A program made the translations under genes and the position numbers. 47,836 nt of DNA from a virus, in IMG/VR virus record IMGVR_UViG_3300025174_000034, positions 1-47,836 of that record; one strand, 5' to 3'. Positions within the stretch are counted from its first letter, which is position 1. Each line of letters opens with the position of its first letter. The notes beneath the pieces were generated by a model. It ran no database searches and was not told the origin of the DNA. It saw nothing but the letters and a program-made list of their open reading frames with translations. This document shows, piece by piece, positions 1-47,836 of the stretch.

Positions 1-84
1 TACCTGATCCCCGCGCTCTATGTCGATTGGTTTGTCAGCCGTGCCCGCTCTAATTGGAGACCATGCGTAGTGTGCCACTCTCAT
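1..84 (-). CDS. Partial gene downstream of the capsid gene
   Basis: Twenty-eight codons (beginning MRVAHYAWSP) of an open frame that leaves the window at its left edge. The ATG at 84 lies seven bases after the capsid stop codon and has AGGAGAGG just upstream, so it continues the head operon. No family is recognised from the fragment. The position after a major capsid gene would suit a head-completion or other structural protein, but that is inference. Confidence 0.7.
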   Translation of the reverse strand, partial: MRVAHYAWSPIRAGTADKPIDIERGDQV

Positions 85-90
85 CCTCTC

Positions 91-1098
91 CTAGAACGCC
101 GTTGCACCGAATGCGGTCTTGATGAGATAACCGGCGATATCAGAGACGATCTTCAAGTCATATTTCATCGAGACCCGAATCACGTCACTCTTACGATCTT
201 CCTCTCGCCACCTATCCGCAGGTCGAATGCCACCATTGGGATAGGTCTGTGCAAACGTCTTGCCGAACGTCTGGGTTAGAAGTCCAGGCTGCGGATCAAC
301 AATCCCGAGCCAAACGTCCTTACCCCAGAAGTCGGTGATGCTCTCTGCCGCATCAAGGTTGTTTGCAGCGTTATACACCGAATCCACGTTGACGACTCGG
401 CCTTCAAACCCCGTGAGAAGCTGGAAAGCGTCCGGCTGCGTAAGTCGGAAGTTCTTGAACCTAGCCACTACACGGGGATGATTCTCGATGTAGGACATAC
501 CCATCGTCGGAATCGCCAGAACGTTCGGATACCGACGAGTAGCAGACCATACTGCACGCATGCCCGTAAGAATGTTAGCGACTGGATCGGAAGTCGAAGC
601 TTCACCACCAGTGTAATCATTCCATTGGCTTGCACCTGAAAGCGTGACAGTGTTAGCTGCGGGATACTGCGCCGTGTCACGAATAAGCGTTGAGACTTTC
701 AGCTCGTGCCTGAGAAGGATCGCACGAGTTACAAGCTTAGTCGCATCTGCATGCGGATCAATCTGTAGAGCGCCGCCGAAGGTTGGATCAGCAAGCCCTC
801 CCTGCGACTGCAACTGCTGATTCTCTTCATCGAACACCGGAGCCTGAAGCGAATGCTCCTTCGTAAAGAAGGTGTCCTCGCTCCATTTTCGCCCATGAAC
901 TTCACGAGCAACGGTTCCCGGTGCTCGCACGTCCTCGAAGATCAACCAGTCCGACCTATCGAAGACTCGATACCTACCCGACTGTGTATTGACGGGGGTA
1001 ACAGGAAACAACTGGTCGCCATAGAGCGACTGATCCTTGTACCCGACCGAAAGGCGAGTGAGGATCGGATCGACATAAAGTGCGCCAGGATCGTACAT
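91..1098 (-). CDS. Major capsid protein
   Basis: Probable HK97-fold shell protein of 335 residues. The N-terminal stretch VDPILTRLSVGY followed by GDQLFPVTPV, QSGRYRVFD and a DWLIFEDVRAPGT segment matches the capsid family that usually follows a Mu-I-type protease and a decoration protein, which is the order seen here. There is no long cleavable scaffold region, in keeping with scaffolding being supplied by the protease gene. AAGGAGGGTGA sits just upstream of the ATG. The family is recognised by motif and context, not by a search. Confidence 0.88.
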   Translation of the reverse strand: MYDPGALYVDPILTRLSVGYKDQSLYGDQLFPVTPVNTQSGRYRVFDRSDWLIFEDVRAPGTVAREVHGRKWSEDTFFTKEHSLQAPVFDEENQQLQSQGGLADPTFGGALQIDPHADATKLVTRAILLRHELKVSTLIRDTAQYPAANTVTLSGASQWNDYTGGEASTSDPVANILTGMRAVWSATRRYPNVLAIPTMGMSYIENHPRVVARFKNFRLTQPDAFQLLTGFEGRVVNVDSVYNAANNLDAAESITDFWGKDVWLGIVDPQPGLLTQTFGKTFAQTYPNGGIRPADRWREEDRKSDVIRVSMKYDLKIVSDIAGYLIKTAFGATAF

Positions 1099-1116
1099 GC
1101 TTTCTCACCCTCCTTT

Positions 1117-1503
1117 CTAACCAACCACGCCGGGCAGCCAAAGCAGAACACTGATGACGTGTCCGGCTGCCGTTGCAGGATTACCAACGCATACACCGAT
1201 ATTCCTTGCGCCAGCATTAGCTAGCGCTCCCCTACCATCTGCTGAGATAGCTACAGTATCACCTACCGTAATGGCTTCTGAAGCTTCCATCTCAACAATT
1301 CCCATCATCTGCACCGTTACGTCCTTGCCTAGAAGAATCTCGGCTGCCGTTACATCGAACTGTGCAACGCCGAGAACCTCATCGCCTTCTGCCGCAACGG
1401 GGATCACAGTCACGGCTGCTGTACCAGCTTTAACCGCACGATTCTTTGTTACTGCTGCCTCAGCCGTGAATCCTCTAGAGAGGACGAAGTTCGCATCAGC
1501 CAT
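1117..1503 (-). CDS. Capsid decoration (cement) protein, DUF2190-like
   Basis: A 128-residue protein rich in Ala, Val and Gly, with alternating short beta segments (VTKNRAVKAGT, EITVGDTVAIS-like stretches, NIGVCVGNPATAAGHVISVLL). This is the usual look of DUF2190-type head decoration proteins, which bind the outside of the capsid lattice. It lies between protease and major capsid genes, the standard place. A clear GAGAGGAGG precedes the ATG. It ends 18 bases before the capsid start. Confidence 0.8.
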   Translation of the reverse strand: MADANFVLSRGFTAEAAVTKNRAVKAGTAAVTVIPVAAEGDEVLGVAQFDVTAAEILLGKDVTVQMMGIVEMEASEAITVGDTVAISADGRGALANAGARNIGVCVGNPATAAGHVISVLLWLPGVVG

Positions 1504-1519
1504 TTAGTCCTCCTCTCTC

Positions 1520-3058
1520 CTACCGCTGTGGGACGGCTCGTAGATACTTTTCATACATCTCGGGATACTTAACCTTCGCGACTTCCATCGCGGCCTCATA
1601 TTCGAGGTTATCCTCGTTCATTGCCGAAACGATTGCCTCATGGAAGGCAAGCTTTGGATCTTCGCTAAAAAGCTTACCCTCGGCAGTGCGTGAACTACCA
1701 ACTTCCGAGTAGTCTACGATTCCCTTATCACCAATTAGGTCCAGAAGCTTCTTCAGGTCTACATGCCCGGCCGAACGCTCCGAGAACTTCTTGTGAACCT
1801 CTGCAATCTCGTCGATGACAAGCTGTGAGAACCCGTATGCGGACTTCCACGTATTGTCACCATCCGAAAGCGTGAAGCGAGCATAGCTCTCGGCAAACTG
1901 TAGAGCTTCGCTATCGATCTTCTTTGCCTTGAGTTCCTGCATTTCCTTGTACTGCTCAGGGAATGATTCCCTAAAGATGCGCTGCTTTGCACCTTCTGTC
2001 TTTGCCCTGCGAAGTGGCTCGATCGTTTCATTTAGATTCTTGGCTGCCGCAATAACAGCATCCTCGTCCATCTCGTCATCAAGATCGAGACCAAGCTCCG
2101 CAGCGAACTTCTTTAGAAGTTCGTCCACTTTTCCTCCTTTCGGATTACCTCCTGCATTCGAAAGCATCCTCCTTGCCTTAGACAATAGGCTTGAACGTAG
2201 TGAATCGCTCAGCCATCCTTTGCCCGTGTCTGACTGTGATAGTCGAGCAATTGCATTGCGAAGATGTGGCAAATCAATGCTACCTTCGGCATCCTTTACA
2301 GGCAAATGCCGAAACGAACGTGGCGTAGTTCTTCCTTCGTTATCCCTTTTACCTCCTGGCTCGATATACAGGAATGCACTATCTGGCAGATCGTTCTTCT
2401 GCGCTGAACCTAGCTCTTTAAAGTCCTTTTGGTCAAATACCTCCGAGAAGTTCAATGGAGGCATGCCCTTGAAGAAAGGTGTATTCGTCAAGGCAAGGTC
2501 GAAGGGCATATCCTCGAAGACTTCACCACTCTCGGGATTGACCCAATCGTCAAATTCCGGTGAGAGATAGCGCCATTTGCCAGACCTAATCTCCTCTAGT
2601 GCATCATCATGGAATTTGACTTTGTAATAGACACCATCTTCACGAGGCTCGATATCAAGGATTACGCCTGCCGCAATTCCGCCTTTCGCGGCATCAGCAC
2701 CATGATCGTAGTTGATAAGATGCTCACGACCTAGTGTTCCACTGTGGAAGTGGTTTGCGAAGCGCTCGCCGACTTGTGGAGTAATCTCAACGGTGCCGTA
2801 CTTCGGGTGCTCCCACGTTGAGTATCGCCACGTCTTGAGCCATTTGATGTTCTGATCCTCAGCGTCATCAATGAAGAGGTCATCACTATATGCGATTGCG
2901 CTGTACTTCATCATCGTACTTGGCTCAGCCGCATACAAGGCTCGCATGTGCTTTACAGCGTCAGCGCGATCAGCATGGCAGCCACCCTTTATAGGGGTAT
3001 CGCCGCCTTTCTTAAAGACGCAGTGCTTACCGTCTCGTTCCTTAACTTCCCAGGGCAT
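1520..3058 (-). CDS. Mu-I-like prohead protease with C-terminal scaffold
   Basis: A 512-residue protein in three parts. Residues 1-45 carry the MPWEVKERDGKHCVFKKG module with HADRADAVKHMRALYA, a small domain often fused to phage head proteases. Residues about 60-210 match the Mu I protease type: REHLINYDHGADAAKGGIAA, KFHDDALEEIRSGKWRYLSPEF and LALTNTPFFKGMPPL, with His/Ser candidates for catalysis. The remainder is charged and helical, as expected for a scaffold removed after assembly. AAGGGGGTGA precedes the ATG. Confidence 0.85.
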   Translation of the reverse strand: MPWEVKERDGKHCVFKKGGDTPIKGGCHADRADAVKHMRALYAAEPSTMMKYSAIAYSDDLFIDDAEDQNIKWLKTWRYSTWEHPKYGTVEITPQVGERFANHFHSGTLGREHLINYDHGADAAKGGIAAGVILDIEPREDGVYYKVKFHDDALEEIRSGKWRYLSPEFDDWVNPESGEVFEDMPFDLALTNTPFFKGMPPLNFSEVFDQKDFKELGSAQKNDLPDSAFLYIEPGGKRDNEGRTTPRSFRHLPVKDAEGSIDLPHLRNAIARLSQSDTGKGWLSDSLRSSLLSKARRMLSNAGGNPKGGKVDELLKKFAAELGLDLDDEMDEDAVIAAAKNLNETIEPLRRAKTEGAKQRIFRESFPEQYKEMQELKAKKIDSEALQFAESYARFTLSDGDNTWKSAYGFSQLVIDEIAEVHKKFSERSAGHVDLKKLLDLIGDKGIVDYSEVGSSRTAEGKLFSEDPKLAFHEAIVSAMNEDNLEYEAAMEVAKVKYPEMYEKYLRAVPQR

Positions 3059-3074
3059 TGTCTATATCACCCCC

Positions 3075-3323
3075 TTACGGCTGCGGTGGATTGTATGCTG
3101 CGGGGGGCGAGTCGATTCGCGACCCGCTTTTGATGGATTTGTCCTTGTTGGGATCAGAGTATACGGGCGTAGGGCCACTTCCAGGCTCCGAGTGTTCCCA
3201 CGCGATGCTTTCCTTCTTAGCCATGCGTAACCGCCTTTCATCGAGACGCCGACATCTTTTGTAGCGCTCTTTCATAATGATGGAGCGCTCCCGACGTAAA
3301 TGCTCTCGTAACTCTCTGTTCAT
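3075..3323 (-). CDS. Small basic protein between portal and protease
   Basis: An 82-residue hydrophilic protein. The first 40 residues are strongly basic and likely helical (RELREHLRRERSIIMKERYKR); the rest is Pro, Ser and Gly rich. Its ATG overlaps the portal stop as ATGA, which suggests translational coupling, and it ends 17 bases before the protease start. No family recognised. It could be a head-assembly helper or nucleic-acid binding peptide. Confidence 0.65.
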   Translation of the reverse strand: MNRELREHLRRERSIIMKERYKRCRRLDERRLRMAKKESIAWEHSEPGSGPTPVYSDPNKDKSIKSGSRIDSPPAAYNPPQP

Positions 3324-4771
3324 GCAGTCGAATCAAATCCCGGCTCAACACTTGCATCCCCGGTTGCTTTACCACCGGGCTGTACGCTTCCTTCCCTACC
3401 GCCATTCCTTGATGCCTTTACCTCGTCAGGGCGAGGGCCGAGGAGATAGGGCATGTCCAAGTTTTCGCGATACCAATTCTCTGTATCTTCATCCATTGTG
3501 ATTGCCTTCTCATGCAGTAGCTTGCCATGAGCGGCAGCCCACATCTGAATGTCTTTCGTCTCGCCAATGTTGCGGACGCGCATCTTTGGGAACTCAGACG
3601 TATCGAAATTGTACCCGACCAGCTTTGGAACGAGATAAAGGTTAAAGACCCCACAGATGTAGTTGGCAATGTACTTCATTGCCTTCTGGAACATATCGAC
3701 ATGCGCTCCAGACGTTGCTCGACCACCGCCAGCCGAGAGTCCTAGCAGCATGAATTGTGCCATGACATTAAGCAGAATCTTCGAATCATGGTGCTCGATA
3801 GAAGGCATGATGTCAGATACTTGCCCACCTTCCGGCCTTACTAGCCTGAACCCATGCCCAGGTGGTTTTACTATGCCCGTCTTCTCGTTGGTACGAACGT
3901 TCGTGACCTGCTCCCAGGCAGAATCTACGTCGGGAGTAGAATAACCTTCTGGCAACTCCCATTCAGGAATGCCAAGATGGTTGCGTTCGTGGCCGATGGC
4001 ATCGATTTTGTAGAGTTCCTTCTTAAAGTACCAGGGGTTATGAGCAGTACGGCCTAGTGGTTTTCCAGTCAAGTCCCCACCGAGGATGCCGAAGGTGAAA
4101 ACGAGTAGCTGGTCGATCTTAATCTCGACCTTTTCAGCATTGCCACTAGCCCTGATCGCGTTATGAATGACGCTAACTGGCCCGCCATTGTCGTCATAGT
4201 TGATGTCCTCGATGGTGAGGGCAGGGCGGACGGCGAGGTTGCGAAGCATTGTGTATTTCTTGCGGTTCGCCCCCGCTCGCCGTGGAGTCCACTCGCGTCG
4301 TTCCCAGACTTGCTCCAGAACTGCGAAGCCGTCGTTGAACATGCGGAGGATATCTTCGAGCACAAGAACAAATGGACGTGAAGTTCCCTCGAAGATGTTA
4401 AAGCTCACAAATTCACTGATGTCCTTGTTGACTTGTTTCTTGTCAAAGGGCTGAACGAAAAAATGCGCCCCTTGAATCGGAACCTTTGTAGCTCTCAGAG
4501 CTACGTCAAAAGTCGTGTCGCCGTCCTCCATCTCCTTGAAGACTCGCAGCATTTGCTGCCGAGACGCGAACTGCGGTACAACGTCAGGAATTCTTGTAGG
4601 ACGTGACGAACCCCGCTCCTTCATCGCCTCGGACGGCGTTTTCGTAGAACCCTTAGACTCGTAGCTCGTTCCTGAAACAATCTTGCGCGGATCTTGCTGG
4701 AAAGTCCGAGGCTTGCCAGTTGCGATCAGAACCTTCCCACTACCAGGGATCTCTATGTACTTACTACTCAT
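3320..4771 (-). CDS. Portal protein, DUF935 / Mu gp29-like
   Basis: A 483-residue portal, the dodecameric ring at the capsid vertex through which DNA passes. The stretch RQQMLRVFKEMEDGDTTFD-ALRATKVPI followed by VLEDILRMFNDGFAVLEQVW is characteristic of the Mu gp29/DUF935 group, as are DINYDDNGGPVSVIHN and the Gly-rich AGGGRATSGAH segment. The start codon overlaps the terminase stop by four bases (ATGA), so the two are probably translated together. The C-terminus is Gly/Pro rich and disordered. Confidence 0.85.
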   Translation of the reverse strand: MSSKYIEIPGSGKVLIATGKPRTFQQDPRKIVSGTSYESKGSTKTPSEAMKERGSSRPTRIPDVVPQFASRQQMLRVFKEMEDGDTTFDVALRATKVPIQGAHFFVQPFDKKQVNKDISEFVSFNIFEGTSRPFVLVLEDILRMFNDGFAVLEQVWERREWTPRRAGANRKKYTMLRNLAVRPALTIEDINYDDNGGPVSVIHNAIRASGNAEKVEIKIDQLLVFTFGILGGDLTGKPLGRTAHNPWYFKKELYKIDAIGHERNHLGIPEWELPEGYSTPDVDSAWEQVTNVRTNEKTGIVKPPGHGFRLVRPEGGQVSDIMPSIEHHDSKILLNVMAQFMLLGLSAGGGRATSGAHVDMFQKAMKYIANYICGVFNLYLVPKLVGYNFDTSEFPKMRVRNIGETKDIQMWAAAHGKLLHEKAITMDEDTENWYRENLDMPYLLGPRPDEVKASRNGGREGSVQPGGKATGDASVEPGFDSTA

Positions 4772-6171
4772 CGTCTGAAGCCGGGCGAGTCTAGTCTCAA
4801 CTGCGAGTGATACTCAAAGGGGTTTTGGGCCTGCATCGGTCGCCTACCATACACGGCGCTCAGGTTGTCCCTGTGATAGCCCAGGATAAAGAGTTCGGAC
4901 ATTCCATAACGAATCGCATCAGGGCCGTGATCGTCGTAGTCCTTTTGACCCTCGCGCGTATTCTTGCCTTCCTTCTCAGGAACGGTTTGGAGATGCTCAA
5001 GCTGCCGAATAGTATTAGTGCAAGAGCGATCGATAAAGAACTTAGGCTTACCGTCGGGCTGTATTTTCATCCACTGCTTGACGATCTCGATGCCTTGATG
5101 CCATCCGCTGATTCCCCGATCAACGGGCAATTTGCGGCCAATGATAGAAGGGCCAGGCAAGATGAAGCTCAAAGTCCGCATAGCATCGGGGTCAGAGGGG
5201 TCAGCGAAACGGCCGTCAACGTGGAAGTGTGGTGGATTCTCACGACCTGCTAGAGCTAAGCCGTGTTCCTGATTAGTCTTGCGCCTAATTTGATACTCTC
5301 GCCAGACGTAAACATTATCGGAGGGATCGACCATAACGTCCAAGCATACAAAGGGATCAGCGAAACCAAAGTCAAACCACTGATAGCTCCTCCAGAACGG
5401 GTTGTATACAAGATCCTTGACGTGGATCTCTCTATCAAACTCGTCATAGATACGGCCTTCGAGTGCGGTGAATTCTGCGCAATATTCCTGTAGCCAGTGG
5501 TATTTGCTGACTCGCGCTTTGATCGCTACCAATTCAGGCTGCTTGTCACCAAGTGGAAATTTAGCAGTATTCGCCCATGTTGGAAAACGCCAAGACTCGA
5601 ATTCATCGAACGCTGGATCTTGCCCCAACAACCACATATCCTCATACCAATTGTGGCCTCTTGGGGTCGAAATCATATCAGCGGAGCCGCGTTTATCGAG
5701 TAACGCTGGCTCAATAAACATTTCCCATGTATCACGTTTATGAATGGCAGCCTCAGCTATAATACAATGATCGAGACCTTCGCCAATAAGCGAATCCTGC
5801 TTGTCAGCGGATTTTACTTCTAGTATGGTGTTCCAGGGCATTTGAATACGCATGTTGCCCTGGTCAATGTTGTACGACTTTCTAATTCCTTTATAGCTAC
5901 CCATTCCGAGCTTTCTAAAAATATCCTCAAAAACAACCCTAAACTCCTTCTCGCCAGATGAATAGGTTTCACCAACAATCCAGTACATCGAATCAGGAAC
6001 AAACATGCGCGCAGTCATGTGATGCCCAACCATGAAACTTTTTCCGAAACGTCTACCGCAGCAGGCGATCTTATACTTTGCCTTGGAATCGTGATAAAGC
6101 TGTTGGGCAGGGTGTGGCTTGTAGCCCAGTTCTTTGAAGAGAGTTTCTTTTGAAATATTAAGTTCAGTCAT
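4768..6171 (-). CDS. Terminase large subunit (packaging ATPase and nuclease)
   Basis: Cuts concatemeric DNA and pumps it through the portal. With the ATG at 6171 the protein has 467 residues. The ATPase has a Walker A motif CGRRFGKS (residues 38-45), a Walker B-like HCIIAEAA (135-142; Asp replaced by Ala-Glu context) and a coupling motif STPRG (near 168). The nuclease half has FDFGFADP (266-273) and the late acidic KDYDDHGPDA. I chose 6171 over an upstream GTG because it overlaps the stop of the small membrane gene (ATGA); the extra 18 residues would be low-complexity. Confidence 0.92.
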   Translation of the reverse strand: MTELNISKETLFKELGYKPHPAQQLYHDSKAKYKIACCGRRFGKSFMVGHHMTARMFVPDSMYWIVGETYSSGEKEFRVVFEDIFRKLGMGSYKGIRKSYNIDQGNMRIQMPWNTILEVKSADKQDSLIGEGLDHCIIAEAAIHKRDTWEMFIEPALLDKRGSADMISTPRGHNWYEDMWLLGQDPAFDEFESWRFPTWANTAKFPLGDKQPELVAIKARVSKYHWLQEYCAEFTALEGRIYDEFDREIHVKDLVYNPFWRSYQWFDFGFADPFVCLDVMVDPSDNVYVWREYQIRRKTNQEHGLALAGRENPPHFHVDGRFADPSDPDAMRTLSFILPGPSIIGRKLPVDRGISGWHQGIEIVKQWMKIQPDGKPKFFIDRSCTNTIRQLEHLQTVPEKEGKNTREGQKDYDDHGPDAIRYGMSELFILGYHRDNLSAVYGRRPMQAQNPFEYHSQLRLDSPGFRR

Positions 6172-6302
6172 ATAAGGCGAATGAATTGCATAATGACGAT
6201 GACGGAAAGGAGAGCTAGAAGCCACCTTAAGGTTGTGTCTATTGTTACCAATCTATCTCGTATGCGTTCGAGCACAAATAGGATTCTAGGATCTTCAGTC
6301 AT
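6168..6302 (-). CDS. Small single-span membrane protein before terminase
   Basis: A 44-residue gene. An acidic/basic N-terminus (MTEDPRILFVLERIRDRL) precedes one hydrophobic segment (about residues 25-43: LRWLLALLSVIVIMQFI). The stop overlaps the terminase ATG as ATGA, which also fixes the terminase start. The ribosome-binding site is weak. A holin-like role is possible from size and topology, but nothing else supports it. Confidence 0.65.
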   Translation of the reverse strand: MTEDPRILFVLERIRDRLVTIDTTLRWLLALLSVIVIMQFIRLI

Positions 6303-6325
6303 CGATCTATGGAAGTTTCTGCGAA

Positions 6326-6374
6326 GTCCCGCAATTGGTGGTCGAGGACACCCTCCGCACTCACCACGCGGGAC
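6326..6374. repeat. Intergenic inverted repeat (hairpin)
   Basis: Perfect 7-base arms GTCCCGC and GCGGGAC, with inner complementary GGTG and CACC, fill most of the gap between the 72-residue gene and the small membrane gene. There is no T-run on either side, so it looks more like an RNA-processing or attenuation hairpin than a terminator. Confidence 0.4.
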
Positions 6375-6378
6375 GGAA

Positions 6379-6597
6379 CTATGCAGCTTCTCTTTCGAAC
6401 GTTACGGTATAGGCTTCGCCTTCCGCGAACTGTTCTGCTGCTAGTTCATTCTTGATCGTCAGCCGAATCATCCCGGCCGGAGTCGCTTCTGCCCATTCAG
6501 CATTACGACCCTGCGCGTAGTCTGGTACAAGTTCGACTTCATGCGCCCAACCCATATCGGATTTCCGCGAGACCTTGAACTTCGCAGTAACAACCAT
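6379..6597 (-). CDS. Hypothetical 72-residue protein
   Basis: A compact, mostly beta-like protein (MVVTAKFKVSRKS, EGEAYTVTFEREAA) with AAAGGGGGTGAGAA before the ATG. It resembles small phage proteins that begin VTAKFKVS and end with a beta strand, common in phage structural or early regions, though I cannot name a family. It is in the leftward operon between the zinc protein and the small membrane gene. Confidence 0.75.
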   Translation of the reverse strand: MVVTAKFKVSRKSDMGWAHEVELVPDYAQGRNAEWAEATPAGMIRLTIKNELAAEQFAEGEAYTVTFEREAA

Positions 6598-6611
6598 TTC
6601 TCACCCCCTTT

Positions 6612-6848
6612 CTATTCATGCCTTAGAGTTTTTAGGAGAACGCCTTTATAATCGTGAGTTTCATGGTAATTTCCTGGGCAACCATCTACCGCATGATCTA
6701 CAGATACCCGGCCATTCCATTGATCCTCATCAAGATAAGCCCACTCTCCACAGCGGGGGCACTCGAATTGCCAGGTATCAACGAACGGTGTAAAAGGGTC
6801 ATTGGACACCCTACGGAAATGTCCGAGCGGCGTCCAGATACTAGTCAT
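6612..6848 (-). CDS. Small zinc-binding protein
   Basis: A 78-residue protein from the ATG at 6848. It has CPRCGEW followed by a His/Cys cluster (VDHAVDGCPGNYHETHDY), which could hold one zinc ion. The ATG overlaps the upstream stop by eight bases (ATGACTAG). A longer open frame reaches 6992 but adds residues unlike the rest and overlaps the preceding gene, so I shortened it. Function unknown. Confidence 0.7.
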   Translation of the reverse strand: MTSIWTPLGHFRRVSNDPFTPFVDTWQFECPRCGEWAYLDEDQWNGRVSVDHAVDGCPGNYHETHDYKGVLLKTLRHE

Positions 6849-7161
6849 CAACTCTAAAGGTAAATGGCCCAAGCCTGGGAACTTCAGGGAGACTAGTAAA
6901 CTTGAGGAAACAGTTGTATTCTCCTTCTGGAATAAGATCAATAGGTGGAGCCCCACCATCCGTAAGATTGGTATCAATGAGCGGTAGCGCAATCATCCCA
7001 TCATTGAGCGTAGATTGATTTGCGTATACAAGCGTCTCAGCCTCATCAGCTTTGTAGAGATCGTGTGTGAGCCCAAGCCCGTCAAGGGTCTGCACGTTTT
7101 CAAGCGCGTCCAATATCTTGATTGGTAGAAACTCTTTCGTGCCCTTCGTTAGCGTAACCAT
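6841..7161 (-). CDS. Tail-region protein, paralogue of 12429-12749
   Basis: About 106 residues from the ATG at 7161. It shares its plan with the product of 12429-12749: LTKGTKEFLPIKILD here against LTEGTKEYVPVTVFD there at the start, and PRLGPFTFRVDD against PRLGPVVIQVKDE at the end. Beta-rich, and probably a structural or fibre-associated protein. GGAAGGGGG lies 13 bases before the ATG; a TTG at 7185 is the alternative start. It overlaps the repeat-protein stop by 13 bases. Confidence 0.75.
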   Translation of the reverse strand: MVTLTKGTKEFLPIKILDALENVQTLDGLGLTHDLYKADEAETLVYANQSTLNDGMIALPLIDTNLTDGGAPPIDLIPEGEYNCFLKFTSLPEVPRLGPFTFRVDD

Positions 7162-8951
7162 CTGCGATACATAGCCCCCTTCCAATGCCTATCAAATAGC
7201 ATTGCCGAAAAGACCCCAAGAATAAAGAAAGTGCCCGGCGTGAGCTTTAGATACACGAGTTGGGCATCTTCACCCCCTGCAATTGCTCCTGGGGTGAATA
7301 TGAGCACTACTGTTGCCACATCGACGTACTCTGCGACATCAACGGATGTAGGAGTAAAGACTAAAGGCACCACAAATGCATCGGAAAGTTCCGCTATGTC
7401 AGCCGATAGCGCTTCCAAATCAAGATAGGCAGTGCTCGCATCTGCAAATTCAGCGATGTCAACTGAAGTGATCTGTAGAAGCAAATCTATGGTCGCCTGG
7501 TCCTCATTGGTGCCACCCATAAATTCTGTCCCTGAAGCTTCTAAATCGAGGTACATCTCCTGTGCCTCGATATAGTCGGCAATGTCGGCACCGCTTGGTA
7601 GAAGGCCAAGTGGCACCGTTTCTGAGTCAACCAAATCAGCTAGGTCAACCGAGCTAGGGGTGAGGATGAGGTAAGTAAGCGCCTCATCCACGAACTCTGT
7701 TACTTCTACAGATGCCGGTTGCAGATTCAATGGAACGGTCTCAGCATCGTATTGCTGTCTTTCCTCAAATGTTGAGATTGCTTCTAGATCCAGGTAGACA
7801 GTGTCAGCGTCATACTGCTGACGTTCCTCATCTGTGGTAATTGGTTGCAAGTCTAGATAGATTTCGCTGGCATCAACGTATTCAGCAAGCTCTACCCCAG
7901 ACGCTTCGAGATCGAGATATATCGTCGCGGCATCAGTAGTAATCCCGGTCTCGGCAGGTGGAATTTGCAACCAAACATCGGCAACTTCAAAGACAGTAGA
8001 ATCTCCCTCAGAAGCCCAACCACGGATGCGCAACTCTAGGTTCGAGTAGTCCGTGATGATAGCCGCGTCTCCATCAGCGATAGCAAGTTGATAGCTGGCT
8101 AGGGAGGTTGAGAGATTGGAAGTCTCAAGCTCGGGGCCAATAGGGTTCGCGCCTTCATAAAGCCTCGCGCGAATTGTCCCGGTATGCGCGCCATTTGTCT
8201 TACGAGCGCGAATCCAAATCTTGTGGTCGATTTGAACTTCGGGAAAATCACCGCTTGCAAGGCTCAATCTTGCGTAATCAGTACGCTTTGGAAAGACATC
8301 GACACCTGATGGAGTGAGGAGCAGATAAACAGTATCAGCGTCGGTATATTCTGCTAGTTCGGCAGAAGACGCTAACAGCCCGATGTATACTGTATCAGCA
8401 TCAAAGGTAGTATGCTCCTCAGTGCCGGATGGAGTAAATAGAACCGGAACTGTCGCTGAATCAGTGTATTCGGTGCCGGATAGATCAGGTATTTCTAGTT
8501 CAGCCCAAGAAACTGCACCGCCGCGTCGTGCGGCGGGCGAACCGCCCGAAGCTGAGGTCAAGAACTCAAGCCGCAGGTCAGTATAGTTAGTAATTGCATC
8601 GGCCTCACCACTTGTTAGGGTGTAGGCATATTGCGTCCACGTTCCGGTCGCTGTCTGCGCCACGTCGGTCGCGATCTGCGTCGTGCCCTGCATTAATCTC
8701 GCAGTGACAGTGACGGCGTTTCCGCCTCCATCGACTACACCCGCATTGGTCTTCGCGATCCGGTAGCGGAAGGTATGTCCCGAGGAACTGACTGGATCGG
8801 TGACATTGGAGAGACTAACTTCTAGTTCATCAGCTTGATTGTTATCTCCCCACCAAAAATCAGAATCAGAGGGCGTCGTCTCGTCGATGTCTGCGAAGCC
8901 GCCATTCCCGGTGTTGGTGATATCACCATCTGGGCGCGCTAACTGTGCCAT
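7149..8951 (-). CDS. Appendage protein with beta-sandwich domains and 20-residue repeats
   Basis: A 600-residue protein. Residues about 1-155 and 235-335 look like two related beta-sandwich (carbohydrate-binding-like) domains, each with RARLYEG/TARLMQG and YTDLRLEF/YSNLELRIR strands. Around and after them are about 15 copies of a 20-residue unit with consensus DAxTVYLDLxxSxxDIAEYV. The C-terminus (FILGVFSAMLFDRHW) is hydrophobic then basic. A fibre or capsid-surface role is likely by position and repeat content. The ATG follows the previous stop directly (TAAATG) in the same frame, with no visible ribosome-binding site. Confidence 0.8.
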   Translation of the reverse strand: MAQLARPDGDITNTGNGGFADIDETTPSDSDFWWGDNNQADELEVSLSNVTDPVSSSGHTFRYRIAKTNAGVVDGGGNAVTVTARLMQGTTQIATDVAQTATGTWTQYAYTLTSGEADAITNYTDLRLEFLTSASGGSPAARRGGAVSWAELEIPDLSGTEYTDSATVPVLFTPSGTEEHTTFDADTVYIGLLASSAELAEYTDADTVYLLLTPSGVDVFPKRTDYARLSLASGDFPEVQIDHKIWIRARKTNGAHTGTIRARLYEGANPIGPELETSNLSTSLASYQLAIADGDAAIITDYSNLELRIRGWASEGDSTVFEVADVWLQIPPAETGITTDAATIYLDLEASGVELAEYVDASEIYLDLQPITTDEERQQYDADTVYLDLEAISTFEERQQYDAETVPLNLQPASVEVTEFVDEALTYLILTPSSVDLADLVDSETVPLGLLPSGADIADYIEAQEMYLDLEASGTEFMGGTNEDQATIDLLLQITSVDIAEFADASTAYLDLEALSADIAELSDAFVVPLVFTPTSVDVAEYVDVATVVLIFTPGAIAGGEDAQLVYLKLTPGTFFILGVFSAMLFDRHWKGAMYRRWLR

Positions 8952-9929
8952 TTAAACAGCCGTCGCAGTTATGATCGTCCCATCGGACTCATCATTCACC
9001 TTCGAAAATAGAGGGGCAGTAGTCCAGGAATCAGCATCGATATCTGCGTCAGGTCGAAGAAATTGGACAACCCCAGGTTCTTCAGTTCCAGATGGTTGCA
9101 AGTCGAGATAAACTGTTGCAGCATCGGAGGCTTCAAGAATATCCGCTGACACTATTTGGAGACTGAGCAATATCTCTTGCGCATCAACATATTCTGCTAA
9201 TTCAGTCCCGCTTGCTTGAAGATCGGTAAGAACTTCAGCAGCATCAAAGGTAGTATATTCCTCAGTGCTACTGAATTGCAGATCAAGGTAAACTTCTTGC
9301 GTATCTATGAAATCAGCGATGTCCGTAGAAGTTGGAGAAAAGCCGAGCAAAACTTCAGCAGCGTCGTATTGCTGTCGCTCCTCAACAGATTGTGCTTCGA
9401 GGTCAAGATAGGTTACGTCCGAATCTATGAACTCTGCGATATCAGTCGTGGAAGTCGTCAGATCAAGATAGATGGTGTCTGCGTCCTCAGTTGCACCCTG
9501 GGCATATTCATCCGTACCCGACGGCTGTAAATCAAAGTAGGTTTCTTGCGCTTCAGTAGCCTCTAATATGTCTGCGCTCGCAGGACTAAAAAGAAGCCCC
9601 ACCGTTTGAGAATCCACAAACTCAGCAATGTCAACGCTAGAGGGAGCGAGACTAAGAGGTACGGTTTCCGAATCGACATATTCTGCAATGTCTACTCCTG
9701 ACGCCTGAAGGTCAAGATATACCTCCGCTGAATCATATTGCTGGCGTTCCTCATCTGTAGTGATGGCTTGCAAGTCAAGGTAGACTTCAGCGCTTTCAAT
9801 AGCTTCGATAAGTTCAACACCGGATGCTTGAAGATCAAGATATATGGTCGCAGCATCGGTATATTCTGCGCCCGCCGCAGACTGAATCTGTGCCCCGCCG
9901 GGCAGAAGTGGGCCATAGAGCGGGTGCAT
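8952..9929 (-). CDS. Appendage protein made of 20-residue repeats
   Basis: A 325-residue protein that is almost entirely about 13 tandem copies of the same DAxxVYLDLxxSxxDIAEYV unit. Its start (MHPLYGPLLPGG) matches the PMPPSRYGPVLPG linker in the LamG protein at 12749. Its end (FLRPDADIDADSW) is the beginning of the beta-sandwich domain that opens the next protein, cut off after about 38 residues. AAGG precedes the ATG. It could be a free-standing fibre segment or a remnant of a larger fused protein. Confidence 0.78.
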   Translation of the reverse strand: MHPLYGPLLPGGAQIQSAAGAEYTDAATIYLDLQASGVELIEAIESAEVYLDLQAITTDEERQQYDSAEVYLDLQASGVDIAEYVDSETVPLSLAPSSVDIAEFVDSQTVGLLFSPASADILEATEAQETYFDLQPSGTDEYAQGATEDADTIYLDLTTSTTDIAEFIDSDVTYLDLEAQSVEERQQYDAAEVLLGFSPTSTDIADFIDTQEVYLDLQFSSTEEYTTFDAAEVLTDLQASGTELAEYVDAQEILLSLQIVSADILEASDAATVYLDLQPSGTEEPGVVQFLRPDADIDADSWTTAPLFSKVNDESDGTIITATAV

Positions 9930-10276
9930 TAAGCTACCTTACGAATTGACCAATCGACCGTAATCGTGCCGCCCGTAAGGGCAGCCAGAGTTACGTCCCA
10001 ACCGTGCAAAAGAATCATCGTTGGCGACACCCATACCGGGGTTGCCTGCGCACCCACGAGAATGAACTCCTCGATAATGCGCTGTGTCGAGGCCGAACCC
10101 ACCTTCTCGTAAAAGCGGATCTGAAGTTGGTCACCTGCGACCATATCCGACACATCGAGAAAGACTTGATAGATGCCATCATCGGTTTGCACGTCCGGCC
10201 CGGCGGTGTCCGTCGTAAGCGACCACTCGGTCGTCGAGACTGCTTCTGAGCCCGCGAATGCCTCACTGATCGCCAC
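9929..10276 (-). CDS. Probable virion structural protein
   Basis: A 115-residue beta-rich protein with a GTG start behind GAGGAG at suitable spacing. It includes GIYQVFLDVSDMVAGDQLQIRF and VWVSPTMILLHGWDVTLAAL, a pattern I associate with small virion proteins of this type. It overlaps the following repeat protein by one base. Exact role unknown. Confidence 0.72.
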   Translation of the reverse strand: MAISEAFAGSEAVSTTEWSLTTDTAGPDVQTDDGIYQVFLDVSDMVAGDQLQIRFYEKVGSASTQRIIEEFILVGAQATPVWVSPTMILLHGWDVTLAALTGGTITVDWSIRKVA

Positions 10277-10468
10277 TTATACTTCTCCTCGGATTCGTGT
10301 AAATTCGGTCTGAAGCTCCGTTATCAAGGCCAGTAGCTTGCTCCGCAAGTTCGCCCGCGTGGTAAAGGGGACGACAAACTCCGCTATATCCACACCGTTG
10401 CTATCCCTGATGTGAATATGAGTGACCCGCTTGGTATCCGAGACTGTGTATATCGCCGTGATAGCCAT
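10277..10468 (-). CDS. Small protein in appendage cluster
   Basis: A 63-residue protein (MAITAIYTVSDTKRVTHIHI then a helical tail LRSKLLALITELQTEF). Its ATG lies just after the stop of the upstream gene (TGATATG), suggesting coupling, since no ribosome-binding site is visible. No family recognised; the neighbours are all virion-type genes. Confidence 0.65.
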   Translation of the reverse strand: MAITAIYTVSDTKRVTHIHIRDSNGVDIAEFVVPFTTRANLRSKLLALITELQTEFTRIRGEV

Positions 10469-10469
10469 A

Positions 10470-11309
10470 TCAATAGAGACAGTAGACGCCTACATCGTAC
10501 GCTTCGGCTGCTGAGGGCTGCTCGGCTCGAACTTGCATCTGCGTTCCAGAGGGCAATTCACGCATTACGGGACAAGCAGGTATCGGGCCGTTTACCCACT
10601 CACTTGTCGAAGGCCCCCAATACCATTCACCAAGCTTTATCGAAGAGTAGCCAACCTCCCATTGCACCGGATTTGCTGACATTGTGGTATCGCCCATCGT
10701 TCCTTGGGGAACGACGATGACGCCTTTGTAATTACGAGAAAGCGTCGAGCCGATATTCGCCCAGGTTGACTCTACACCCACACCAGGCGTATGAGATGTG
10801 CCGATGGAATTGGCGGTGTCGATCCCGTAATCATCCATCCCGGCGCAGATGGGGAATCCTAGATTGCCCATTCCCTCCACGAGAACGATTTGAACGCTAA
10901 GCGTATCGGAAGCGATAAGAGCCTGAAGCCGAGCCGAAACGCGAAGACCCTTTGGAATAAAGATAGGTAGAAAAAAGCGCCTTCCTAAGCCCATGTTTGC
11001 AGCACCGTTGTTGGTCGCGCTCCACCCGCTGACGAGGTTAGAGACGATCACCTGCTCGGAGCCACCACCTATCGGCCCAATGCCGATATCGAGAAGTTGA
11101 TCCGTGCGCGTAGCGGTCGCAGAGGAGTTGCTGAGCCAGAGCCAGAAGCCGAAGGCATCGAAGTCCGTTGAGAGTCCAAGTGATGTCCATGAGCCTTTTG
11201 TATGGATCGTCCCCGACGCAGTAACGGTCGTGCCCGGATTATTCACAGGTACGTCCGCGTCGTTCGATTCCCATATTGCGTTGGCCGGAACAGGAAGTGC
11301 AAGTGACAT
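10470..11309 (-). CDS. Probable virion protein, beta-sandwich type
   Basis: A 279-residue protein from the ATG at 11309, preceded by GAGGTAA. An upstream start at 11339 would overlap the secreted-protein gene and lacks a good site. The sequence alternates beta stretches and polar turns (GSWTSLGLSTDFDAFGFWLWL, QVSWEVGYSSIKLGEWYWG-like) and resembles head-fibre or cell-surface-binding proteins of phages. Trp/Tyr are concentrated near the C-terminus. Confidence 0.72.
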   Translation of the reverse strand: MSLALPVPANAIWESNDADVPVNNPGTTVTASGTIHTKGSWTSLGLSTDFDAFGFWLWLSNSSATATRTDQLLDIGIGPIGGGSEQVIVSNLVSGWSATNNGAANMGLGRRFFLPIFIPKGLRVSARLQALIASDTLSVQIVLVEGMGNLGFPICAGMDDYGIDTANSIGTSHTPGVGVESTWANIGSTLSRNYKGVIVVPQGTMGDTTMSANPVQWEVGYSSIKLGEWYWGPSTSEWVNGPIPACPVMRELPSGTQMQVRAEQPSAAEAYDVGVYCLY

Positions 11310-11314
11310 GCTTA

Positions 11315-12409
11315 TTACCTCGGCGCTACGTCGCGCCATGTTTTAGTTGCTGGATTCCAACGCTGACAAGTCACATTGGTAAATGTAAACAGACTTGTTC
11401 TTAGGCAAGGATCGGAGGCGAAGTAAGGAGTGCATTTAGGATCGCTTCCGTCATTACGTCCTGTGCGAAACTTCGCATCAACTACGACGTTACCCGGCTG
11501 AGTCTGTCCACCACCGAAGAATCCATGATTGCAAGAGACGTATTCCCCACCATATACGTCCACGTCATAATCGTTCGACCAGAAGATTACTCCACCTGCA
11601 CCGATGCACGTCGAGGTTCCAGCGTTCCAGTTTCCCGACGTACCATTCACGATGTCGAGTCTCGCAGGCCGCCAGTTAGGATGAAACTGCCATCCATCCT
11701 GATGAGCACCAGAACTTCCAAGCGGGCCACAATCGAAGTTACCAGTGATTTGAATGTCAACGGGGCCAGCGGTACGGAACTTGCCTGCCCCACCAGCGGC
11801 TCCAACAGTTGCACCATTCGCGTTCGAAGCCACAATTACGTCAATGGTATCGCTATTACCGTCGCCCCGGCAACCGTTGATAAAGTCTAGATGCCCTTGA
11901 TCGCCAAAGTCAGGATTACCAGTGAAGTTCCAGACGAGCTTAAGTGGCAATGGCCCATAGTTCGCCAATGGCTGTGAACAACGGAACTGCTGATTCGTGA
12001 AGTTGAGTTGTGTTCCGAAGGCACAGTCCGTTCCTGCAAGCGCCCACTGGCTACGATTGGAAACGAGGCAGTTGCCCAACGGAGGAGGAGGCGGCGGCGC
12101 ATTGAATTCGTCATCGTCAGCCGCATCGACACAACCAGGATCGGCTAGATCGATCAACAGATCACCATCATTGTCCTTCAGATCCGAACATTGCGTTAAT
12201 GGTGGTGGTGGTGGTAAAGGATCGGTTTCATCATTATCTAGTGCATCCACACAGCCTGGGTCAGCTAGATCGACTAGCAAATCGAAATCGTTGTCTAGCA
12301 GATCCGAACATTGCGGGAAAGAGCCAAAGCCTCCACCTGCAAAGGCCGCTCCACTCAGTCCGACAGCTAGACCGATCGTTGCGATTATAGTAGCGATGAT
12401 GTACTTCAT
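11315..12409 (-). CDS. Secreted protein: signal peptide, two Ca-type motifs, beta-helix-like
   Basis: A 364-residue protein with a clear Sec signal peptide (residues 1-25, MKYIIATIIATIGLAVGLSG, cut near AFA-GGG). Two near-identical units follow: CSDLxDNDxDLLxDLADPGC ending DNDE or DDDE, each trailed by a run of five or six prolines. Such Asp/Asn-rich units are known from exported bacterial proteins and probably bind calcium. The C-terminal 240 residues are Asn/Gly rich with repeated short strands, as in right-handed beta-helix proteins. AAAGGAG precedes the ATG. An export signal inside a virion operon is unusual. Confidence 0.8.
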   Translation of the reverse strand: MKYIIATIIATIGLAVGLSGAAFAGGGFGSFPQCSDLLDNDFDLLVDLADPGCVDALDNDETDPLPPPPPLTQCSDLKDNDGDLLIDLADPGCVDAADDDEFNAPPPPPPLGNCLVSNRSQWALAGTDCAFGTQLNFTNQQFRCSQPLANYGPLPLKLVWNFTGNPDFGDQGHLDFINGCRGDGNSDTIDVIVASNANGATVGAAGGAGKFRTAGPVDIQITGNFDCGPLGSSGAHQDGWQFHPNWRPARLDIVNGTSGNWNAGTSTCIGAGGVIFWSNDYDVDVYGGEYVSCNHGFFGGGQTQPGNVVVDAKFRTGRNDGSDPKCTPYFASDPCLRTSLFTFTNVTCQRWNPATKTWRDVAPR

Positions 12410-12428
12410 CTGACGACTCCTTTACAGA

Positions 12429-12749
12429 TTACGGTTCATCCTTTACCTGAATAACAACCGGCCCGAGTCTAGGTGATTCGCCTCCAACCGTAAACTCCAC
12501 GAATAGGCGAAGTCTAATCGGTGCCGTCAAATAACCATCCGGGCCACCAGACGAGATATCGATGAGGCAATTGACTATCATCAAAGAGGCGGTCGCGGCC
12601 TGATCTTGGTAGAGATATGTATCATCATCATACTGGACATCAAACTTGATGCTAGTAGCTTGTGCGTCAAGATTAGTGATTTGTCCTGATCTATCGAAGA
12701 CTGTAACGGGTACGTATTCCTTCGTACCTTCAGTCAGCCTTATTGCCAT
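12429..12749 (-). CDS. Tail-region protein, paralogue of 6841-7161
   Basis: A 106-residue protein, beta-rich, with the same opening (RLTEGTKEYVPVTVFD) and ending (ESPRLGPVVIQVKDEP) as the product of 6841-7161. The ATG overlaps the LamG stop (TAATG). Both copies follow directly after a gene that ends in the 20-residue repeats, which suggests that repeat gene and paralogue were duplicated as a pair. Function unknown. Confidence 0.78.
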   Translation of the reverse strand: MAIRLTEGTKEYVPVTVFDRSGQITNLDAQATSIKFDVQYDDDTYLYQDQAATASLMIVNCLIDISSGGPDGYLTAPIRLRLFVEFTVGGESPRLGPVVIQVKDEP

Positions 12750-13753
12750 TATAGCCGACCCCTAACTGACAATACGAACCTCGTTTGGGCTGTTCCTCTC
12801 CATTTGTTCCCTTCGATTTGGAACCATTTATTTTCACCCTCCGGCAGAGGGTCCCACCAGGGAATAAGCGGGGAGAAGATGTCGAAGCCAGATGGTTGCA
12901 AGTCGAGATAAACTGTTGCAGCATCAGTACGCTCTAGTCCTTCAATACCACTTGGCGTAAAAGCAAGAGGCACTGTAGCAGCATCTATATATTCTGCTAG
13001 TTCTACCCCAGACGGCTGAAGATCAAGATATATCTCTGCCGCGTCGTTAAATCCCGGAAGCACAGGGCCATACCTACTAGGCGGCATCGGAAGGACGAAC
13101 GGCATAACGGGCGCATGTCTATCACCGGCGTTGACCGTTCCGTTCATCGTAGCGGCATTTCCTTGACCGGAATAATCCCGTTCAGGTGATCCAGTTCCCC
13201 ATAGGGGCCAATATCCCTTTAGACTCTGCGGCCTAATAAGCAGGGGGCTTACGCCTTTTGCTAGGGCAGCAATCTCAGCAGGTGACAGATCGATATTCCA
13301 GATACCGATTTCAGCTATCAAACCATCCCAAGGAGCTGCCGTTCCGATATACCTTCCGACTAACAACGGCGTGGTCGTATTTATCATTGTTCGAATATTT
13401 GTGGCTGAGGCATCTTGAACACCGTTGAGATAGATGTAACGGTTGGTAGCTGTCTGGTATCCGCAAATATGCTGCCAGACCCCAACACTTAACGTAGTGG
13501 CTCCAATTGTAAAGGCGGCAGACGAACCGTTCGCTGTAGCAAATGCAGGCTTACCAGCGCTCGTCATTTCGAGCGTATACTGTCTCGTAGGCTGCGCGGC
13601 CGTATCGTACTTCGTGACGATTGCCTTCTCAGCGTTGTTCACATCGGGCCTAACCCATGCGCTCACGGTGATTGGCAGACCCGTAATATCGATGGCTGCC
13701 ACGTCACCAATATCGAGATAATTCGCGCCGTCGTTGTCGAATTCTCTAGACAT
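12749..13753 (-). CDS. LamG (concanavalin-like) protein with 20-residue repeats
   Basis: A 334-residue protein. Residues 1-215 are a LamG/concanavalin-A-like lectin fold: MSREFDNDGANYLDIG, ITVSAWVRPD, WQHICGYQTATNRYIYLNG, LLVGRYIG, WDGLIAEIGIWN and GYWPLWG. A Pro-rich linker (PMPPSRYGPVLPG) leads to three of the 20-residue units found in the two downstream repeat proteins. It probably binds cell-surface sugar as part of a fibre. The ATG overlaps the upstream stop by eight bases. Confidence 0.85.
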   Translation of the reverse strand: MSREFDNDGANYLDIGDVAAIDITGLPITVSAWVRPDVNNAEKAIVTKYDTAAQPTRQYTLEMTSAGKPAFATANGSSAAFTIGATTLSVGVWQHICGYQTATNRYIYLNGVQDASATNIRTMINTTTPLLVGRYIGTAAPWDGLIAEIGIWNIDLSPAEIAALAKGVSPLLIRPQSLKGYWPLWGTGSPERDYSGQGNAATMNGTVNAGDRHAPVMPFVLPMPPSRYGPVLPGFNDAAEIYLDLQPSGVELAEYIDAATVPLAFTPSGIEGLERTDAATVYLDLQPSGFDIFSPLIPWWDPLPEGENKWFQIEGNKWRGTAQTRFVLSVRGRL

Positions 13754-14270
13754 CGGCGTATTCGAAAGTTAGCTCAAACACGTATGCACGACCGGCCATC
13801 GTATCGGCAGCGTCAACACCATCGCGTCCGAAGAAGAACTCCACGATGTCATCGACAGCAAAGTTGCCTGCCGTTAGAGCAGCAGTAGCAAATAGCTTAC
13901 GCCGCGCTGTTGCGGGTGCAGCGTCAGTTACGGTTACGCTCTGTTGCCAGGCGGCAGGGTCGAGCGTTTCAGCGTCGTTCCCACCGACAGCATTGTAATC
14001 GAAGTCGAAAACCACATCGCCAGTTGTCAGGGTAGCCGACCACTCGATGATTACAACAGACGATCCGACGTAGTTCTTAGGAACGCGGAACGCTCCATAG
14101 ACTCCGTGCTTTACCGTTGGCTCTGCCGCCAGTGCATTTCCCAACACAAGCACGAACTGTCGCGCCAGATCATTCGTACCGAAGTTCAGGTCGGCAGGCT
14201 CAAACCAACAAGCGCCTGTATCGTCAGGGCGAGTAGCGAACCCCAAGATTGGGATTCTATGCGCTGCCAT
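13746..14270 (-). CDS. Probable virion structural protein
   Basis: A 174-residue beta-rich protein behind a strong GAGGAGGGG site. Segments such as VPKNYVGSSVVIIEWSATLTTG and VVFDFDYNAVGGNDAETLDP are typical of the beta-sandwich proteins encoded near phage fibre genes. It precedes the LamG gene, with an 8-base overlap, so the two products may act together. Confidence 0.72.
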   Translation of the reverse strand: MAAHRIPILGFATRPDDTGACWFEPADLNFGTNDLARQFVLVLGNALAAEPTVKHGVYGAFRVPKNYVGSSVVIIEWSATLTTGDVVFDFDYNAVGGNDAETLDPAAWQQSVTVTDAAPATARRKLFATAALTAGNFAVDDIVEFFFGRDGVDAADTMAGRAYVFELTFEYADV

Positions 14271-14303
14271 ACAGCTAACCCCTCCTCAGTTAAGTAGTAG
14301 GGG

Positions 14304-14807
14304 TTATCCAGCTTTAAGAGTAGCCGTGACCTTTTCCGTGTCTCCGTTAGCAAAGGTTCTGGTTGCTGCGGTATCCGCAGCGAAGTACGGGTTGCCTGCG
14401 TTTAGAGTAGCTCCATCGGTCATAACCCAGGAGTTCGCACCGTTTATGTCAGGTGCTCCTGTAAATGCGCCGAACGTCACCTGGTCGGCGGTAGCAGACT
14501 GTCCGCCTGTTGCAAAGGTGTTATCAAACGTCGAAGCTTGCCAGTCGATACCGCCCTGCGCAATCGTGCGTGCAATCGTCTGCCGTGCATAACCATTGGC
14601 GGTTACTGCACCAATCTCGTTGATATTCGTCCCCGATACGGTTGCAGACCACACAGAGTCACGCGCATAGTCAGATGCGCCGCCTGACCCTACATTGGTA
14701 GCCGCAAGCCCCATCGTCCACGAGGAAGGGGGTAATCGCGTACCTGAGTTACCGAGAACGTAATCGGTAACTAGCTGTGACAGTCTTTGGAACGCAATTG
14801 TTGCCAC
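14304..14807 (-). CDS. Probable tail or fibre protein
   Basis: About 167 residues from a GTG at 14807, four bases after GGTGAG; a GTG at 14816 is the alternative. The sequence (MATIAFQRLSQLVTDYVLGN, then many small and polar residues, ending ANGDTEKVTATLKAG) resembles phage tail-fibre-like proteins with a helical start and a beta-rich body. A longer frame to 14900 runs into the preceding gene and adds His/Arg-rich residues, so it was rejected. Confidence 0.7.
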   Translation of the reverse strand: MATIAFQRLSQLVTDYVLGNSGTRLPPSSWTMGLAATNVGSGGASDYARDSVWSATVSGTNINEIGAVTANGYARQTIARTIAQGGIDWQASTFDNTFATGGQSATADQVTFGAFTGAPDINGANSWVMTDGATLNAGNPYFAADTAATRTFANGDTEKVTATLKAG

Positions 14808-14808
14808 T

Positions 14809-15246
14809 TTACTCACCGTCCTTCGATGGTGATGCAGCCGCCTTCTCAATTGCATCTGCTTCAATAACCCTATCCTCTGGCATCTTGAAGTTGGAGTCAT
14901 GCGGTGCTGATTCTCTTAGCATTGGATGTGAAAGAGCGCGTACCTCTGAGGCAAGACGCCCCACAGAGACTACGCCATTGGGATCTTCTAGTGCTTTGAC
15001 AAGATTTGGAAGTTCTTTTAGAAGCTCGTCTGCTGTCAATGCGTCTGCTGTGTTATAGTTGTCTGGGTGCTGGTCATAGACGTAAGCGGCCACAATTCTC
15101 TCCGCTGGATGACCTGTAGGGCCACCCTGTCCCCCCGCCTTAGCTCTGCGATGCTGCTCGCCTGCACCGCGTAGATATTCCTCGTCGTCCTTTGCATAGG
15201 CGACCGATGATCTTCCATTTTCGAAGATCGTCTCGTAAAATGGCAC
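14809..15246 (-). CDS. Hypothetical 145-residue protein
   Basis: Starts with GTG behind GGGAGGTAA. It is hydrophilic and mainly helical, with a repeated-charge N-terminus (VAYAKDDEEYLRGAGEQHRRAK) and a later DELLKELPNLVKALEDPNG helix. No family recognised. It lies early in the leftward operon with the other non-structural small genes. Confidence 0.68.
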   Translation of the reverse strand: MPFYETIFENGRSSVAYAKDDEEYLRGAGEQHRRAKAGGQGGPTGHPAERIVAAYVYDQHPDNYNTADALTADELLKELPNLVKALEDPNGVVSVGRLASEVRALSHPMLRESAPHDSNFKMPEDRVIEADAIEKAAASPSKDGE

Positions 15247-15249
15247 TAC

Positions 15250-15456
15250 TTACCTCCCTTTCCTATGTTCGCGCCTCAACCGATCTTCGTGAAGGCGTGC
15301 AAGATTAAGTTGGTCGATCGTCTTTTGAACCGCCTCTCTACTTTCAGCCACTATTCCGACGTTTCCAGACTTGCTCGCATGGAAGAAGAACTCATCGGTG
15401 CTAACCGAGTCTAGCATGCCTTCCCATACTGTTTTATTGTCTTGGTTAATGACCAT
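15250..15456 (-). CDS. Hypothetical 68-residue protein
   Basis: ATG behind AAGGA with seven-base spacing. A short beta part (WEGMLDSVSTDEFFFHASKSGNVGI-like) is followed by a long basic helix (VQKTIDQLNLARLHEDRLRREHRKG). No family recognised. Confidence 0.65.
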   Translation of the reverse strand: MVINQDNKTVWEGMLDSVSTDEFFFHASKSGNVGIVAESREAVQKTIDQLNLARLHEDRLRREHRKGR

Positions 15457-15466
15457 CTATGTCCTT

Positions 15467-15586
15467 CTAACCTAACCAGAGCCAGAAGAAAGCTCCGGCT
15501 AATGCCCATATGACGACAATTGCCGCCACCGCTAAACCTAGCTTAAACTCTTCATAGGTAACCAACGGTTGCCAATCGCTACCCAT
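15467..15586 (-). CDS. Small single-span membrane protein
   Basis: A 39-residue gene. ACAGGAGGACGTAG gives a strong site six bases before the ATG. The product begins MGSDWQPLVTYEEFKLG and ends in one transmembrane segment of about 20 residues (LAVAAIVVIWALAGAFFWLW). It overlaps the upstream stop by eight bases (ATGGGTAG). Topology resembles the membrane protein at 6168-6302. Confidence 0.7.
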   Translation of the reverse strand: MGSDWQPLVTYEEFKLGLAVAAIVVIWALAGAFFWLWLG

Positions 15587-15965
15587 CTACGTCCTCCTGT
15601 GGTGCTCTCGGAGCGGTTGCGGCTGCATGAGCAACTTCCTCGCTCACTACCATATCCTGTATAGGATAGATGCCTAGAGGCACTAGTCGTATCGCTGCCT
15701 CAGGCGTCAAAAAGCATCCGCTCGCTCGCAACTTACGGCTTTCTGCATCGGAATGCCTCTTATTGTGAGTGTCGGCCCAATCTTTCAAAAGAATCTCTAC
15801 AGCCCACTTTACTTCGGGGTCAGTAAGCCACTCGACGGCGCGGGCCAGTGGAGGCTGGAAGGAATCTCCGCAAATGCGGCAATGCCTTGCTGGTCTTTCG
15901 GGATTGTACTCTAGACCTTCGAGGCTCGACAGCCCAATAGGAGTGACCTCAAAGTAGAGACTCAC
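15579..15965 (-). CDS. Hypothetical protein with a CxxC pair
   Basis: A 128-residue protein with a GTG start overlapping the upstream stop as GTGA. Residues about 29-32 are CRIC, the only Cys pair (a second Cys lies further on). A central helix (WAVEILLKDWADTHNKRH) and a segment GCFLTPEAAIRLVPLGIYPI follow. It may be a small DNA-packaging or regulatory protein given its place after the small-terminase-like gene; no family is recognised. Confidence 0.65.
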   Translation of the reverse strand: MSLYFEVTPIGLSSLEGLEYNPERPARHCRICGDSFQPPLARAVEWLTDPEVKWAVEILLKDWADTHNKRHSDAESRKLRASGCFLTPEAAIRLVPLGIYPIQDMVVSEEVAHAAATAPRAPQEDVDG

Positions 15966-16342
15966 TCCGTTGCGCTCTCATCATTAGTCTCTTCGAGCAC
16001 TGGGGTGGCTTGTAGGCGCTTGAGAAGGGCCATAGCCTTGTCCTCTTCTGCGAGAGTAGGATCGCGGCCGAGCGTCTTGTCAATGATCGTCTGCGCGGCC
16101 TTAAGGCGTACCGACTCAGATGAGGCCATCGTGCAAAGTTCTACGAGGGTCTTGACCGCATACGGCAATGCCTGTGTGAGCATCTCGCGAGTCTTCTCAG
16201 CTTGAAGCTCACTTACGGCATTATCCTCTAGCAGAGAGTTATTGCCAAGAAAGTCATTTAGTTTTTCGAAGTTTTGATTGTATTCCTCTAACTTGCGCTG
16301 AAGATCATCAGGCAAGTCACTGCCCATTGGAACCATATCCAT
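15962..16342 (-). CDS. Small terminase-like protein
   Basis: First gene of the leftward operon, 126 residues, mostly helical. The segment ALPYAVKTLVELCTMASSES followed by VRLKAAQTIIDKTLGRDP is the alpha-repeat signature often seen at the end of phage small terminase subunits, which recognise the packaging site. The gene is 10 kb from the large subunit, which is unusual, so the call stays tentative. AAGAGAG lies before the ATG. Confidence 0.5.
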   Translation of the reverse strand: MDMVPMGSDLPDDLQRKLEEYNQNFEKLNDFLGNNSLLEDNAVSELQAEKTREMLTQALPYAVKTLVELCTMASSESVRLKAAQTIIDKTLGRDPTLAEEDKAMALLKRLQATPVLEETNDESATE

Positions 16343-16420
16343 ATCGTCTCTCTTTTCGTAAGAATAGAGCGCCGATCTACTAGTCGCGCAGGATAGCTGT
16401 CAACGGGGTTAGTAACGGCC

Positions 16421-16464
16421 GCCACTTGACAAGTTGTGCAAGGTCTATTGTTGTCAAAAGTGGC
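16421..16464. promoter_or_regulatory. Inverted repeat with facing TTGACA boxes between the divergent operons
   Basis: Arms GCCACTTGACAA (16421-16432) and TTGTCAAAAGTGGC (16451-16464) are reverse complements apart from two extra bases, with an 18-base spacer. Each arm holds a perfect -35 box TTGACA, one per strand, pointing toward each other. The minus-strand copy is well placed for the 16342 operon, but I see no good -10 for either, so an operator for a dimeric regulator is equally possible. Confidence 0.5.
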
Positions 16465-16479
16465 AACGAGCTATTTTAG

Positions 16480-17170
16480 AAATTGAGATAGGTATGGACA
16501 CTCGAAGTCTGTTCGGGCAACAGAGTGTTACAGTCCCTCGTTGGCGTGTGACAGCCGGCTGACGAGTTCGGGGTAGCTGCCGGCAGGGGTGACGGCTTGG
16601 GGTAGGGCTGACGGCGGGCATACCCCGTAGTGGCGCTTGTAGTGCCCCGTAGGGGGATGCAAGCGTCCGGCATAGCTGCTACGCTCCGCGAGTGCTCAGC
16701 GAACGGGAGAGGCGCCTATAGAGAGGCGTAGGGGCATCGCCCCCTAACCACCTGCGAGCGATGCCACGCGACGCAGGCATAAACCCGATACGTGTCGGCA
16801 GAATCCGAACGCTGCTAAGAACGGGCAACCGGCGGATACGTCATCGATGACTCGACCTACGGCCGCGAATAGCACAGCGAGCACCGTAACTATCGAGGGA
16901 GCACGCCTACCATCTGCGACGACAGTGGCGGTATGCCCGCACAGTGTCGAACGAACAGCGCGAAGCGGTAGCGGTCTAGCGTGAGCGAAAGGTGACGCAA
17001 GCAAGGGGTCATACGCGAAACGAGCAATCCTCGAAGCGACCGTAAGCCGTGAGCGAAGTGAGACACGTAGCAGCGGGAACGTCATAACGCCGAGTGTCGC
17101 GGGGGAGCCTATAGAGACGGTTCGGCGTGCTCGTCCCTGGTAAGGGGACAGTGTAAGCCTATGCGCACAC
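16480..17170. other. GC-rich gene-free region, possible structured RNA
   Basis: About 690 bases with no convincing gene on either strand and base use unlike the flanking genes. It holds many local hairpins: GCCGGC pairs near 16552 and 16581, AGGGG/CCCCT near 16730-16742, a 12-base palindrome GTCATCGATGAC, and GTCCC/GGGAC at 17133-17149. GCCTATAGAGA occurs twice (16714 and 17107). TTACA-TCCC at 16528-16537 could pair with GGGA-TGTAA at 17145-17156 and close the region. It could be a long leader or a large non-coding RNA; I cannot match it to a known class. Confidence 0.4.
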
Positions 17171-17188
17171 ACGAAAGGAACACACAGC

Positions 17189-17542
17189 ATGGCGTTTCTC
17201 ACTGACATCGATCGTTCTAACTACGTCGTCCACCCGTTCCGCACGAATGGCGAAACCCTCGCGGACTTCCGCGCGTTCGTCGCGGGGGACATGGCGCAGG
17301 CGTTCGTCCGCTGTTCGTCGCAATCGGCCAAGACTGCAATGCAGAGGGTCGCGGAGACGAACGGGTGGGAGAAATACCTTGGTAAGAAAGGCAAGAACCT
17401 CCGCAAGGCAACCTACTCGGCCGAAGGGTTTCACCGCGCGGTGACTAAGCTCGCGGAAAGTGGAATCGTCGTCACTCGTCTCGCGAATACGTCCGACGAT
17501 TCCGACGTTATCTTCGAGCTATCCCGCTCGACCGTTAGCTAA
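17189..17542 (+). CDS. Hypothetical 117-residue protein, first rightward gene
   Basis: ATG behind GAAAGGA. Basic, mainly helical protein (AVTKLAESGIVVTRLANTSDDSD near the end) with strong coding character in this frame. It follows the GC-rich region and may be the first gene expressed to the right. No family recognised. Confidence 0.7.
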   Translation: MAFLTDIDRSNYVVHPFRTNGETLADFRAFVAGDMAQAFVRCSSQSAKTAMQRVAETNGWEKYLGKKGKNLRKATYSAEGFHRAVTKLAESGIVVTRLANTSDDSDVIFELSRSTVS

Positions 17543-17605
17543 GCAACTACACACTCCGCGCATAGGCTCACAGTGTCCCCTAGCTAGGCGGAAAGGTGGT
17601 GAACC

Positions 17606-17689
17606 ATGCCGCAGTATCCCTCGCAACAGTCGCGCGGGCTGTTACTGCTACTTGTGCTATGGACACGCGACTATGGCTCGAAAGGCTAA
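17606..17689 (+). CDS. Possible 27-residue peptide
   Basis: GGAAAGGTGGTGAACC precedes the ATG. The peptide has a Leu-rich core (GLLLLLVLW) and overlaps the start of the next gene by 17 bases. It may be a small membrane peptide or simply a translated leader for the following gene. Weak support. Confidence 0.35.
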   Translation: MPQYPSQQSRGLLLLLVLWTRDYGSKG

Positions 17690-17924
17690 GAGTCGCGGTA
17701 GGAACTTGCGCCGCACCGAAACGCAAGCGGCGTTAGATACCGCGCGCTACGTATCAGGTGAACGTGGACGTTCGCCGGGAATGGAGCGGATTGCAATATC
17801 CGCGTCGGCGCCACGATTGCCGCGCAAGTTTCCGCGAACGCGTAAGACTCTCGCGGTCGTAGCACCGAACGGAGAACTAGCACACATGGTGACGTACTAC
17901 GTAGACCCCGCATCGTTGCGATAG
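17673..17924 (+). CDS. Basic 83-residue protein
   Basis: Starts MARKAKSRGRNLRRTETQ and stays strongly basic to residue 58 (LPRKFPRTRKT), ending in a short beta part (AVVAPNGELAHMVTYYVDP). The high Arg/Lys content suggests nucleic-acid binding. It is followed closely by a terminator. A longer frame begins at 17460 but overlaps the preceding gene, so the internal ATG is preferred. Confidence 0.6.
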   Translation: MARKAKSRGRNLRRTETQAALDTARYVSGERGRSPGMERIAISASAPRLPRKFPRTRKTLAVVAPNGELAHMVTYYVDPASLR

Positions 17925-17960
17925 AAAACTTCTCGCGCATGGATTCTTCGCGCGGCAATA

Positions 17961-17990
17961 CAAAGAGAGCGGAAACGCTCTTTTTGTTTG
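17961..17990 (+). terminator. Rho-independent terminator
   Basis: AGAGCG, loop GAAA, CGCTCT, followed by TTTTGTTT. The A-rich 5' flank extends the pairing into the T-run. It ends the first rightward transcript (17189-17924). Confidence 0.85.
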
Positions 17991-18034
17991 GCTGCGATCC
18001 AAAACCGAAATTTTTACGAAAGGGGGTGAGTAAG

Positions 18035-18235
18035 ATGACAACGCAGGAGTTGCAGTCGGAGTTCGAGCGGAAAAAGCACACGCTCGACGAGCTTGCAATG
18101 CAGGGTCTCATTACGCATGAAGCGTATGAGAGCCTGCTCGAACGTGTGAAGGACGAGACGTTCTTCGCAGTAAGTGTCCAGTGCGACATCGATGCACTAC
18201 CCGTTACAGTCTTGCGGAATGGACGGGCCTACTAG
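18035..18235 (+). CDS. Hypothetical 66-residue helical protein
   Basis: AAAGGGGGTGAGTAAG precedes the ATG. The N-terminal 45 residues are helical and charged (MTTQELQSEFERKKHTLDEL then LITHEAYESLLERVKDE). The pattern resembles short-C-terminal-domain-like helices. The frame is open upstream to 17939 but that part overlaps the terminator, so it was dropped. Confidence 0.68.
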   Translation: MTTQELQSEFERKKHTLDELAMQGLITHEAYESLLERVKDETFFAVSVQCDIDALPVTVLRNGRAY

Positions 18236-18251
18236 TAGAAAGGACGCCACA

Positions 18252-18527
18252 ATGGACGAAGTGACGCTCACGCAAGAGGAGGTCGCAGATATTGCGCTGG
18301 CGCTTAGCTATGACCAGCGATATGCGAACTTCACAAATCTTGCGAACAAGCGCGCCGTACAGAAGGAGTGCAAGAGAATTGGACTCCGCACGTTTTCGCG
18401 AACGGCGCATGGTTCGCTGCTCGATCCGCGCTATACCGTCGAGGGACGAGACATTCCTGATCGCGGTCTAGCGAACGACTACAGGCACTACACTCCGAAG
18501 TTGTACGTCCTCGAAGTCGAGCGGTAA
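18252..18527 (+). CDS. Hypothetical 91-residue protein
   Basis: AAAGGA lies eight bases before the ATG at 18252. The product (MDEVTLTQEEVADIALALSY) is helical with a basic middle and ends YTPKLYVLEVER. An upstream in-frame ATG at 18174 lies inside the previous gene and was rejected. No family recognised. Confidence 0.68.
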   Translation: MDEVTLTQEEVADIALALSYDQRYANFTNLANKRAVQKECKRIGLRTFSRTAHGSLLDPRYTVEGRDIPDRGLANDYRHYTPKLYVLEVER

Positions 18528-18536
18528 GGAGGGATG

Positions 18537-18626
18537 ATGCAAAAACTGCTCGATATGTTCCGTTGCATTCTTTGCGGCGGGCCGCATCCGTACCGTTACT
18601 GCCCCCATAAGGAAAAGGAGGAATGA
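18537..18626 (+). CDS. Tiny zinc-knuckle-like protein
   Basis: Twenty-nine residues: MQKLLDMFRCILCGGPHPYR then YCPHKEKEE. The spacing Cys-x2-Cys-x3-His-x4-Cys is close to a CCHC zinc knuckle. AAGGAGG precedes tandem ATGs at 18534 and 18537. Its own end supplies the AAGGAGG for the next gene, which overlaps it by up to four bases. Confidence 0.6.
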   Translation: MQKLLDMFRCILCGGPHPYRYCPHKEKEE

Positions 18627-18799
18627 TGCATCTTTTCGAGCCAATCCAAGACGAAGGGAAGCTCGAAGCGGCAATCTTCAACGCTTCGAAGTTGCCGACC
18701 GCAAACGGAAGCATGATCGAAGCGTTTGCGAAGGCTCTCGAAGTCAAGAAACTGCAATCTGAGCCGATGGATGGCAACCTTCGCAAAGCTTTCTGTTGA
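18626..18799 (+). CDS. Hypothetical 57-residue protein
   Basis: Tandem ATGs at 18623 and 18626; the second is better spaced from AAGGAGG. Amphipathic helical protein (GKLEAAIFNASKL then MIEAFAKALEVKKLQ). Last gene before a convergent leftward gene. No family recognised. Confidence 0.62.
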   Translation: MHLFEPIQDEGKLEAAIFNASKLPTANGSMIEAFAKALEVKKLQSEPMDGNLRKAFC

Positions 18800-18815
18800 A
18801 TCACGCAGGAAGTTT

Positions 18816-18859
18816 AGTGATACATCGAGTTGCCTAGGCATGAGATTCGGTGTATCGCT
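18816..18859. terminator. Long hairpin between convergent genes
   Basis: Thirteen base pairs form between AGTGATACATCGA (18816-18828) and TCGGTGTATCGCT (18847-18859), with two G-U pairs on the rightward transcript. The palindrome TGCCTAGGCA lies in the loop. It sits between the ends of the rightward 18799 gene and the leftward 18890 gene. A modest T-rich tail (ATGTTTCCT) follows on the plus strand. It may end transcription from both sides. Confidence 0.5.
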
Positions 18860-18875
18860 ATGTTTCCTGATCTTT

Positions 18876-18897
18876 ATGAATAGCGAGGGCTATTCAT
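18876..18897. terminator. Short perfect hairpin at the 3' end of the leftward gene
   Basis: ATGAATAGC and GCTATTCAT form nine base pairs around a four-base loop. It includes the stop codon of the leftward 18890-19180 gene. No T-run on either side, so it may protect or trim the mRNA end rather than terminate. Confidence 0.4.
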
Positions 18898-19180
18898 CTG
18901 GTGGTTTTCCGTATTTGGCTATGGTTTCTTTTACCTGTTTGTCAAGTTCGGAGTCTCTAGCCTTTGTCAAGCCTTTTCGCTGTCTCCAGTGAAATGCGCG
19001 TTCGATGTAAAAGCCTGCGATATTTTGTGGGCATTTTGAGGGAGATTGCCGAACGCGCAGGGCTATTGTTTTAAGCGCAGTTTCGAGCGTAGCCCTGTCC
19101 AACCATTCCTCGGTTATCTCTTCTCCTTCTTCATCAAGCCATATAACGTAAAATCCCTCGTAATCGGACTGTTGCAGCAT
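18890..19180 (-). CDS. Lone leftward gene, hypothetical 96-residue protein
   Basis: The only leftward gene among rightward ones. AGGAG lies eight bases before the ATG. The product is acidic at the start (YVIWLDEEGEEITEEWLDRA), basic in the middle (ERAFHWRQRKGLTKARDSE) and helical throughout. A tandem operator-like region sits directly upstream (19212-19263), so it may be separately controlled, possibly a regulator. No family recognised. Confidence 0.72.
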   Translation of the reverse strand: MLQQSDYEGFYVIWLDEEGEEITEEWLDRATLETALKTIALRVRQSPSKCPQNIAGFYIERAFHWRQRKGLTKARDSELDKQVKETIAKYGKPPDE

Positions 19181-19211
19181 TATCCATTCTCCTCTCGATA
19201 GGGGGTGTCAT

Positions 19212-19263
19212 AGTATAACGTGATTCTCTCGGCCGATCACGTAACAGATTTACGGTTTGTTAC
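19212..19263 (-). promoter_or_regulatory. Promoter with two tandem inverted repeats
   Basis: On the minus strand TATACT (19217-19212) is a good -10 box for the lone leftward gene. Immediately upstream lies ACGTGAT-N11-ATCACGT (19218-19242), and overlapping that is GTAACA-N11-TGTTAC (19241-19263). Both repeats have the same 11-base spacer, which would put the half-sites on the same DNA face. This looks like an operator region for a dimeric repressor. Confidence 0.55.
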
Positions 19264-19634
19264 TTAGCCTCGAAGCTCGGAGGAAACCCGATCCGCGTTT
19301 CTCCTGCTAACCTCCCCTTTCCTCTAAGTAACTAACTAACAACTACTACTACTAACTACTACTACGTACTGTAGAGGCAATCTGAGTTTCGCAACAATTG
19401 ACTAAAGTCACGGCATAGTTTTCCAATTAGTTTCTACCTGCAAAACGGCCGCTTTCACGTAGGCAAACGGAAACCTCGTTGCCTAGTTGAAAACGACCGA
19501 CCGCAAACCCTTTATCCATGCGGGCCGTTCTTTAGACTTCCTTTACAATGCGTTCACGAGAACGGCTCTCATTATCGCCTAAGTAACGTTGCACCCGCAA
19601 GTGATTGCCTTCGCAGCAAACGGAAAGTGCCCGT
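19264..19634. other. Gene-free regulatory gap with ACT-rich run
   Basis: No gene seen. It contains GGAGGAAAC/GTTTCTCC as an imperfect hairpin near 19290-19313, a low-complexity run of TAAC and ACT triplets at about 19326-19372, and several AT-poor stretches up to the promoter at 19635. The ACT run could be a protein-binding site or an origin element, but nothing decides this. Confidence 0.4.
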
Positions 19635-19663
19635 TTGGAAAACGAGCGGGATTCTTCTACAAT
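19635..19663 (+). promoter_or_regulatory. Sigma-70-type promoter for the rightward gene run
   Basis: TTGGAA (19635-19640), a 17-base spacer and TACAAT (19658-19663): four of six and five of six consensus bases. The start would fall near 19670, about 34 bases before the ATG of 19704, which has GAGGAGG. It is the best-formed promoter seen in the window. Confidence 0.65.
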
Positions 19664-19703
19664 CGGCAGGAACGCGAGGCGTTCGCAGAGAGGAGGTAAG
19701 CGT

Positions 19704-19988
19704 ATGACGCTCGAACAGATTGACGGTGCGATTGCACAGTGCATATCGCATTGTCGATTGCTCGAAGAGACGGATTACCATTCCGTGTCTCTTCGCAGCG
19801 TGCTCTACAAACTCGGCTTCACAGAGATCGAAGCTGATGAGGTCATAGTCGACGTAGCAGCACGCGGTTTCGATTACTGCATCGACAGTATTATCCTTCA
19901 CGGCGACGGACAAAGATGCCCAGGTTTCGCAACCTATTGGGGGCCGGATCAACTTCGCTCCCGACTCAACAGCATTAGGAGCCGATGA
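19704..19988 (+). CDS. Hypothetical 94-residue protein
   Basis: GAGGAGGTAAGCG precedes the ATG. The product is helical at the start (MTLEQIDGAIAQCISHCRLL) with a segment LYKLGFTEIEADEVIVDVAA that looks like a compact helical bundle. First gene of the main rightward run. An upstream in-frame ATG at 19605 lies before the promoter and was rejected. Confidence 0.72.
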   Translation: MTLEQIDGAIAQCISHCRLLEETDYHSVSLRSVLYKLGFTEIEADEVIVDVAARGFDYCIDSIILHGDGQRCPGFATYWGPDQLRSRLNSIRSR

Positions 19989-20176
19989 TGGAAATGTCCG
20001 AGAAGATCGAACTCGGAAAGATGATCGTACAGACCGCAGAGTTTTTCAATCAGCGCATTACACAGTTGATTGAGAACGCGGTTACTGAGGAGGGTGCCAC
20101 TATGTCCTCGATGTTCTACACAACCGACGAAGAGTTGCGCGATGCAATACGCGCATACATCGGAAGGCACGCATGA
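19985..20176 (+). CDS. Hypothetical 63-residue helical protein
   Basis: ATGATGG at the start overlaps the upstream stop (TGA); either ATG is possible. Amphipathic helices (LGKMIVQTAEFFNQRITQLI and DEELRDAIRAYIGRH). No family recognised. Confidence 0.65.
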   Translation: MMEMSEKIELGKMIVQTAEFFNQRITQLIENAVTEEGATMSSMFYTTDEELRDAIRAYIGRHA

Positions 20177-20295
20177 AGCATCAACGTAAGACAAACCGGC
20201 CCATAGGTTTGTCAAAGAAAGCAATCCGCAAGATGGCAGCGAAAGCGAGGAAGGATGCGAGACTACTCCACGCTCAAGAAGCTTCGAGCGGGTGA
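20173..20295 (+). CDS. Tiny basic protein, 40 residues
   Basis: ATG overlaps the upstream stop (ATGA). The product is highly basic (MKHQRKTNRPIGLSKKAIRK), which suggests nucleic-acid binding. It overlaps the next gene by 41 bases in another frame, so one of the two may start later than shown. Confidence 0.5.
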   Translation: MKHQRKTNRPIGLSKKAIRKMAAKARKDARLLHAQEASSG

Positions 20296-20509
20296 GATCG
20301 TAGAAGTCGATGGGATCAGTCTTCGCATGATCGAAGGAGAAATCGAACCCGGAGATTTCTACGTCGGAGAAAGAAATCAGGGGGCGAAACTAGCAATCTG
20401 TCGCGAAGTGGTCTATAGCGGCGGATTTCCAGACTACATCCATGCCGAAGATCCCTACATCTATAGCTACGATTACAACGAGTGCGTGAAAGTCGAGGAG
20501 GCATGCTAA
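20255..20509 (+). CDS. Hypothetical 84-residue protein
   Basis: GAGGAAGG precedes the ATG. Beta-rich protein with KKLRAGEIVEVDGISLRMIEG and GDFYVGERNQGAKLAICREVV. The frame is clearly coding. No family recognised. Confidence 0.7.
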   Translation: MRDYSTLKKLRAGEIVEVDGISLRMIEGEIEPGDFYVGERNQGAKLAICREVVYSGGFPDYIHAEDPYIYSYDYNECVKVEEAC

Positions 20510-20721
20510 CGCTCAATGAAGCAAAGAATCTCCAACGCGGGGATATCCTCATCGACCGTCAGAACAAACGGTGGAAAGTGAACGGAATGGTCAAACTTTG
20601 GAAGCGTGATGCATCCCGCATACGCATTCCATTGAAGCACGGACTTTACTCTTACGATGCAATAACCGGCGCGGATTTCGACCGCGAAGGAAACTGCGAA
20701 CTGCTCACGAAGGAGGCATGA
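20503..20721 (+). CDS. Hypothetical 72-residue protein
   Basis: GAGGAGGC precedes the ATG at 20503, which overlaps the upstream stop by seven bases. The sequence LQRGDILIDRQNKRWKVNGM and KLWKRDASRIRIPLKHGLYS is an SH3-like beta pattern with many basic residues. No family recognised. Confidence 0.7.
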   Translation: MLTLNEAKNLQRGDILIDRQNKRWKVNGMVKLWKRDASRIRIPLKHGLYSYDAITGADFDREGNCELLTKEA

Positions 20722-20909
20722 TGGACGACCCGGTTGGGCATCTTGCGGAGGTTTGGTACAACAATCCTAACCACGATCCTATCGACCGCGCCGGAGAACT
20801 TCTCGGAAAAGCGTTCGCTACGTGGTGTGAACGGATCGCGAAAGACATTGAGGCTGGAGATTTCCAGCATCTTTGGCACATCTATTACGACCGCAACTAC
20901 GCATCGTAA
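20718..20909 (+). CDS. Hypothetical 63-residue protein
   Basis: ATG overlaps the upstream stop (ATGATGG). Helical and aromatic (EVWYNNPNHDP, WCERIAKDIEAGDFQHLWHI). Ends nine bases before the tRNA. No family recognised. Confidence 0.66.
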   Translation: MMDDPVGHLAEVWYNNPNHDPIDRAGELLGKAFATWCERIAKDIEAGDFQHLWHIYYDRNYAS

Positions 20910-20917
20910 AACTTTAT

Positions 20918-20988
20918 GCGCCGCTGGTGTAACGGGAGCATACTAGGCTGTAACCCTACAGGACGAGGTTCAAATCCTCGGCGGCGCA
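20918..20988 (+). tRNA. tRNA-Tyr (anticodon GTA)
   Basis: Acceptor GCGCCGC pairs with GCGGCGC; D arm has loop TAACGGGAG; anticodon stem CTAGG/CCTAC with loop CTGTAAC, so the anticodon is GTA at 20950-20952; T arm CGAGG-TTCAAAT-CCTCG. CCA is not encoded. The first anticodon-stem pair is C-C. The variable region has only four bases, whereas bacterial tRNA-Tyr normally has a long variable arm. Confidence 0.82.
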
Positions 20989-21042
20989 TTTGTGTAACTC
21001 ACAATGAGTTGCCAATCTACGCACAAAGAAAGGAGGGTAGAC

Positions 21043-21471
21043 ATGAAAGTCGTAGGTTATACGTATGACGCGGACACTCACTGTCCAGATTGCACGAAGG
21101 AATATGTCGAGAGCTTATCAATCAACGACGAGCCCGAATATTCCTGGGAGGAACTAGTCGAGAACGAAGTCGCAACGGATTCAGAGAACAATCCGATTCA
21201 TCCGTTGTTCTATACGGATGAAGCCGGAGATTCTCCCGACCACTGTTCGGATTGTGGCGCGTTCATCGACACGTCATGGACTGGCGAGACGATGAACTAC
21301 GCAATCGAAGCACTCGCAGAGTACGCGCTGAACGGTGAAGGAAACACCGAAGCACTTGATGAATGGCGCAAAACGCTGTACTGGTGCGTCGGTGCTACAA
21401 CCGTTCAAGAAGCTGCAATCATAGCGTTCGACAACCGCAGAGAAGTAGAGAAGGATGCAACTACAGCTTGA
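21043..21471 (+). CDS. Protein with two CxxC zinc ribbons
   Basis: A 142-residue acidic protein. CPDC near residue 14 and CSDC near residue 67 could bind one zinc together. AGGAGGG lies seven bases before the ATG; an upstream ATG at 21004 overlaps leader sequence and was rejected. The 24 bases from 21027 to 21050 recur at 23033-23056, in front of another gene. Helical C-terminus. Function unknown. Confidence 0.73.
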   Translation: MKVVGYTYDADTHCPDCTKEYVESLSINDEPEYSWEELVENEVATDSENNPIHPLFYTDEAGDSPDHCSDCGAFIDTSWTGETMNYAIEALAEYALNGEGNTEALDEWRKTLYWCVGATTVQEAAIIAFDNRREVEKDATTA

Positions 21472-21505
21472 AATCCCAATCGTCACAACGTGGGGAAGGA
21501 GGAAA

Positions 21506-21715
21506 ATGGCCCTCAAGATTGTAAAGACGAGGGAATTTGAGCATGTCGGTGGAGAAGCAACTACCGTTCGGCTCTTTCCAAAAGATACTCTCGTCGTCGA
21601 AGTGATGGCGGAGGATGACGATACCTCTGTCGTTGAAGAGATTGAGATTAAGTGGGATGGGCAATCTCGCGCAGAAATCTCACTCTCTAATGGAAATGCG
21701 ACTATCTACACCTAG
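21506..21715 (+). CDS. Hypothetical 69-residue protein
   Basis: AAGGAGG precedes the ATG at 21506. Beta-rich and acidic (FPKDTLVVEVMAEDDDTSVVEE then IEIKWDGQSRAEISLSNG). An upstream ATG at 21455 overlaps the previous gene. No family recognised. Confidence 0.68.
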   Translation: MALKIVKTREFEHVGGEATTVRLFPKDTLVVEVMAEDDDTSVVEEIEIKWDGQSRAEISLSNGNATIYT

Positions 21716-21729
21716 GAAGGAGGAATGAA

Positions 21730-21912
21730 ATGGAAGCAACCGTAACACTCAAGCTTTCAGTTTCCGAGCTTGACACCATTCGAGACGCACTCGAACGCTA
21801 TCGGAACCTCCAGCATGCTCAGGGTCGAAATGAGCGTCTGAACCCGGCCGAAAAGCATGAGGCGCGAGCACTCGAAGCAAAAGCAGCCGAACTACTCGCA
21901 AAGCTGAGGTAA
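21730..21912 (+). CDS. Hypothetical 60-residue helical protein
   Basis: GGAAGGAGG precedes the ATG. Two helices, SELDTIRDALERYRNLQHAQ and NPAEKHEARALEAKAAELLAK, joined by a short charged linker, as in small helix-turn-helix hairpins. No family recognised. Confidence 0.68.
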   Translation: MEATVTLKLSVSELDTIRDALERYRNLQHAQGRNERLNPAEKHEARALEAKAAELLAKLR

Positions 21913-21915
21913 GAC

Positions 21916-21978
21916 GTGGAAAACAAATGGTTCGAATTCAACATCGGTTTGTACGTTGAAGCGCGGAGCCATAAGTAA
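21916..21978 (+). CDS. Possible 20-residue peptide
   Basis: GTG start behind GAGGTAAGAC, encoding MENKWFEFNIGLYVEARSHK and ending directly at the next ATG (TAAATG). It may be a genuine micropeptide or a coupling leader. Weak support. Confidence 0.35.
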   Translation: MENKWFEFNIGLYVEARSHK

Positions 21979-22338
21979 ATGGACATTCGTGGTCTGACTG
22001 TGATCCCCGATGTTGCCAATGCACATTATGGCGGCGAAGAGATACCGGAAGTAGTTATCCACCCCGATACCGGCGAAGAAATCGGACGGGTTGGCTATCA
22101 CTCAATCGACGGTTGGCGAGGTTACAATGAAGTCGAACCGCTCGACGGATGGAGAAAGGTAGGTGAAGGTTGCAACTGCGGTGATTGGAACGACACACCG
22201 CCTGGAACTTCAAACGACGAATGCGAAGCTCAGATCCGCGAACTTGCAGACGAGTATGGAGAAATCGTACTCGTGCTATGCGGAGGCAGTAACGTCTTTG
22301 CAATGCAATACGACGTACTAGCAAGGGAGGAGGAATAG
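21979..22338 (+). CDS. Hypothetical 119-residue protein with a Cys pair
   Basis: Begins MDIRGLTVIPDVANAHYGGE, then a Gly/Trp-rich middle (HSIDGWRGYNEVEPLDGWRK) with CNCGDW, and ends acidic. The next GTG overlaps its stop by one base. A weak GGAG lies ten bases upstream. No family recognised. Confidence 0.68.
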   Translation: MDIRGLTVIPDVANAHYGGEEIPEVVIHPDTGEEIGRVGYHSIDGWRGYNEVEPLDGWRKVGEGCNCGDWNDTPPGTSNDECEAQIRELADEYGEIVLVLCGGSNVFAMQYDVLAREEE

Positions 22339-22562
22339 TGCTACTAGACGCACAAGATCCATTCGGCGCATGGTCACGTGCGCATAATGGGCAGTTCGAT
22401 GTTGTTGGATTCATCATCGACTTTGAGAGCGGAGAGCTTTCAGACGATGAGTTGATCGAAGGTTTCCAACACCTAATCGACACTGGCACAGTGTGGCAAT
22501 TGCAGGGTTTCTACGGTCGCACAGCACAAACCCTAATCGACGCTGGACATTGCCACGTCTAA
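22338..22562 (+). CDS. DUF7417-like small conserved phage protein
   Basis: GTG start overlapping the upstream stop, with GGGAGGAGG before it. The 74 residues MLLDAQDPFGAW, FIIDFESGELSDDELIEGF, QHLIDTGTVWQLQGFYGRTA and LIDAGHC match a small protein type widespread in phages, which I recall as DUF7417. It forms a short helical bundle. Function unknown. Confidence 0.75.
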   Translation: MLLDAQDPFGAWSRAHNGQFDVVGFIIDFESGELSDDELIEGFQHLIDTGTVWQLQGFYGRTAQTLIDAGHCHV

Positions 22563-22576
22563 AGAAACGAGGATAA

Positions 22577-22768
22577 ATGGACAAGTACGAGGTAATTATT
22601 CGGGACAAGCAGACCGGAAACCGTTGGTCGATGATCTTCGATGCGGACGACTTTGGACATGCGGAAGATCAAGCGCGTGAGATTTCCGCCGATGGTCAGG
22701 TTTCATATTTGGCCGAGGATGACGAAATTATCCGCATCGACAAGGAGTACGAGGTAATCTACAGATGA
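22577..22768 (+). CDS. Hypothetical 63-residue protein
   Basis: ATG behind GAGGATAA. Alternating beta and helix (YEVIIRDKQTGNRWSMIFDA, DQAREISADGQVSYLAEDD, ending KEYEVIYR). Ends overlapping the next ATG by four bases. No family recognised. Confidence 0.68.
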   Translation: MDKYEVIIRDKQTGNRWSMIFDADDFGHAEDQAREISADGQVSYLAEDDEIIRIDKEYEVIYR

Positions 22769-23034
22769 GAGGGAAAGAAACCACACGAGCGAATAAGGTT
22801 GTCCGAACGTGGGGAGGCGTGAGGTTTACGCTAAAATTCGCGTGGGATCTCCGACTCGGAGATATCTACATCGAAGGTGCTCAACGCAACCCGGTCGATT
22901 GCATGCAAGTGCATGATTTCGATTGGGAAACGGACACTCTTACGATGCGAGACAGAAAGCAGATTGCCCGTGACTTCGAGGATTGGCTTCTCGACAACGG
23001 CGCAAGCTACATCGCAGAACTTCCCTATCTATAG
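22765..23034 (+). CDS. Hypothetical 89-residue protein
   Basis: ATGA overlap with the upstream stop. Segments VVRTWGGVRFTLKFAWDLRL and DWETDTLTMRDRKQIARDFE suggest an alpha/beta fold. Clear coding frame. No family recognised. Confidence 0.66.
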   Translation: MRGKETTRANKVVRTWGGVRFTLKFAWDLRLGDIYIEGAQRNPVDCMQVHDFDWETDTLTMRDRKQIARDFEDWLLDNGASYIAELPYL

Positions 23035-23048
23035 AAAGGAGGGTAGAC

Positions 23049-23645
23049 ATGAAAGTTTGGGGAGTAACTGAAACGCAGCTTATCGAGTGCGCAGAAGGAA
23101 TCGGAGTGAAGTTGCACGAGCTTCGCACAGAGGGTCGCGCGCTACGCTTTACACTCCGACCTACCGGACAGAAGATCGACGGTGACCATAAGTACCAGCG
23201 CACGAGTGCATCGGGTTTCCATCCTGATCGAAGGGTGCATGCTGTCTGCTGGCACGGTCATCGCGATTTCATGCTCGCAGTATTCGAGAGAAATCCTGCC
23301 GCACGAATCAAGACGATGTGGTCGGACTACAAAGGTCGTGATGACTTCCTCGAAAACTACGAGATGACTGGCTACAAGCAAGTGGGCGCCGCGTTTGCTC
23401 CAATGCAGGCGCGCGAAGTCTGTAACTGCGCTAACGGAGGTTGGCTCATTGACTTGAGCCTGCGCCATGATGTTCATGCGTATCAGATCAAACAGTCAAC
23501 GTTCCTCGGTTGCCCCTTCTACATCATGGACACTTCGCACTATCGCGCAGACGGAACCTGCAAGTGCGACGATCCAGCCGAACAAGAGCGAATGATCCGC
23601 GAGTGGGAATACACTCGCGAAGACTTCGAGAAAGCAGGTGTGTAA
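23049..23645 (+). CDS. Hypothetical 198-residue protein
   Basis: Preceded by a copy of the same leader found before the 21043 gene (GGAGGGTAGAC). The product begins MKVWGVTETQLIECAEGIGV and later has RRVHAVCWHGHRDFMLAVFE, CNCANGGWLIDLSL and CKCDDPAEQERMIREWEY. Several Cys/His positions could bind zinc. No function can be named. Confidence 0.7.
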   Translation: MKVWGVTETQLIECAEGIGVKLHELRTEGRALRFTLRPTGQKIDGDHKYQRTSASGFHPDRRVHAVCWHGHRDFMLAVFERNPAARIKTMWSDYKGRDDFLENYEMTGYKQVGAAFAPMQAREVCNCANGGWLIDLSLRHDVHAYQIKQSTFLGCPFYIMDTSHYRADGTCKCDDPAEQERMIREWEYTREDFEKAGV

Positions 23646-23648
23646 AGA

Positions 23649-23840
23649 ATGGACGACCGAGAACTTCGTGCAACTGTTCGTTCGCAATTGACCGAAGTAA
23701 GCCTCTTTATCGAGTCGTTGCTTGTAGCTGAGAAAGGAGAGGACGGTACTTACGAAGTCTCCGCAGTCGAGATCGAGATTTCAGAACTAGAGGATTGGCG
23801 CAATAAAATCCTCAATTGCAAGGACGCGCTGACTTATTGA
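23649..23840 (+). CDS. Hypothetical 63-residue acidic helical protein
   Basis: Starts MDDRELRATVRSQLTEVSLF and ends with an acidic helix (VEIEISELEDWRNKILNC). The ribosome-binding site is poor; it starts three bases after the upstream stop. No family recognised. Confidence 0.62.
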   Translation: MDDRELRATVRSQLTEVSLFIESLLVAEKGEDGTYEVSAVEIEISELEDWRNKILNCKDALTY

Positions 23841-23855
23841 AACGGGAGGCGAGAA

Positions 23856-24170
23856 ATGTCTCATAGATACCATCCTGATTCTTCGGATGAGTATAACGAC
23901 GATACAGAGGCGATCCTCTTCGATGAGTGCGATGATTGTGAGCGACATTCTCATGGTTTGGGTCTTACGCTCGACCAGAGAAATTGGTGGGCGATGTGGG
24001 TTCGGATGCTCGCTGTCGAGATCGAAGAGACAGAAGCATATCGCTCTACGAACGAAGCAAACCTAGGGAGGCAGATGTATTACGTCTACGTCGCTCTAGA
24101 ACGCCATACGAGGATTGTAGATCCCTCTCTGAGAAGTCTCGCGAAGCTTCCGCGTCGTCCTTTCTACTAA
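23856..24170 (+). CDS. Hypothetical 104-residue protein
   Basis: GGGAGGCGAGAA precedes the ATG. Acidic start with CDDCERHSHGLGL, then WWAMWVRMLAVEIEETEAY and a helical end with basic residues. The Cys/His cluster could hold a metal ion. No family recognised. Confidence 0.65.
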   Translation: MSHRYHPDSSDEYNDDTEAILFDECDDCERHSHGLGLTLDQRNWWAMWVRMLAVEIEETEAYRSTNEANLGRQMYYVYVALERHTRIVDPSLRSLAKLPRRPFY

Positions 24171-24211
24171 GGCAGAACACAGAATCGCATAGTAGTTACT
24201 TAGGAGGAATG

Positions 24212-24412
24212 ATGGACAAAATCTCGGAACTGCTCGATGATTATGGTTGGGCAGAAGGTGACGATCTACGCAAAACGACTCTGCTCAAATGGATGACCGA
24301 AGCAACTAACCGCATCCAAGAGCTTCAACACAAGGTTGATAATATCGAGAACCTAGAAAGAGGACTCTTCGAGGATCTCGAAGCCAAGCTAATCGAGAAA
24401 GGAGTTCTCTAG
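24212..24412 (+). CDS. Hypothetical 66-residue helical protein
   Basis: TTAGGAGG precedes tandem ATGs at 24209 and 24212. Two long helices (DKISELLDDYGW and TNRIQELQHKVDNIENLERG), the second coiled-coil-like. No family recognised. Confidence 0.66.
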   Translation: MDKISELLDDYGWAEGDDLRKTTLLKWMTEATNRIQELQHKVDNIENLERGLFEDLEAKLIEKGVL

Positions 24413-24720
24413 TGCTAAAGAAAGACGTACAGATCGGCGCGCTCTATACCGCAAAGATTTCCAACAAGCTTACGAGTGTGCGTATCAGTTCAGTATGCTC
24501 ATACGGAGGGTGGTGGGGTATCAATCTCACTACAGGCCGAAGCGTGAGAATCAAGTCCGCTGCGAAACTCCAGCCGATGCCATATACACAACTACGCTGC
24601 AATCATTGTGGTCGCGAATTCCGTAATGGCGAGCACCCTCTCGTTTGGGCACCGATGGAAGAAGTCGGTGAACCCGAAGACCAACAGCTAGTTTGTTATG
24701 GATGTGAACACGAGCTATAG
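24412..24720 (+). CDS. Zinc-ribbon protein, 102 residues
   Basis: GTG overlaps the upstream stop; AAAGGAG is eight bases before it. The N-terminal half is beta-rich (VQIGALYTAKISNKLTSVRI), the C-terminal half a ribbon CNHCGREF ... CYGCEHEL. It ends before a tRNA-like element. A nucleic-acid-binding role is likely but unproven. Confidence 0.7.
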   Translation: MLKKDVQIGALYTAKISNKLTSVRISSVCSYGGWWGINLTTGRSVRIKSAAKLQPMPYTQLRCNHCGREFRNGEHPLVWAPMEEVGEPEDQQLVCYGCEHEL

Positions 24721-24757
24721 CCACCAGGATTCACGAACTATTCGGAGAGTAATGCTA

Positions 24758-24819
24758 GGGCCGGTAGCCCAACTGGTAGAGGCATCCGATAAGTGAGGGT
24801 TCGAATCCCTCCCGGCCTA
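24758..24819 (+). tRNA. tRNA-like element lacking the anticodon arm
   Basis: Acceptor GGGCCGG/CCGGCCT (first pair G-U), D stem GCC/GGC with an eleven-base loop holding GG, and T arm GAGGG-TTCGAAT-CCCTC with discriminator A. The anticodon stem has only its 5' strand TCCGA, followed at once by TAAGT and the T stem: loop and 3' strand, 12 bases, are missing exactly. It is either a tRNA remnant or an armless tRNA-like RNA. No decoding is possible. Confidence 0.6.
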
Positions 24820-24854
24820 TTCAGTGTCAAACTAAGGAGAGGAGGTGAAAGGAA

Positions 24855-24974
24855 ATGTGGTTTACTATAAAGGCGAATGTCCGGTATTACTTCCGCCGCG
24901 TAGTACGCCTCGTTCGTTATGGGCATTGGCGTGACGATGGCGGAGAGGAAGCTTATCGTGAACTGAAGGGCTAG
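24855..24974 (+). CDS. Tiny basic protein, 39 residues
   Basis: GGAGGTGAAAGG precedes the ATG. The peptide (MWFTIKANVRYYFRRVVRLV then RYGHWRDDGGEEAYRELKG) is amphipathic with an Arg-rich first half and may associate with membrane or nucleic acid. No family recognised. Confidence 0.58.
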   Translation: MWFTIKANVRYYFRRVVRLVRYGHWRDDGGEEAYRELKG

Positions 24975-24975
24975 G

Positions 24976-25015
24976 TTGACGTTTGCGGAGAATGACCTTT
25001 ATTACGGGCTCCGCA
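24976..25015 (+). promoter_or_regulatory. Possible promoter and hairpin before the phosphoesterase gene
   Basis: TTGACG (24976), 16-base spacer, TTTATT (24998) give a weak promoter. TGCGGAG and CTCCGCA (24984 to 25015) pair as a 7-base stem and are followed by TTCTT. The same segment could therefore end the previous transcript or start the next. Low certainty. Confidence 0.3.
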
Positions 25016-25050
25016 TTCTTGAGTCAAGTCCAATGGAAAGGAGGTGAAAA

Positions 25051-25731
25051 GTGAAAGACATCTACATTGTCTCCGACGTGCATGGAAACTACGAGGGCTT
25101 GCGGAAGGCTCTTTTTTCCGCTGGTTTGTTCGATAACCACGGAGTAAAAGATCCTAATGCATTCATCGTGCAGATCGGAGACTTGGCAAACTGCGTCTAT
25201 GGATCGCGCGAGGATGATCTCCGTTGCCTCGATATGGTCGGAAAAGAAATCGACCTTATGCTAGTCGGCAACCACGAGATTCCTTACTTCGATCCTGAAA
25301 ACACGTTCTCGGGATTCCGTTTCAACTTCGACATTTCCCAGACTCTCTGGGCGCACTATGCTAATGGGCTGCTCACTTCATCGTATTGTGAAGACGATAG
25401 CTGGCTCGTCACGCACGCTGGAATCTCACAGTCGCAGTTGAACTTTGGGACGGGAACTACGCCTCTGCTCGTGAATGACAAGTTACAGCATGAGTGGAAG
25501 GAAAAGAACTTCGCGCACTATCTCTTTCGCGATTGCGGTCGTGTAAGGTTTGGGGATGCGAAGGTCGGTGGAGTGCTATGGTGCGACTTCGATAGGGAGT
25601 TCGAGCCGACAGAATTCCCGCAGATAGTTGGGCATACCCCCGGAGTCCTGCGACAGAAAGGAAATGCGCTTTGCATAGATACTGGAGCGAAGTTCGGAGG
25701 AATACCAACAGTCCTAAAGTTGGAGGTCTAA
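25051..25731 (+). CDS. Calcineurin-like metallophosphoesterase
   Basis: A 226-residue enzyme of the metal-dependent phosphoesterase family. The five family motifs are present: SDVHGNYEG (residues 8-16), QIGDLAN (41-47), LVGNHE (71-76), VTHAG and GHTPG with a late FDTGAKFG-like CIDTGAKFG. They would bind two metal ions. The substrate cannot be read from the sequence; phage relatives act on protein phosphates or nucleotides. GTG start behind AAGGAGGTG, with a possible promoter upstream. Confidence 0.9.
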   Translation: MKDIYIVSDVHGNYEGLRKALFSAGLFDNHGVKDPNAFIVQIGDLANCVYGSREDDLRCLDMVGKEIDLMLVGNHEIPYFDPENTFSGFRFNFDISQTLWAHYANGLLTSSYCEDDSWLVTHAGISQSQLNFGTGTTPLLVNDKLQHEWKEKNFAHYLFRDCGRVRFGDAKVGGVLWCDFDREFEPTEFPQIVGHTPGVLRQKGNALCIDTGAKFGGIPTVLKLEV

Positions 25732-25734
25732 AAG

Positions 25735-25971
25735 GTGTACGTTGTAGTCCAGATTGAAAATGAGTCGGATTTTCCGGGGATCGTGGAGGTCTATGGGCTG
25801 TTCTCTTGGTATGAGGACGCCACCGAGTACGCGGAGCACCTACTCAAATTGCGTAAGGATTGGGAAAGGGGTAAGGATTTGCAAATAAGCCGCCTGAATA
25901 CGATCCCTCTCGATTACCCGGCTGATTGGAGGAGTAGTGAGCAAGCTGCGAAATGCGCTAAGCGAAGATGA
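25735..25971 (+). CDS. Hypothetical 78-residue protein
   Basis: GTG behind GGAGG at eight bases. Starts MYVVVQIENESDFPGIVEVY, with a helix YEDATEYAEHLLKLRKDW. Its last 35 bases overlap the next gene. It resembles the 26256-26456 product in its opening (YVVVQIENESD here, YVVLVDTKTD there), so the two may be related. Confidence 0.66.
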   Translation: MYVVVQIENESDFPGIVEVYGLFSWYEDATEYAEHLLKLRKDWERGKDLQISRLNTIPLDYPADWRSSEQAAKCAKRR

Positions 25972-26251
25972 GATCATCGCTCAGGCGCGTAAGGCGTTTG
26001 GAGCAGAGAATGAAGCACCATTCGCATTAGTAGATGCGCTCGAAGCGTTCTACATGAATGGATGCGCCGATGACCAAGACGGTGACACCGATACGTTCGG
26101 ACACTTCTACCGTGTCCACCGCTGGATCGTCTGGACAGACGGCCAAGGCTTCCATTATGTCGAAACCCACGATACAGAGGAGGAAGCTATAAAGGCATTC
26201 AGGCAGTCGCAGGAAGAGTATGACGATCTCCTAGTGAGCGGAGGGGAATAG
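25937..26251 (+). CDS. Hypothetical 104-residue protein
   Basis: GTG behind GGAGGAG. Acidic protein with an N-terminal helical half (EDEIIAQARKAFGAENE) and an aromatic second half (FGHFYRVHRWIVWTDGQGFH). No family recognised. Confidence 0.68.
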   Translation: MSKLRNALSEDEIIAQARKAFGAENEAPFALVDALEAFYMNGCADDQDGDTDTFGHFYRVHRWIVWTDGQGFHYVETHDTEEEAIKAFRQSQEEYDDLLVSGGE

Positions 26252-26255
26252 ATAA

Positions 26256-26456
26256 ATGCAATCGGAGGCTGATCTTTACGTTGTTCTAGTCGATACAAAG
26301 ACGGACTGGCCCGATTGCGTCTTTGTTGGTTCGTGGGAAGACGCTTCCCAATTCGACAAGAGCATCTCCCACGATTACCATACTTCGGTTCAGGCCGTTG
26401 TAACGATGAATGATGTTGATGAACTAACCGCAGAAATGAGGCGGTGGGGAGAATGA
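26256..26456 (+). CDS. Hypothetical 66-residue protein
   Basis: Opens MQSEADLYVVLVDTKTDWPD and continues CVFVGSWEDASQFDKSISH, a small alpha/beta protein. Similar in plan to the 25735 product. The stop overlaps the next ATG by four bases. No family recognised. Confidence 0.66.
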   Translation: MQSEADLYVVLVDTKTDWPDCVFVGSWEDASQFDKSISHDYHTSVQAVVTMNDVDELTAEMRRWGE

Positions 26457-26785
26457 ACTACACGGCTTTGCAGTCAGAGACAGACTGCGACGGTACAACG
26501 TTTTGGGCAAAGCGCTACGCAACGAAAGAGGAAGCGGAAGCATCCTCAGATACGTATGAGGTAATGCTCGAAGCGCACTTTGTCTGCACCGAACAGTTCC
26601 ACAACCTCGATGAATGGGAGCGTGCTTATTACAGACGTGTGGGCTATTGTAGTCTCGGAGCACGATGGAATCCTTGGGCTGGACCGAATGGAGACGACAC
26701 CATCGGAATCCCCGCTCTCGATACGCGCTACGACGATCCAATCTATTCAGACGATGACATCGAGATGATGCAGATGGGGACCTAA
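26453..26785 (+). CDS. Hypothetical 110-residue protein
   Basis: Starts MNYTALQSETDCDGTTFWAK (ATGA overlap). Aromatic and acidic, with DEWERAYYRRVGYCSLGARW in the middle and an Asp-rich end. Good coding frame, no family recognised. Confidence 0.68.
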   Translation: MNYTALQSETDCDGTTFWAKRYATKEEAEASSDTYEVMLEAHFVCTEQFHNLDEWERAYYRRVGYCSLGARWNPWAGPNGDDTIGIPALDTRYDDPIYSDDDIEMMQMGT

Positions 26786-26977
26786 ATGAAATCTGCGCTC
26801 GAACTATCTAGCGAACTGTGGGATCACGAAGATTGCGTATACGTCTTTGTGCTAGTCCGCGATGACATCGAGAACTACGATCCTGCAAAGAAACGCTCAT
26901 TTCGAAAGACAATGGATAATCTCATAAGCGAGGACTGGCGCGAAGCCGTCGAGCTTATCTTCGGAGAGGAGGAATGA
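26786..26977 (+). CDS. Hypothetical 63-residue protein
   Basis: Follows the upstream stop with no gap. Acidic and helical (LELSSELWDHEDCVYVFVLV, then KKRSFRKTMDNLISEDWREA). GGGGACC before the start is weak, so coupling is likely. No family recognised. Confidence 0.64.
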   Translation: MKSALELSSELWDHEDCVYVFVLVRDDIENYDPAKKRSFRKTMDNLISEDWREAVELIFGEEE

Positions 26978-26980
26978 GAA

Positions 26981-27142
26981 ATGGCTAGGGAACTTGTCTA
27001 CTCCTGCGATTCATGCGGGAAGTCTGGAATAGCGCAAAAGGATATTTGGAAAGTAACTGCGGTCAGTGGTAAGCAGCGTAGAAGTGGCGAGCTTTGTGAC
27101 GAGTGCGCCTCAAGGCTTCGCCTCGGAAGAAAGGCAAAGTAA
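26981..27142 (+). CDS. Zinc-ribbon protein, 53 residues
   Basis: GGAGAGGAGG precedes the ATG. CDSCGKSG near residue 9 and CDECASRLRLG near residue 39 form a typical four-Cys zinc ribbon, and the ends are basic. Ends by overlapping the next ATG by one base (TAATG). A nucleic-acid or protein-binding role is likely. Confidence 0.68.
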   Translation: MARELVYSCDSCGKSGIAQKDIWKVTAVSGKQRRSGELCDECASRLRLGRKAK

Positions 27143-27387
27143 TGGCACAGTTCTACGCGAAGATCGTAGGCAGTCGAGGCGATGCTTCACGCGTGGGTAG
27201 TAAAGAATCTGGTATCTGGTCTCATACTCGCGGCTGGAATGCAGGTGTCGAGGTCATTGGCTACGTCGATGACGAAGGCCGCGATTGCTTCGAGGTTTGG
27301 ACAACCGGCGGTTCTATTGCGCCTTCTAATGGGAGGCGAATGATCGGTACTCTGATCGAAGGTGTCGGCTTCGCATTCACAGCATGA
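27142..27387 (+). CDS. Conserved small phage protein, 81 residues
   Basis: Starts MAQFYAKIVGSRGDASRVGS, then GIWSHTRGWNAGVEVIGYV and FEVWTTGGSI. I recall this arrangement in many phage genomes as a small beta-rich protein of unknown role. TAATG overlap with the zinc-ribbon gene. Confidence 0.72.
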   Translation: MAQFYAKIVGSRGDASRVGSKESGIWSHTRGWNAGVEVIGYVDDEGRDCFEVWTTGGSIAPSNGRRMIGTLIEGVGFAFTA

Positions 27388-27530
27388 GAAAGATATGTGC
27401 GTGTAATTGCGGCTGCGAAAATTCCCTCGATTGGCATAGAGAGATTCGCTGCGCATGTCACGACCCAAACGTGTGTGATTGTGTCCCTCTCTGGCAGAGG
27501 ATACTCATTCGCATGGTCGGAAAGAGGTAA
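27384..27530 (+). CDS. Cysteine-rich 48-residue protein
   Basis: ATGA overlap with the upstream stop. Nine Cys in the first 33 residues (MRKICACNCGCENSLDW then CACHDPNVCDCVPLW), followed by a basic helix. It should hold one or two zinc ions. No family recognised. Confidence 0.6.
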   Translation: MRKICACNCGCENSLDWHREIRCACHDPNVCDCVPLWQRILIRMVGKR

Positions 27531-27531
27531 T

Positions 27532-27705
27532 ATGATTGAATACGCAAACATGGTGAGAATCCCGAAGGATCTCTTTGCTCGCTTGATCGCAGCAATTGAG
27601 ACTCCTGATGATCTTACTAGGCAGGAACGTACTGAGCTACTAGAAGATGCAGACCAGTGGTATCCTTATGAAGCGGAGGATGCACATGACTTGCGTAATT
27701 TGTAA
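27532..27705 (+). CDS. Hypothetical 57-residue protein
   Basis: AAAGAGGTAAT precedes the ATG. Acidic helical protein (IPKDLFARLIAAIETPDDLT, then ERTELLEDADQWYPYEAED). No family recognised. Confidence 0.66.
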   Translation: MIEYANMVRIPKDLFARLIAAIETPDDLTRQERTELLEDADQWYPYEAEDAHDLRNL

Positions 27706-27940
27706 TCTCTTACCTTATGGGAAATGCGACTATCACATGAAGTTTCAAGACAAGGTAGACGACATTTGTGATCTCGTCTGCGATCCTGAATCCGAGTTCT
27801 ACTCCCTCGCAAGTTGGGATGAATCAGGGCGGGAGGCTACATACGTGACATTCAATGCGCCAATCGCGAAAGAGATCGCGGAAGTCGTGCGAGGGACGGA
27901 AGCTCTCGATGCACACGAATTGAGGGTGCCATGCCAATGA
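27686..27940 (+). CDS. Hypothetical 84-residue protein with an N-terminal Cys cluster
   Basis: GCGGAGG lies six bases before the ATG. MTCVICNLLPYGKCDYHMKF holds three Cys and a His, probably one metal site. The rest is alpha/beta (SEFYSLASWDESGREATYVT). Overlaps both neighbours. Confidence 0.65.
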   Translation: MTCVICNLLPYGKCDYHMKFQDKVDDICDLVCDPESEFYSLASWDESGREATYVTFNAPIAKEIAEVVRGTEALDAHELRVPCQ

Positions 27941-28119
27941 GATTTTACCTCGTAAGTGTGATGGAGCAATGGAGCCAGAGAGTTTTAATCGAAGCTGAAT
28001 CTCCTAAGCAGGCAATCGAGAGGGTGCGAGAAGGTGACGGAGAATATCTCAACAATAGTCTAGAGCACGTGTCTACTCTCGATACGGAAACGTGGTCAGT
28101 AGAGGAAAGCGATGTTTAG
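27931..28119 (+). CDS. Hypothetical 62-residue protein
   Basis: ATG at 27931 behind GAGGG; a second ATG at 27937 overlaps the upstream stop. The plan MRFYLVSVMEQWSQRVLIEA then ESPKQAIERVREGDGE is a small alpha/beta unit seen in several phage proteins. No family recognised. Confidence 0.66.
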   Translation: MPMRFYLVSVMEQWSQRVLIEAESPKQAIERVREGDGEYLNNSLEHVSTLDTETWSVEESDV

Positions 28120-28324
28120 ATGCCCAAACTCTAAAGAACACAACGAGTTTGAGGTTTACCCCCTGGGCGTAGAAATCGGTGTGCTTGTAGATCGCGAGGG
28201 TTGTGCTACGAATCGGTGGGCTGACGGCACAATCGGTGTAAACCGCGAGCTACTGCGAGACGCTGAAGAAGAAACCGAAGCCGTATGCGCCCAATGTGGC
28301 AGCTACGTACAGTGGGGTCATTGA
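28112..28324 (+). CDS. Small zinc-ribbon protein, 70 residues
   Basis: Starts MFRCPNSKEHNEFEVYPLG and ends with CAQCGSYVQWGH, giving Cys/His positions at both ends that could share a zinc. Overlaps the upstream gene by eight bases. AAGCG is a weak site, so coupling is likely. Confidence 0.65.
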   Translation: MFRCPNSKEHNEFEVYPLGVEIGVLVDREGCATNRWADGTIGVNRELLRDAEEETEAVCAQCGSYVQWGH

Positions 28325-28326
28325 GC

Positions 28327-28521
28327 ATGAATCTCCGGCAGTTGATTGTTGACGAACTGAACGTGGAGATTCTCGACGGAAATCAAGTGGCCCTCAAAGA
28401 CCTAGAGATGTATGTGCTCCATCTCTACCGTGAAGGGAGATGCTATCACGTAGATCACGTCTACACAGAGGTCCACGAGAAAGCAGTTGTGGTCGATCTA
28501 TTTGAAGGGGAAAGAGCGTGA
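28327..28521 (+). CDS. Hypothetical 64-residue protein
   Basis: Starts MNLRQLIVDELNVEILDGNQ and continues MYVLHLYREGRCYHVDHVYT: a short alpha/beta protein. A poor site (GGGGTCATTGAGC) precedes it. No family recognised. Confidence 0.62.
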   Translation: MNLRQLIVDELNVEILDGNQVALKDLEMYVLHLYREGRCYHVDHVYTEVHEKAVVVDLFEGERA

Positions 28522-28733
28522 CCAAGAAAGATGGCGACAAGTTACGCAAGATGCAGAGCGATCTCTATGACATGGCAGAGCAGTACGAAGGGGGGAGCCT
28601 AACGCATCGGGACATTACGAAGGTCGCTGCTACCATCGGTGCTACACTACGGGGGCAGAAGTTCTCGGTGATAGGGGTAAATATCAGCGAGGAATTCCGA
28701 AAGCATAAGGACTCAAAGAGGACGGTGGGTTGA
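28518..28733 (+). CDS. Hypothetical 71-residue protein
   Basis: GTG overlaps the upstream stop (GTGA) behind GGGGAAAGA. Helical with a basic end (KLRKMQSDLYDMAEQYEGGS, later EEFRKHKDSKRTVG). No family recognised. Confidence 0.64.
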   Translation: MTKKDGDKLRKMQSDLYDMAEQYEGGSLTHRDITKVAATIGATLRGQKFSVIGVNISEEFRKHKDSKRTVG

Positions 28734-29402
28734 GTGGACACCAAGATTGAGGAATTCGAGCACGCTGGACTAACGTGCGAGATTCATTGGGAAGAGGATG
28801 GCGAGTTTTGCAATCCTCGCGACAATGACAATCTCGGCATCATGCTCTGCTGGCACCCTGACTATATCCTCGGGGATAAGCAATTCACGAATCCAGACGG
28901 TCGGGGTGGCGTAAAGGAACGCTTCCACAGGGATGATTTCGAATCGATGGAAGTTCTGAGTAGATACCTTACACTCGTAGAGAAGGCAGTTGTCGTTTTG
29001 CCGCTATCGATCTACGATCACTCTGGTATCACGATGTTTGTCGGTCATCGATATCCATTCGATTCCCAGGGATGGGATACTACGACGGTTGGGTTTATCT
29101 ACACAACCACCGAGAGAATAATCGAGTGCTTTCCTATGGATCAACCGCTGCCTGATGAAAGCGTGATCGAAGGAGCTTTGCGTCAGGAGGTAAAGGTCTA
29201 TGACGAGTGGCTTTGCGGTGAGGTCTACTGGTGGTGCGTTCGCGATAGCGAAGGTGAGATGATTGAGTCCTGTGGAGGATACATCGGAGACATCGACTAC
29301 GTGAAGGAGGAAGCGAAGGAATCAGCAGAAGCTCTTGCGAAAGACATCCTCATCAATCAGGAGCCTACTGACATCGCAGAAATTCTAGGGGGCATGTCGT
29401 AA
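28734..29402 (+). CDS. Conserved phage protein, YDHSGIT type
   Basis: A 222-residue protein with GTG start. The motifs CNPRDNDNLGIMLCWHPDYI-LGD, LPLSIYDHSGITMF, WDTTTVGFIYTT and YDEWLCGEVYWWCV...SCGGYIGD mark a protein that recurs in many phages, always without a known function. A near-universal YDHSGI centre makes the call secure. The gene does not sit in a recognisable pathway here. Confidence 0.82.
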   Translation: MDTKIEEFEHAGLTCEIHWEEDGEFCNPRDNDNLGIMLCWHPDYILGDKQFTNPDGRGGVKERFHRDDFESMEVLSRYLTLVEKAVVVLPLSIYDHSGITMFVGHRYPFDSQGWDTTTVGFIYTTTERIIECFPMDQPLPDESVIEGALRQEVKVYDEWLCGEVYWWCVRDSEGEMIESCGGYIGDIDYVKEEAKESAEALAKDILINQEPTDIAEILGGMS

Positions 29403-29602
29403 TGAATCACGCGATTATTGACAATGGAATAGACAGCACGATTACCGAGCAACGTGCGAGAGAGCTGCTAGCAATTGAGGCGATCTATGAGTGTGGGGAA
29501 TGCGAAACGCTCGAAAGTGAGCACGTTTATCACGTTTGGCCTAATTCAGAACTTGAACGTCAGTATCAAGAGGCGATTGGACCATTCGCGTTCCTCGCAT
29601 GA
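29402..29602 (+). CDS. Hypothetical 66-residue protein
   Basis: TAATG overlap. Helical start (ITEQRARELLAIEAIYECGE) with CGEC and a His-containing SEHVYHVWPN, suggesting a metal site. No family recognised. Confidence 0.62.
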   Translation: MNHAIIDNGIDSTITEQRARELLAIEAIYECGECETLESEHVYHVWPNSELERQYQEAIGPFAFLA

Positions 29603-29676
29603 CCGTCGAAATGATCTCCGCGTTCATCATAGTAGGCGTCGTAATCGCACTATATCTTCTAGCGAGCGGGGGTTAG
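29599..29676 (+). CDS. Tiny membrane peptide, 25 residues
   Basis: ATG overlaps the upstream stop. The peptide MTVEMISAFIIVGVVIALYL is a single hydrophobic span with a short tail. No clear ribosome-binding site; it would be coupled. Role unknown. Confidence 0.45.
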   Translation: MTVEMISAFIIVGVVIALYLLASGG

Positions 29677-29841
29677 ATGACAATCGAGCAAGCAAGAGAT
29701 TATCTTAGGGAGGCTGAGGACATTCTTGATCTTGTAAGGAGATCAATTGAAAACTGGCCCCAAAGTTTCGAAGTTGACGCCGCTCTAAAGTCCCTCAATA
29801 TGGCGCGAGACGCTACAGAGGAAGCGAGGACTTGGCTGTGA
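29677..29841 (+). CDS. Hypothetical 54-residue helical protein
   Basis: Starts directly after the upstream TAG; GGGGG lies upstream. Fully helical (MTIEQARDYLREAEDILDLV, then DAALKSLNMARDATEEARTW), possibly a coiled coil. No family recognised. Confidence 0.62.
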   Translation: MTIEQARDYLREAEDILDLVRRSIENWPQSFEVDAALKSLNMARDATEEARTWL

Positions 29842-29856
29842 CAAAGGAGGCTTGCA

Positions 29857-29997
29857 TTGATAGTCTGGCTCCTAAGTAAACGCACAAGACGATACCTCTA
29901 TCTAGCTCTTGCGCTGATAGTGCTAGACCTGACTATCGGTCCAATACTCCTAGCCTGGGAGCTACGCCTATTGAAAGGATACATTGATGGCAGTTAG
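29857..29997 (+). CDS. Small membrane protein, 46 residues
   Basis: TTG start six bases after AAGGAGG. A basic N-terminus (MIVWLLSKRTRRY) precedes a hydrophobic span (LYLALALIVLDLTIGPILLA). Overlaps the next gene by 11 bases. Topology would suit a holin-type or other inner-membrane protein, but no evidence fixes a role. Confidence 0.58.
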   Translation: MIVWLLSKRTRRYLYLALALIVLDLTIGPILLAWELRLLKGYIDGS

Positions 29998-30184
29998 GCT
30001 CTCAGACTATGACCGTGCTCATATGGCCGAGATTCTCGTAGGGCGAGGCACTTGGTTTAGCGCAAAGTTGCTGCGGCTCATTTCCGATGCGGATTTTGAG
30101 AATCGCGCACGATTGCGACTAGGTTTTCCAGATCATGTCCAGGCATATCTCGACTACGTGAACGGGAAAGGAGTAGAAAGGTGA
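29987..30184 (+). CDS. Conserved small phage protein, 65 residues
   Basis: AAAGGA lies seven bases before the ATG. MAEILVGRGTWFSAKLLRLI, then SDADFENRARLRLGFPDHVQ, is a pattern I know from many phage genomes. It is a helical protein, often annotated without a function. Confidence 0.74.
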   Translation: MAVRLSDYDRAHMAEILVGRGTWFSAKLLRLISDADFENRARLRLGFPDHVQAYLDYVNGKGVER

Positions 30185-30402
30185 ACTTCGATAGCATCGA
30201 GTATTCGGGGGATGATAAAATCCTAACTATCCGCATGAAGGGGCATCCTAGCGATGTAATTCAAAACGCACATGCACTGGCAAACTCGGTGCTCGCATTG
30301 GAAGGTCGATGGCGTTTTACAACCGTCGAGGGGAGCATCCGGGAAGATGAATATTACGACTCCAACATGCAGTGGCATATCATTGCAGAAGTGAAGCGAT
30401 AA
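30181..30402 (+). CDS. Hypothetical 73-residue protein
   Basis: GTG overlaps the upstream stop, with GGAGTAGAAAG before it. Alpha/beta layout: IEYSGDDKILTIRMKGHPSD, then an acidic helix and VEGSIREDEYYDSNMQWHII. No family recognised. Confidence 0.66.
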   Translation: MNFDSIEYSGDDKILTIRMKGHPSDVIQNAHALANSVLALEGRWRFTTVEGSIREDEYYDSNMQWHIIAEVKR

Positions 30403-30403
30403 A

Positions 30404-30592
30404 ATGCCAACGATTGAAGAACTCCGCGACGAAGCAGAGAAGTTTCTCCCTGATATTGCATTCCGCAGTTGTTGGGACTGCAACTCAGCGCATGAACACC
30501 TAAAGCAAATGCCCTATCCATTCCTGTGCTTCGTTTGTGGCAAATTCTTCTACAAGGGCCAAGATATAACCGTCTACGAAGAGGAGGAATAA
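30404..30592 (+). CDS. Zinc-ribbon protein, 62 residues
   Basis: Acidic helical start, then CWDCNSAHEHLKQ and LCFVCGKFFYKGQD: four Cys in ribbon spacing plus His. Ends overlapping the next ATG by one base. The frame is strong. Confidence 0.68.
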   Translation: MPTIEELRDEAEKFLPDIAFRSCWDCNSAHEHLKQMPYPFLCFVCGKFFYKGQDITVYEEEE

Positions 30593-30852
30593 TGCAGCCC
30601 GAACTCTACTTCAATGGAGAAAAGGTCTCCGAGGAGGAATTCGAGCGCCTTACGGATGAAGCGAACGAGGCGATGGCCTCATACGAGCGAGAGATCGCTG
30701 CTAAGTTTGGAGTCTCCGATCAAACCGCAAGCGCGATTGCATACCTCCGCTCACGTTCACGGTGGACTGAGGAAAAGGAATTCGAGCTAATCCAGATGGA
30801 CAAAGCTGGAAATCCTATTCCTCTGTCAACCGTATTGTCGGGGGAGTTTTAA
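30592..30852 (+). CDS. Hypothetical 86-residue protein
   Basis: GAGGAGGAAT precedes the ATG. MQPELYFNGEKVSEEEFERL, then AAKFGVSDQTASAIAYLRSR: helical with a hint of a helix-turn-helix in the second half. An upstream ATG at 30526 overlaps the zinc-ribbon gene and was rejected. Confidence 0.66.
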   Translation: MQPELYFNGEKVSEEEFERLTDEANEAMASYEREIAAKFGVSDQTASAIAYLRSRSRWTEEKEFELIQMDKAGNPIPLSTVLSGEF

Positions 30853-31017
30853 ATGACTGACTTTGCGACGGAAGCTGTTGCACTCTTACAATCGCGAAGG
30901 GAGTTGAAAATCCAGGGAGCTACCGAGGACGTTGCGATGCTCTGGGTAATGGAAGCGATCGCGTATGCACTACTTGAAGTCGGCAAGCAAATCTCGATGC
31001 TGAATGGAAAGGAATGA
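30853..31017 (+). CDS. Hypothetical 54-residue protein
   Basis: Starts right after the upstream TAA (GGGGGAGTTTTAA before it). Helical (LLQSRRELKIQGATEDVAML, then WVMEAIAYALLEVGKQI) with a moderately hydrophobic second half. No family recognised. Confidence 0.62.
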   Translation: MTDFATEAVALLQSRRELKIQGATEDVAMLWVMEAIAYALLEVGKQISMLNGKE

Positions 31018-31250
31018 TGGCTAGATTCAGATGGATAGGTTGGTTCGACGGTGCGGAAGATTGCGAACCTCCTGAGCCTGGAAAGTTCTGGATTGAGATT
31101 CAGGACGGGTTTGAGGAATATGCAATTATCGTTCATAGAACCTCAAAGGAATTCGATCAACTCGACGACACGGTTCTACAGAAAGAGCGAGACGCGCGGC
31201 ATATCGTAGATTGTCTCAACTATATGGAAGGAAGGACTATCAATGTCTGA
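31017..31250 (+). CDS. Hypothetical 77-residue protein
   Basis: Tandem ATGs at 31014 and 31017 after AAAGGA; overlaps the upstream stop. Trp/Phe-rich start (MARFRWIGWFDGAEDCEPPE), then beta and helix. No family recognised. Confidence 0.66.
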   Translation: MARFRWIGWFDGAEDCEPPEPGKFWIEIQDGFEEYAIIVHRTSKEFDQLDDTVLQKERDARHIVDCLNYMEGRTINV

Positions 31251-31437
31251 GAAGCAGCGTGCAGTAGTCACCCATGAGGTAGACCCACATGGCGATCCTG
31301 ATGAGCCTGTCATCCGCTTAGAGGATGGACGCACTACCCGCCCAATTTGGTGCGACAGGTACGTGCTTTTGGGCACAGAAGGATGGGCAGAATTTGTTAC
31401 CGACCGTAACGCGTGGAGGTTCACGCCTGATGAATAA
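31243..31437 (+). CDS. Hypothetical 64-residue protein
   Basis: GGAAGGAC precedes the ATG. Acidic beta-like protein (VVTHEVDPHGDPDEPVIRLE, then WCDRYVLLGTEGWAEFV). No family recognised. Confidence 0.66.
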   Translation: MSEKQRAVVTHEVDPHGDPDEPVIRLEDGRTTRPIWCDRYVLLGTEGWAEFVTDRNAWRFTPDE

Positions 31438-31633
31438 TGACACCTGGACTTGCCATGTCTGCGGAAAGGAACGCCCTGACAATAAAATCTCCGTGTATTC
31501 CAGCATTCGATACATTGGAGATTTACCCTTTACGCAAAACGTGCGTTACTGTAATGACTATCATTCTTGCATTGAAGGAGCCAGGCATGTAAACTTCCTG
31601 CGATCTGTCGAGGAGGAACCTCGTGGAGCCTAG
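31430..31633 (+). CDS. Zinc-binding protein, 67 residues
   Basis: Starts MNNDTWTCHVCGKERPDN and has YCNDYHSCIEGARHVNF further on: Cys/His in ribbon-like spacing. Overlaps the upstream gene by eight bases; a longer frame from 31325 lies inside it. Confidence 0.66.
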   Translation: MNNDTWTCHVCGKERPDNKISVYSSIRYIGDLPFTQNVRYCNDYHSCIEGARHVNFLRSVEEEPRGA

Positions 31634-31838
31634 TGAAAAGAGTCCACAGTGGGGGAAGTTCCTCGAAGAGAACTTCGGACGTACAACTGCAATCACAGGA
31701 GGCAACTGTGTACCACCGCCTATCGGATGCGGTAAGCCAGTAGAAGGTTTCCGCGATAGACTTTCGGAAAAGGAATACACAATCTCAGGTCTGTGCCAGA
31801 ACTGCCAAGACGAAATCTTCGGAGTAGATGATGAGTAG
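31623..31838 (+). CDS. Zinc-ribbon-like protein, 71 residues
   Basis: GTG behind GAGGAACC. MEPSEKSPQWGKFLEENFGR is followed by NCVPPPIGCGKPV and GLCQNCQDEIFG: four Cys in two pairs. A Pro-rich knuckle between the first pair is distinctive. Overlaps both neighbours. Confidence 0.68.
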   Translation: MEPSEKSPQWGKFLEENFGRTTAITGGNCVPPPIGCGKPVEGFRDRLSEKEYTISGLCQNCQDEIFGVDDE

Positions 31839-32058
31839 TTACTTTGCAATCGGTAACGATGAGTTGAACGAATCGCCCCCGCTCAAGATTGGCGATGCAA
31901 TTCTGTGCCCGAACTGCGGGGGCAGTCATATCGTGTTTGGGGGCACGAATGCTAAGACGGGTGAGGAAACCGACGAGCTTCTTGCCTACAAATGCGGCGA
32001 TCAACCATACCTTGCCGGTGTAGTGGGTAAGAATGTCATGCGGAGGTTTATGAAATGA
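31831..32058 (+). CDS. Zinc-ribbon protein, about 75 residues
   Basis: Tandem ATGs at 31828 and 31831 behind GGAG. Contains LCPNCGGSHIVFGGTNAKTG, then a third Cys in YKCGDQPYLAG. The FGGTNAKTG loop and a GVVGKN end suggest a ribbon fold. Function unknown. Confidence 0.68.
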   Translation: MSSYFAIGNDELNESPPLKIGDAILCPNCGGSHIVFGGTNAKTGEETDELLAYKCGDQPYLAGVVGKNVMRRFMK

Positions 32059-32088
32059 AGTGGAGGCTAAACTAATGGAGGCGGCAGG

Positions 32089-32322
32089 ATGGAAATGAAA
32101 ATCTGCTCCGTTTGCGGACAAGGAGAATGAGGACGTTGGCTATGTTATTTGGATCGCTTTGAGAAGGCGAAGTTAGCTGTATGCGTGACCGCGGACGAAT
32201 GGTGTTGGGAATCGAGTAACGAAACCGAACGGAAGCTGAGGGACGCTGTGGCAGAATGGCGTACTGCGTTAGGCTTGCTTAGACTACATGAATATACAAA
32301 GTACGAGGGAAGGATAGATTGA
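32089..32322 (+). pseudogene. Zinc-ribbon gene interrupted by an in-frame TGA
   Basis: GGAGG lies seven bases before an ATG that opens MEMKICSVCGQGE, then TGA (32128-32130), then the same frame continues for 63 codons as GRWLCYLDRFEKAKLAVCV ... LRLHEYTKYEGRID. The continuation is strongly protein-like and restores a third ribbon Cys. It may be a nonsense mutation, a read-through site or a restart at TTG 32149. The 3' stop overlaps the next ATG as TGATG, as in intact neighbours. Confidence 0.55.
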
Positions 32323-32660
32323 TGATCCCCTGTCTAGGTTGCGGACAACTCGAAGGCATCGAGGAGTATGACGACGCACTTTGGGATCTCTATCACAGAT
32401 GGGACGGTGGAGGCAGGCAATATCAAGAGCCTCTTGTATTTACAGGTGATTGGCTAGCAGAGAATATCTACGACGATGACGACGTTGCGGCGGTCAAACT
32501 AGCGATGGAAAAGAACATGGACGAGCGTGGTCTCTGCACCGAATGTGGCAGACCAGATTTGCGTGGCCTAACCGATAAAGATTTCCTCTCAGAAGAGAAT
32601 GCTCGTGAAATCGCAGATATGTATGCGGAAATGGCGGCCGAAAGGAGGATGGGCGCATGA
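32322..32660 (+). CDS. Protein with paired Cys motifs, 112 residues
   Basis: TGATG overlap. Opens MIPCLGCGQLEGIEEYDD and later GLCTECGRPDLRGL, two CxxC pairs that could share a zinc, with acidic stretch ENIYDDDDVAAVKLAME between. Ends with a helix. No family recognised. Confidence 0.68.
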   Translation: MIPCLGCGQLEGIEEYDDALWDLYHRWDGGGRQYQEPLVFTGDWLAENIYDDDDVAAVKLAMEKNMDERGLCTECGRPDLRGLTDKDFLSEENAREIADMYAEMAAERRMGA

Positions 32661-32797
32661 AATATCTTGCAGCAATTCCTGTGATCTTAGGATTTATGAT
32701 CCTTGACATCGTGTTGTGCCTTCCCGCGATGTTCATAGAAATCGGTAGTTGGCCTTGGTCTTACAATTTCGCTCGCCAGGTCTGGGGATTGAAATGA
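32657..32797 (+). CDS. Small membrane protein, 46 residues
   Basis: AAAGGAGG lies upstream; the ATG overlaps the previous stop. MKYLAAIPVILGFMILDIVL then CLPAMFIEIGSWPWSYNF: one strong span with a second hydrophobic stretch. Ends overlapping the next ATG. Role unknown. Confidence 0.6.
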   Translation: MKYLAAIPVILGFMILDIVLCLPAMFIEIGSWPWSYNFARQVWGLK

Positions 32798-33252
32798 CCT
32801 ATGAGGAGTACAGGGAAACTCTGGTTACAGGCGATTATCCGTGGTTTGTAGCAAGAAAGTTGAGGCAAGGTGAGTCCTGCGTAATCGGCTATGCACCACA
32901 GAACGGCACCAACTACACGCTCGTATTCACGCCTGTAGTGGTTCATCCTGATTTGCTAGTCGAGCTTCCGACTGATAGACCGGGGGGAGAAGCAGTAATC
33001 TCTAACTTCGGTTTTCCCGAAGGTATGACTGGAATTAGCAAGTCGATGATCCAAGAGGGGAGTACATGGGCGTATGTTAGTTGGATGAATCACGGTTGCT
33101 ATCTTTTCCGACTTGGAGGTTTTGCTCATTGGAGCTATATCGCTGAGAAGTTCGACATTCGTGAGAGCACAATCGGAGATGCATTTGCACTCGCGGCCCT
33201 ATTCGAAGATATCGCAAAGGAGCTAGTCAGAGATGAAGTACAAGCATCGTGA
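32794..33252 (+). CDS. Hypothetical 152-residue protein
   Basis: Starts MTYEEYRETLVTGDYPWFVA (ATGA overlap). Middle part is beta-rich (NYTLVFTPVVVHPDLLVELP, then ISKSMIQEGSTWAYVSWMNH) and it ends in a helix. No family recognised, clear coding frame. Confidence 0.68.
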   Translation: MTYEEYRETLVTGDYPWFVARKLRQGESCVIGYAPQNGTNYTLVFTPVVVHPDLLVELPTDRPGGEAVISNFGFPEGMTGISKSMIQEGSTWAYVSWMNHGCYLFRLGGFAHWSYIAEKFDIRESTIGDAFALAALFEDIAKELVRDEVQAS

Positions 33253-33643
33253 TGAACTGGTCGAAGGTTTGCGAGCACTCGCAGATTTCATCGAAGAGAA
33301 AGGTTTGGAACTGCCTATTGATACTCCATACCTAGCACTTGAAGAGTACATCTACCAGAACTATTCCTCTAGTCGGCATCCGCGTACACAGCGACAAGAG
33401 TTGCAACGTGCCGCTATTACATTGGGCCGTGCAGAAAAGGAGTTCGAATACAACTTTACGCTTACTCGCAACTTCGGCGAGTTTGTAAAGCTTCGGTTCT
33501 CTGTTCCTCGCGAGACTGTTTGCAAGCGCGTCGTAAAGGGCAAGAGGCATATCCCTGCGCAAACGACCGAAGCCTATGATGAGGAAATTGTGGAATGGAT
33601 CTGCACCGACCCAATTCTCGTAGGAGTTTCTAAGGATGAGTAA
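33233..33643 (+). CDS. Hypothetical 136-residue protein
   Basis: GGAGCTAGTCAGAG precedes the ATG. Helical N-terminal part (RDELVEGLRALADFIEEKGL), then VPRETVCKRVVKGKRHIPAQ and EEIVEWICTDPI. The ELPIDTP...LPxD-like start with a late CTDP is a layout I have seen in phage proteins without known role. Overlaps both neighbours. Confidence 0.7.
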   Translation: MKYKHRDELVEGLRALADFIEEKGLELPIDTPYLALEEYIYQNYSSSRHPRTQRQELQRAAITLGRAEKEFEYNFTLTRNFGEFVKLRFSVPRETVCKRVVKGKRHIPAQTTEAYDEEIVEWICTDPILVGVSKDE

Positions 33644-33785
33644 GGCTCGGAGAAATCGGAAGATTCGCGAGGAGGCTCGTGAATTGAATCCCAAAAAGAT
33701 CCGTTCGATTGCGAGACGCATTCGCAGGAATCGAAACCCATCTAAGTACGACGAGAAGAGGATCGATGCTGATTCTGGCGATTGA
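33636..33785 (+). CDS. Tiny highly basic protein, 49 residues
   Basis: Overlaps the upstream gene by eight bases. More than a third of residues are Arg or Lys (MSKARRNRKIREEARELNPK, then KIRSIARRIRRNRNPSKYDE). Probably binds DNA or RNA. No family recognised. Confidence 0.6.
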   Translation: MSKARRNRKIREEARELNPKKIRSIARRIRRNRNPSKYDEKRIDADSGD

Positions 33786-33927
33786 GGAACAGCCTGGGGT
33801 GCCAAAAACCTACAAAGTAATCGTAGATGGAAAGGTCGTCTCAGAGCATCCTTATAGGGGTACGGCATTGATGCAGCTTGCGGAAGAACTTGACAAAAAG
33901 ATGTTCCCTCGAAGATATGGAGACTAG
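33766..33927 (+). CDS. Hypothetical 53-residue protein
   Basis: AGAGGATCG precedes the ATG, which lies inside the preceding gene's end. Beta then helix: MLILAIEEQPGVPKTYKVIV and EHPYRGTALMQLAEELDKKM. No family recognised. Confidence 0.62.
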   Translation: MLILAIEEQPGVPKTYKVIVDGKVVSEHPYRGTALMQLAEELDKKMFPRRYGD

Positions 33928-33930
33928 CTA

Positions 33931-34170
33931 ATGAATTCTCTACGTGAAGCGGCAGAGAAGGAACTTGTAGGCCACATTCAGAAGTGCTTTGAGACTACAA
34001 CTGCCATTCGAGATGAGTTGCGCAAGTTGCAGGGAGTGACCGACTTCTCTGAGCTTCCCGATGAAGAATTGGTACAGTACAATGAGTTCTTGAAAGGGAG
34101 CAATGCTAATCTACCATTTCTTCATATAATAACTCTTATCTTGTCTAAGAGAGCTAAAGTCGATGCCTGA
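33931..34170 (+). CDS. Hypothetical 79-residue helical protein
   Basis: Starts MNSLREAAEKELVGHIQKCF, with FSELPDEELVQYNEFLKGSN and a hydrophobic end. The ribosome-binding site is weak (GGAGACTAGCTA). No family recognised. Confidence 0.66.
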   Translation: MNSLREAAEKELVGHIQKCFETTTAIRDELRKLQGVTDFSELPDEELVQYNEFLKGSNANLPFLHIITLILSKRAKVDA

Positions 34171-34621
34171 AATAGGCTTCACCGGCACGCGCAAGGGGCT
34201 GACTCTTGACCAGCGAGAGACAGTCAGAGACATTCTTGCGCACTTCTTTGTACCTGATACCGGGTGTGAATTTCATCATGGAAACTGCATAGGCGCAGAC
34301 GAACAAGCCCTAGAGATTGCTAGAGCTATTGGCTATTGGATCGTTGCCCACCCTGCTAAGGAACTGGATAAGTACCAGCTCGATATCTTTACCTTTGCCT
34401 CCGATGAAGCTCGGAATTACAAACTTCCACTCAGGAGGAACAAGGATATCGTAAATGAGACTGATTATCTAATTGCTTGCCCAAACGAACATTCAGAACC
34501 TAAGCCCGCTCGTGGGCAAGGCACATGGTCAACGGTCAGGTATGCAAGGAACTGTCGCTATGGCTATCCATTTGTGATAGTATGGCCCGATGGTACGTTC
34601 GTAGAGGAGGGGGCCGAGTGA
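34163..34621 (+). CDS. SLOG-family nucleotide-binding protein
   Basis: A 152-residue Rossmann-like protein. IGFTGTRKGLT (residues 4-14), HHGNCIGADEQALEIARAIG, IVAHPAK, LPLRRNKDIVNETDYLIACP and GTWSTVRYAR match the SLOG/DprA-like group, which bind nucleotides or modified nucleotides. Some family members sense signals in defence systems; nothing here shows a partner. Overlaps the previous gene by eight bases. Confidence 0.78.
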   Translation: MPEIGFTGTRKGLTLDQRETVRDILAHFFVPDTGCEFHHGNCIGADEQALEIARAIGYWIVAHPAKELDKYQLDIFTFASDEARNYKLPLRRNKDIVNETDYLIACPNEHSEPKPARGQGTWSTVRYARNCRYGYPFVIVWPDGTFVEEGAE

Positions 34622-34815
34622 AGAACCCACAAGAGTACGTCGATCTGATGCAGGAATTCATCGAGACGAGACACAAGGCAGTAAAGATCGACAAGGCCAC
34701 TAAGGAGGACGCAGCCTGCCTCACAATGGTCGCATACCTAAAGGAGCTTCCCGTTGAAGTCCTTAATCGAAAAGGAATCGTTGCACTAAGGAGACTAGAT
34801 GCTTCAGAAGATTGA
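34618..34815 (+). CDS. Hypothetical 65-residue protein
   Basis: GTG overlaps the SLOG stop and lies behind GGAGGGGG. Helical (EYVDLMQEFIETRHKAVKID, then CLTMVAYLKELPVEVLNRKG). No family recognised. Confidence 0.64.
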   Translation: MKNPQEYVDLMQEFIETRHKAVKIDKATKEDAACLTMVAYLKELPVEVLNRKGIVALRRLDASED

Positions 34816-35497
34816 AGCCCTACTTAGAAAGGCTGAATCCACTCCCTATGAAGAGGAGGCTGCGCTCTTTTATGCAAAAGCTCAAGAGCTTATGGAGCGC
34901 TACGCCATTTCCGAGGAGGCCCTCTGGCAGCTAGATCCTTCGAAGACTGAGAAGCCGATCATTGAGTCGGTGGAGATAAAGGGCGATGCCTCCTGGGAGA
35001 AGTTCTCACTATTCTCTGTACTAGCCGATTGTAATCGCTGCAAAGCCTGGAAGGATACTGGGAGGGACTATCGAGGAAGAACATACTACGTAAGGATCGC
35101 GGGATATCCATCAGACGTTGCATTTGTAGAGGCAATGTATGCTTCACTCCTGCTACAGATGGATCTTGCCTGTGTAATTGCGGAGGTAGAGGAGAACTAC
35201 GTCGAGTCTCTACGGACATGGCGAATTTCGTTTACGGAAGGATTTGTTGCACGAGTCGAGCGCCGCCTGAGGGAACAGCATAAAAGGCGAAACCCCTCCA
35301 CAGGAGGTAAAGAACTCGTCCTCGCTCGCGAAAAGAAAGTAGATGATTTCGTCGATGCACAGGGTATTTCCTTCAGCCCGCTTAGCTTTAATCGGAATTC
35401 CTACGACGAAGTTGCCTACGAAGCAGGTTCCAAGGCGGGGGATTCCGCCGATATCGGTAACGTCAGACTTCCCGGAAGGAGGAAAGAACTTGGATAA
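34799..35497 (+). CDS. DUF2786 protein
   Basis: A 232-residue protein. Residues 1-45 match the DUF2786 unit (KIEALLRKAESTPYEEEAAL, FYAKAQELMERYAI). The middle has AGYPSDVAFVEAMYASLLLQ and the C-terminus is basic (RREQHKRR-like REQHKRRNPSTGGKEL). DUF2786 proteins are common in actinobacteria and their phages; the function is unknown. It overlaps both neighbours by short stretches. Confidence 0.8.
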   Translation: MLQKIEALLRKAESTPYEEEAALFYAKAQELMERYAISEEALWQLDPSKTEKPIIESVEIKGDASWEKFSLFSVLADCNRCKAWKDTGRDYRGRTYYVRIAGYPSDVAFVEAMYASLLLQMDLACVIAEVEENYVESLRTWRISFTEGFVARVERRLREQHKRRNPSTGGKELVLAREKKVDDFVDAQGISFSPLSFNRNSYDEVAYEAGSKAGDSADIGNVRLPGRRKELG

Positions 35498-35687
35498 CGA
35501 TTCAGGATACGAACTTTCCGATCCAAAGCATCCAACGTTCTATGAGAGGATAGTAGATGTGTGGGACAATCGAGAGAAGATCGAAGCTCCTCGATGTCCG
35601 TATTGTGGTCGAGTAATGAGCAACCGAGAAAAAGCAGAGCAAGGAGCATGCAATGACTGCTATGGAGGAGCATGGATTCCATGCTAG
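35490..35687 (+). CDS. Zinc-ribbon protein, 65 residues
   Basis: TTG start seven bases after AAGGAGG. MDNDSGYELSDPKHPTFYER, then CPYCGRVMSNREKAEQGACN and CYGGAW: four Cys in ribbon spacing. A longer frame upstream overlaps the DUF2786 gene. Confidence 0.66.
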   Translation: MDNDSGYELSDPKHPTFYERIVDVWDNREKIEAPRCPYCGRVMSNREKAEQGACNDCYGGAWIPC

Positions 35688-36037
35688 CTGAACAGTTCTT
35701 TCACACTCTAGACGATAGCGATCTTGAGCGTTTGCATTGGGCAACTGCCCAAGAGATCGACAGGAGAGGAGGTCATGTGGATAGCTATGCAGCCCCGCAC
35801 ATCTGGAATCTGGTCGCAAAGATTCTACGTGAGAACTACTCTGTGGAGCCATCTATAACAGATACGGATCTAATTGATAAGCTTGCAAGCAGGCGTGCCG
35901 TAGAAGAAATCGCGCTTGCGTTTGCTAGAAGGTTCGCTGAAGATGAAGGCTTTGATCCGATTGCGTGGCTCGACAAGTGCAGCCCCGATCCAGAAGCATT
36001 CCCGTTTAGCGAGCTATGGGAGGAAGTCGAACTATGA
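35672..36037 (+). CDS. Hypothetical 121-residue protein
   Basis: GGAGGAGC precedes the ATG at 35672 (another at 35681). Helical: DLERLHWATAQEIDRRGGHV, then ASRRAVEEIALAFARRFAED and ending EELWEE-like. The stop overlaps the next ATG. No family recognised. Confidence 0.67.
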   Translation: MDSMLAEQFFHTLDDSDLERLHWATAQEIDRRGGHVDSYAAPHIWNLVAKILRENYSVEPSITDTDLIDKLASRRAVEEIALAFARRFAEDEGFDPIAWLDKCSPDPEAFPFSELWEEVEL

Positions 36038-36207
36038 ATGAAGGAGCGATAGTTCGCAAAACTCTCTTTGTCGTGCAGATATCATACAACGAAATGCTAG
36101 TGGAAGACGTGTCGCAAGGAGAGCCGGGACAGGGATACTACATCATCCGTGCTGTAAATGACGGTCAGGACGCAATGTTTAATGTCAAACGACTAGTGGA
36201 GAAATGA
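36034..36207 (+). CDS. Hypothetical 57-residue protein
   Basis: ATGA overlap. Beta-rich: IVRKTLFVVQISYNEMLVED, then GQGYYIIRAVNDGQDAMFNV. Possibly an SH3-like fold. No family recognised. Confidence 0.64.
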   Translation: MNEGAIVRKTLFVVQISYNEMLVEDVSQGEPGQGYYIIRAVNDGQDAMFNVKRLVEK

Positions 36208-36533
36208 TGGACTTCGAACTACACTATTTTGGTCTGAACAGTCTGATTCAGTTCCTCGAAAATAACGGTGATAAACTCCTCCGCGTAGGGTTTTCCAATC
36301 CACATTCTTATCGGGGGTACTACGAGCAGTTAGCGTTCGAACCTATTACAAGTGGTGCGCAGTCATGCGCCCACGCTCTCGAAATAGTGCGACCGTGCCT
36401 TGGGCAAGTCTTCGAAGGCTACAAAGGGAGCGAATACACAATGCATGGGTATACCGAGTGCTGGTTCGCCTGGTACGGTCAAAGCGGGGGGCAGCAGATT
36501 GGGGATATGCTAATGGAGTTGCTTGTGATGTAG
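36204..36533 (+). CDS. Conserved phage protein, NPHSYRG type
   Basis: A 109-residue protein with FSNPHSYRGYYEQLAFEPIT, then YKGSEYTMHGYTECWFAWYG and IGDMLMELLVM. I recognise this pattern from many phage genomes; function unknown. ATGATGG overlaps the upstream stop. Confidence 0.78.
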   Translation: MMDFELHYFGLNSLIQFLENNGDKLLRVGFSNPHSYRGYYEQLAFEPITSGAQSCAHALEIVRPCLGQVFEGYKGSEYTMHGYTECWFAWYGQSGGQQIGDMLMELLVM

Positions 36534-37631
36534 ATGCCTATTCGTAAGGACGTAAACGAAGTTCTCGACATGCTTCGAAGTCTTGGCCTTGAGCCAGTAA
36601 TGGAGTCTGGTCGAGGACATTACAAAGTCCGCGATCCTAGAACGGGGGTATTTCTATTTGGAGTAAGCTCTAGTCCTTCAGATCCGAATTGGCGCTGGAT
36701 GATTATGCGCCATCTCCGGCGTTTGGGCTTGCTACGAAAAGGAGAATACAAGAAGTACAAGAAAGGCGGTAACATAAGACGAGGCAAGCCTGCGATCGAT
36801 CTTGTAGCTTTAAAGAAAGCACAGGATGCCGCCGCAGCAGCAGGGCAGAGGATTCCAACTCTCGATGATTTGGAAGACTCTACTGAGTTCTTTACCAGGA
36901 TCAAAGAAGCATCCAATGTCACCCATTATTCACCAGAAGCACAAGAGGAGGCAATAGAGATAATGGCCGCAACAGCAGACGCACCAAGAGTAAACTACGT
37001 GATCCAGCGTCTTCGAAAGCTGTTTGATGAAAAGTCAGATGAGTTGGAAGCGTTGGGGAGAGAACGCCAAATAGCTAAGATGGGGCACGCAAGAGGCTTG
37101 GGCGGTGGCAGAGGCAGCCGTGCTGAATTTGTCCGCATCGCAATTGAGGACGTTGCACCGAAGCGGAAGCTGCGGGCATGGAAGACTGAAAGCTCGGGTC
37201 AGCAAACGCTTCATTCTATCTTAGATAAAGACCAGAAAGGTCTCTCCGTATGGGTTCTGACCCTGCTTGAGGCTACAATGGATCATATCGATGGTCTTAA
37301 GTGGGGTGAAATCGATGAGTCTCGTATAGCTCCACCACCCGAGACACAGTTTGCTCCTAAAAGCCCATTTCCTCAGCCGCCTCTTGAGAGCGAAGAAAAG
37401 GGATTGCTGCCTGATAAGGAGATCCCTGGCAAGCCTGCCGATATCGAAGTAGAGGAAATTCCTGCTCGTCCTTGGCCCGCTCTCTTTACTCCCGCAGTAG
37501 AGCTTGTAAGCGACGATCAGATCAAGGAGAAGTATGCAGAGATTCTTCTTGAGCATCTTCGCAACAGCAGTCCTGATAAGCTCCCGAAGGAAGTCCTCGA
37601 ACGTCTAGATAGGATGGTGGGTCTTGCCTAA
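36534..37631 (+). CDS. Protein with a HicA-like N-terminal domain
   Basis: A 365-residue protein. Residues 1-70 fit a HicA-like fold: VNEVLDMLRSLGLEPVMESG, GHYKVRDPRTGVFLFGVSSS, PSDPNWRWMIMRHLRRLGLL. HicA domains bind or cut RNA; the usual catalytic His occurs in GHYKV. The middle is helical and basic, and residues 265-320 are Pro/Glu rich, so the N-terminus probably serves binding in a larger protein. No partner antitoxin is visible next to it. Confidence 0.65.
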   Translation: MPIRKDVNEVLDMLRSLGLEPVMESGRGHYKVRDPRTGVFLFGVSSSPSDPNWRWMIMRHLRRLGLLRKGEYKKYKKGGNIRRGKPAIDLVALKKAQDAAAAAGQRIPTLDDLEDSTEFFTRIKEASNVTHYSPEAQEEAIEIMAATADAPRVNYVIQRLRKLFDEKSDELEALGRERQIAKMGHARGLGGGRGSRAEFVRIAIEDVAPKRKLRAWKTESSGQQTLHSILDKDQKGLSVWVLTLLEATMDHIDGLKWGEIDESRIAPPPETQFAPKSPFPQPPLESEEKGLLPDKEIPGKPADIEVEEIPARPWPALFTPAVELVSDDQIKEKYAEILLEHLRNSSPDKLPKEVLERLDRMVGLA

Positions 37632-37806
37632 ATCTGTATTAATCGGAGAGATCGAAGGCTTTGTCAGGGTAGTTCAGGAGCAGGATGCCATCCAGATTGG
37701 TGAGGACGAATTCGATGTAGAGTTCCTTGCGGAATGGGTAAGCAACAATCTACCAGCGGAGGGACAATACGTGCGCATCATAGTCATGGCTTTTCCAGGA
37801 GCTTGA
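37624..37806 (+). CDS. Hypothetical 60-residue protein
   Basis: TTG start behind GATGGTGGG, overlapping the upstream stop by eight bases. Beta then helix (MPKSVLIGEIEGFVRVVQEQ, VEFLAEWVSNNLPAEGQYVR). No family recognised. Confidence 0.62.
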   Translation: MPKSVLIGEIEGFVRVVQEQDAIQIGEDEFDVEFLAEWVSNNLPAEGQYVRIIVMAFPGA

Positions 37807-37807
37807 T

Positions 37808-38041
37808 ATGATCGAGGAATCTCCGTTCAGACTTTTCGAATTGACTATACGTGTTCATGTCTCTAGGCACCGAACGAGGCTCCCGCATACATTTGCAGAG
37901 TGGATCGAAGTGGCGTTTGGGATATCGGAGGATCAATTAAGCGCAAGCGGGACAAGTCTTGAGCTTATCAAAGAGCTAAGATATCCACTGGCAGAGGATG
38001 TAGTTGAATACAGGCGAAGCGACGACAGGAGGTATTGGTGA
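37808..38041 (+). CDS. Hypothetical 77-residue protein
   Basis: AGGAGC lies upstream. Starts MIEESPFRLFELTIRVHVSR and ends with a helical, acidic part. The stop overlaps the next GTG. No family recognised. Confidence 0.64.
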   Translation: MIEESPFRLFELTIRVHVSRHRTRLPHTFAEWIEVAFGISEDQLSASGTSLELIKELRYPLAEDVVEYRRSDDRRYW

Positions 38042-38577
38042 ATGCCGCTCAGTTGTACGATGGTGAGCTGTACGCCTACTTCGAAGACCCCCCTCGGGGT
38101 CGTACCCCTTTGGGGGCGGCCAAGGTTAGACTTCGAGGATCTGAGACTCGAAAGTCAACGTGGGACACCAATCGTAGAACCTATGCTATGGTCACTGTTG
38201 TCGAACCTGGCAACATAGAGGGGTCCTACAGTCGGGGGCTACATACGAGAGTCAGAGTGGGGCAGGAGCTTACCGTCCCCGCTAGACATCTGATCGATTT
38301 CTGGTCAGACTATGAGGCTGAAGCTAATCTCCTGCGCCAAGAGCGTGATGAGCGCAAGACCAAAGCGCGCAGACATGCTCTACGAGAGCAGGTCATTAGC
38401 AGTCTGGTTACTTGGAAGCTTCAGCATGAAAAGGGAATTCACATTCCCATTGCAATCCTCGATGTGTATGAGGACGGTTCAGGCTTTGTGAAGTTCCAGC
38501 TAAAAGAGATAATGGACTGGCTAGAGATAGACCCCGAAGCAATCGAAGAGAAGATCGATGAGCTGATGGAGGCTTGA
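38038..38577 (+). CDS. Conserved phage protein, 179 residues
   Basis: GTG at 38038 lies five bases after AGGAGG; a TTG at 38035 is the alternative. The opening AAQLYDGELYAYFEDPPRGR with GAAKVRLRGSETRKSTWDT and a PARHLIDFWSDYEAEANLLR helix is a layout I have seen in phage proteins of unknown role. The C-terminal half is helical and acidic. Clear coding frame. Confidence 0.72.
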   Translation: MNAAQLYDGELYAYFEDPPRGRTPLGAAKVRLRGSETRKSTWDTNRRTYAMVTVVEPGNIEGSYSRGLHTRVRVGQELTVPARHLIDFWSDYEAEANLLRQERDERKTKARRHALREQVISSLVTWKLQHEKGIHIPIAILDVYEDGSGFVKFQLKEIMDWLEIDPEAIEEKIDELMEA

Positions 38578-38823
38578 GTGGATAGGGCTACAAAGCACCA
38601 TAAGTGGGAGGGCTGGCAGAGCAGACTTGGAACGTCCGCTCTAGATCCGCTACAGGTCATGGACATGCAGGAGGCAATTCGCAAGCGTCGCAAGTCTGTG
38701 ATAGTACAGGGTAAAGAGTTCCTACTTACGTACTACGGTGACAATCATGTCTACTATCGGCCAGGGGATGACAGCTTCGCTCCTGCTGGTCATCTGAATA
38801 TCAAACGATTCCTGGAGGATTAG
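38578..38823 (+). CDS. Hypothetical 81-residue protein
   Basis: GTG just after the upstream TGA, with GGAGGC before it. Basic start (MDRATKHHKWEGWQSRLGTS) then RKSVIVQGKEFLLTYYGDNH, beta-rich. No family recognised. Confidence 0.66.
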   Translation: MDRATKHHKWEGWQSRLGTSALDPLQVMDMQEAIRKRRKSVIVQGKEFLLTYYGDNHVYYRPGDDSFAPAGHLNIKRFLED

Positions 38824-39276
38824 GTGGGACTTGATACGACGCATGATTGTTGGCATGGAGCATATTCGGCATTCAATCGATGGCGGAACAAACTAGCTCT
38901 AAGTGCGGGTTATATGCTCTACAAGCATGGTGCAGGAGGACCAGGAATAGATGCTGACCTACTAATCTATGAGTCGGCTTTAATCGATTGGGGCCTAGTA
39001 CGCGCAAAGGAACTAGAGGGTGATTGGGACGCGATCCCTGTTCGTATAGACGGTACGCCTGACCCCTTGCTGTTGCTCCTAGCACATTACGATTGTGAAG
39101 GCTATCTAAAAGTGGAGCATCTGGAGCCGCTCGCATTAAGGCTCCAAGAGCTGTTGCCTTCGCTCGGTGATGACGAAGGAGGCGGCCATATTGGACTGTA
39201 TAGAGAAAAGACACAGACATTTATCGATGGGCTGCGCAAAGCAGCCGAAGCGAGGGAAAGGGGGGAGTTTCATTAA
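38824..39276 (+). CDS. Conserved phage protein, GLDTTHDCWHGAYSAF type
   Basis: A 150-residue protein with GTG start behind GGAGGATTAG. The opening MGLDTTHDCWHGAYSAFNRW followed by an Arg/Lys helix, LLLLLAHYDCEGYLKVEHLE and RLQELLPSL is characteristic of a protein found in many phages, always without known function. His and Cys positions might bind metal. Confidence 0.78.
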   Translation: MGLDTTHDCWHGAYSAFNRWRNKLALSAGYMLYKHGAGGPGIDADLLIYESALIDWGLVRAKELEGDWDAIPVRIDGTPDPLLLLLAHYDCEGYLKVEHLEPLALRLQELLPSLGDDEGGGHIGLYREKTQTFIDGLRKAAEARERGEFH

Positions 39277-39479
39277 TGGCACACTTTCTAAGAAAAACAA
39301 TCGGTAGCTGGTCGGCTGGTACTCGCGTTGAAGTTTGGGAGCAATATGAAGGCGAAGAAACTGATATGCGGAAAGTTACCATACTAGCCGGTGATAAGCC
39401 CGTCATGGAAATCCATAAGGACGACCTAGTTTGGCGCAAGTCGAGAGTACTAGAGGAGGAGCATGAAGGAGCTATCTGA
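39276..39479 (+). CDS. Hypothetical 67-residue protein
   Basis: TAATG overlap with GGGGGGAG upstream. Beta-rich (IGSWSAGTRVEVWEQYEGEE, VTILAGDKPVMEIHKDDLVW), SH3-like. No family recognised. Confidence 0.68.
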   Translation: MAHFLRKTIGSWSAGTRVEVWEQYEGEETDMRKVTILAGDKPVMEIHKDDLVWRKSRVLEEEHEGAI

Positions 39480-39711
39480 AGAGGAATTGGAGGCTGTCCT
39501 TAAAGCCCCGCAGCCTAAGCCACGCAAGTCTAAAAAGATTGAACGTACCTATCGAGACTGGTTCTATAGCATTAGAACTGAACTTGGCGCATGTGACAAT
39601 CCAGAATGTCTCGATGATCGTGGAAAGTCTCTTATCCACGTCTGGATGCATCCAAGCGGTATAAATATGTGCCGCTTCTGTTGGCTCGTAGGCTGGTTGG
39701 GGGAAGAATGA
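39463..39711 (+). CDS. Zinc-binding protein, 82 residues
   Basis: GAGGAGC precedes the ATG. CDNPECLDDRG and CRFCWLVGW give four Cys in two pairs, with His between (IHVWMHPSG): a probable zinc site. N-terminus helical and acidic, then basic. Overlaps the next ATG (ATGA). Confidence 0.7.
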   Translation: MKELSEEELEAVLKAPQPKPRKSKKIERTYRDWFYSIRTELGACDNPECLDDRGKSLIHVWMHPSGINMCRFCWLVGWLGEE

Positions 39712-39920
39712 ACGAGGAGTGGTCACTCCGCGCAGAGATTCGGATGGGGCAGCCAATGTATACGGCTGACAATCGCAAGCTCTACCCGATATATCTACAT
39801 CGGGAGGATGAGAAAACCATCAAGAAATTCATAACTCCTGGGGAAGCAGCAATCCTAGTATCGAATCTCCTCCGCTTATTCGAGGAATGCGATTATATAT
39901 CAAGCATGCGGGAGGTTTAA
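39708..39920 (+). CDS. Hypothetical 70-residue protein
   Basis: ATGA overlap with GGGGGAAG upstream. Mixed fold: WSLRAEIRMGQPMYTADNRK, then EKTIKKFITPGEAAILVSNL. The stop overlaps the next ATG (TAATG). No family recognised. Confidence 0.66.
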   Translation: MNEEWSLRAEIRMGQPMYTADNRKLYPIYLHREDEKTIKKFITPGEAAILVSNLLRLFEECDYISSMREV

Positions 39921-40345
39921 TGCCTATTCCAATCAATGAAACTCTCGCTATCCATATCCTTGCCGTTTACAAGGCTATGCAGGAGGACTCTGTAGAACAA
40001 GAGAATCATCGCGTCTATGTAGGCAAGCTGTCTCAGCTTGTCAGTGGCCTTGGTATCTCATCTACGTACTACTCGAAAATCTTTCGGGCACTCTATGACG
40101 GCAGCTACGCCGTGCTAGAGGATCGGGGTGCCAGGGGCAAGCCCTCCACAGTGATCCTTCTGCGGGAGCCGACGAAGGACGAGCTATTGGGCTTGACAAC
40201 CTCGAACCCAGGCCCTATAATCTCTCTCGTGAAGCAGGTCGAGGCAATCAACGCGAGTCTAGGAGGTATGTATGTGGCAGGCACCTTGAAGGAGTTTGAA
40301 CGTCGCTTGACCGATTTGGAAGAGACAATCAAGGGCCGGAAGTAG
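39920..40345 (+). CDS. Probable winged-helix-like protein, 141 residues
   Basis: Starts MPIPINETLAIHILAVYKAM, with YVGKLSQLVSGLGISSTYYS, KIFRALYDGSYAVLEDRGAR and VILLREPTKDEL. The helix-helix-wing order and the basic turn resemble DNA-binding winged-helix proteins. C-terminus helical, possibly dimerising. Tentative. Confidence 0.6.
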   Translation: MPIPINETLAIHILAVYKAMQEDSVEQENHRVYVGKLSQLVSGLGISSTYYSKIFRALYDGSYAVLEDRGARGKPSTVILLREPTKDELLGLTTSNPGPIISLVKQVEAINASLGGMYVAGTLKEFERRLTDLEETIKGRK

Positions 40346-40353
40346 GAGAGGTA

Positions 40354-40743
40354 ATGGCAAGGCCGAGAAAGGCACCAACATCATCCGAAGGATCTAACAC
40401 TCTAGGAGAGGAGAACGACAAGATGGCAACTGATCGTGGTTCACTGACTAAGCTCGCAATGGTCTCGGTTTCCGAGGAGGAACTCGACGCGGCGCGCGGT
40501 GGTCGTGGTCATGGAGCGTATGACGCATTCATCGACGAGTTTCTGACCGAGGGCATCCGTGGTACGGGTGTGGACTTCGCGGGAGTCGAGGCACAGTCCG
40601 TCAAGACGGGCCTGAAGGGTGCAATCGCTCGTGCAGTCGAGGCCAAAAAGGTTGCGAAGGACGAGCTACAGATCCGTGGTAAGGACAAGCGGGTCTATCT
40701 CGTCAAGGTTCCGCAAGCTGAGGCTGAGGCTGAGGCCGCGTAG
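40354..40743 (+). CDS. Hypothetical 129-residue protein
   Basis: GGAGAGGT precedes the ATG. Gly/Ala-rich with an acidic end (VPQAEAEAEAEAA-type). MARPRKAPTSSEGSNTLGEE is a flexible start; the middle (KTGLKGAIARAVEAKKVAKD) is basic. Followed by a terminator-like hairpin, so it ends a transcript. No family recognised. Confidence 0.68.
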   Translation: MARPRKAPTSSEGSNTLGEENDKMATDRGSLTKLAMVSVSEEELDAARGGRGHGAYDAFIDEFLTEGIRGTGVDFAGVEAQSVKTGLKGAIARAVEAKKVAKDELQIRGKDKRVYLVKVPQAEAEAEAA

Positions 40744-40756
40744 GACGTTTCAGGAT

Positions 40757-40784
40757 TGGGGAGTGCAAGCTAGCTCCCCTTTCC
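40757..40784 (+). terminator. Hairpin before the AP2 gene
   Basis: GGGGAG (40758) and CTCCCC (40774) form six G/C-rich pairs, followed by TTTCCTG. It ends the gene run that began at 19704. Confidence 0.6.
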
Positions 40785-40788
40785 TGAG

Positions 40789-40986
40789 ATGTATCGCGGA
40801 GTAACTAAGACCGATGATGGACGCTATGAGGCTCGCATCTTCAAGGATGCGCAAGAGTCTCGCATTGGGGTGTATGACTCCGCAGTCGATGCTGCAATTG
40901 CGTATGACATTGTGGCCGAGGCATCTCTTGGAGAGTTTGCGGCCCCGGTGCTCAACTTCCCGGATATTCAGGAGGAATCCCCATAA
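40789..40986 (+). CDS. Stand-alone AP2-domain protein
   Basis: A 65-residue protein that is almost only an AP2/ERF DNA-binding domain: MYRGVTKTDDGRYEARIFKD, then RIGVYDSAVDAAIAYDIVAE and LGEFAAPVLNFPD. In phages this domain is usually attached to HNH endonucleases; here no nuclease follows. No ribosome-binding site is visible and the start follows a terminator hairpin, so it may be leaderless. Its TAA lies inside a direct repeat that recurs downstream of Ro60. Confidence 0.72.
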   Translation: MYRGVTKTDDGRYEARIFKDAQESRIGVYDSAVDAAIAYDIVAEASLGEFAAPVLNFPDIQEESP

Positions 40987-41061
40987 CGGGCTATAGTGCT
41001 ATTCATACTAGGCTACAGCGATAGTGTCATACGTGGTATGATAAGCGGCCGGATCTGTTTT

Positions 41062-41087
41062 GCTCTGGCAAACCGCTGTTGCCGAGC
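41062..41087 (+). repeat. Hairpin upstream of the Y RNA array
   Basis: GCTC-T-GGCAA and TTGCC-GAGC make a nine-pair stem with one bulge. It may end the AP2 transcript or protect the array's 5' flank. No T-run follows. Confidence 0.4.
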
Positions 41088-41107
41088 CAGACAACGAGCG
41101 CTCAGTC

Positions 41108-41136
41108 TTGACAGGCCCCGCGCGAGAGAGTAAGCT
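41108..41136 (+). promoter_or_regulatory. Promoter of the Y RNA array
   Basis: TTGACA (41108-41113), 17-base spacer, TAAGCT (41131-41136). The -35 is perfect, the -10 weak. Seven bases after it the first Y RNA stem begins at 41144, the expected start point. Confidence 0.5.
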
Positions 41137-41143
41137 GCCGAGA

Positions 41144-41215
41144 GCAGGCCGGTGCGCCGAGTAGGGTTACTTCTTCATCGGGACGAACACCTTGCTCATC
41201 TAGTTCTCGGTTTGC
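41144..41215 (+). ncRNA. Y RNA 1 (short, no tRNA-like domain)
   Basis: Closing stem GCAGGCCG (41144) with CGGTTTGC (41208), two G-U pairs. Inside lie TGCG-N7-GGGTTACTTC and ACCTT-N6-CTAGTTCT, the two motifs shared by all five copies. TAGGGT pairs with ACCTTG within. The distal loop is short and not tRNA-like. Y RNAs are partners of Ro60 proteins; a Ro60 gene lies 1.6 kb downstream. Confidence 0.75.
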
Positions 41216-41232
41216 ATTGATCTTTGACAAAT

Positions 41233-41320
41233 CTGAGCTGCGCTATCTAGGCGCTTCCATACCGAGAGGATGGTCGGAGTATTGCGTATACACAAAGGCA
41301 TACTTTGCAGCGTAGCTCAG
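41233..41320 (+). ncRNA. Interleaved structured RNA 1
   Basis: CTGAGCTGCGCT (41233) and AGCGTAGCTCAG (41309) form 12 pairs with one G-U. Inside are CCAT/ATGG, GTAT/ATAC and AAAG/CTTT hairpins. It sits between Y RNAs 1 and 2. Lacks the Y motifs, so it is a separate kind of element. Confidence 0.5.
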
Positions 41321-41344
41321 ACCCTAGTGCCTTGAGGGGCACGT

Positions 41345-41490
41345 ACTGTGCAGGTGCGTAGGAATGGGTTACTTCTCATTGGTGAGAGAGGTCGCAGGTT
41401 CGAGTCCTGTCATGGTGTGGCACCGGCCCACCATGTAGCTCAGTTGGCAGAGCGCTTACGTTACCTTTTCCGCCTTGTCCTCTGCACAGT
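41345..41490 (+). ncRNA. Y RNA 2 with a permuted tRNA-like domain (YrlA-like)
   Basis: Closing stem ACTGTGCAG (41345) with CTGCACAGT (41482), nine pairs. Motifs TGCG-N7-GGGTTACTTC and ACCTT-N6-CTTGTCCT follow. The distal part folds as a tRNA read in permuted order: T arm GCAGG-TTCGAGT-CCTGT, acceptor CATGGTG closed by an 11-base loop to CACCATG, D arm GCTC-AGTTGGCA-GAGC, and an anticodon-stem equivalent GTGAG/CTTAC that joins the Ro-type stem. YrlA bacterial Y RNAs have this layout. Confidence 0.85.
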
Positions 41491-41496
41491 TAAAGT

Positions 41497-41576
41497 TTGG
41501 AGTGTGCGTATGGTGTGCAGGGAGATCCTGCAACAGGTTGCGCCTTCGCGCCACGATGAAACAAAGCACACTCCAA
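41497..41576 (+). ncRNA. Interleaved structured RNA 2
   Basis: TTGGAGTGTGC (41497) and GCACACTCCAA (41566) form 11 perfect pairs around two hairpins, TGCAGG/CCTGCA (41516-41532) and GCG-CCTT-CGC (41540-41549). It lies between Y RNAs 2 and 3. The ATG of a small open frame at 41556 is inside its junction. Confidence 0.5.
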
Positions 41577-41690
41577 GAACTTGACAAATTGAATGATGTA
41601 CTGGCGACGAATACTCGCATCTCTAGCAGCCGTTGTCTAACTGAGATGTGGGAACGGCTCGGTCAGTACATCATTGAGTTTGTAACGTAG
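41556..41690 (+). CDS. Possible 44-residue peptide within the RNA array
   Basis: MKQSTLQELDKLNDVLATNT then CLTEMWERLGQYIIEFV: helical and protein-like. No ribosome-binding site; the ATG lies in an RNA stem-loop junction and the stop falls in the 5' stem of Y RNA 3. It may be real or chance reading of RNA sequence. Confidence 0.3.
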   Translation: MKQSTLQELDKLNDVLATNTRISSSRCLTEMWERLGQYIIEFVT

Positions 41691-41795
41691 CGATGCGATG
41701 TTCGTGGGTTACTTCTCACCGCAGCACGTAGGTTAGAGAAACCTACAATCAGATTACATCTGACCGACCTTCGACAACTTGTTCTCGCTACGTTA
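41683..41795 (+). ncRNA. Y RNA 3
   Basis: Closing stem TAACGTAGCGA (41683) with TCGCTACGTTA (41785), 11 perfect pairs. Motifs TGCG-N8-GGGTTACTTC and ACCTT-N6-CTTGTTCT. Distal part has two hairpins (GTAGGTT/AACCTAC, TCAGAT/ATCTGA) instead of a tRNA-like fold. Ends five bases before the next Y RNA. Confidence 0.75.
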
Positions 41796-41799
41796 GAAT

Positions 41800-41950
41800 T
41801 TGATGCCGGTGCGATGAAGTGGGATACTTCGTACATTGGTTCGAATCCAATACCAGATTGCGGTCTGGTTGGCAGAGTGGCTTAATGCTACGGGAATGCA
41901 AAAGTTCCCTATACGGGAAAATGCCTACTTCGCTTGGTTCTCGGCGTCAA
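41800..41950 (+). ncRNA. Y RNA 4 with a permuted tRNA-like domain
   Basis: Closing stem TTGATGCCG (41800) with CGGCGTCAA (41942), nine pairs. Motifs TGCG-N7-GGGATACTTC and a diverged CCTACTTCG-CTTGGTTCT. T arm ATTGG-TTCGAAT-CCAAT, acceptor-like ACCAGA closed by TTGCGG to TCTGGT, D arm GCA-GAGTGGCTTAA-TGC, then an extra GGGAA/TTCCC hairpin. Same permuted order as Y RNA 2. Confidence 0.82.
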
Positions 41951-41955
41951 TGAAC

Positions 41956-42045
41956 GTCTCCATCATGGGACGATAAATCCCTCTCAACTCAGTGGTCGGC
42001 GTGTGGGTATGACATCCCCGGACAAGCTGAGGGCGCGATGGAGAC
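41956..42045 (+). ncRNA. Interleaved structured RNA 3
   Basis: GTCTCCATC (41956) and GATGGAGAC (42037) make nine perfect pairs around hairpins GGGA/TCCC, CTCA/TGAG and GGG-AT/AT-CCC. It lies between Y RNAs 4 and 5, touching the stem of Y RNA 5 directly. Confidence 0.5.
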
Positions 42046-42179
42046 TCAGTCAGGTGCGTAGATGTGGGTTACTTCATGGAGCAAGCAGTCGGTGTAAAAA
42101 GCCGGTTGCGATAGGGTTCAAATCCCGCAGTTGAAAAAATACTGCACTTGTTACCTTCGTCGCCTAGTTCTCTGACTGA
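42046..42179 (+). ncRNA. Y RNA 5 with partial tRNA-like domain
   Basis: Closing stem TCAGTCAG (42046) with CTGACTGA (42172), eight pairs. Motifs TGCG-N7-GGGTTACTTC and ACCTT-N6-CTAGTTCT. Inside is a T-loop GGG-TTCAAAT-CCC and a closed acceptor-like GCAGT/ACTGC stem with a nine-base loop; no D arm follows it. A CGG/CCG hairpin precedes the T arm. Confidence 0.75.
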
Positions 42180-42243
42180 TTAATTCCAAGTTATAGAAAG
42201 GGGTGATCGCATGCGGAATCCAACCTAATAGGGAGGGATCTGC

Positions 42244-42396
42244 ATGGCACGGAAAGGCGATCAGTCTACGTCGATGAAGATCGCAGCGTATATGCGAGCA
42301 TTGGGTATTGAGCGCACTACTGGAAGATGCGCGCTCTGCTACAAGATCATTAGCATCGAAGGCCCGAAGTCTCGCTATACGCACAAGTGTTGGTAA
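42244..42396 (+). CDS. Small zinc-binding protein, 50 residues
   Basis: GGGAGGG lies seven bases before the ATG. MARKGDQSTSMKIAAYMRAL, then CALCYKIISIEGPKSRYTHK and CW: Cys-x2-Cys with a later His-x-Cys. This small CxxC...HxC protein type is common in phages. First protein gene after the Y RNA array. Confidence 0.68.
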   Translation: MARKGDQSTSMKIAAYMRALGIERTTGRCALCYKIISIEGPKSRYTHKCW

Positions 42397-42409
42397 GCCT
42401 CTAGCGCGA

Positions 42410-42436
42410 GGGTTCATGTGTGGTACGGTGAACCCC
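42410..42436 (+). repeat. Hairpin between small genes
   Basis: GGGTTCA and TGAACCC form seven pairs with a 12-base loop. No T-run follows, so it may stabilise the mRNA or mark a processing site rather than terminate. Confidence 0.4.
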
Positions 42437-42476
42437 CGAACGGCGTATGTGCCACAACAAAGAGGAGGGAGAGGGC

Positions 42477-42725
42477 ATGGGCTATAAGGTCGATGGGCCT
42501 ATGACAACTCTTGGCAAAGAAGCGGCACTAGCTGCTCTTAGACAGAGGAGGGAGAATAAACCCACTCCCATTGATGATACCAGCTTACCGGCAGGATCAC
42601 CGATGCACTTCTATTGTATATCCTGCGGACACATAGCAGAGGTAGCGCCCGAAAGTTATACATGGGCGCCAAAGAAGCTATGCGGCGAATGTAAAGCCCT
42701 ACAGGATTTGGATTGGCTAGAGTAA
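42477..42725 (+). CDS. Zinc-ribbon protein, 82 residues
   Basis: AAGAGGAGGGAGAGGG precedes the ATG at 42477. Helical first half, then FYCISCGHIAEVAPESYTWA and LCGECKALQDL: four Cys in ribbon spacing. A GTG/ATG further upstream was rejected because of the strong site at the internal ATG. Confidence 0.7.
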   Translation: MGYKVDGPMTTLGKEAALAALRQRRENKPTPIDDTSLPAGSPMHFYCISCGHIAEVAPESYTWAPKKLCGECKALQDLDWLE

Positions 42726-42743
42726 CAAGGAGAGGAGGAAATA

Positions 42744-42836
42744 GTGATTCGAAGATTGCAAAGTGCATGGCATTACTGGCGCTGTAAGAACTGCCGCGAA
42801 GCAGGCGAACATTGGGCCGCATTGTTTGATAGATAG
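42744..42836 (+). CDS. Tiny Cys-containing basic protein, 30 residues
   Basis: GTG behind AGGAGAGGAGG. MIRRLQSAWHYWRCKNCREA then GEHWAALFDR: one CxxC pair with basic surroundings and a His. Ends 15 bases before Ro60, so likely made together with it. A protein or RNA-binding role is possible. Confidence 0.5.
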   Translation: MIRRLQSAWHYWRCKNCREAGEHWAALFDR

Positions 42837-42851
42837 GAGAGGAGTAGATAA

Positions 42852-44402
42852 ATGCCTAAGTTCTCGGGAGGAAAGACGCGCCCTAACGTGACTTCTCCGA
42901 TGCGAACCACCGGAGTACAGGGTACTACGTATGAAGGTGGCCTTGGTTTTGAGCGTGATGCAAAGACAGAACTTTTCCTGCTTGCGGTCACGAACATGGT
43001 CAAGGAAGATACTTTCTACGAGGCCGCTAGTGAGCGCGACAAGCGGTTCAAGGATCTAGCGCATACCGTGGTTGCGGAGGATTCTGCATGGGTACGCGAG
43101 TTCATTCCATACCTTCGCAACACGATGCAGATGCGCTCCGCATCGATCGTGCTCGCTGCACATTACGTGCATGCGAAGGGAGAGAAGTCTCGTCAGGTTG
43201 TTGATTCCGCAATGTCGCGAGCGGACGAGCCCGCCGAGATCCTTGCGTATTGGGCGCAGGAGTATGGAAAGAACTTTCCACAGCCTCTAAAGCGTGGAGT
43301 CGCTGATGCTGTGGAACGGTTGTATACGGAGCGCTCGGCACTGAAGTATGATGGACAGTCTCGCGCATGGCGCATGGGCGATGTAATCGACCTTGTGCAT
43401 CCTAAGCCATTGACTGCTGAGCAGTCTGCTCTATATCGCTACCTACTCGATACGCGGCACAAGCGCGAATCTACGAATACTCTTGATCTACCGCTTATTC
43501 GTGCTTGGCAGTTTGCGAATGACATCCCTGTCGAACTGCGACGAGCCCGGATGCTAACACACGGCATCCCACAGGGGATGACGTGGGAGTCGCTTTCGGG
43601 ATGGTTGCAGGGGCCGATGGACGCCGAGGCATGGGAAACCGTAATCCCGCAGATGGGATATATGGCGCTTCTGCGCAATCTGCGCAACTTCGAGGATGCT
43701 GGAATCTCGAAGGAAACGGTCGAGTACATTCATGCAAAGATCAGCGATCCTGATGAAGTTGCAAAGTCTCGACAGTTTCCAATTCGCTTCTATTCCGCAT
43801 GGAAGGCTACTGATTCCTTGCTATGGAGCCGAGAATTAGAGTATGCGCTCGATCATTCGGTAAGTAACGTGCCGAAGCTTGAAGGTCGAACGCTCATCCT
43901 AGTAGACGTTTCTGGCTCGATGTATGATCGCATGTCTTCGCGGTCTACTGTGGATAGGTGGGAGCTTGCTGCTGTCTTCGGGGCAGCGCTAGCAAAGGCT
44001 AACCGTGGAAGCTCCGATCTTGTAGCGTTTTCGACTGATAGCTATCCAATTGATCCTGCACGCTCCATTTTGCAAACCGTCGATAAGATTCGAGGGATTG
44101 GTGGCGGCGGCACAGATACATGGGGAGCCTTCAACCAGCACTACAATGACCATGACCGTACTATTATCCTTACCGATGAGCAGGCACATCCTGGCAACAT
44201 TCTTAGGGGGCAGGATAGGAGCGCACCGATCTATACCTTCAACCTTGCTGGATACAAGATGGCACACTCCGAACAGGGTGAGAAGGGTAGCTACGTATTC
44301 GGTGGTCTGACGGATGCAGGGTTCGTGCTTCTAAAGGCGATTGACGAGCTACAGCACGGCCGCTGGCCCTGGGAGCTTGACAGCGGCCCTGAGCGAGCGT
44401 AA
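42852..44402 (+). CDS. rsr: Ro60 / TROVE-domain RNA-binding protein
   Basis: A 516-residue Ro60 homologue (bacterial name Rsr). Residues about 20-330 are the TROVE alpha-helical repeats forming the ring that binds Y RNA and misfolded RNA ends: LFLLAVTNMVKEDTFY, WVREFIPYLRNTMQMRSASI, WETVIPQMGYMALLRNLRNF. Residues 345-510 are a von Willebrand A domain with an intact metal site: DVSGS (352-356), GGGGTDT and LTDEQ. Length fits the family. GGAGAGGAGTAG precedes the ATG. The Y RNA array upstream supplies the expected partners. Confidence 0.95.
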   Translation: MPKFSGGKTRPNVTSPMRTTGVQGTTYEGGLGFERDAKTELFLLAVTNMVKEDTFYEAASERDKRFKDLAHTVVAEDSAWVREFIPYLRNTMQMRSASIVLAAHYVHAKGEKSRQVVDSAMSRADEPAEILAYWAQEYGKNFPQPLKRGVADAVERLYTERSALKYDGQSRAWRMGDVIDLVHPKPLTAEQSALYRYLLDTRHKRESTNTLDLPLIRAWQFANDIPVELRRARMLTHGIPQGMTWESLSGWLQGPMDAEAWETVIPQMGYMALLRNLRNFEDAGISKETVEYIHAKISDPDEVAKSRQFPIRFYSAWKATDSLLWSRELEYALDHSVSNVPKLEGRTLILVDVSGSMYDRMSSRSTVDRWELAAVFGAALAKANRGSSDLVAFSTDSYPIDPARSILQTVDKIRGIGGGGTDTWGAFNQHYNDHDRTIILTDEQAHPGNILRGQDRSAPIYTFNLAGYKMAHSEQGEKGSYVFGGLTDAGFVLLKAIDELQHGRWPWELDSGPERA

Positions 44403-44457
44403 GCTCGTCTGATTGCGCCTACAGACCATAGGCTGAAGCTTCCCCTCTCCCCTGACC

Positions 44458-44500
44458 GAGAGAGCGGCCCCGATCCCCTCGGGCCGCTCTCTCCCCCCTT
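44458..44500 (+). terminator. Strong hairpin downstream of Ro60
   Basis: GAGAGAGCGGCCC (44458) and GGGCCGCTCTCTC (44481) form 13 perfect pairs with a ten-base loop, followed by CCCCCTTT. The tail is weak in T, but the stem is long. It probably ends the Ro60 transcript. Confidence 0.65.
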
Positions 44501-44504
44501 TACA

Positions 44505-44604
44505 GGATTGTATTGAAGCTATCTACTGTGGATTAACCTATCGTAACGGGCTATGCTGCCTTGTATCCAGTGACCCCGTGCAGTAGATAGCTTCAATACA
44601 ATCC
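44505..44604. repeat. Perfect 24-base inverted repeat
   Basis: Arms at 44505-44528 and 44581-44604, reverse complements without mismatch, around a 52-base centre that contains TAACGGGCTAT. As RNA it is a very stable 24-pair stem with a large loop; as DNA it resembles the ends of a small mobile element. No gene inside. It lies in the 261-base gap between Ro60 and the lysozyme. Confidence 0.75.
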
Positions 44605-44663
44605 CGTACCCTCATCTTTTCTATGAGGAGGTAATGTAATCAACTAGGAGGTTTACTCTTAGC

Positions 44664-44990
44664 TTGAGACGGCTTGCGACTTTAGCCATCGTGTTTGCTT
44701 TAATTTTAGCAACAGGAGAGGAATCAAACGCAAGTCAGGAGAGAAGCGTTCAAGTTACGATATGTTCGACTTTTGGACGCTACTGCTATGAAGCACTCCA
44801 AGTTTCATGGTGCGAATCTAGATGGAATGTGAACGCAAGAAATGGGCAGTATCTTGGGTTGTTCCAAATGGGTTATTGGGAGAGGCATAAATATGGACAT
44901 GGCCGAACCGCACTTGCACAGTCATCGGCAGCCTACCGATACTTTACCAAATCAGGGCGAGACTGGTCTCCCTGGAGTTGTAGACCCTGA
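44664..44990 (+). CDS. Secreted lysozyme (transglycosylase type)
   Basis: Cleaves cell-wall glycan. A 108-residue protein with a signal peptide (residues 1-23, MRRLATLAIVFALILATGEE) and a transglycosylase core: ALQVSWCESRWN with the catalytic Glu at residue 51, YLGLFQMGYWERH, and AYRYFTKSGRDWSPWSC. Start TTG, with AGGAGG twelve bases upstream. A self-exported wall enzyme would need no holin. It could be the phage lysin, though it is short for one. Confidence 0.8.
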   Translation: MRRLATLAIVFALILATGEESNASQERSVQVTICSTFGRYCYEALQVSWCESRWNVNARNGQYLGLFQMGYWERHKYGHGRTALAQSSAAYRYFTKSGRDWSPWSCRP

Positions 44991-45162
44991 GAAATTCATT
45001 GGTTGGGACGAGCCTGGTTCTGACCCTATTGCAGATATAAAGCAAATGCTTGAAAAGCAAAAGACATACAAGCCATATAACTGCTTTGCCGAAGGTCACA
45101 TAGTAAGTCGATACGGCTTTTGTATCGTGTGTTTTAGGCAAGTGGAGATTGCGATCCGCTGA
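44893..45162 (+). CDS. Hypothetical protein with two Cys pairs, start uncertain
   Basis: Overlaps the lysozyme end by 98 bases in another frame if the ATG at 44893 is used, which is suspicious. The part after the lysozyme stop is convincingly coding (FIGWDEPGSDPIADIKQMLE, then YNCFAEGHIVSRYGFCIVCF). Cys and His positions fit a zinc site. The true start may be a rare codon near 44990. Confidence 0.5.
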   Translation: MDMAEPHLHSHRQPTDTLPNQGETGLPGVVDPEKFIGWDEPGSDPIADIKQMLEKQKTYKPYNCFAEGHIVSRYGFCIVCFRQVEIAIR

Positions 45163-45634
45163 AGTTCATCGAAATGATGAACTGTGCCCGCAATGTGGGA
45201 ACTTCGTAGACGAACTAGACGACGAAACAGGGTGGTGCTTTGAATGTAGCGGAACTTCAGAAGCTCGTTGTCTGGCATGTTCTCGACCGTTCATCAAAGA
45301 CCAATCCCATCGTAAGCTGTGCCCTGCTTGCCGTGAGGAACGCTGGCTCCAAAGGCACGCTGACGAGCTTGAGATGTACTTATCTTATGGGGCACGGATA
45401 AGTTTCGCTAGGCGACAAATCTATTATGAAAACCGCCCCATTTGTATTGCGTGCAGCAATCCGATCAAGGGTGCAGCAGATGGGGCGATATTTTGTACTC
45501 GCACAATAGAATGCCGTAGATGGAGGAGGCGCTATAGAACACTGAGAGAAAAGTACGGGGATCAAAAGAAAGCCTTGGCGGAAGTTTCCGCCGAAATCTT
45601 CGCTGCACAGCATAGAATGGGGTTGAAGACTTGA
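45149..45634 (+). CDS. Protein with three zinc-ribbon motifs, 161 residues
   Basis: TTG start, with GGAG close upstream. LCPQCGNFVDELDDETGWCF-EC, then CLACSRPF ... CPACREER and CIACSNPI ... C: three ribbon-type units. The middle is His/Arg rich and the end helical (RYRTLREKYGDQKKALAEVS). A nucleic-acid-binding or transcription-related role is likely but not shown. Confidence 0.68.
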   Translation: MRSAEVHRNDELCPQCGNFVDELDDETGWCFECSGTSEARCLACSRPFIKDQSHRKLCPACREERWLQRHADELEMYLSYGARISFARRQIYYENRPICIACSNPIKGAADGAIFCTRTIECRRWRRRYRTLREKYGDQKKALAEVSAEIFAAQHRMGLKT

Positions 45635-45948
45635 CATCGGAGGAAAAGCAAGCATTTGCTAATGAAGCTGAGAAGGCTCTCTCGCATCCTCTTGTCGAGG
45701 AAGTAGTAGACGAAGCTCTTGAGAATCATGGAGGCGATAAGCAAAGTCTTCTCTATTACTCCTTTATGAAGATAGCGATGTATACAGCTAGTGTTGCTCG
45801 CGCGCAGGCGCTTGGTATTGACCCTGGTGATCTTCGCAACACACGCGAGGAATCAATCGAACAGATGCTTGGTCGTGCTCGCCGCCTAGTAGCGAAAGGC
45901 ATGCCCGTGATACGTATTGACGAGCGCGGCGCTACAAGGCTAGACTAA
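45631..45948 (+). CDS. Hypothetical 105-residue helical protein
   Basis: TTG overlaps the upstream stop (TTGA). EEKQAFANEAEKALSHPLVE, then SLLYYSFMKIAMYTASVARA and MLGRARRLVAKGMPVIRIDE. Helical throughout. The stop overlaps the next ATG (TAATG). No family recognised. Confidence 0.66.
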   Translation: MTSEEKQAFANEAEKALSHPLVEEVVDEALENHGGDKQSLLYYSFMKIAMYTASVARAQALGIDPGDLRNTREESIEQMLGRARRLVAKGMPVIRIDERGATRLD

Positions 45949-46199
45949 TGATCCTTGATGATATACAGGCAGAAGTCGAGAGGCATGCCGAAGAGATGGA
46001 AATCGAAGGTATTGACGCGCTCGGCTATTGGGCGCGGAAGCTTGATATAACAGAGGATGAACTGTACGACTTCGCGGAGGATCGTGCGAAAGAAATGTAT
46101 GCGGTTGGAATGAGTGGAAGGGGGGTGAAGCAAACTCTGATGAGCGGTTGGATGGACGGTTTCGTGAAGGGGTATTACCTGGGATTGAGGAGAGGGTGA
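45948..46199 (+). CDS. Hypothetical 83-residue protein
   Basis: TAATG overlap. Acidic helical start (MILDDIQAEVERHAEEMEIE) and end GWMDGFVKGYYLGLRRG. The stop overlaps the helicase ATG (TGATG), so the two are probably translated together. No family recognised. Confidence 0.66.
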   Translation: MILDDIQAEVERHAEEMEIEGIDALGYWARKLDITEDELYDFAEDRAKEMYAVGMSGRGVKQTLMSGWMDGFVKGYYLGLRRG

Positions 46200-47764
46200 T
46201 GACGCAACTGGCATTCACAAAAGATGCCCCAGAGAAGTTTTCCGTACAGGATTGGCAACGGCATGATCTAGATTTCCTAGACCAGCTTAATTATTCTGCT
46301 AATTGGGGGTCGATGGGAACATATAAAACGTCTACAGGTCTGTGGTTAATCGAGCGCAAGCTTGCAGATAGTCCTGGCAATGTCCTAATCGTGACTACTA
46401 AGTCTGGAAAAGGGGCATACTTCGACTGCATCCCCTCCTGCCTTGACTACGAAAACTGGCACGTCTTCAATGTTGGCACTCGAAAGGTCGAAGAGGTCAT
46501 TCTGCATGACCTTCGAGTCGAGTCTGATCTTGACGATTTAATCACGCAGTTAATGCAGAGAACTAGAAAGACGATCGTGCTAGCGCATTATCATTGCTTC
46601 GAGAACAAGTATCCGATGAATGAGATTCTCGTAATGGGCAGTGAGTCTGGGAAGATCGTATGGGACTTCGTATTACTCGACGAGGCCCATAGGACGAAAT
46701 CCAAAGACGTACAGTGGACACGCAACCTGAAGAAAATCGCGAAGGAGGCTCTTAATCGGCACGTTATGTCGGGAACGGGGTTTGTTAACAACCCATCGGA
46801 GATGTGGTCACTCGTTAACTTCCTAGACCCCGATAGATTTCCGTCATATTGGCGATTCCGCCGCAGTTTTTGTGAAGAAGAGAATTGGACTGGATACTGG
46901 AAGATTGTCGGGCTCAAAGAGGATAAGGTTCAGGAATTCATCGATATCCGAAAGTCTCTTGGGCCGCGCAGAACAATGCAGGAGGTACATAAGAACGTGA
47001 CCGAACCAATCTATACCGAGTACGAAGTTGATCTAAACCCACCGCAGCGGCGCATGTATAAGGAGATCGTCGCTGAGCTTAGGATGCTTGACCAGAAGGG
47101 TTTTAGGATCGATAGCCCTAACGTGGTCTCGCAGCTTCAGCGTCTTCGGCAAATCTCCGTGGCGACTCCTGAGCTTGTCGCTACGTATTACGACGAGAAG
47201 CTGGATCGCCGGGTGCAAAAGGTTAGACTCGTTGAGCCATCGAGCAAACTCGATGTTGTGATGGAACTAATTGAGGGTCTTGAATGGGACGTAGTTGACT
47301 CATCAGAGTCACTACGGCAGCAAATGATTGTATTCTCGAACTTCAGAGATCCTCTTGAACTTTTGAAGACGAGACTTGATGCTCAGTACGATAAGAACGG
47401 CAAGCTGCAACGAGAGGCCATTTCCTATATCCACATGGAGCAGAAGGATTCAGAGCAGACTCGCTTTGAAAAGTGGCATGAGACCTTTCCTCGTAAGGAA
47501 CATCAAGTCTTTCTCTCGACCATCGACCTTGGGGGAGAATCGATTAGCTTAGCAACTGCACAGTATTGTGTCTTTCTAGATAGAAGCTGGAGTCCAGCCA
47601 AGAACGCGCAGGCTGTGGGTCGCATTTATCGCCCCGGTCAGACGGGAGTTGCAGAAATCATACACATCAACGCAAAGCACACAGTAGACAAGAGAGTGAT
47701 GGATCTCACCAATCTAAAGACAAGCTGGTTTAAGCGGTTGTTCGATGATGAAGGAGAGGAATAG
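46199..47764 (+). CDS. SNF2-type DEAH helicase
   Basis: A 521-residue superfamily 2 ATPase of the SNF2-like phage type. Motif I is SMGTYKT (residues 38-44, usual form xMGxGKT), motif II DEAH (161-164), motif III SGTGFVN (191-197), motif V region STIDLGGESISL, motif VI QAVGRIYRPGQTG. Such proteins move along or remodel DNA; in phages they serve replication or anti-defence roles. ATG at 46199 is preceded by GGAGAGGGTG. Tyr in place of Gly in motif I is unusual. Confidence 0.88.
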   Translation: MTQLAFTKDAPEKFSVQDWQRHDLDFLDQLNYSANWGSMGTYKTSTGLWLIERKLADSPGNVLIVTTKSGKGAYFDCIPSCLDYENWHVFNVGTRKVEEVILHDLRVESDLDDLITQLMQRTRKTIVLAHYHCFENKYPMNEILVMGSESGKIVWDFVLLDEAHRTKSKDVQWTRNLKKIAKEALNRHVMSGTGFVNNPSEMWSLVNFLDPDRFPSYWRFRRSFCEEENWTGYWKIVGLKEDKVQEFIDIRKSLGPRRTMQEVHKNVTEPIYTEYEVDLNPPQRRMYKEIVAELRMLDQKGFRIDSPNVVSQLQRLRQISVATPELVATYYDEKLDRRVQKVRLVEPSSKLDVVMELIEGLEWDVVDSSESLRQQMIVFSNFRDPLELLKTRLDAQYDKNGKLQREAISYIHMEQKDSEQTRFEKWHETFPRKEHQVFLSTIDLGGESISLATAQYCVFLDRSWSPAKNAQAVGRIYRPGQTGVAEIIHINAKHTVDKRVMDLTNLKTSWFKRLFDDEGEE

Positions 47765-47836
47765 TGCGGGCAATTTACAAATATCCACTATTCTATGACC
47801 AGGCGCAGGCAGTTAGGATGCCTAAAGACGCAATTG
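47764..47836 (+). CDS. Partial gene, DUF7352-like
   Basis: GTG at 47764 overlaps the helicase stop; the frame runs off the right edge. MRAIYKYPLFYDQAQAVRMP resembles the opening of a small beta-rich phage protein I recall as DUF7352 (KYPL ... VxMPxxA). Only 24 codons are visible. Confidence 0.6.
   Translation, partial: MRAIYKYPLFYDQAQAVRMPKDAI

Follow-up and report, generated by a model that had tools for sequence, protein, structure and literature searches.

The 62-nt element at positions 24758-24819 (plus strand) is, in all likelihood, a deletion allele of an accessory phage tRNA-Leu, private to this virus and probably of recent origin; it cannot decode and is unlikely to have a function. 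It belongs to the window, namely the whole stretch of DNA analysed here, a 47.8-kb tailed-phage contig (IMG/VR record IMGVR_UViG_3300025174_000034, positions 1 to 47,836).

Anatomy and parentage of the element

The element is a tRNA beyond chance: cmscan matches it to RF00005 over the full model (1-71) with 42.9 bits (E 6.6e-6), above the gathering score of 29 bits, although ARAGORN, run on the window, makes no tRNA call there. Its minimum-energy fold is a cloverleaf without the anticodon arm (-23.6 kcal/mol); compared with shuffles this energy is unexceptional (z -1.29), and the significance of the element therefore rests on the covariance model. Read from its 5' end, the sequence runs GGGCCGG TA GCCCAACTGGTAGAGGC A TCCGA/TAAGT GAGGGTTCGAATCCCTC CCGGCCT A, where the slash marks the deletion junction (Table 1). 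Acceptor, D and T arms stand in the normal order, the anticodon arm with its anticodon is absent, and the linker between D and T arms measures 11 nt against the usual 23.

Table 1. Parts of the tRNA-like element and selected genes of the window
Feature	Position	Strand	Evidence or remark
tRNA-Tyr(GTA), intact, only other tRNA of the virus	20917..20989	+	
102-aa ORF upstream of the element, two CxxC pairs towards the C-terminus	24412..24720	+	37 nt separate it from the element
Acceptor stem, 5' strand GGGCCGG	24758..24764	+	7/7 pairs with 24812-24818, G1.U72 included
TA (positions 8-9) and D arm GCCCAACTGGTAGAGGC	24765..24783	+	3-bp stem, 11-nt loop, as in tRNA-Leu
A26 and anticodon stem 5' strand TCCGA (27-31)	24784..24789	+	aligned base by base with full-length Leu tRNAs
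12-nt deletion junction (positions 32-43 missing)	between 24789 and 24790	+	alignment with Leu tRNAs
Variable loop TAAGT (44-48)	24790..24794	+	5-nt loops ending GT typical of the class; TAAGT occurs
T arm GAGGG TTCGAAT CCCTC	24795..24811	+	5/5 pairs
Acceptor 3' strand CCGGCCT and discriminator A73	24812..24819	+	no encoded CCA
Small 39-aa ORF downstream, preceded by an AGGAGG-like ribosome-binding site	24855..24974	+	read from sequence
Calcineurin-like metallophosphoesterase gene	25051..25731	+	Pfam PF00149, E 1.6e-9
TROVE/Ro60 gene	42852-44402		downstream of the YrlA match

The parentage emerges from a comparison with 76 distinct full-length tRNA-Leu genes with a short variable loop, drawn from viral contigs and annotated phage records. 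A scan of viral contigs with D-arm and T-loop words, allowing any linker of 6-30 nt, yields at least 120 stretches, full-length Leu forms being abundant. Anticodons in the 76-gene set are TAA, TAG, CAA, CAG, GAG and others; the anticodon stems are pairable, and the variable loops are 5 nt long and mostly end in GT, TAAGT being among them. Position 26 is A or G in 74 of the 76, and A73 is present in all but one (75/76). When aligned with this set the element shows a single 12-nt gap, positions 32-43, whilst the rest aligns; words of its TA and D-arm stretch are found identically in full-length phage tRNA-Leu genes of this kind, and G1.U72 is common to several of its closest full-length Leu relatives. 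With its Leu-type D arm, its 5-nt variable loop and A73, the element belongs to the phage tRNA-Leu with short variable loop; on this alignment such a gene is its parent, and the copy a truncated descendant.

The class is exemplified by tRNA-Leu(gag) of Virus Rctr197k, tRNA-Leu of Gordonia phage Phendrix and tRNA-Leu(gag) of Mycobacterium phage Bonray, all with the class I (short) variable loop. The element shares with them the Leu-type D arm, the 5-nt variable loop ending in AGT, the T arm and the discriminator A, and with several also G1.U72, whereas positions 32-43 are gone and with them the anticodon. Known phages offer only weak or partial tRNA matches to the element and no DNA match to its 2-kb neighbourhood. 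A first-pass annotation of this DNA had described intact acceptor, D and T arms, the loss of exactly 12 bases (loop plus one strand, the 3' one, of the anticodon stem) and an inability to decode; this anatomy is confirmed at the stated coordinates.

Genomic setting, relatives and the probable deletion

The leftward genes include those for terminase, portal, protease and major head protein, and a long series of small genes runs rightward, the element itself sitting within a co-directional run of small genes. A promoter and terminator scan near it returned nothing clearly above chance. The same virus is also represented by contigs of 79 kb and 57 kb, which are identical over the compared stretches except for one single-base gap; the sequence of the element is exact in these two further contigs, whose assemblies may not be independent. 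No second, full copy of the tRNA-Leu exists elsewhere in the 79-kb contig. That the virus really has a full tRNA, shortened by an assembly or sequencing artefact, is hardly credible: two identical contigs may derive from overlapping data, but three contigs are in exact agreement and the junction is clean.

A scan of IMG/VR with the armless Leu pattern (short linkers, 8-19 nt) matched only the two contigs of the same virus. A search with the major head protein gave 35 loci, most of them on short fragments, and only one relative, G017 (77 kb, major head protein about 82% identical), is near genome length and best covered; a search with the protein encoded at 28734-29402 found, besides the same virus, only remote relatives. 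Examination of G017 revealed neither a tRNA nor the element itself, and likewise no Ro60 and nothing recognisable as a Y RNA. The ORF upstream of the element has an N-terminal homologue in G017, which is followed there directly by another gene. Since G017 is devoid of all of them, this lineage seems to carry the element, the tRNA-Tyr, Ro60 and the Y RNA as accessory material. The first-pass annotation had proposed that relatives be searched for the same shortened form; such a form turned up in the same virus only. No relative with a full-length tRNA-Leu at this locus was found among those examined, for which reason the ancestral full-length state is inferred from the tRNA-Leu family. Neither the comparison with G017 nor the viral scan gave evidence of purifying selection on the armless Leu form.

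The plain explanation given in the first-pass annotation, a simple deletion, is the best supported, for the linker is what one deletion leaves and the form is unique to this virus. A phage tRNA-Leu with short variable loop, A73 and G1.U72 would have lost positions 32-43 in a single 12-nt event; if the lost 3' strand was TCGGA or similar, GA would have stood at both break points, and slippage between the two GA copies may have caused the deletion. The armless RNA would be transcribed along with the surrounding co-directional genes and would probably still be folded and processed, given that acceptor and T arm should permit RNase P 5' processing, 3' trimming, CCA addition and T-loop modification; it would lack the ability to decode and, presumably, a function. 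Outside the deletion no decay is visible in acceptor, D arm, T arm or discriminator; a retained armless RNA would look like this, and so would a young deletion, which is the account favoured here. In L311/L324/L333 an apparent tRNA-Lys shows an analogous loss of 12 nt.

The setting of the element might also suit an RNA of which only the fold matters, namely as an RNase P or 3'-processing site separating the flanking small genes. RNase P recognises the acceptor plus T arm of tRNA, the very part retained here, and the element is intergenic between co-directional genes, an ORF led by a ribosome-binding site beginning about 35 nt downstream; yet the arrangement in G017 differs, and such a role is regarded as very improbable. 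What does run counter to equating the deletion with a loss is the recurrence of armless tRNA-like elements in other viral contigs, where some persist between diverged relatives; a lost arm thus need not mean a lost function in general.

Armless elements in other genomes

The pattern TGGTAGAG-N(10-20)-GGTTCGAATCC retrieved 36 stretches from viral contigs, a relaxed version 67, and the first pattern 86 from 257 Gb of bacterial genomes, all of these counts being lower bounds, as the scans require exact words and miss divergent forms. Among the bacterial stretches without masked bases a tRNA-like acceptor is essentially confined to L217 (Streptococcus porci), which is the same sequence as the viral L034, and perhaps L213.

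Of 51 distinct viral or phage armless elements that were parsed, 41 have 6-7 acceptor pairs, and their D-to-T linkers are of 8 nt (16 elements), 9 (11), 10 (6), 11 (7) and 12 (1). Linkers of 6 and 7 nt were never seen, though the relaxed pattern allowed them (probability about 1e-6 under a flat expectation). The group with 8-9-nt linkers comprises about 27 distinct elements from viral contigs, whose acceptor stems are well paired but very different from each other. In 21 of 27 the linker opens with a pyrimidine, unlike position 26 of tRNAs; among 25 full tRNAs that share the D arm none does so (p 1.6e-9, in a post hoc test with a small baseline and pooled elements of perhaps incomplete independence). 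Linkers resembling CTTGGGTC turn up repeatedly next to acceptors that differ greatly, CTTGGGTC and CTTGGTGC being frequent. These elements are therefore hard to explain as simple deletion scars, and they look like an undescribed RNA family, separate from the element of the window, whose 11-nt linker starting with A26 places it outside the group.

Members of the 8-9-nt group include L299, L300, L304, L313, L314, L320, L322, L327, L328, L334 and L335, as well as L308, L318, L332, L336, L342 and others. In L304 and L313 the armless element lies beside what look like phage capsid genes; an abiF RNA scored beside the L313 element (39.9 bits, threshold 37) is probably a chance match, its neighbours looking like phage structural genes. 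The Polaribacter phage Danklef carries an annotated 58-nt 'tRNA-OTHER', Undet (NNN) (L345, MT732458.1 43546-43603), which, like the element of the window, has acceptor, D and T arms and no anticodon arm; it differs in its 8-nt linker TTTAGGTC, its ordinary D arm and its other parent, and fits the recurrent short-linker group.

Some armless elements persist between diverged relatives. In L303/L310 the region of the element, which sits at about 3000 in the compared stretches, is 91% identical against 65-73% in the flanks, with a compensated T-stem change; this element has a poor 7-bp acceptor but possibly a longer interrupted stem, and a terminator-like hairpin follows it. An armless element is also common to L033 (around 5380-5540), L039 (minus strand, around 1095-1203) and L047 (around 6127-6289), where a short Cys-rich reading frame (..WC..C......CC.DYGTCMCS or similar) ends about 10 nt before it; no other protein similarity was detected among these three contigs. 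In L034 (6773-7223; the same in the Streptococcus porci sequence) the armless element begins 4 nt past the 3' end of a GOLLD RNA. The window holds no GOLLD RNA, and an association of its element with GOLLD was rejected.

Two other tRNA-like forms came to light. Bacteroidota genomes (L223, L229, L237, L258, L261, L279, L233, L250 and others) contain many elements with D and T arms, whose linkers begin with CAACAG/CAATAG and whose acceptor is unusual and may be extended; Rfam scores some of them as tRNA, and they are possibly part of a larger RNA. In Lactococcus phages (bIL309 and 63301 among them; L343 1495-1555, L344, L346) a tRNA-like sequence, GGTTCTT...AAGAACCA, follows the endolysin gene; its D arm is damaged, a mini-hairpin replaces the anticodon arm, and it may be connected with an attachment site.

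No report of phage tRNAs without the anticodon arm was found in openly available papers, which does not prove its absence; papers on armless tRNAs that mention phage appear to concern mitochondrial and eukaryotic tRNAs. Armless mitochondrial tRNAs likewise keep the rest of the tRNA, yet they lose the D and/or T arm and retain the anticodon arm, the reverse of what is seen in the window.

Possible uses and the Ro60 system

A functional armless RNA, kept for its elbow and acceptor end, is unlikely for the copy in the window. It could accept leucine for some step outside the ribosome, titrate tRNA enzymes as a tRNA that withstands anticodon nucleases, or bind to the phage Ro60 as its ligand. Every part except the anticodon arm is intact, and armless elements whose linkers measure no less than 8 nt recur in other viral contigs; the anticodon is not a main identity element for the leucyl-tRNA synthetase of E. 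coli, which makes leucine charging conceivable. Nonetheless, the linker A TCCGA/TAAGT is an unmodified deletion product, unlike the recurrent linkers of 8-9 nt, and the form is unique to one virus and absent from G017.

As to Ro60, the virus encodes both a TROVE/Ro60 protein and a YrlA-like tRNA-mimic RNA. The latter is the sole match of the window to YrlA (RF02553), at 41387-41456 (35 bits, E 5e-4, below the gathering score of 69), and between 40990 and 42200 the window holds several permuted, YrlA-like tRNA-like repeats upstream of the TROVE/Ro60 gene. Together they are an instance of the well-known partnership between Ro60 proteins and Y RNAs that mimic tRNA. In the Rhodococcus phage Trina (L050 478-686; NC_042040 84277-84485) a 209-nt 'tRNA-OTHER' pseudogene, with tRNA-like ends and a long insert replacing the anticodon arm, is situated just upstream of a Ro RNA-binding protein gene.

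YrlA shares the tRNA-like elbow with the element, but its order is circularly permuted (T arm, acceptor, D arm) and it forms part of an RNA that binds Ro, whereas the element has the normal order and no YrlA match; nor does it adjoin the Ro60 gene, and the YrlA-like RNA lies about 17 kb away. Thus the permuted mimics invoked in the first-pass annotation do exist in this genome, but, being permuted, they do not bear directly on the element. The active armless RNA that had been thought conceivable there finds no support for this copy, the sole well-covered relative (G017) being without the element and without any tRNA; the idea as such is less far-fetched, since armless tRNA-like elements recur in viral contigs. 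It is improbable that the element has recently joined a wider, undescribed kind of phage RNA that lacks the anticodon arm, keeps acceptor end and elbow connected by a linker of at least 8 nt, and has a non-decoding use; were it so, these RNAs would serve charging, the titration of tRNA enzymes, or RNA processing.

Taken as a deletion allele, the element captures cleanly the loss of an accessory tRNA from a phage. Ordinary in itself, it has its main value as a pointer: ARAGORN missed it, and the search for like forms exposed the recurrent short-linker elements, which are the better lead and which, if functional, would be a new kind of phage RNA.
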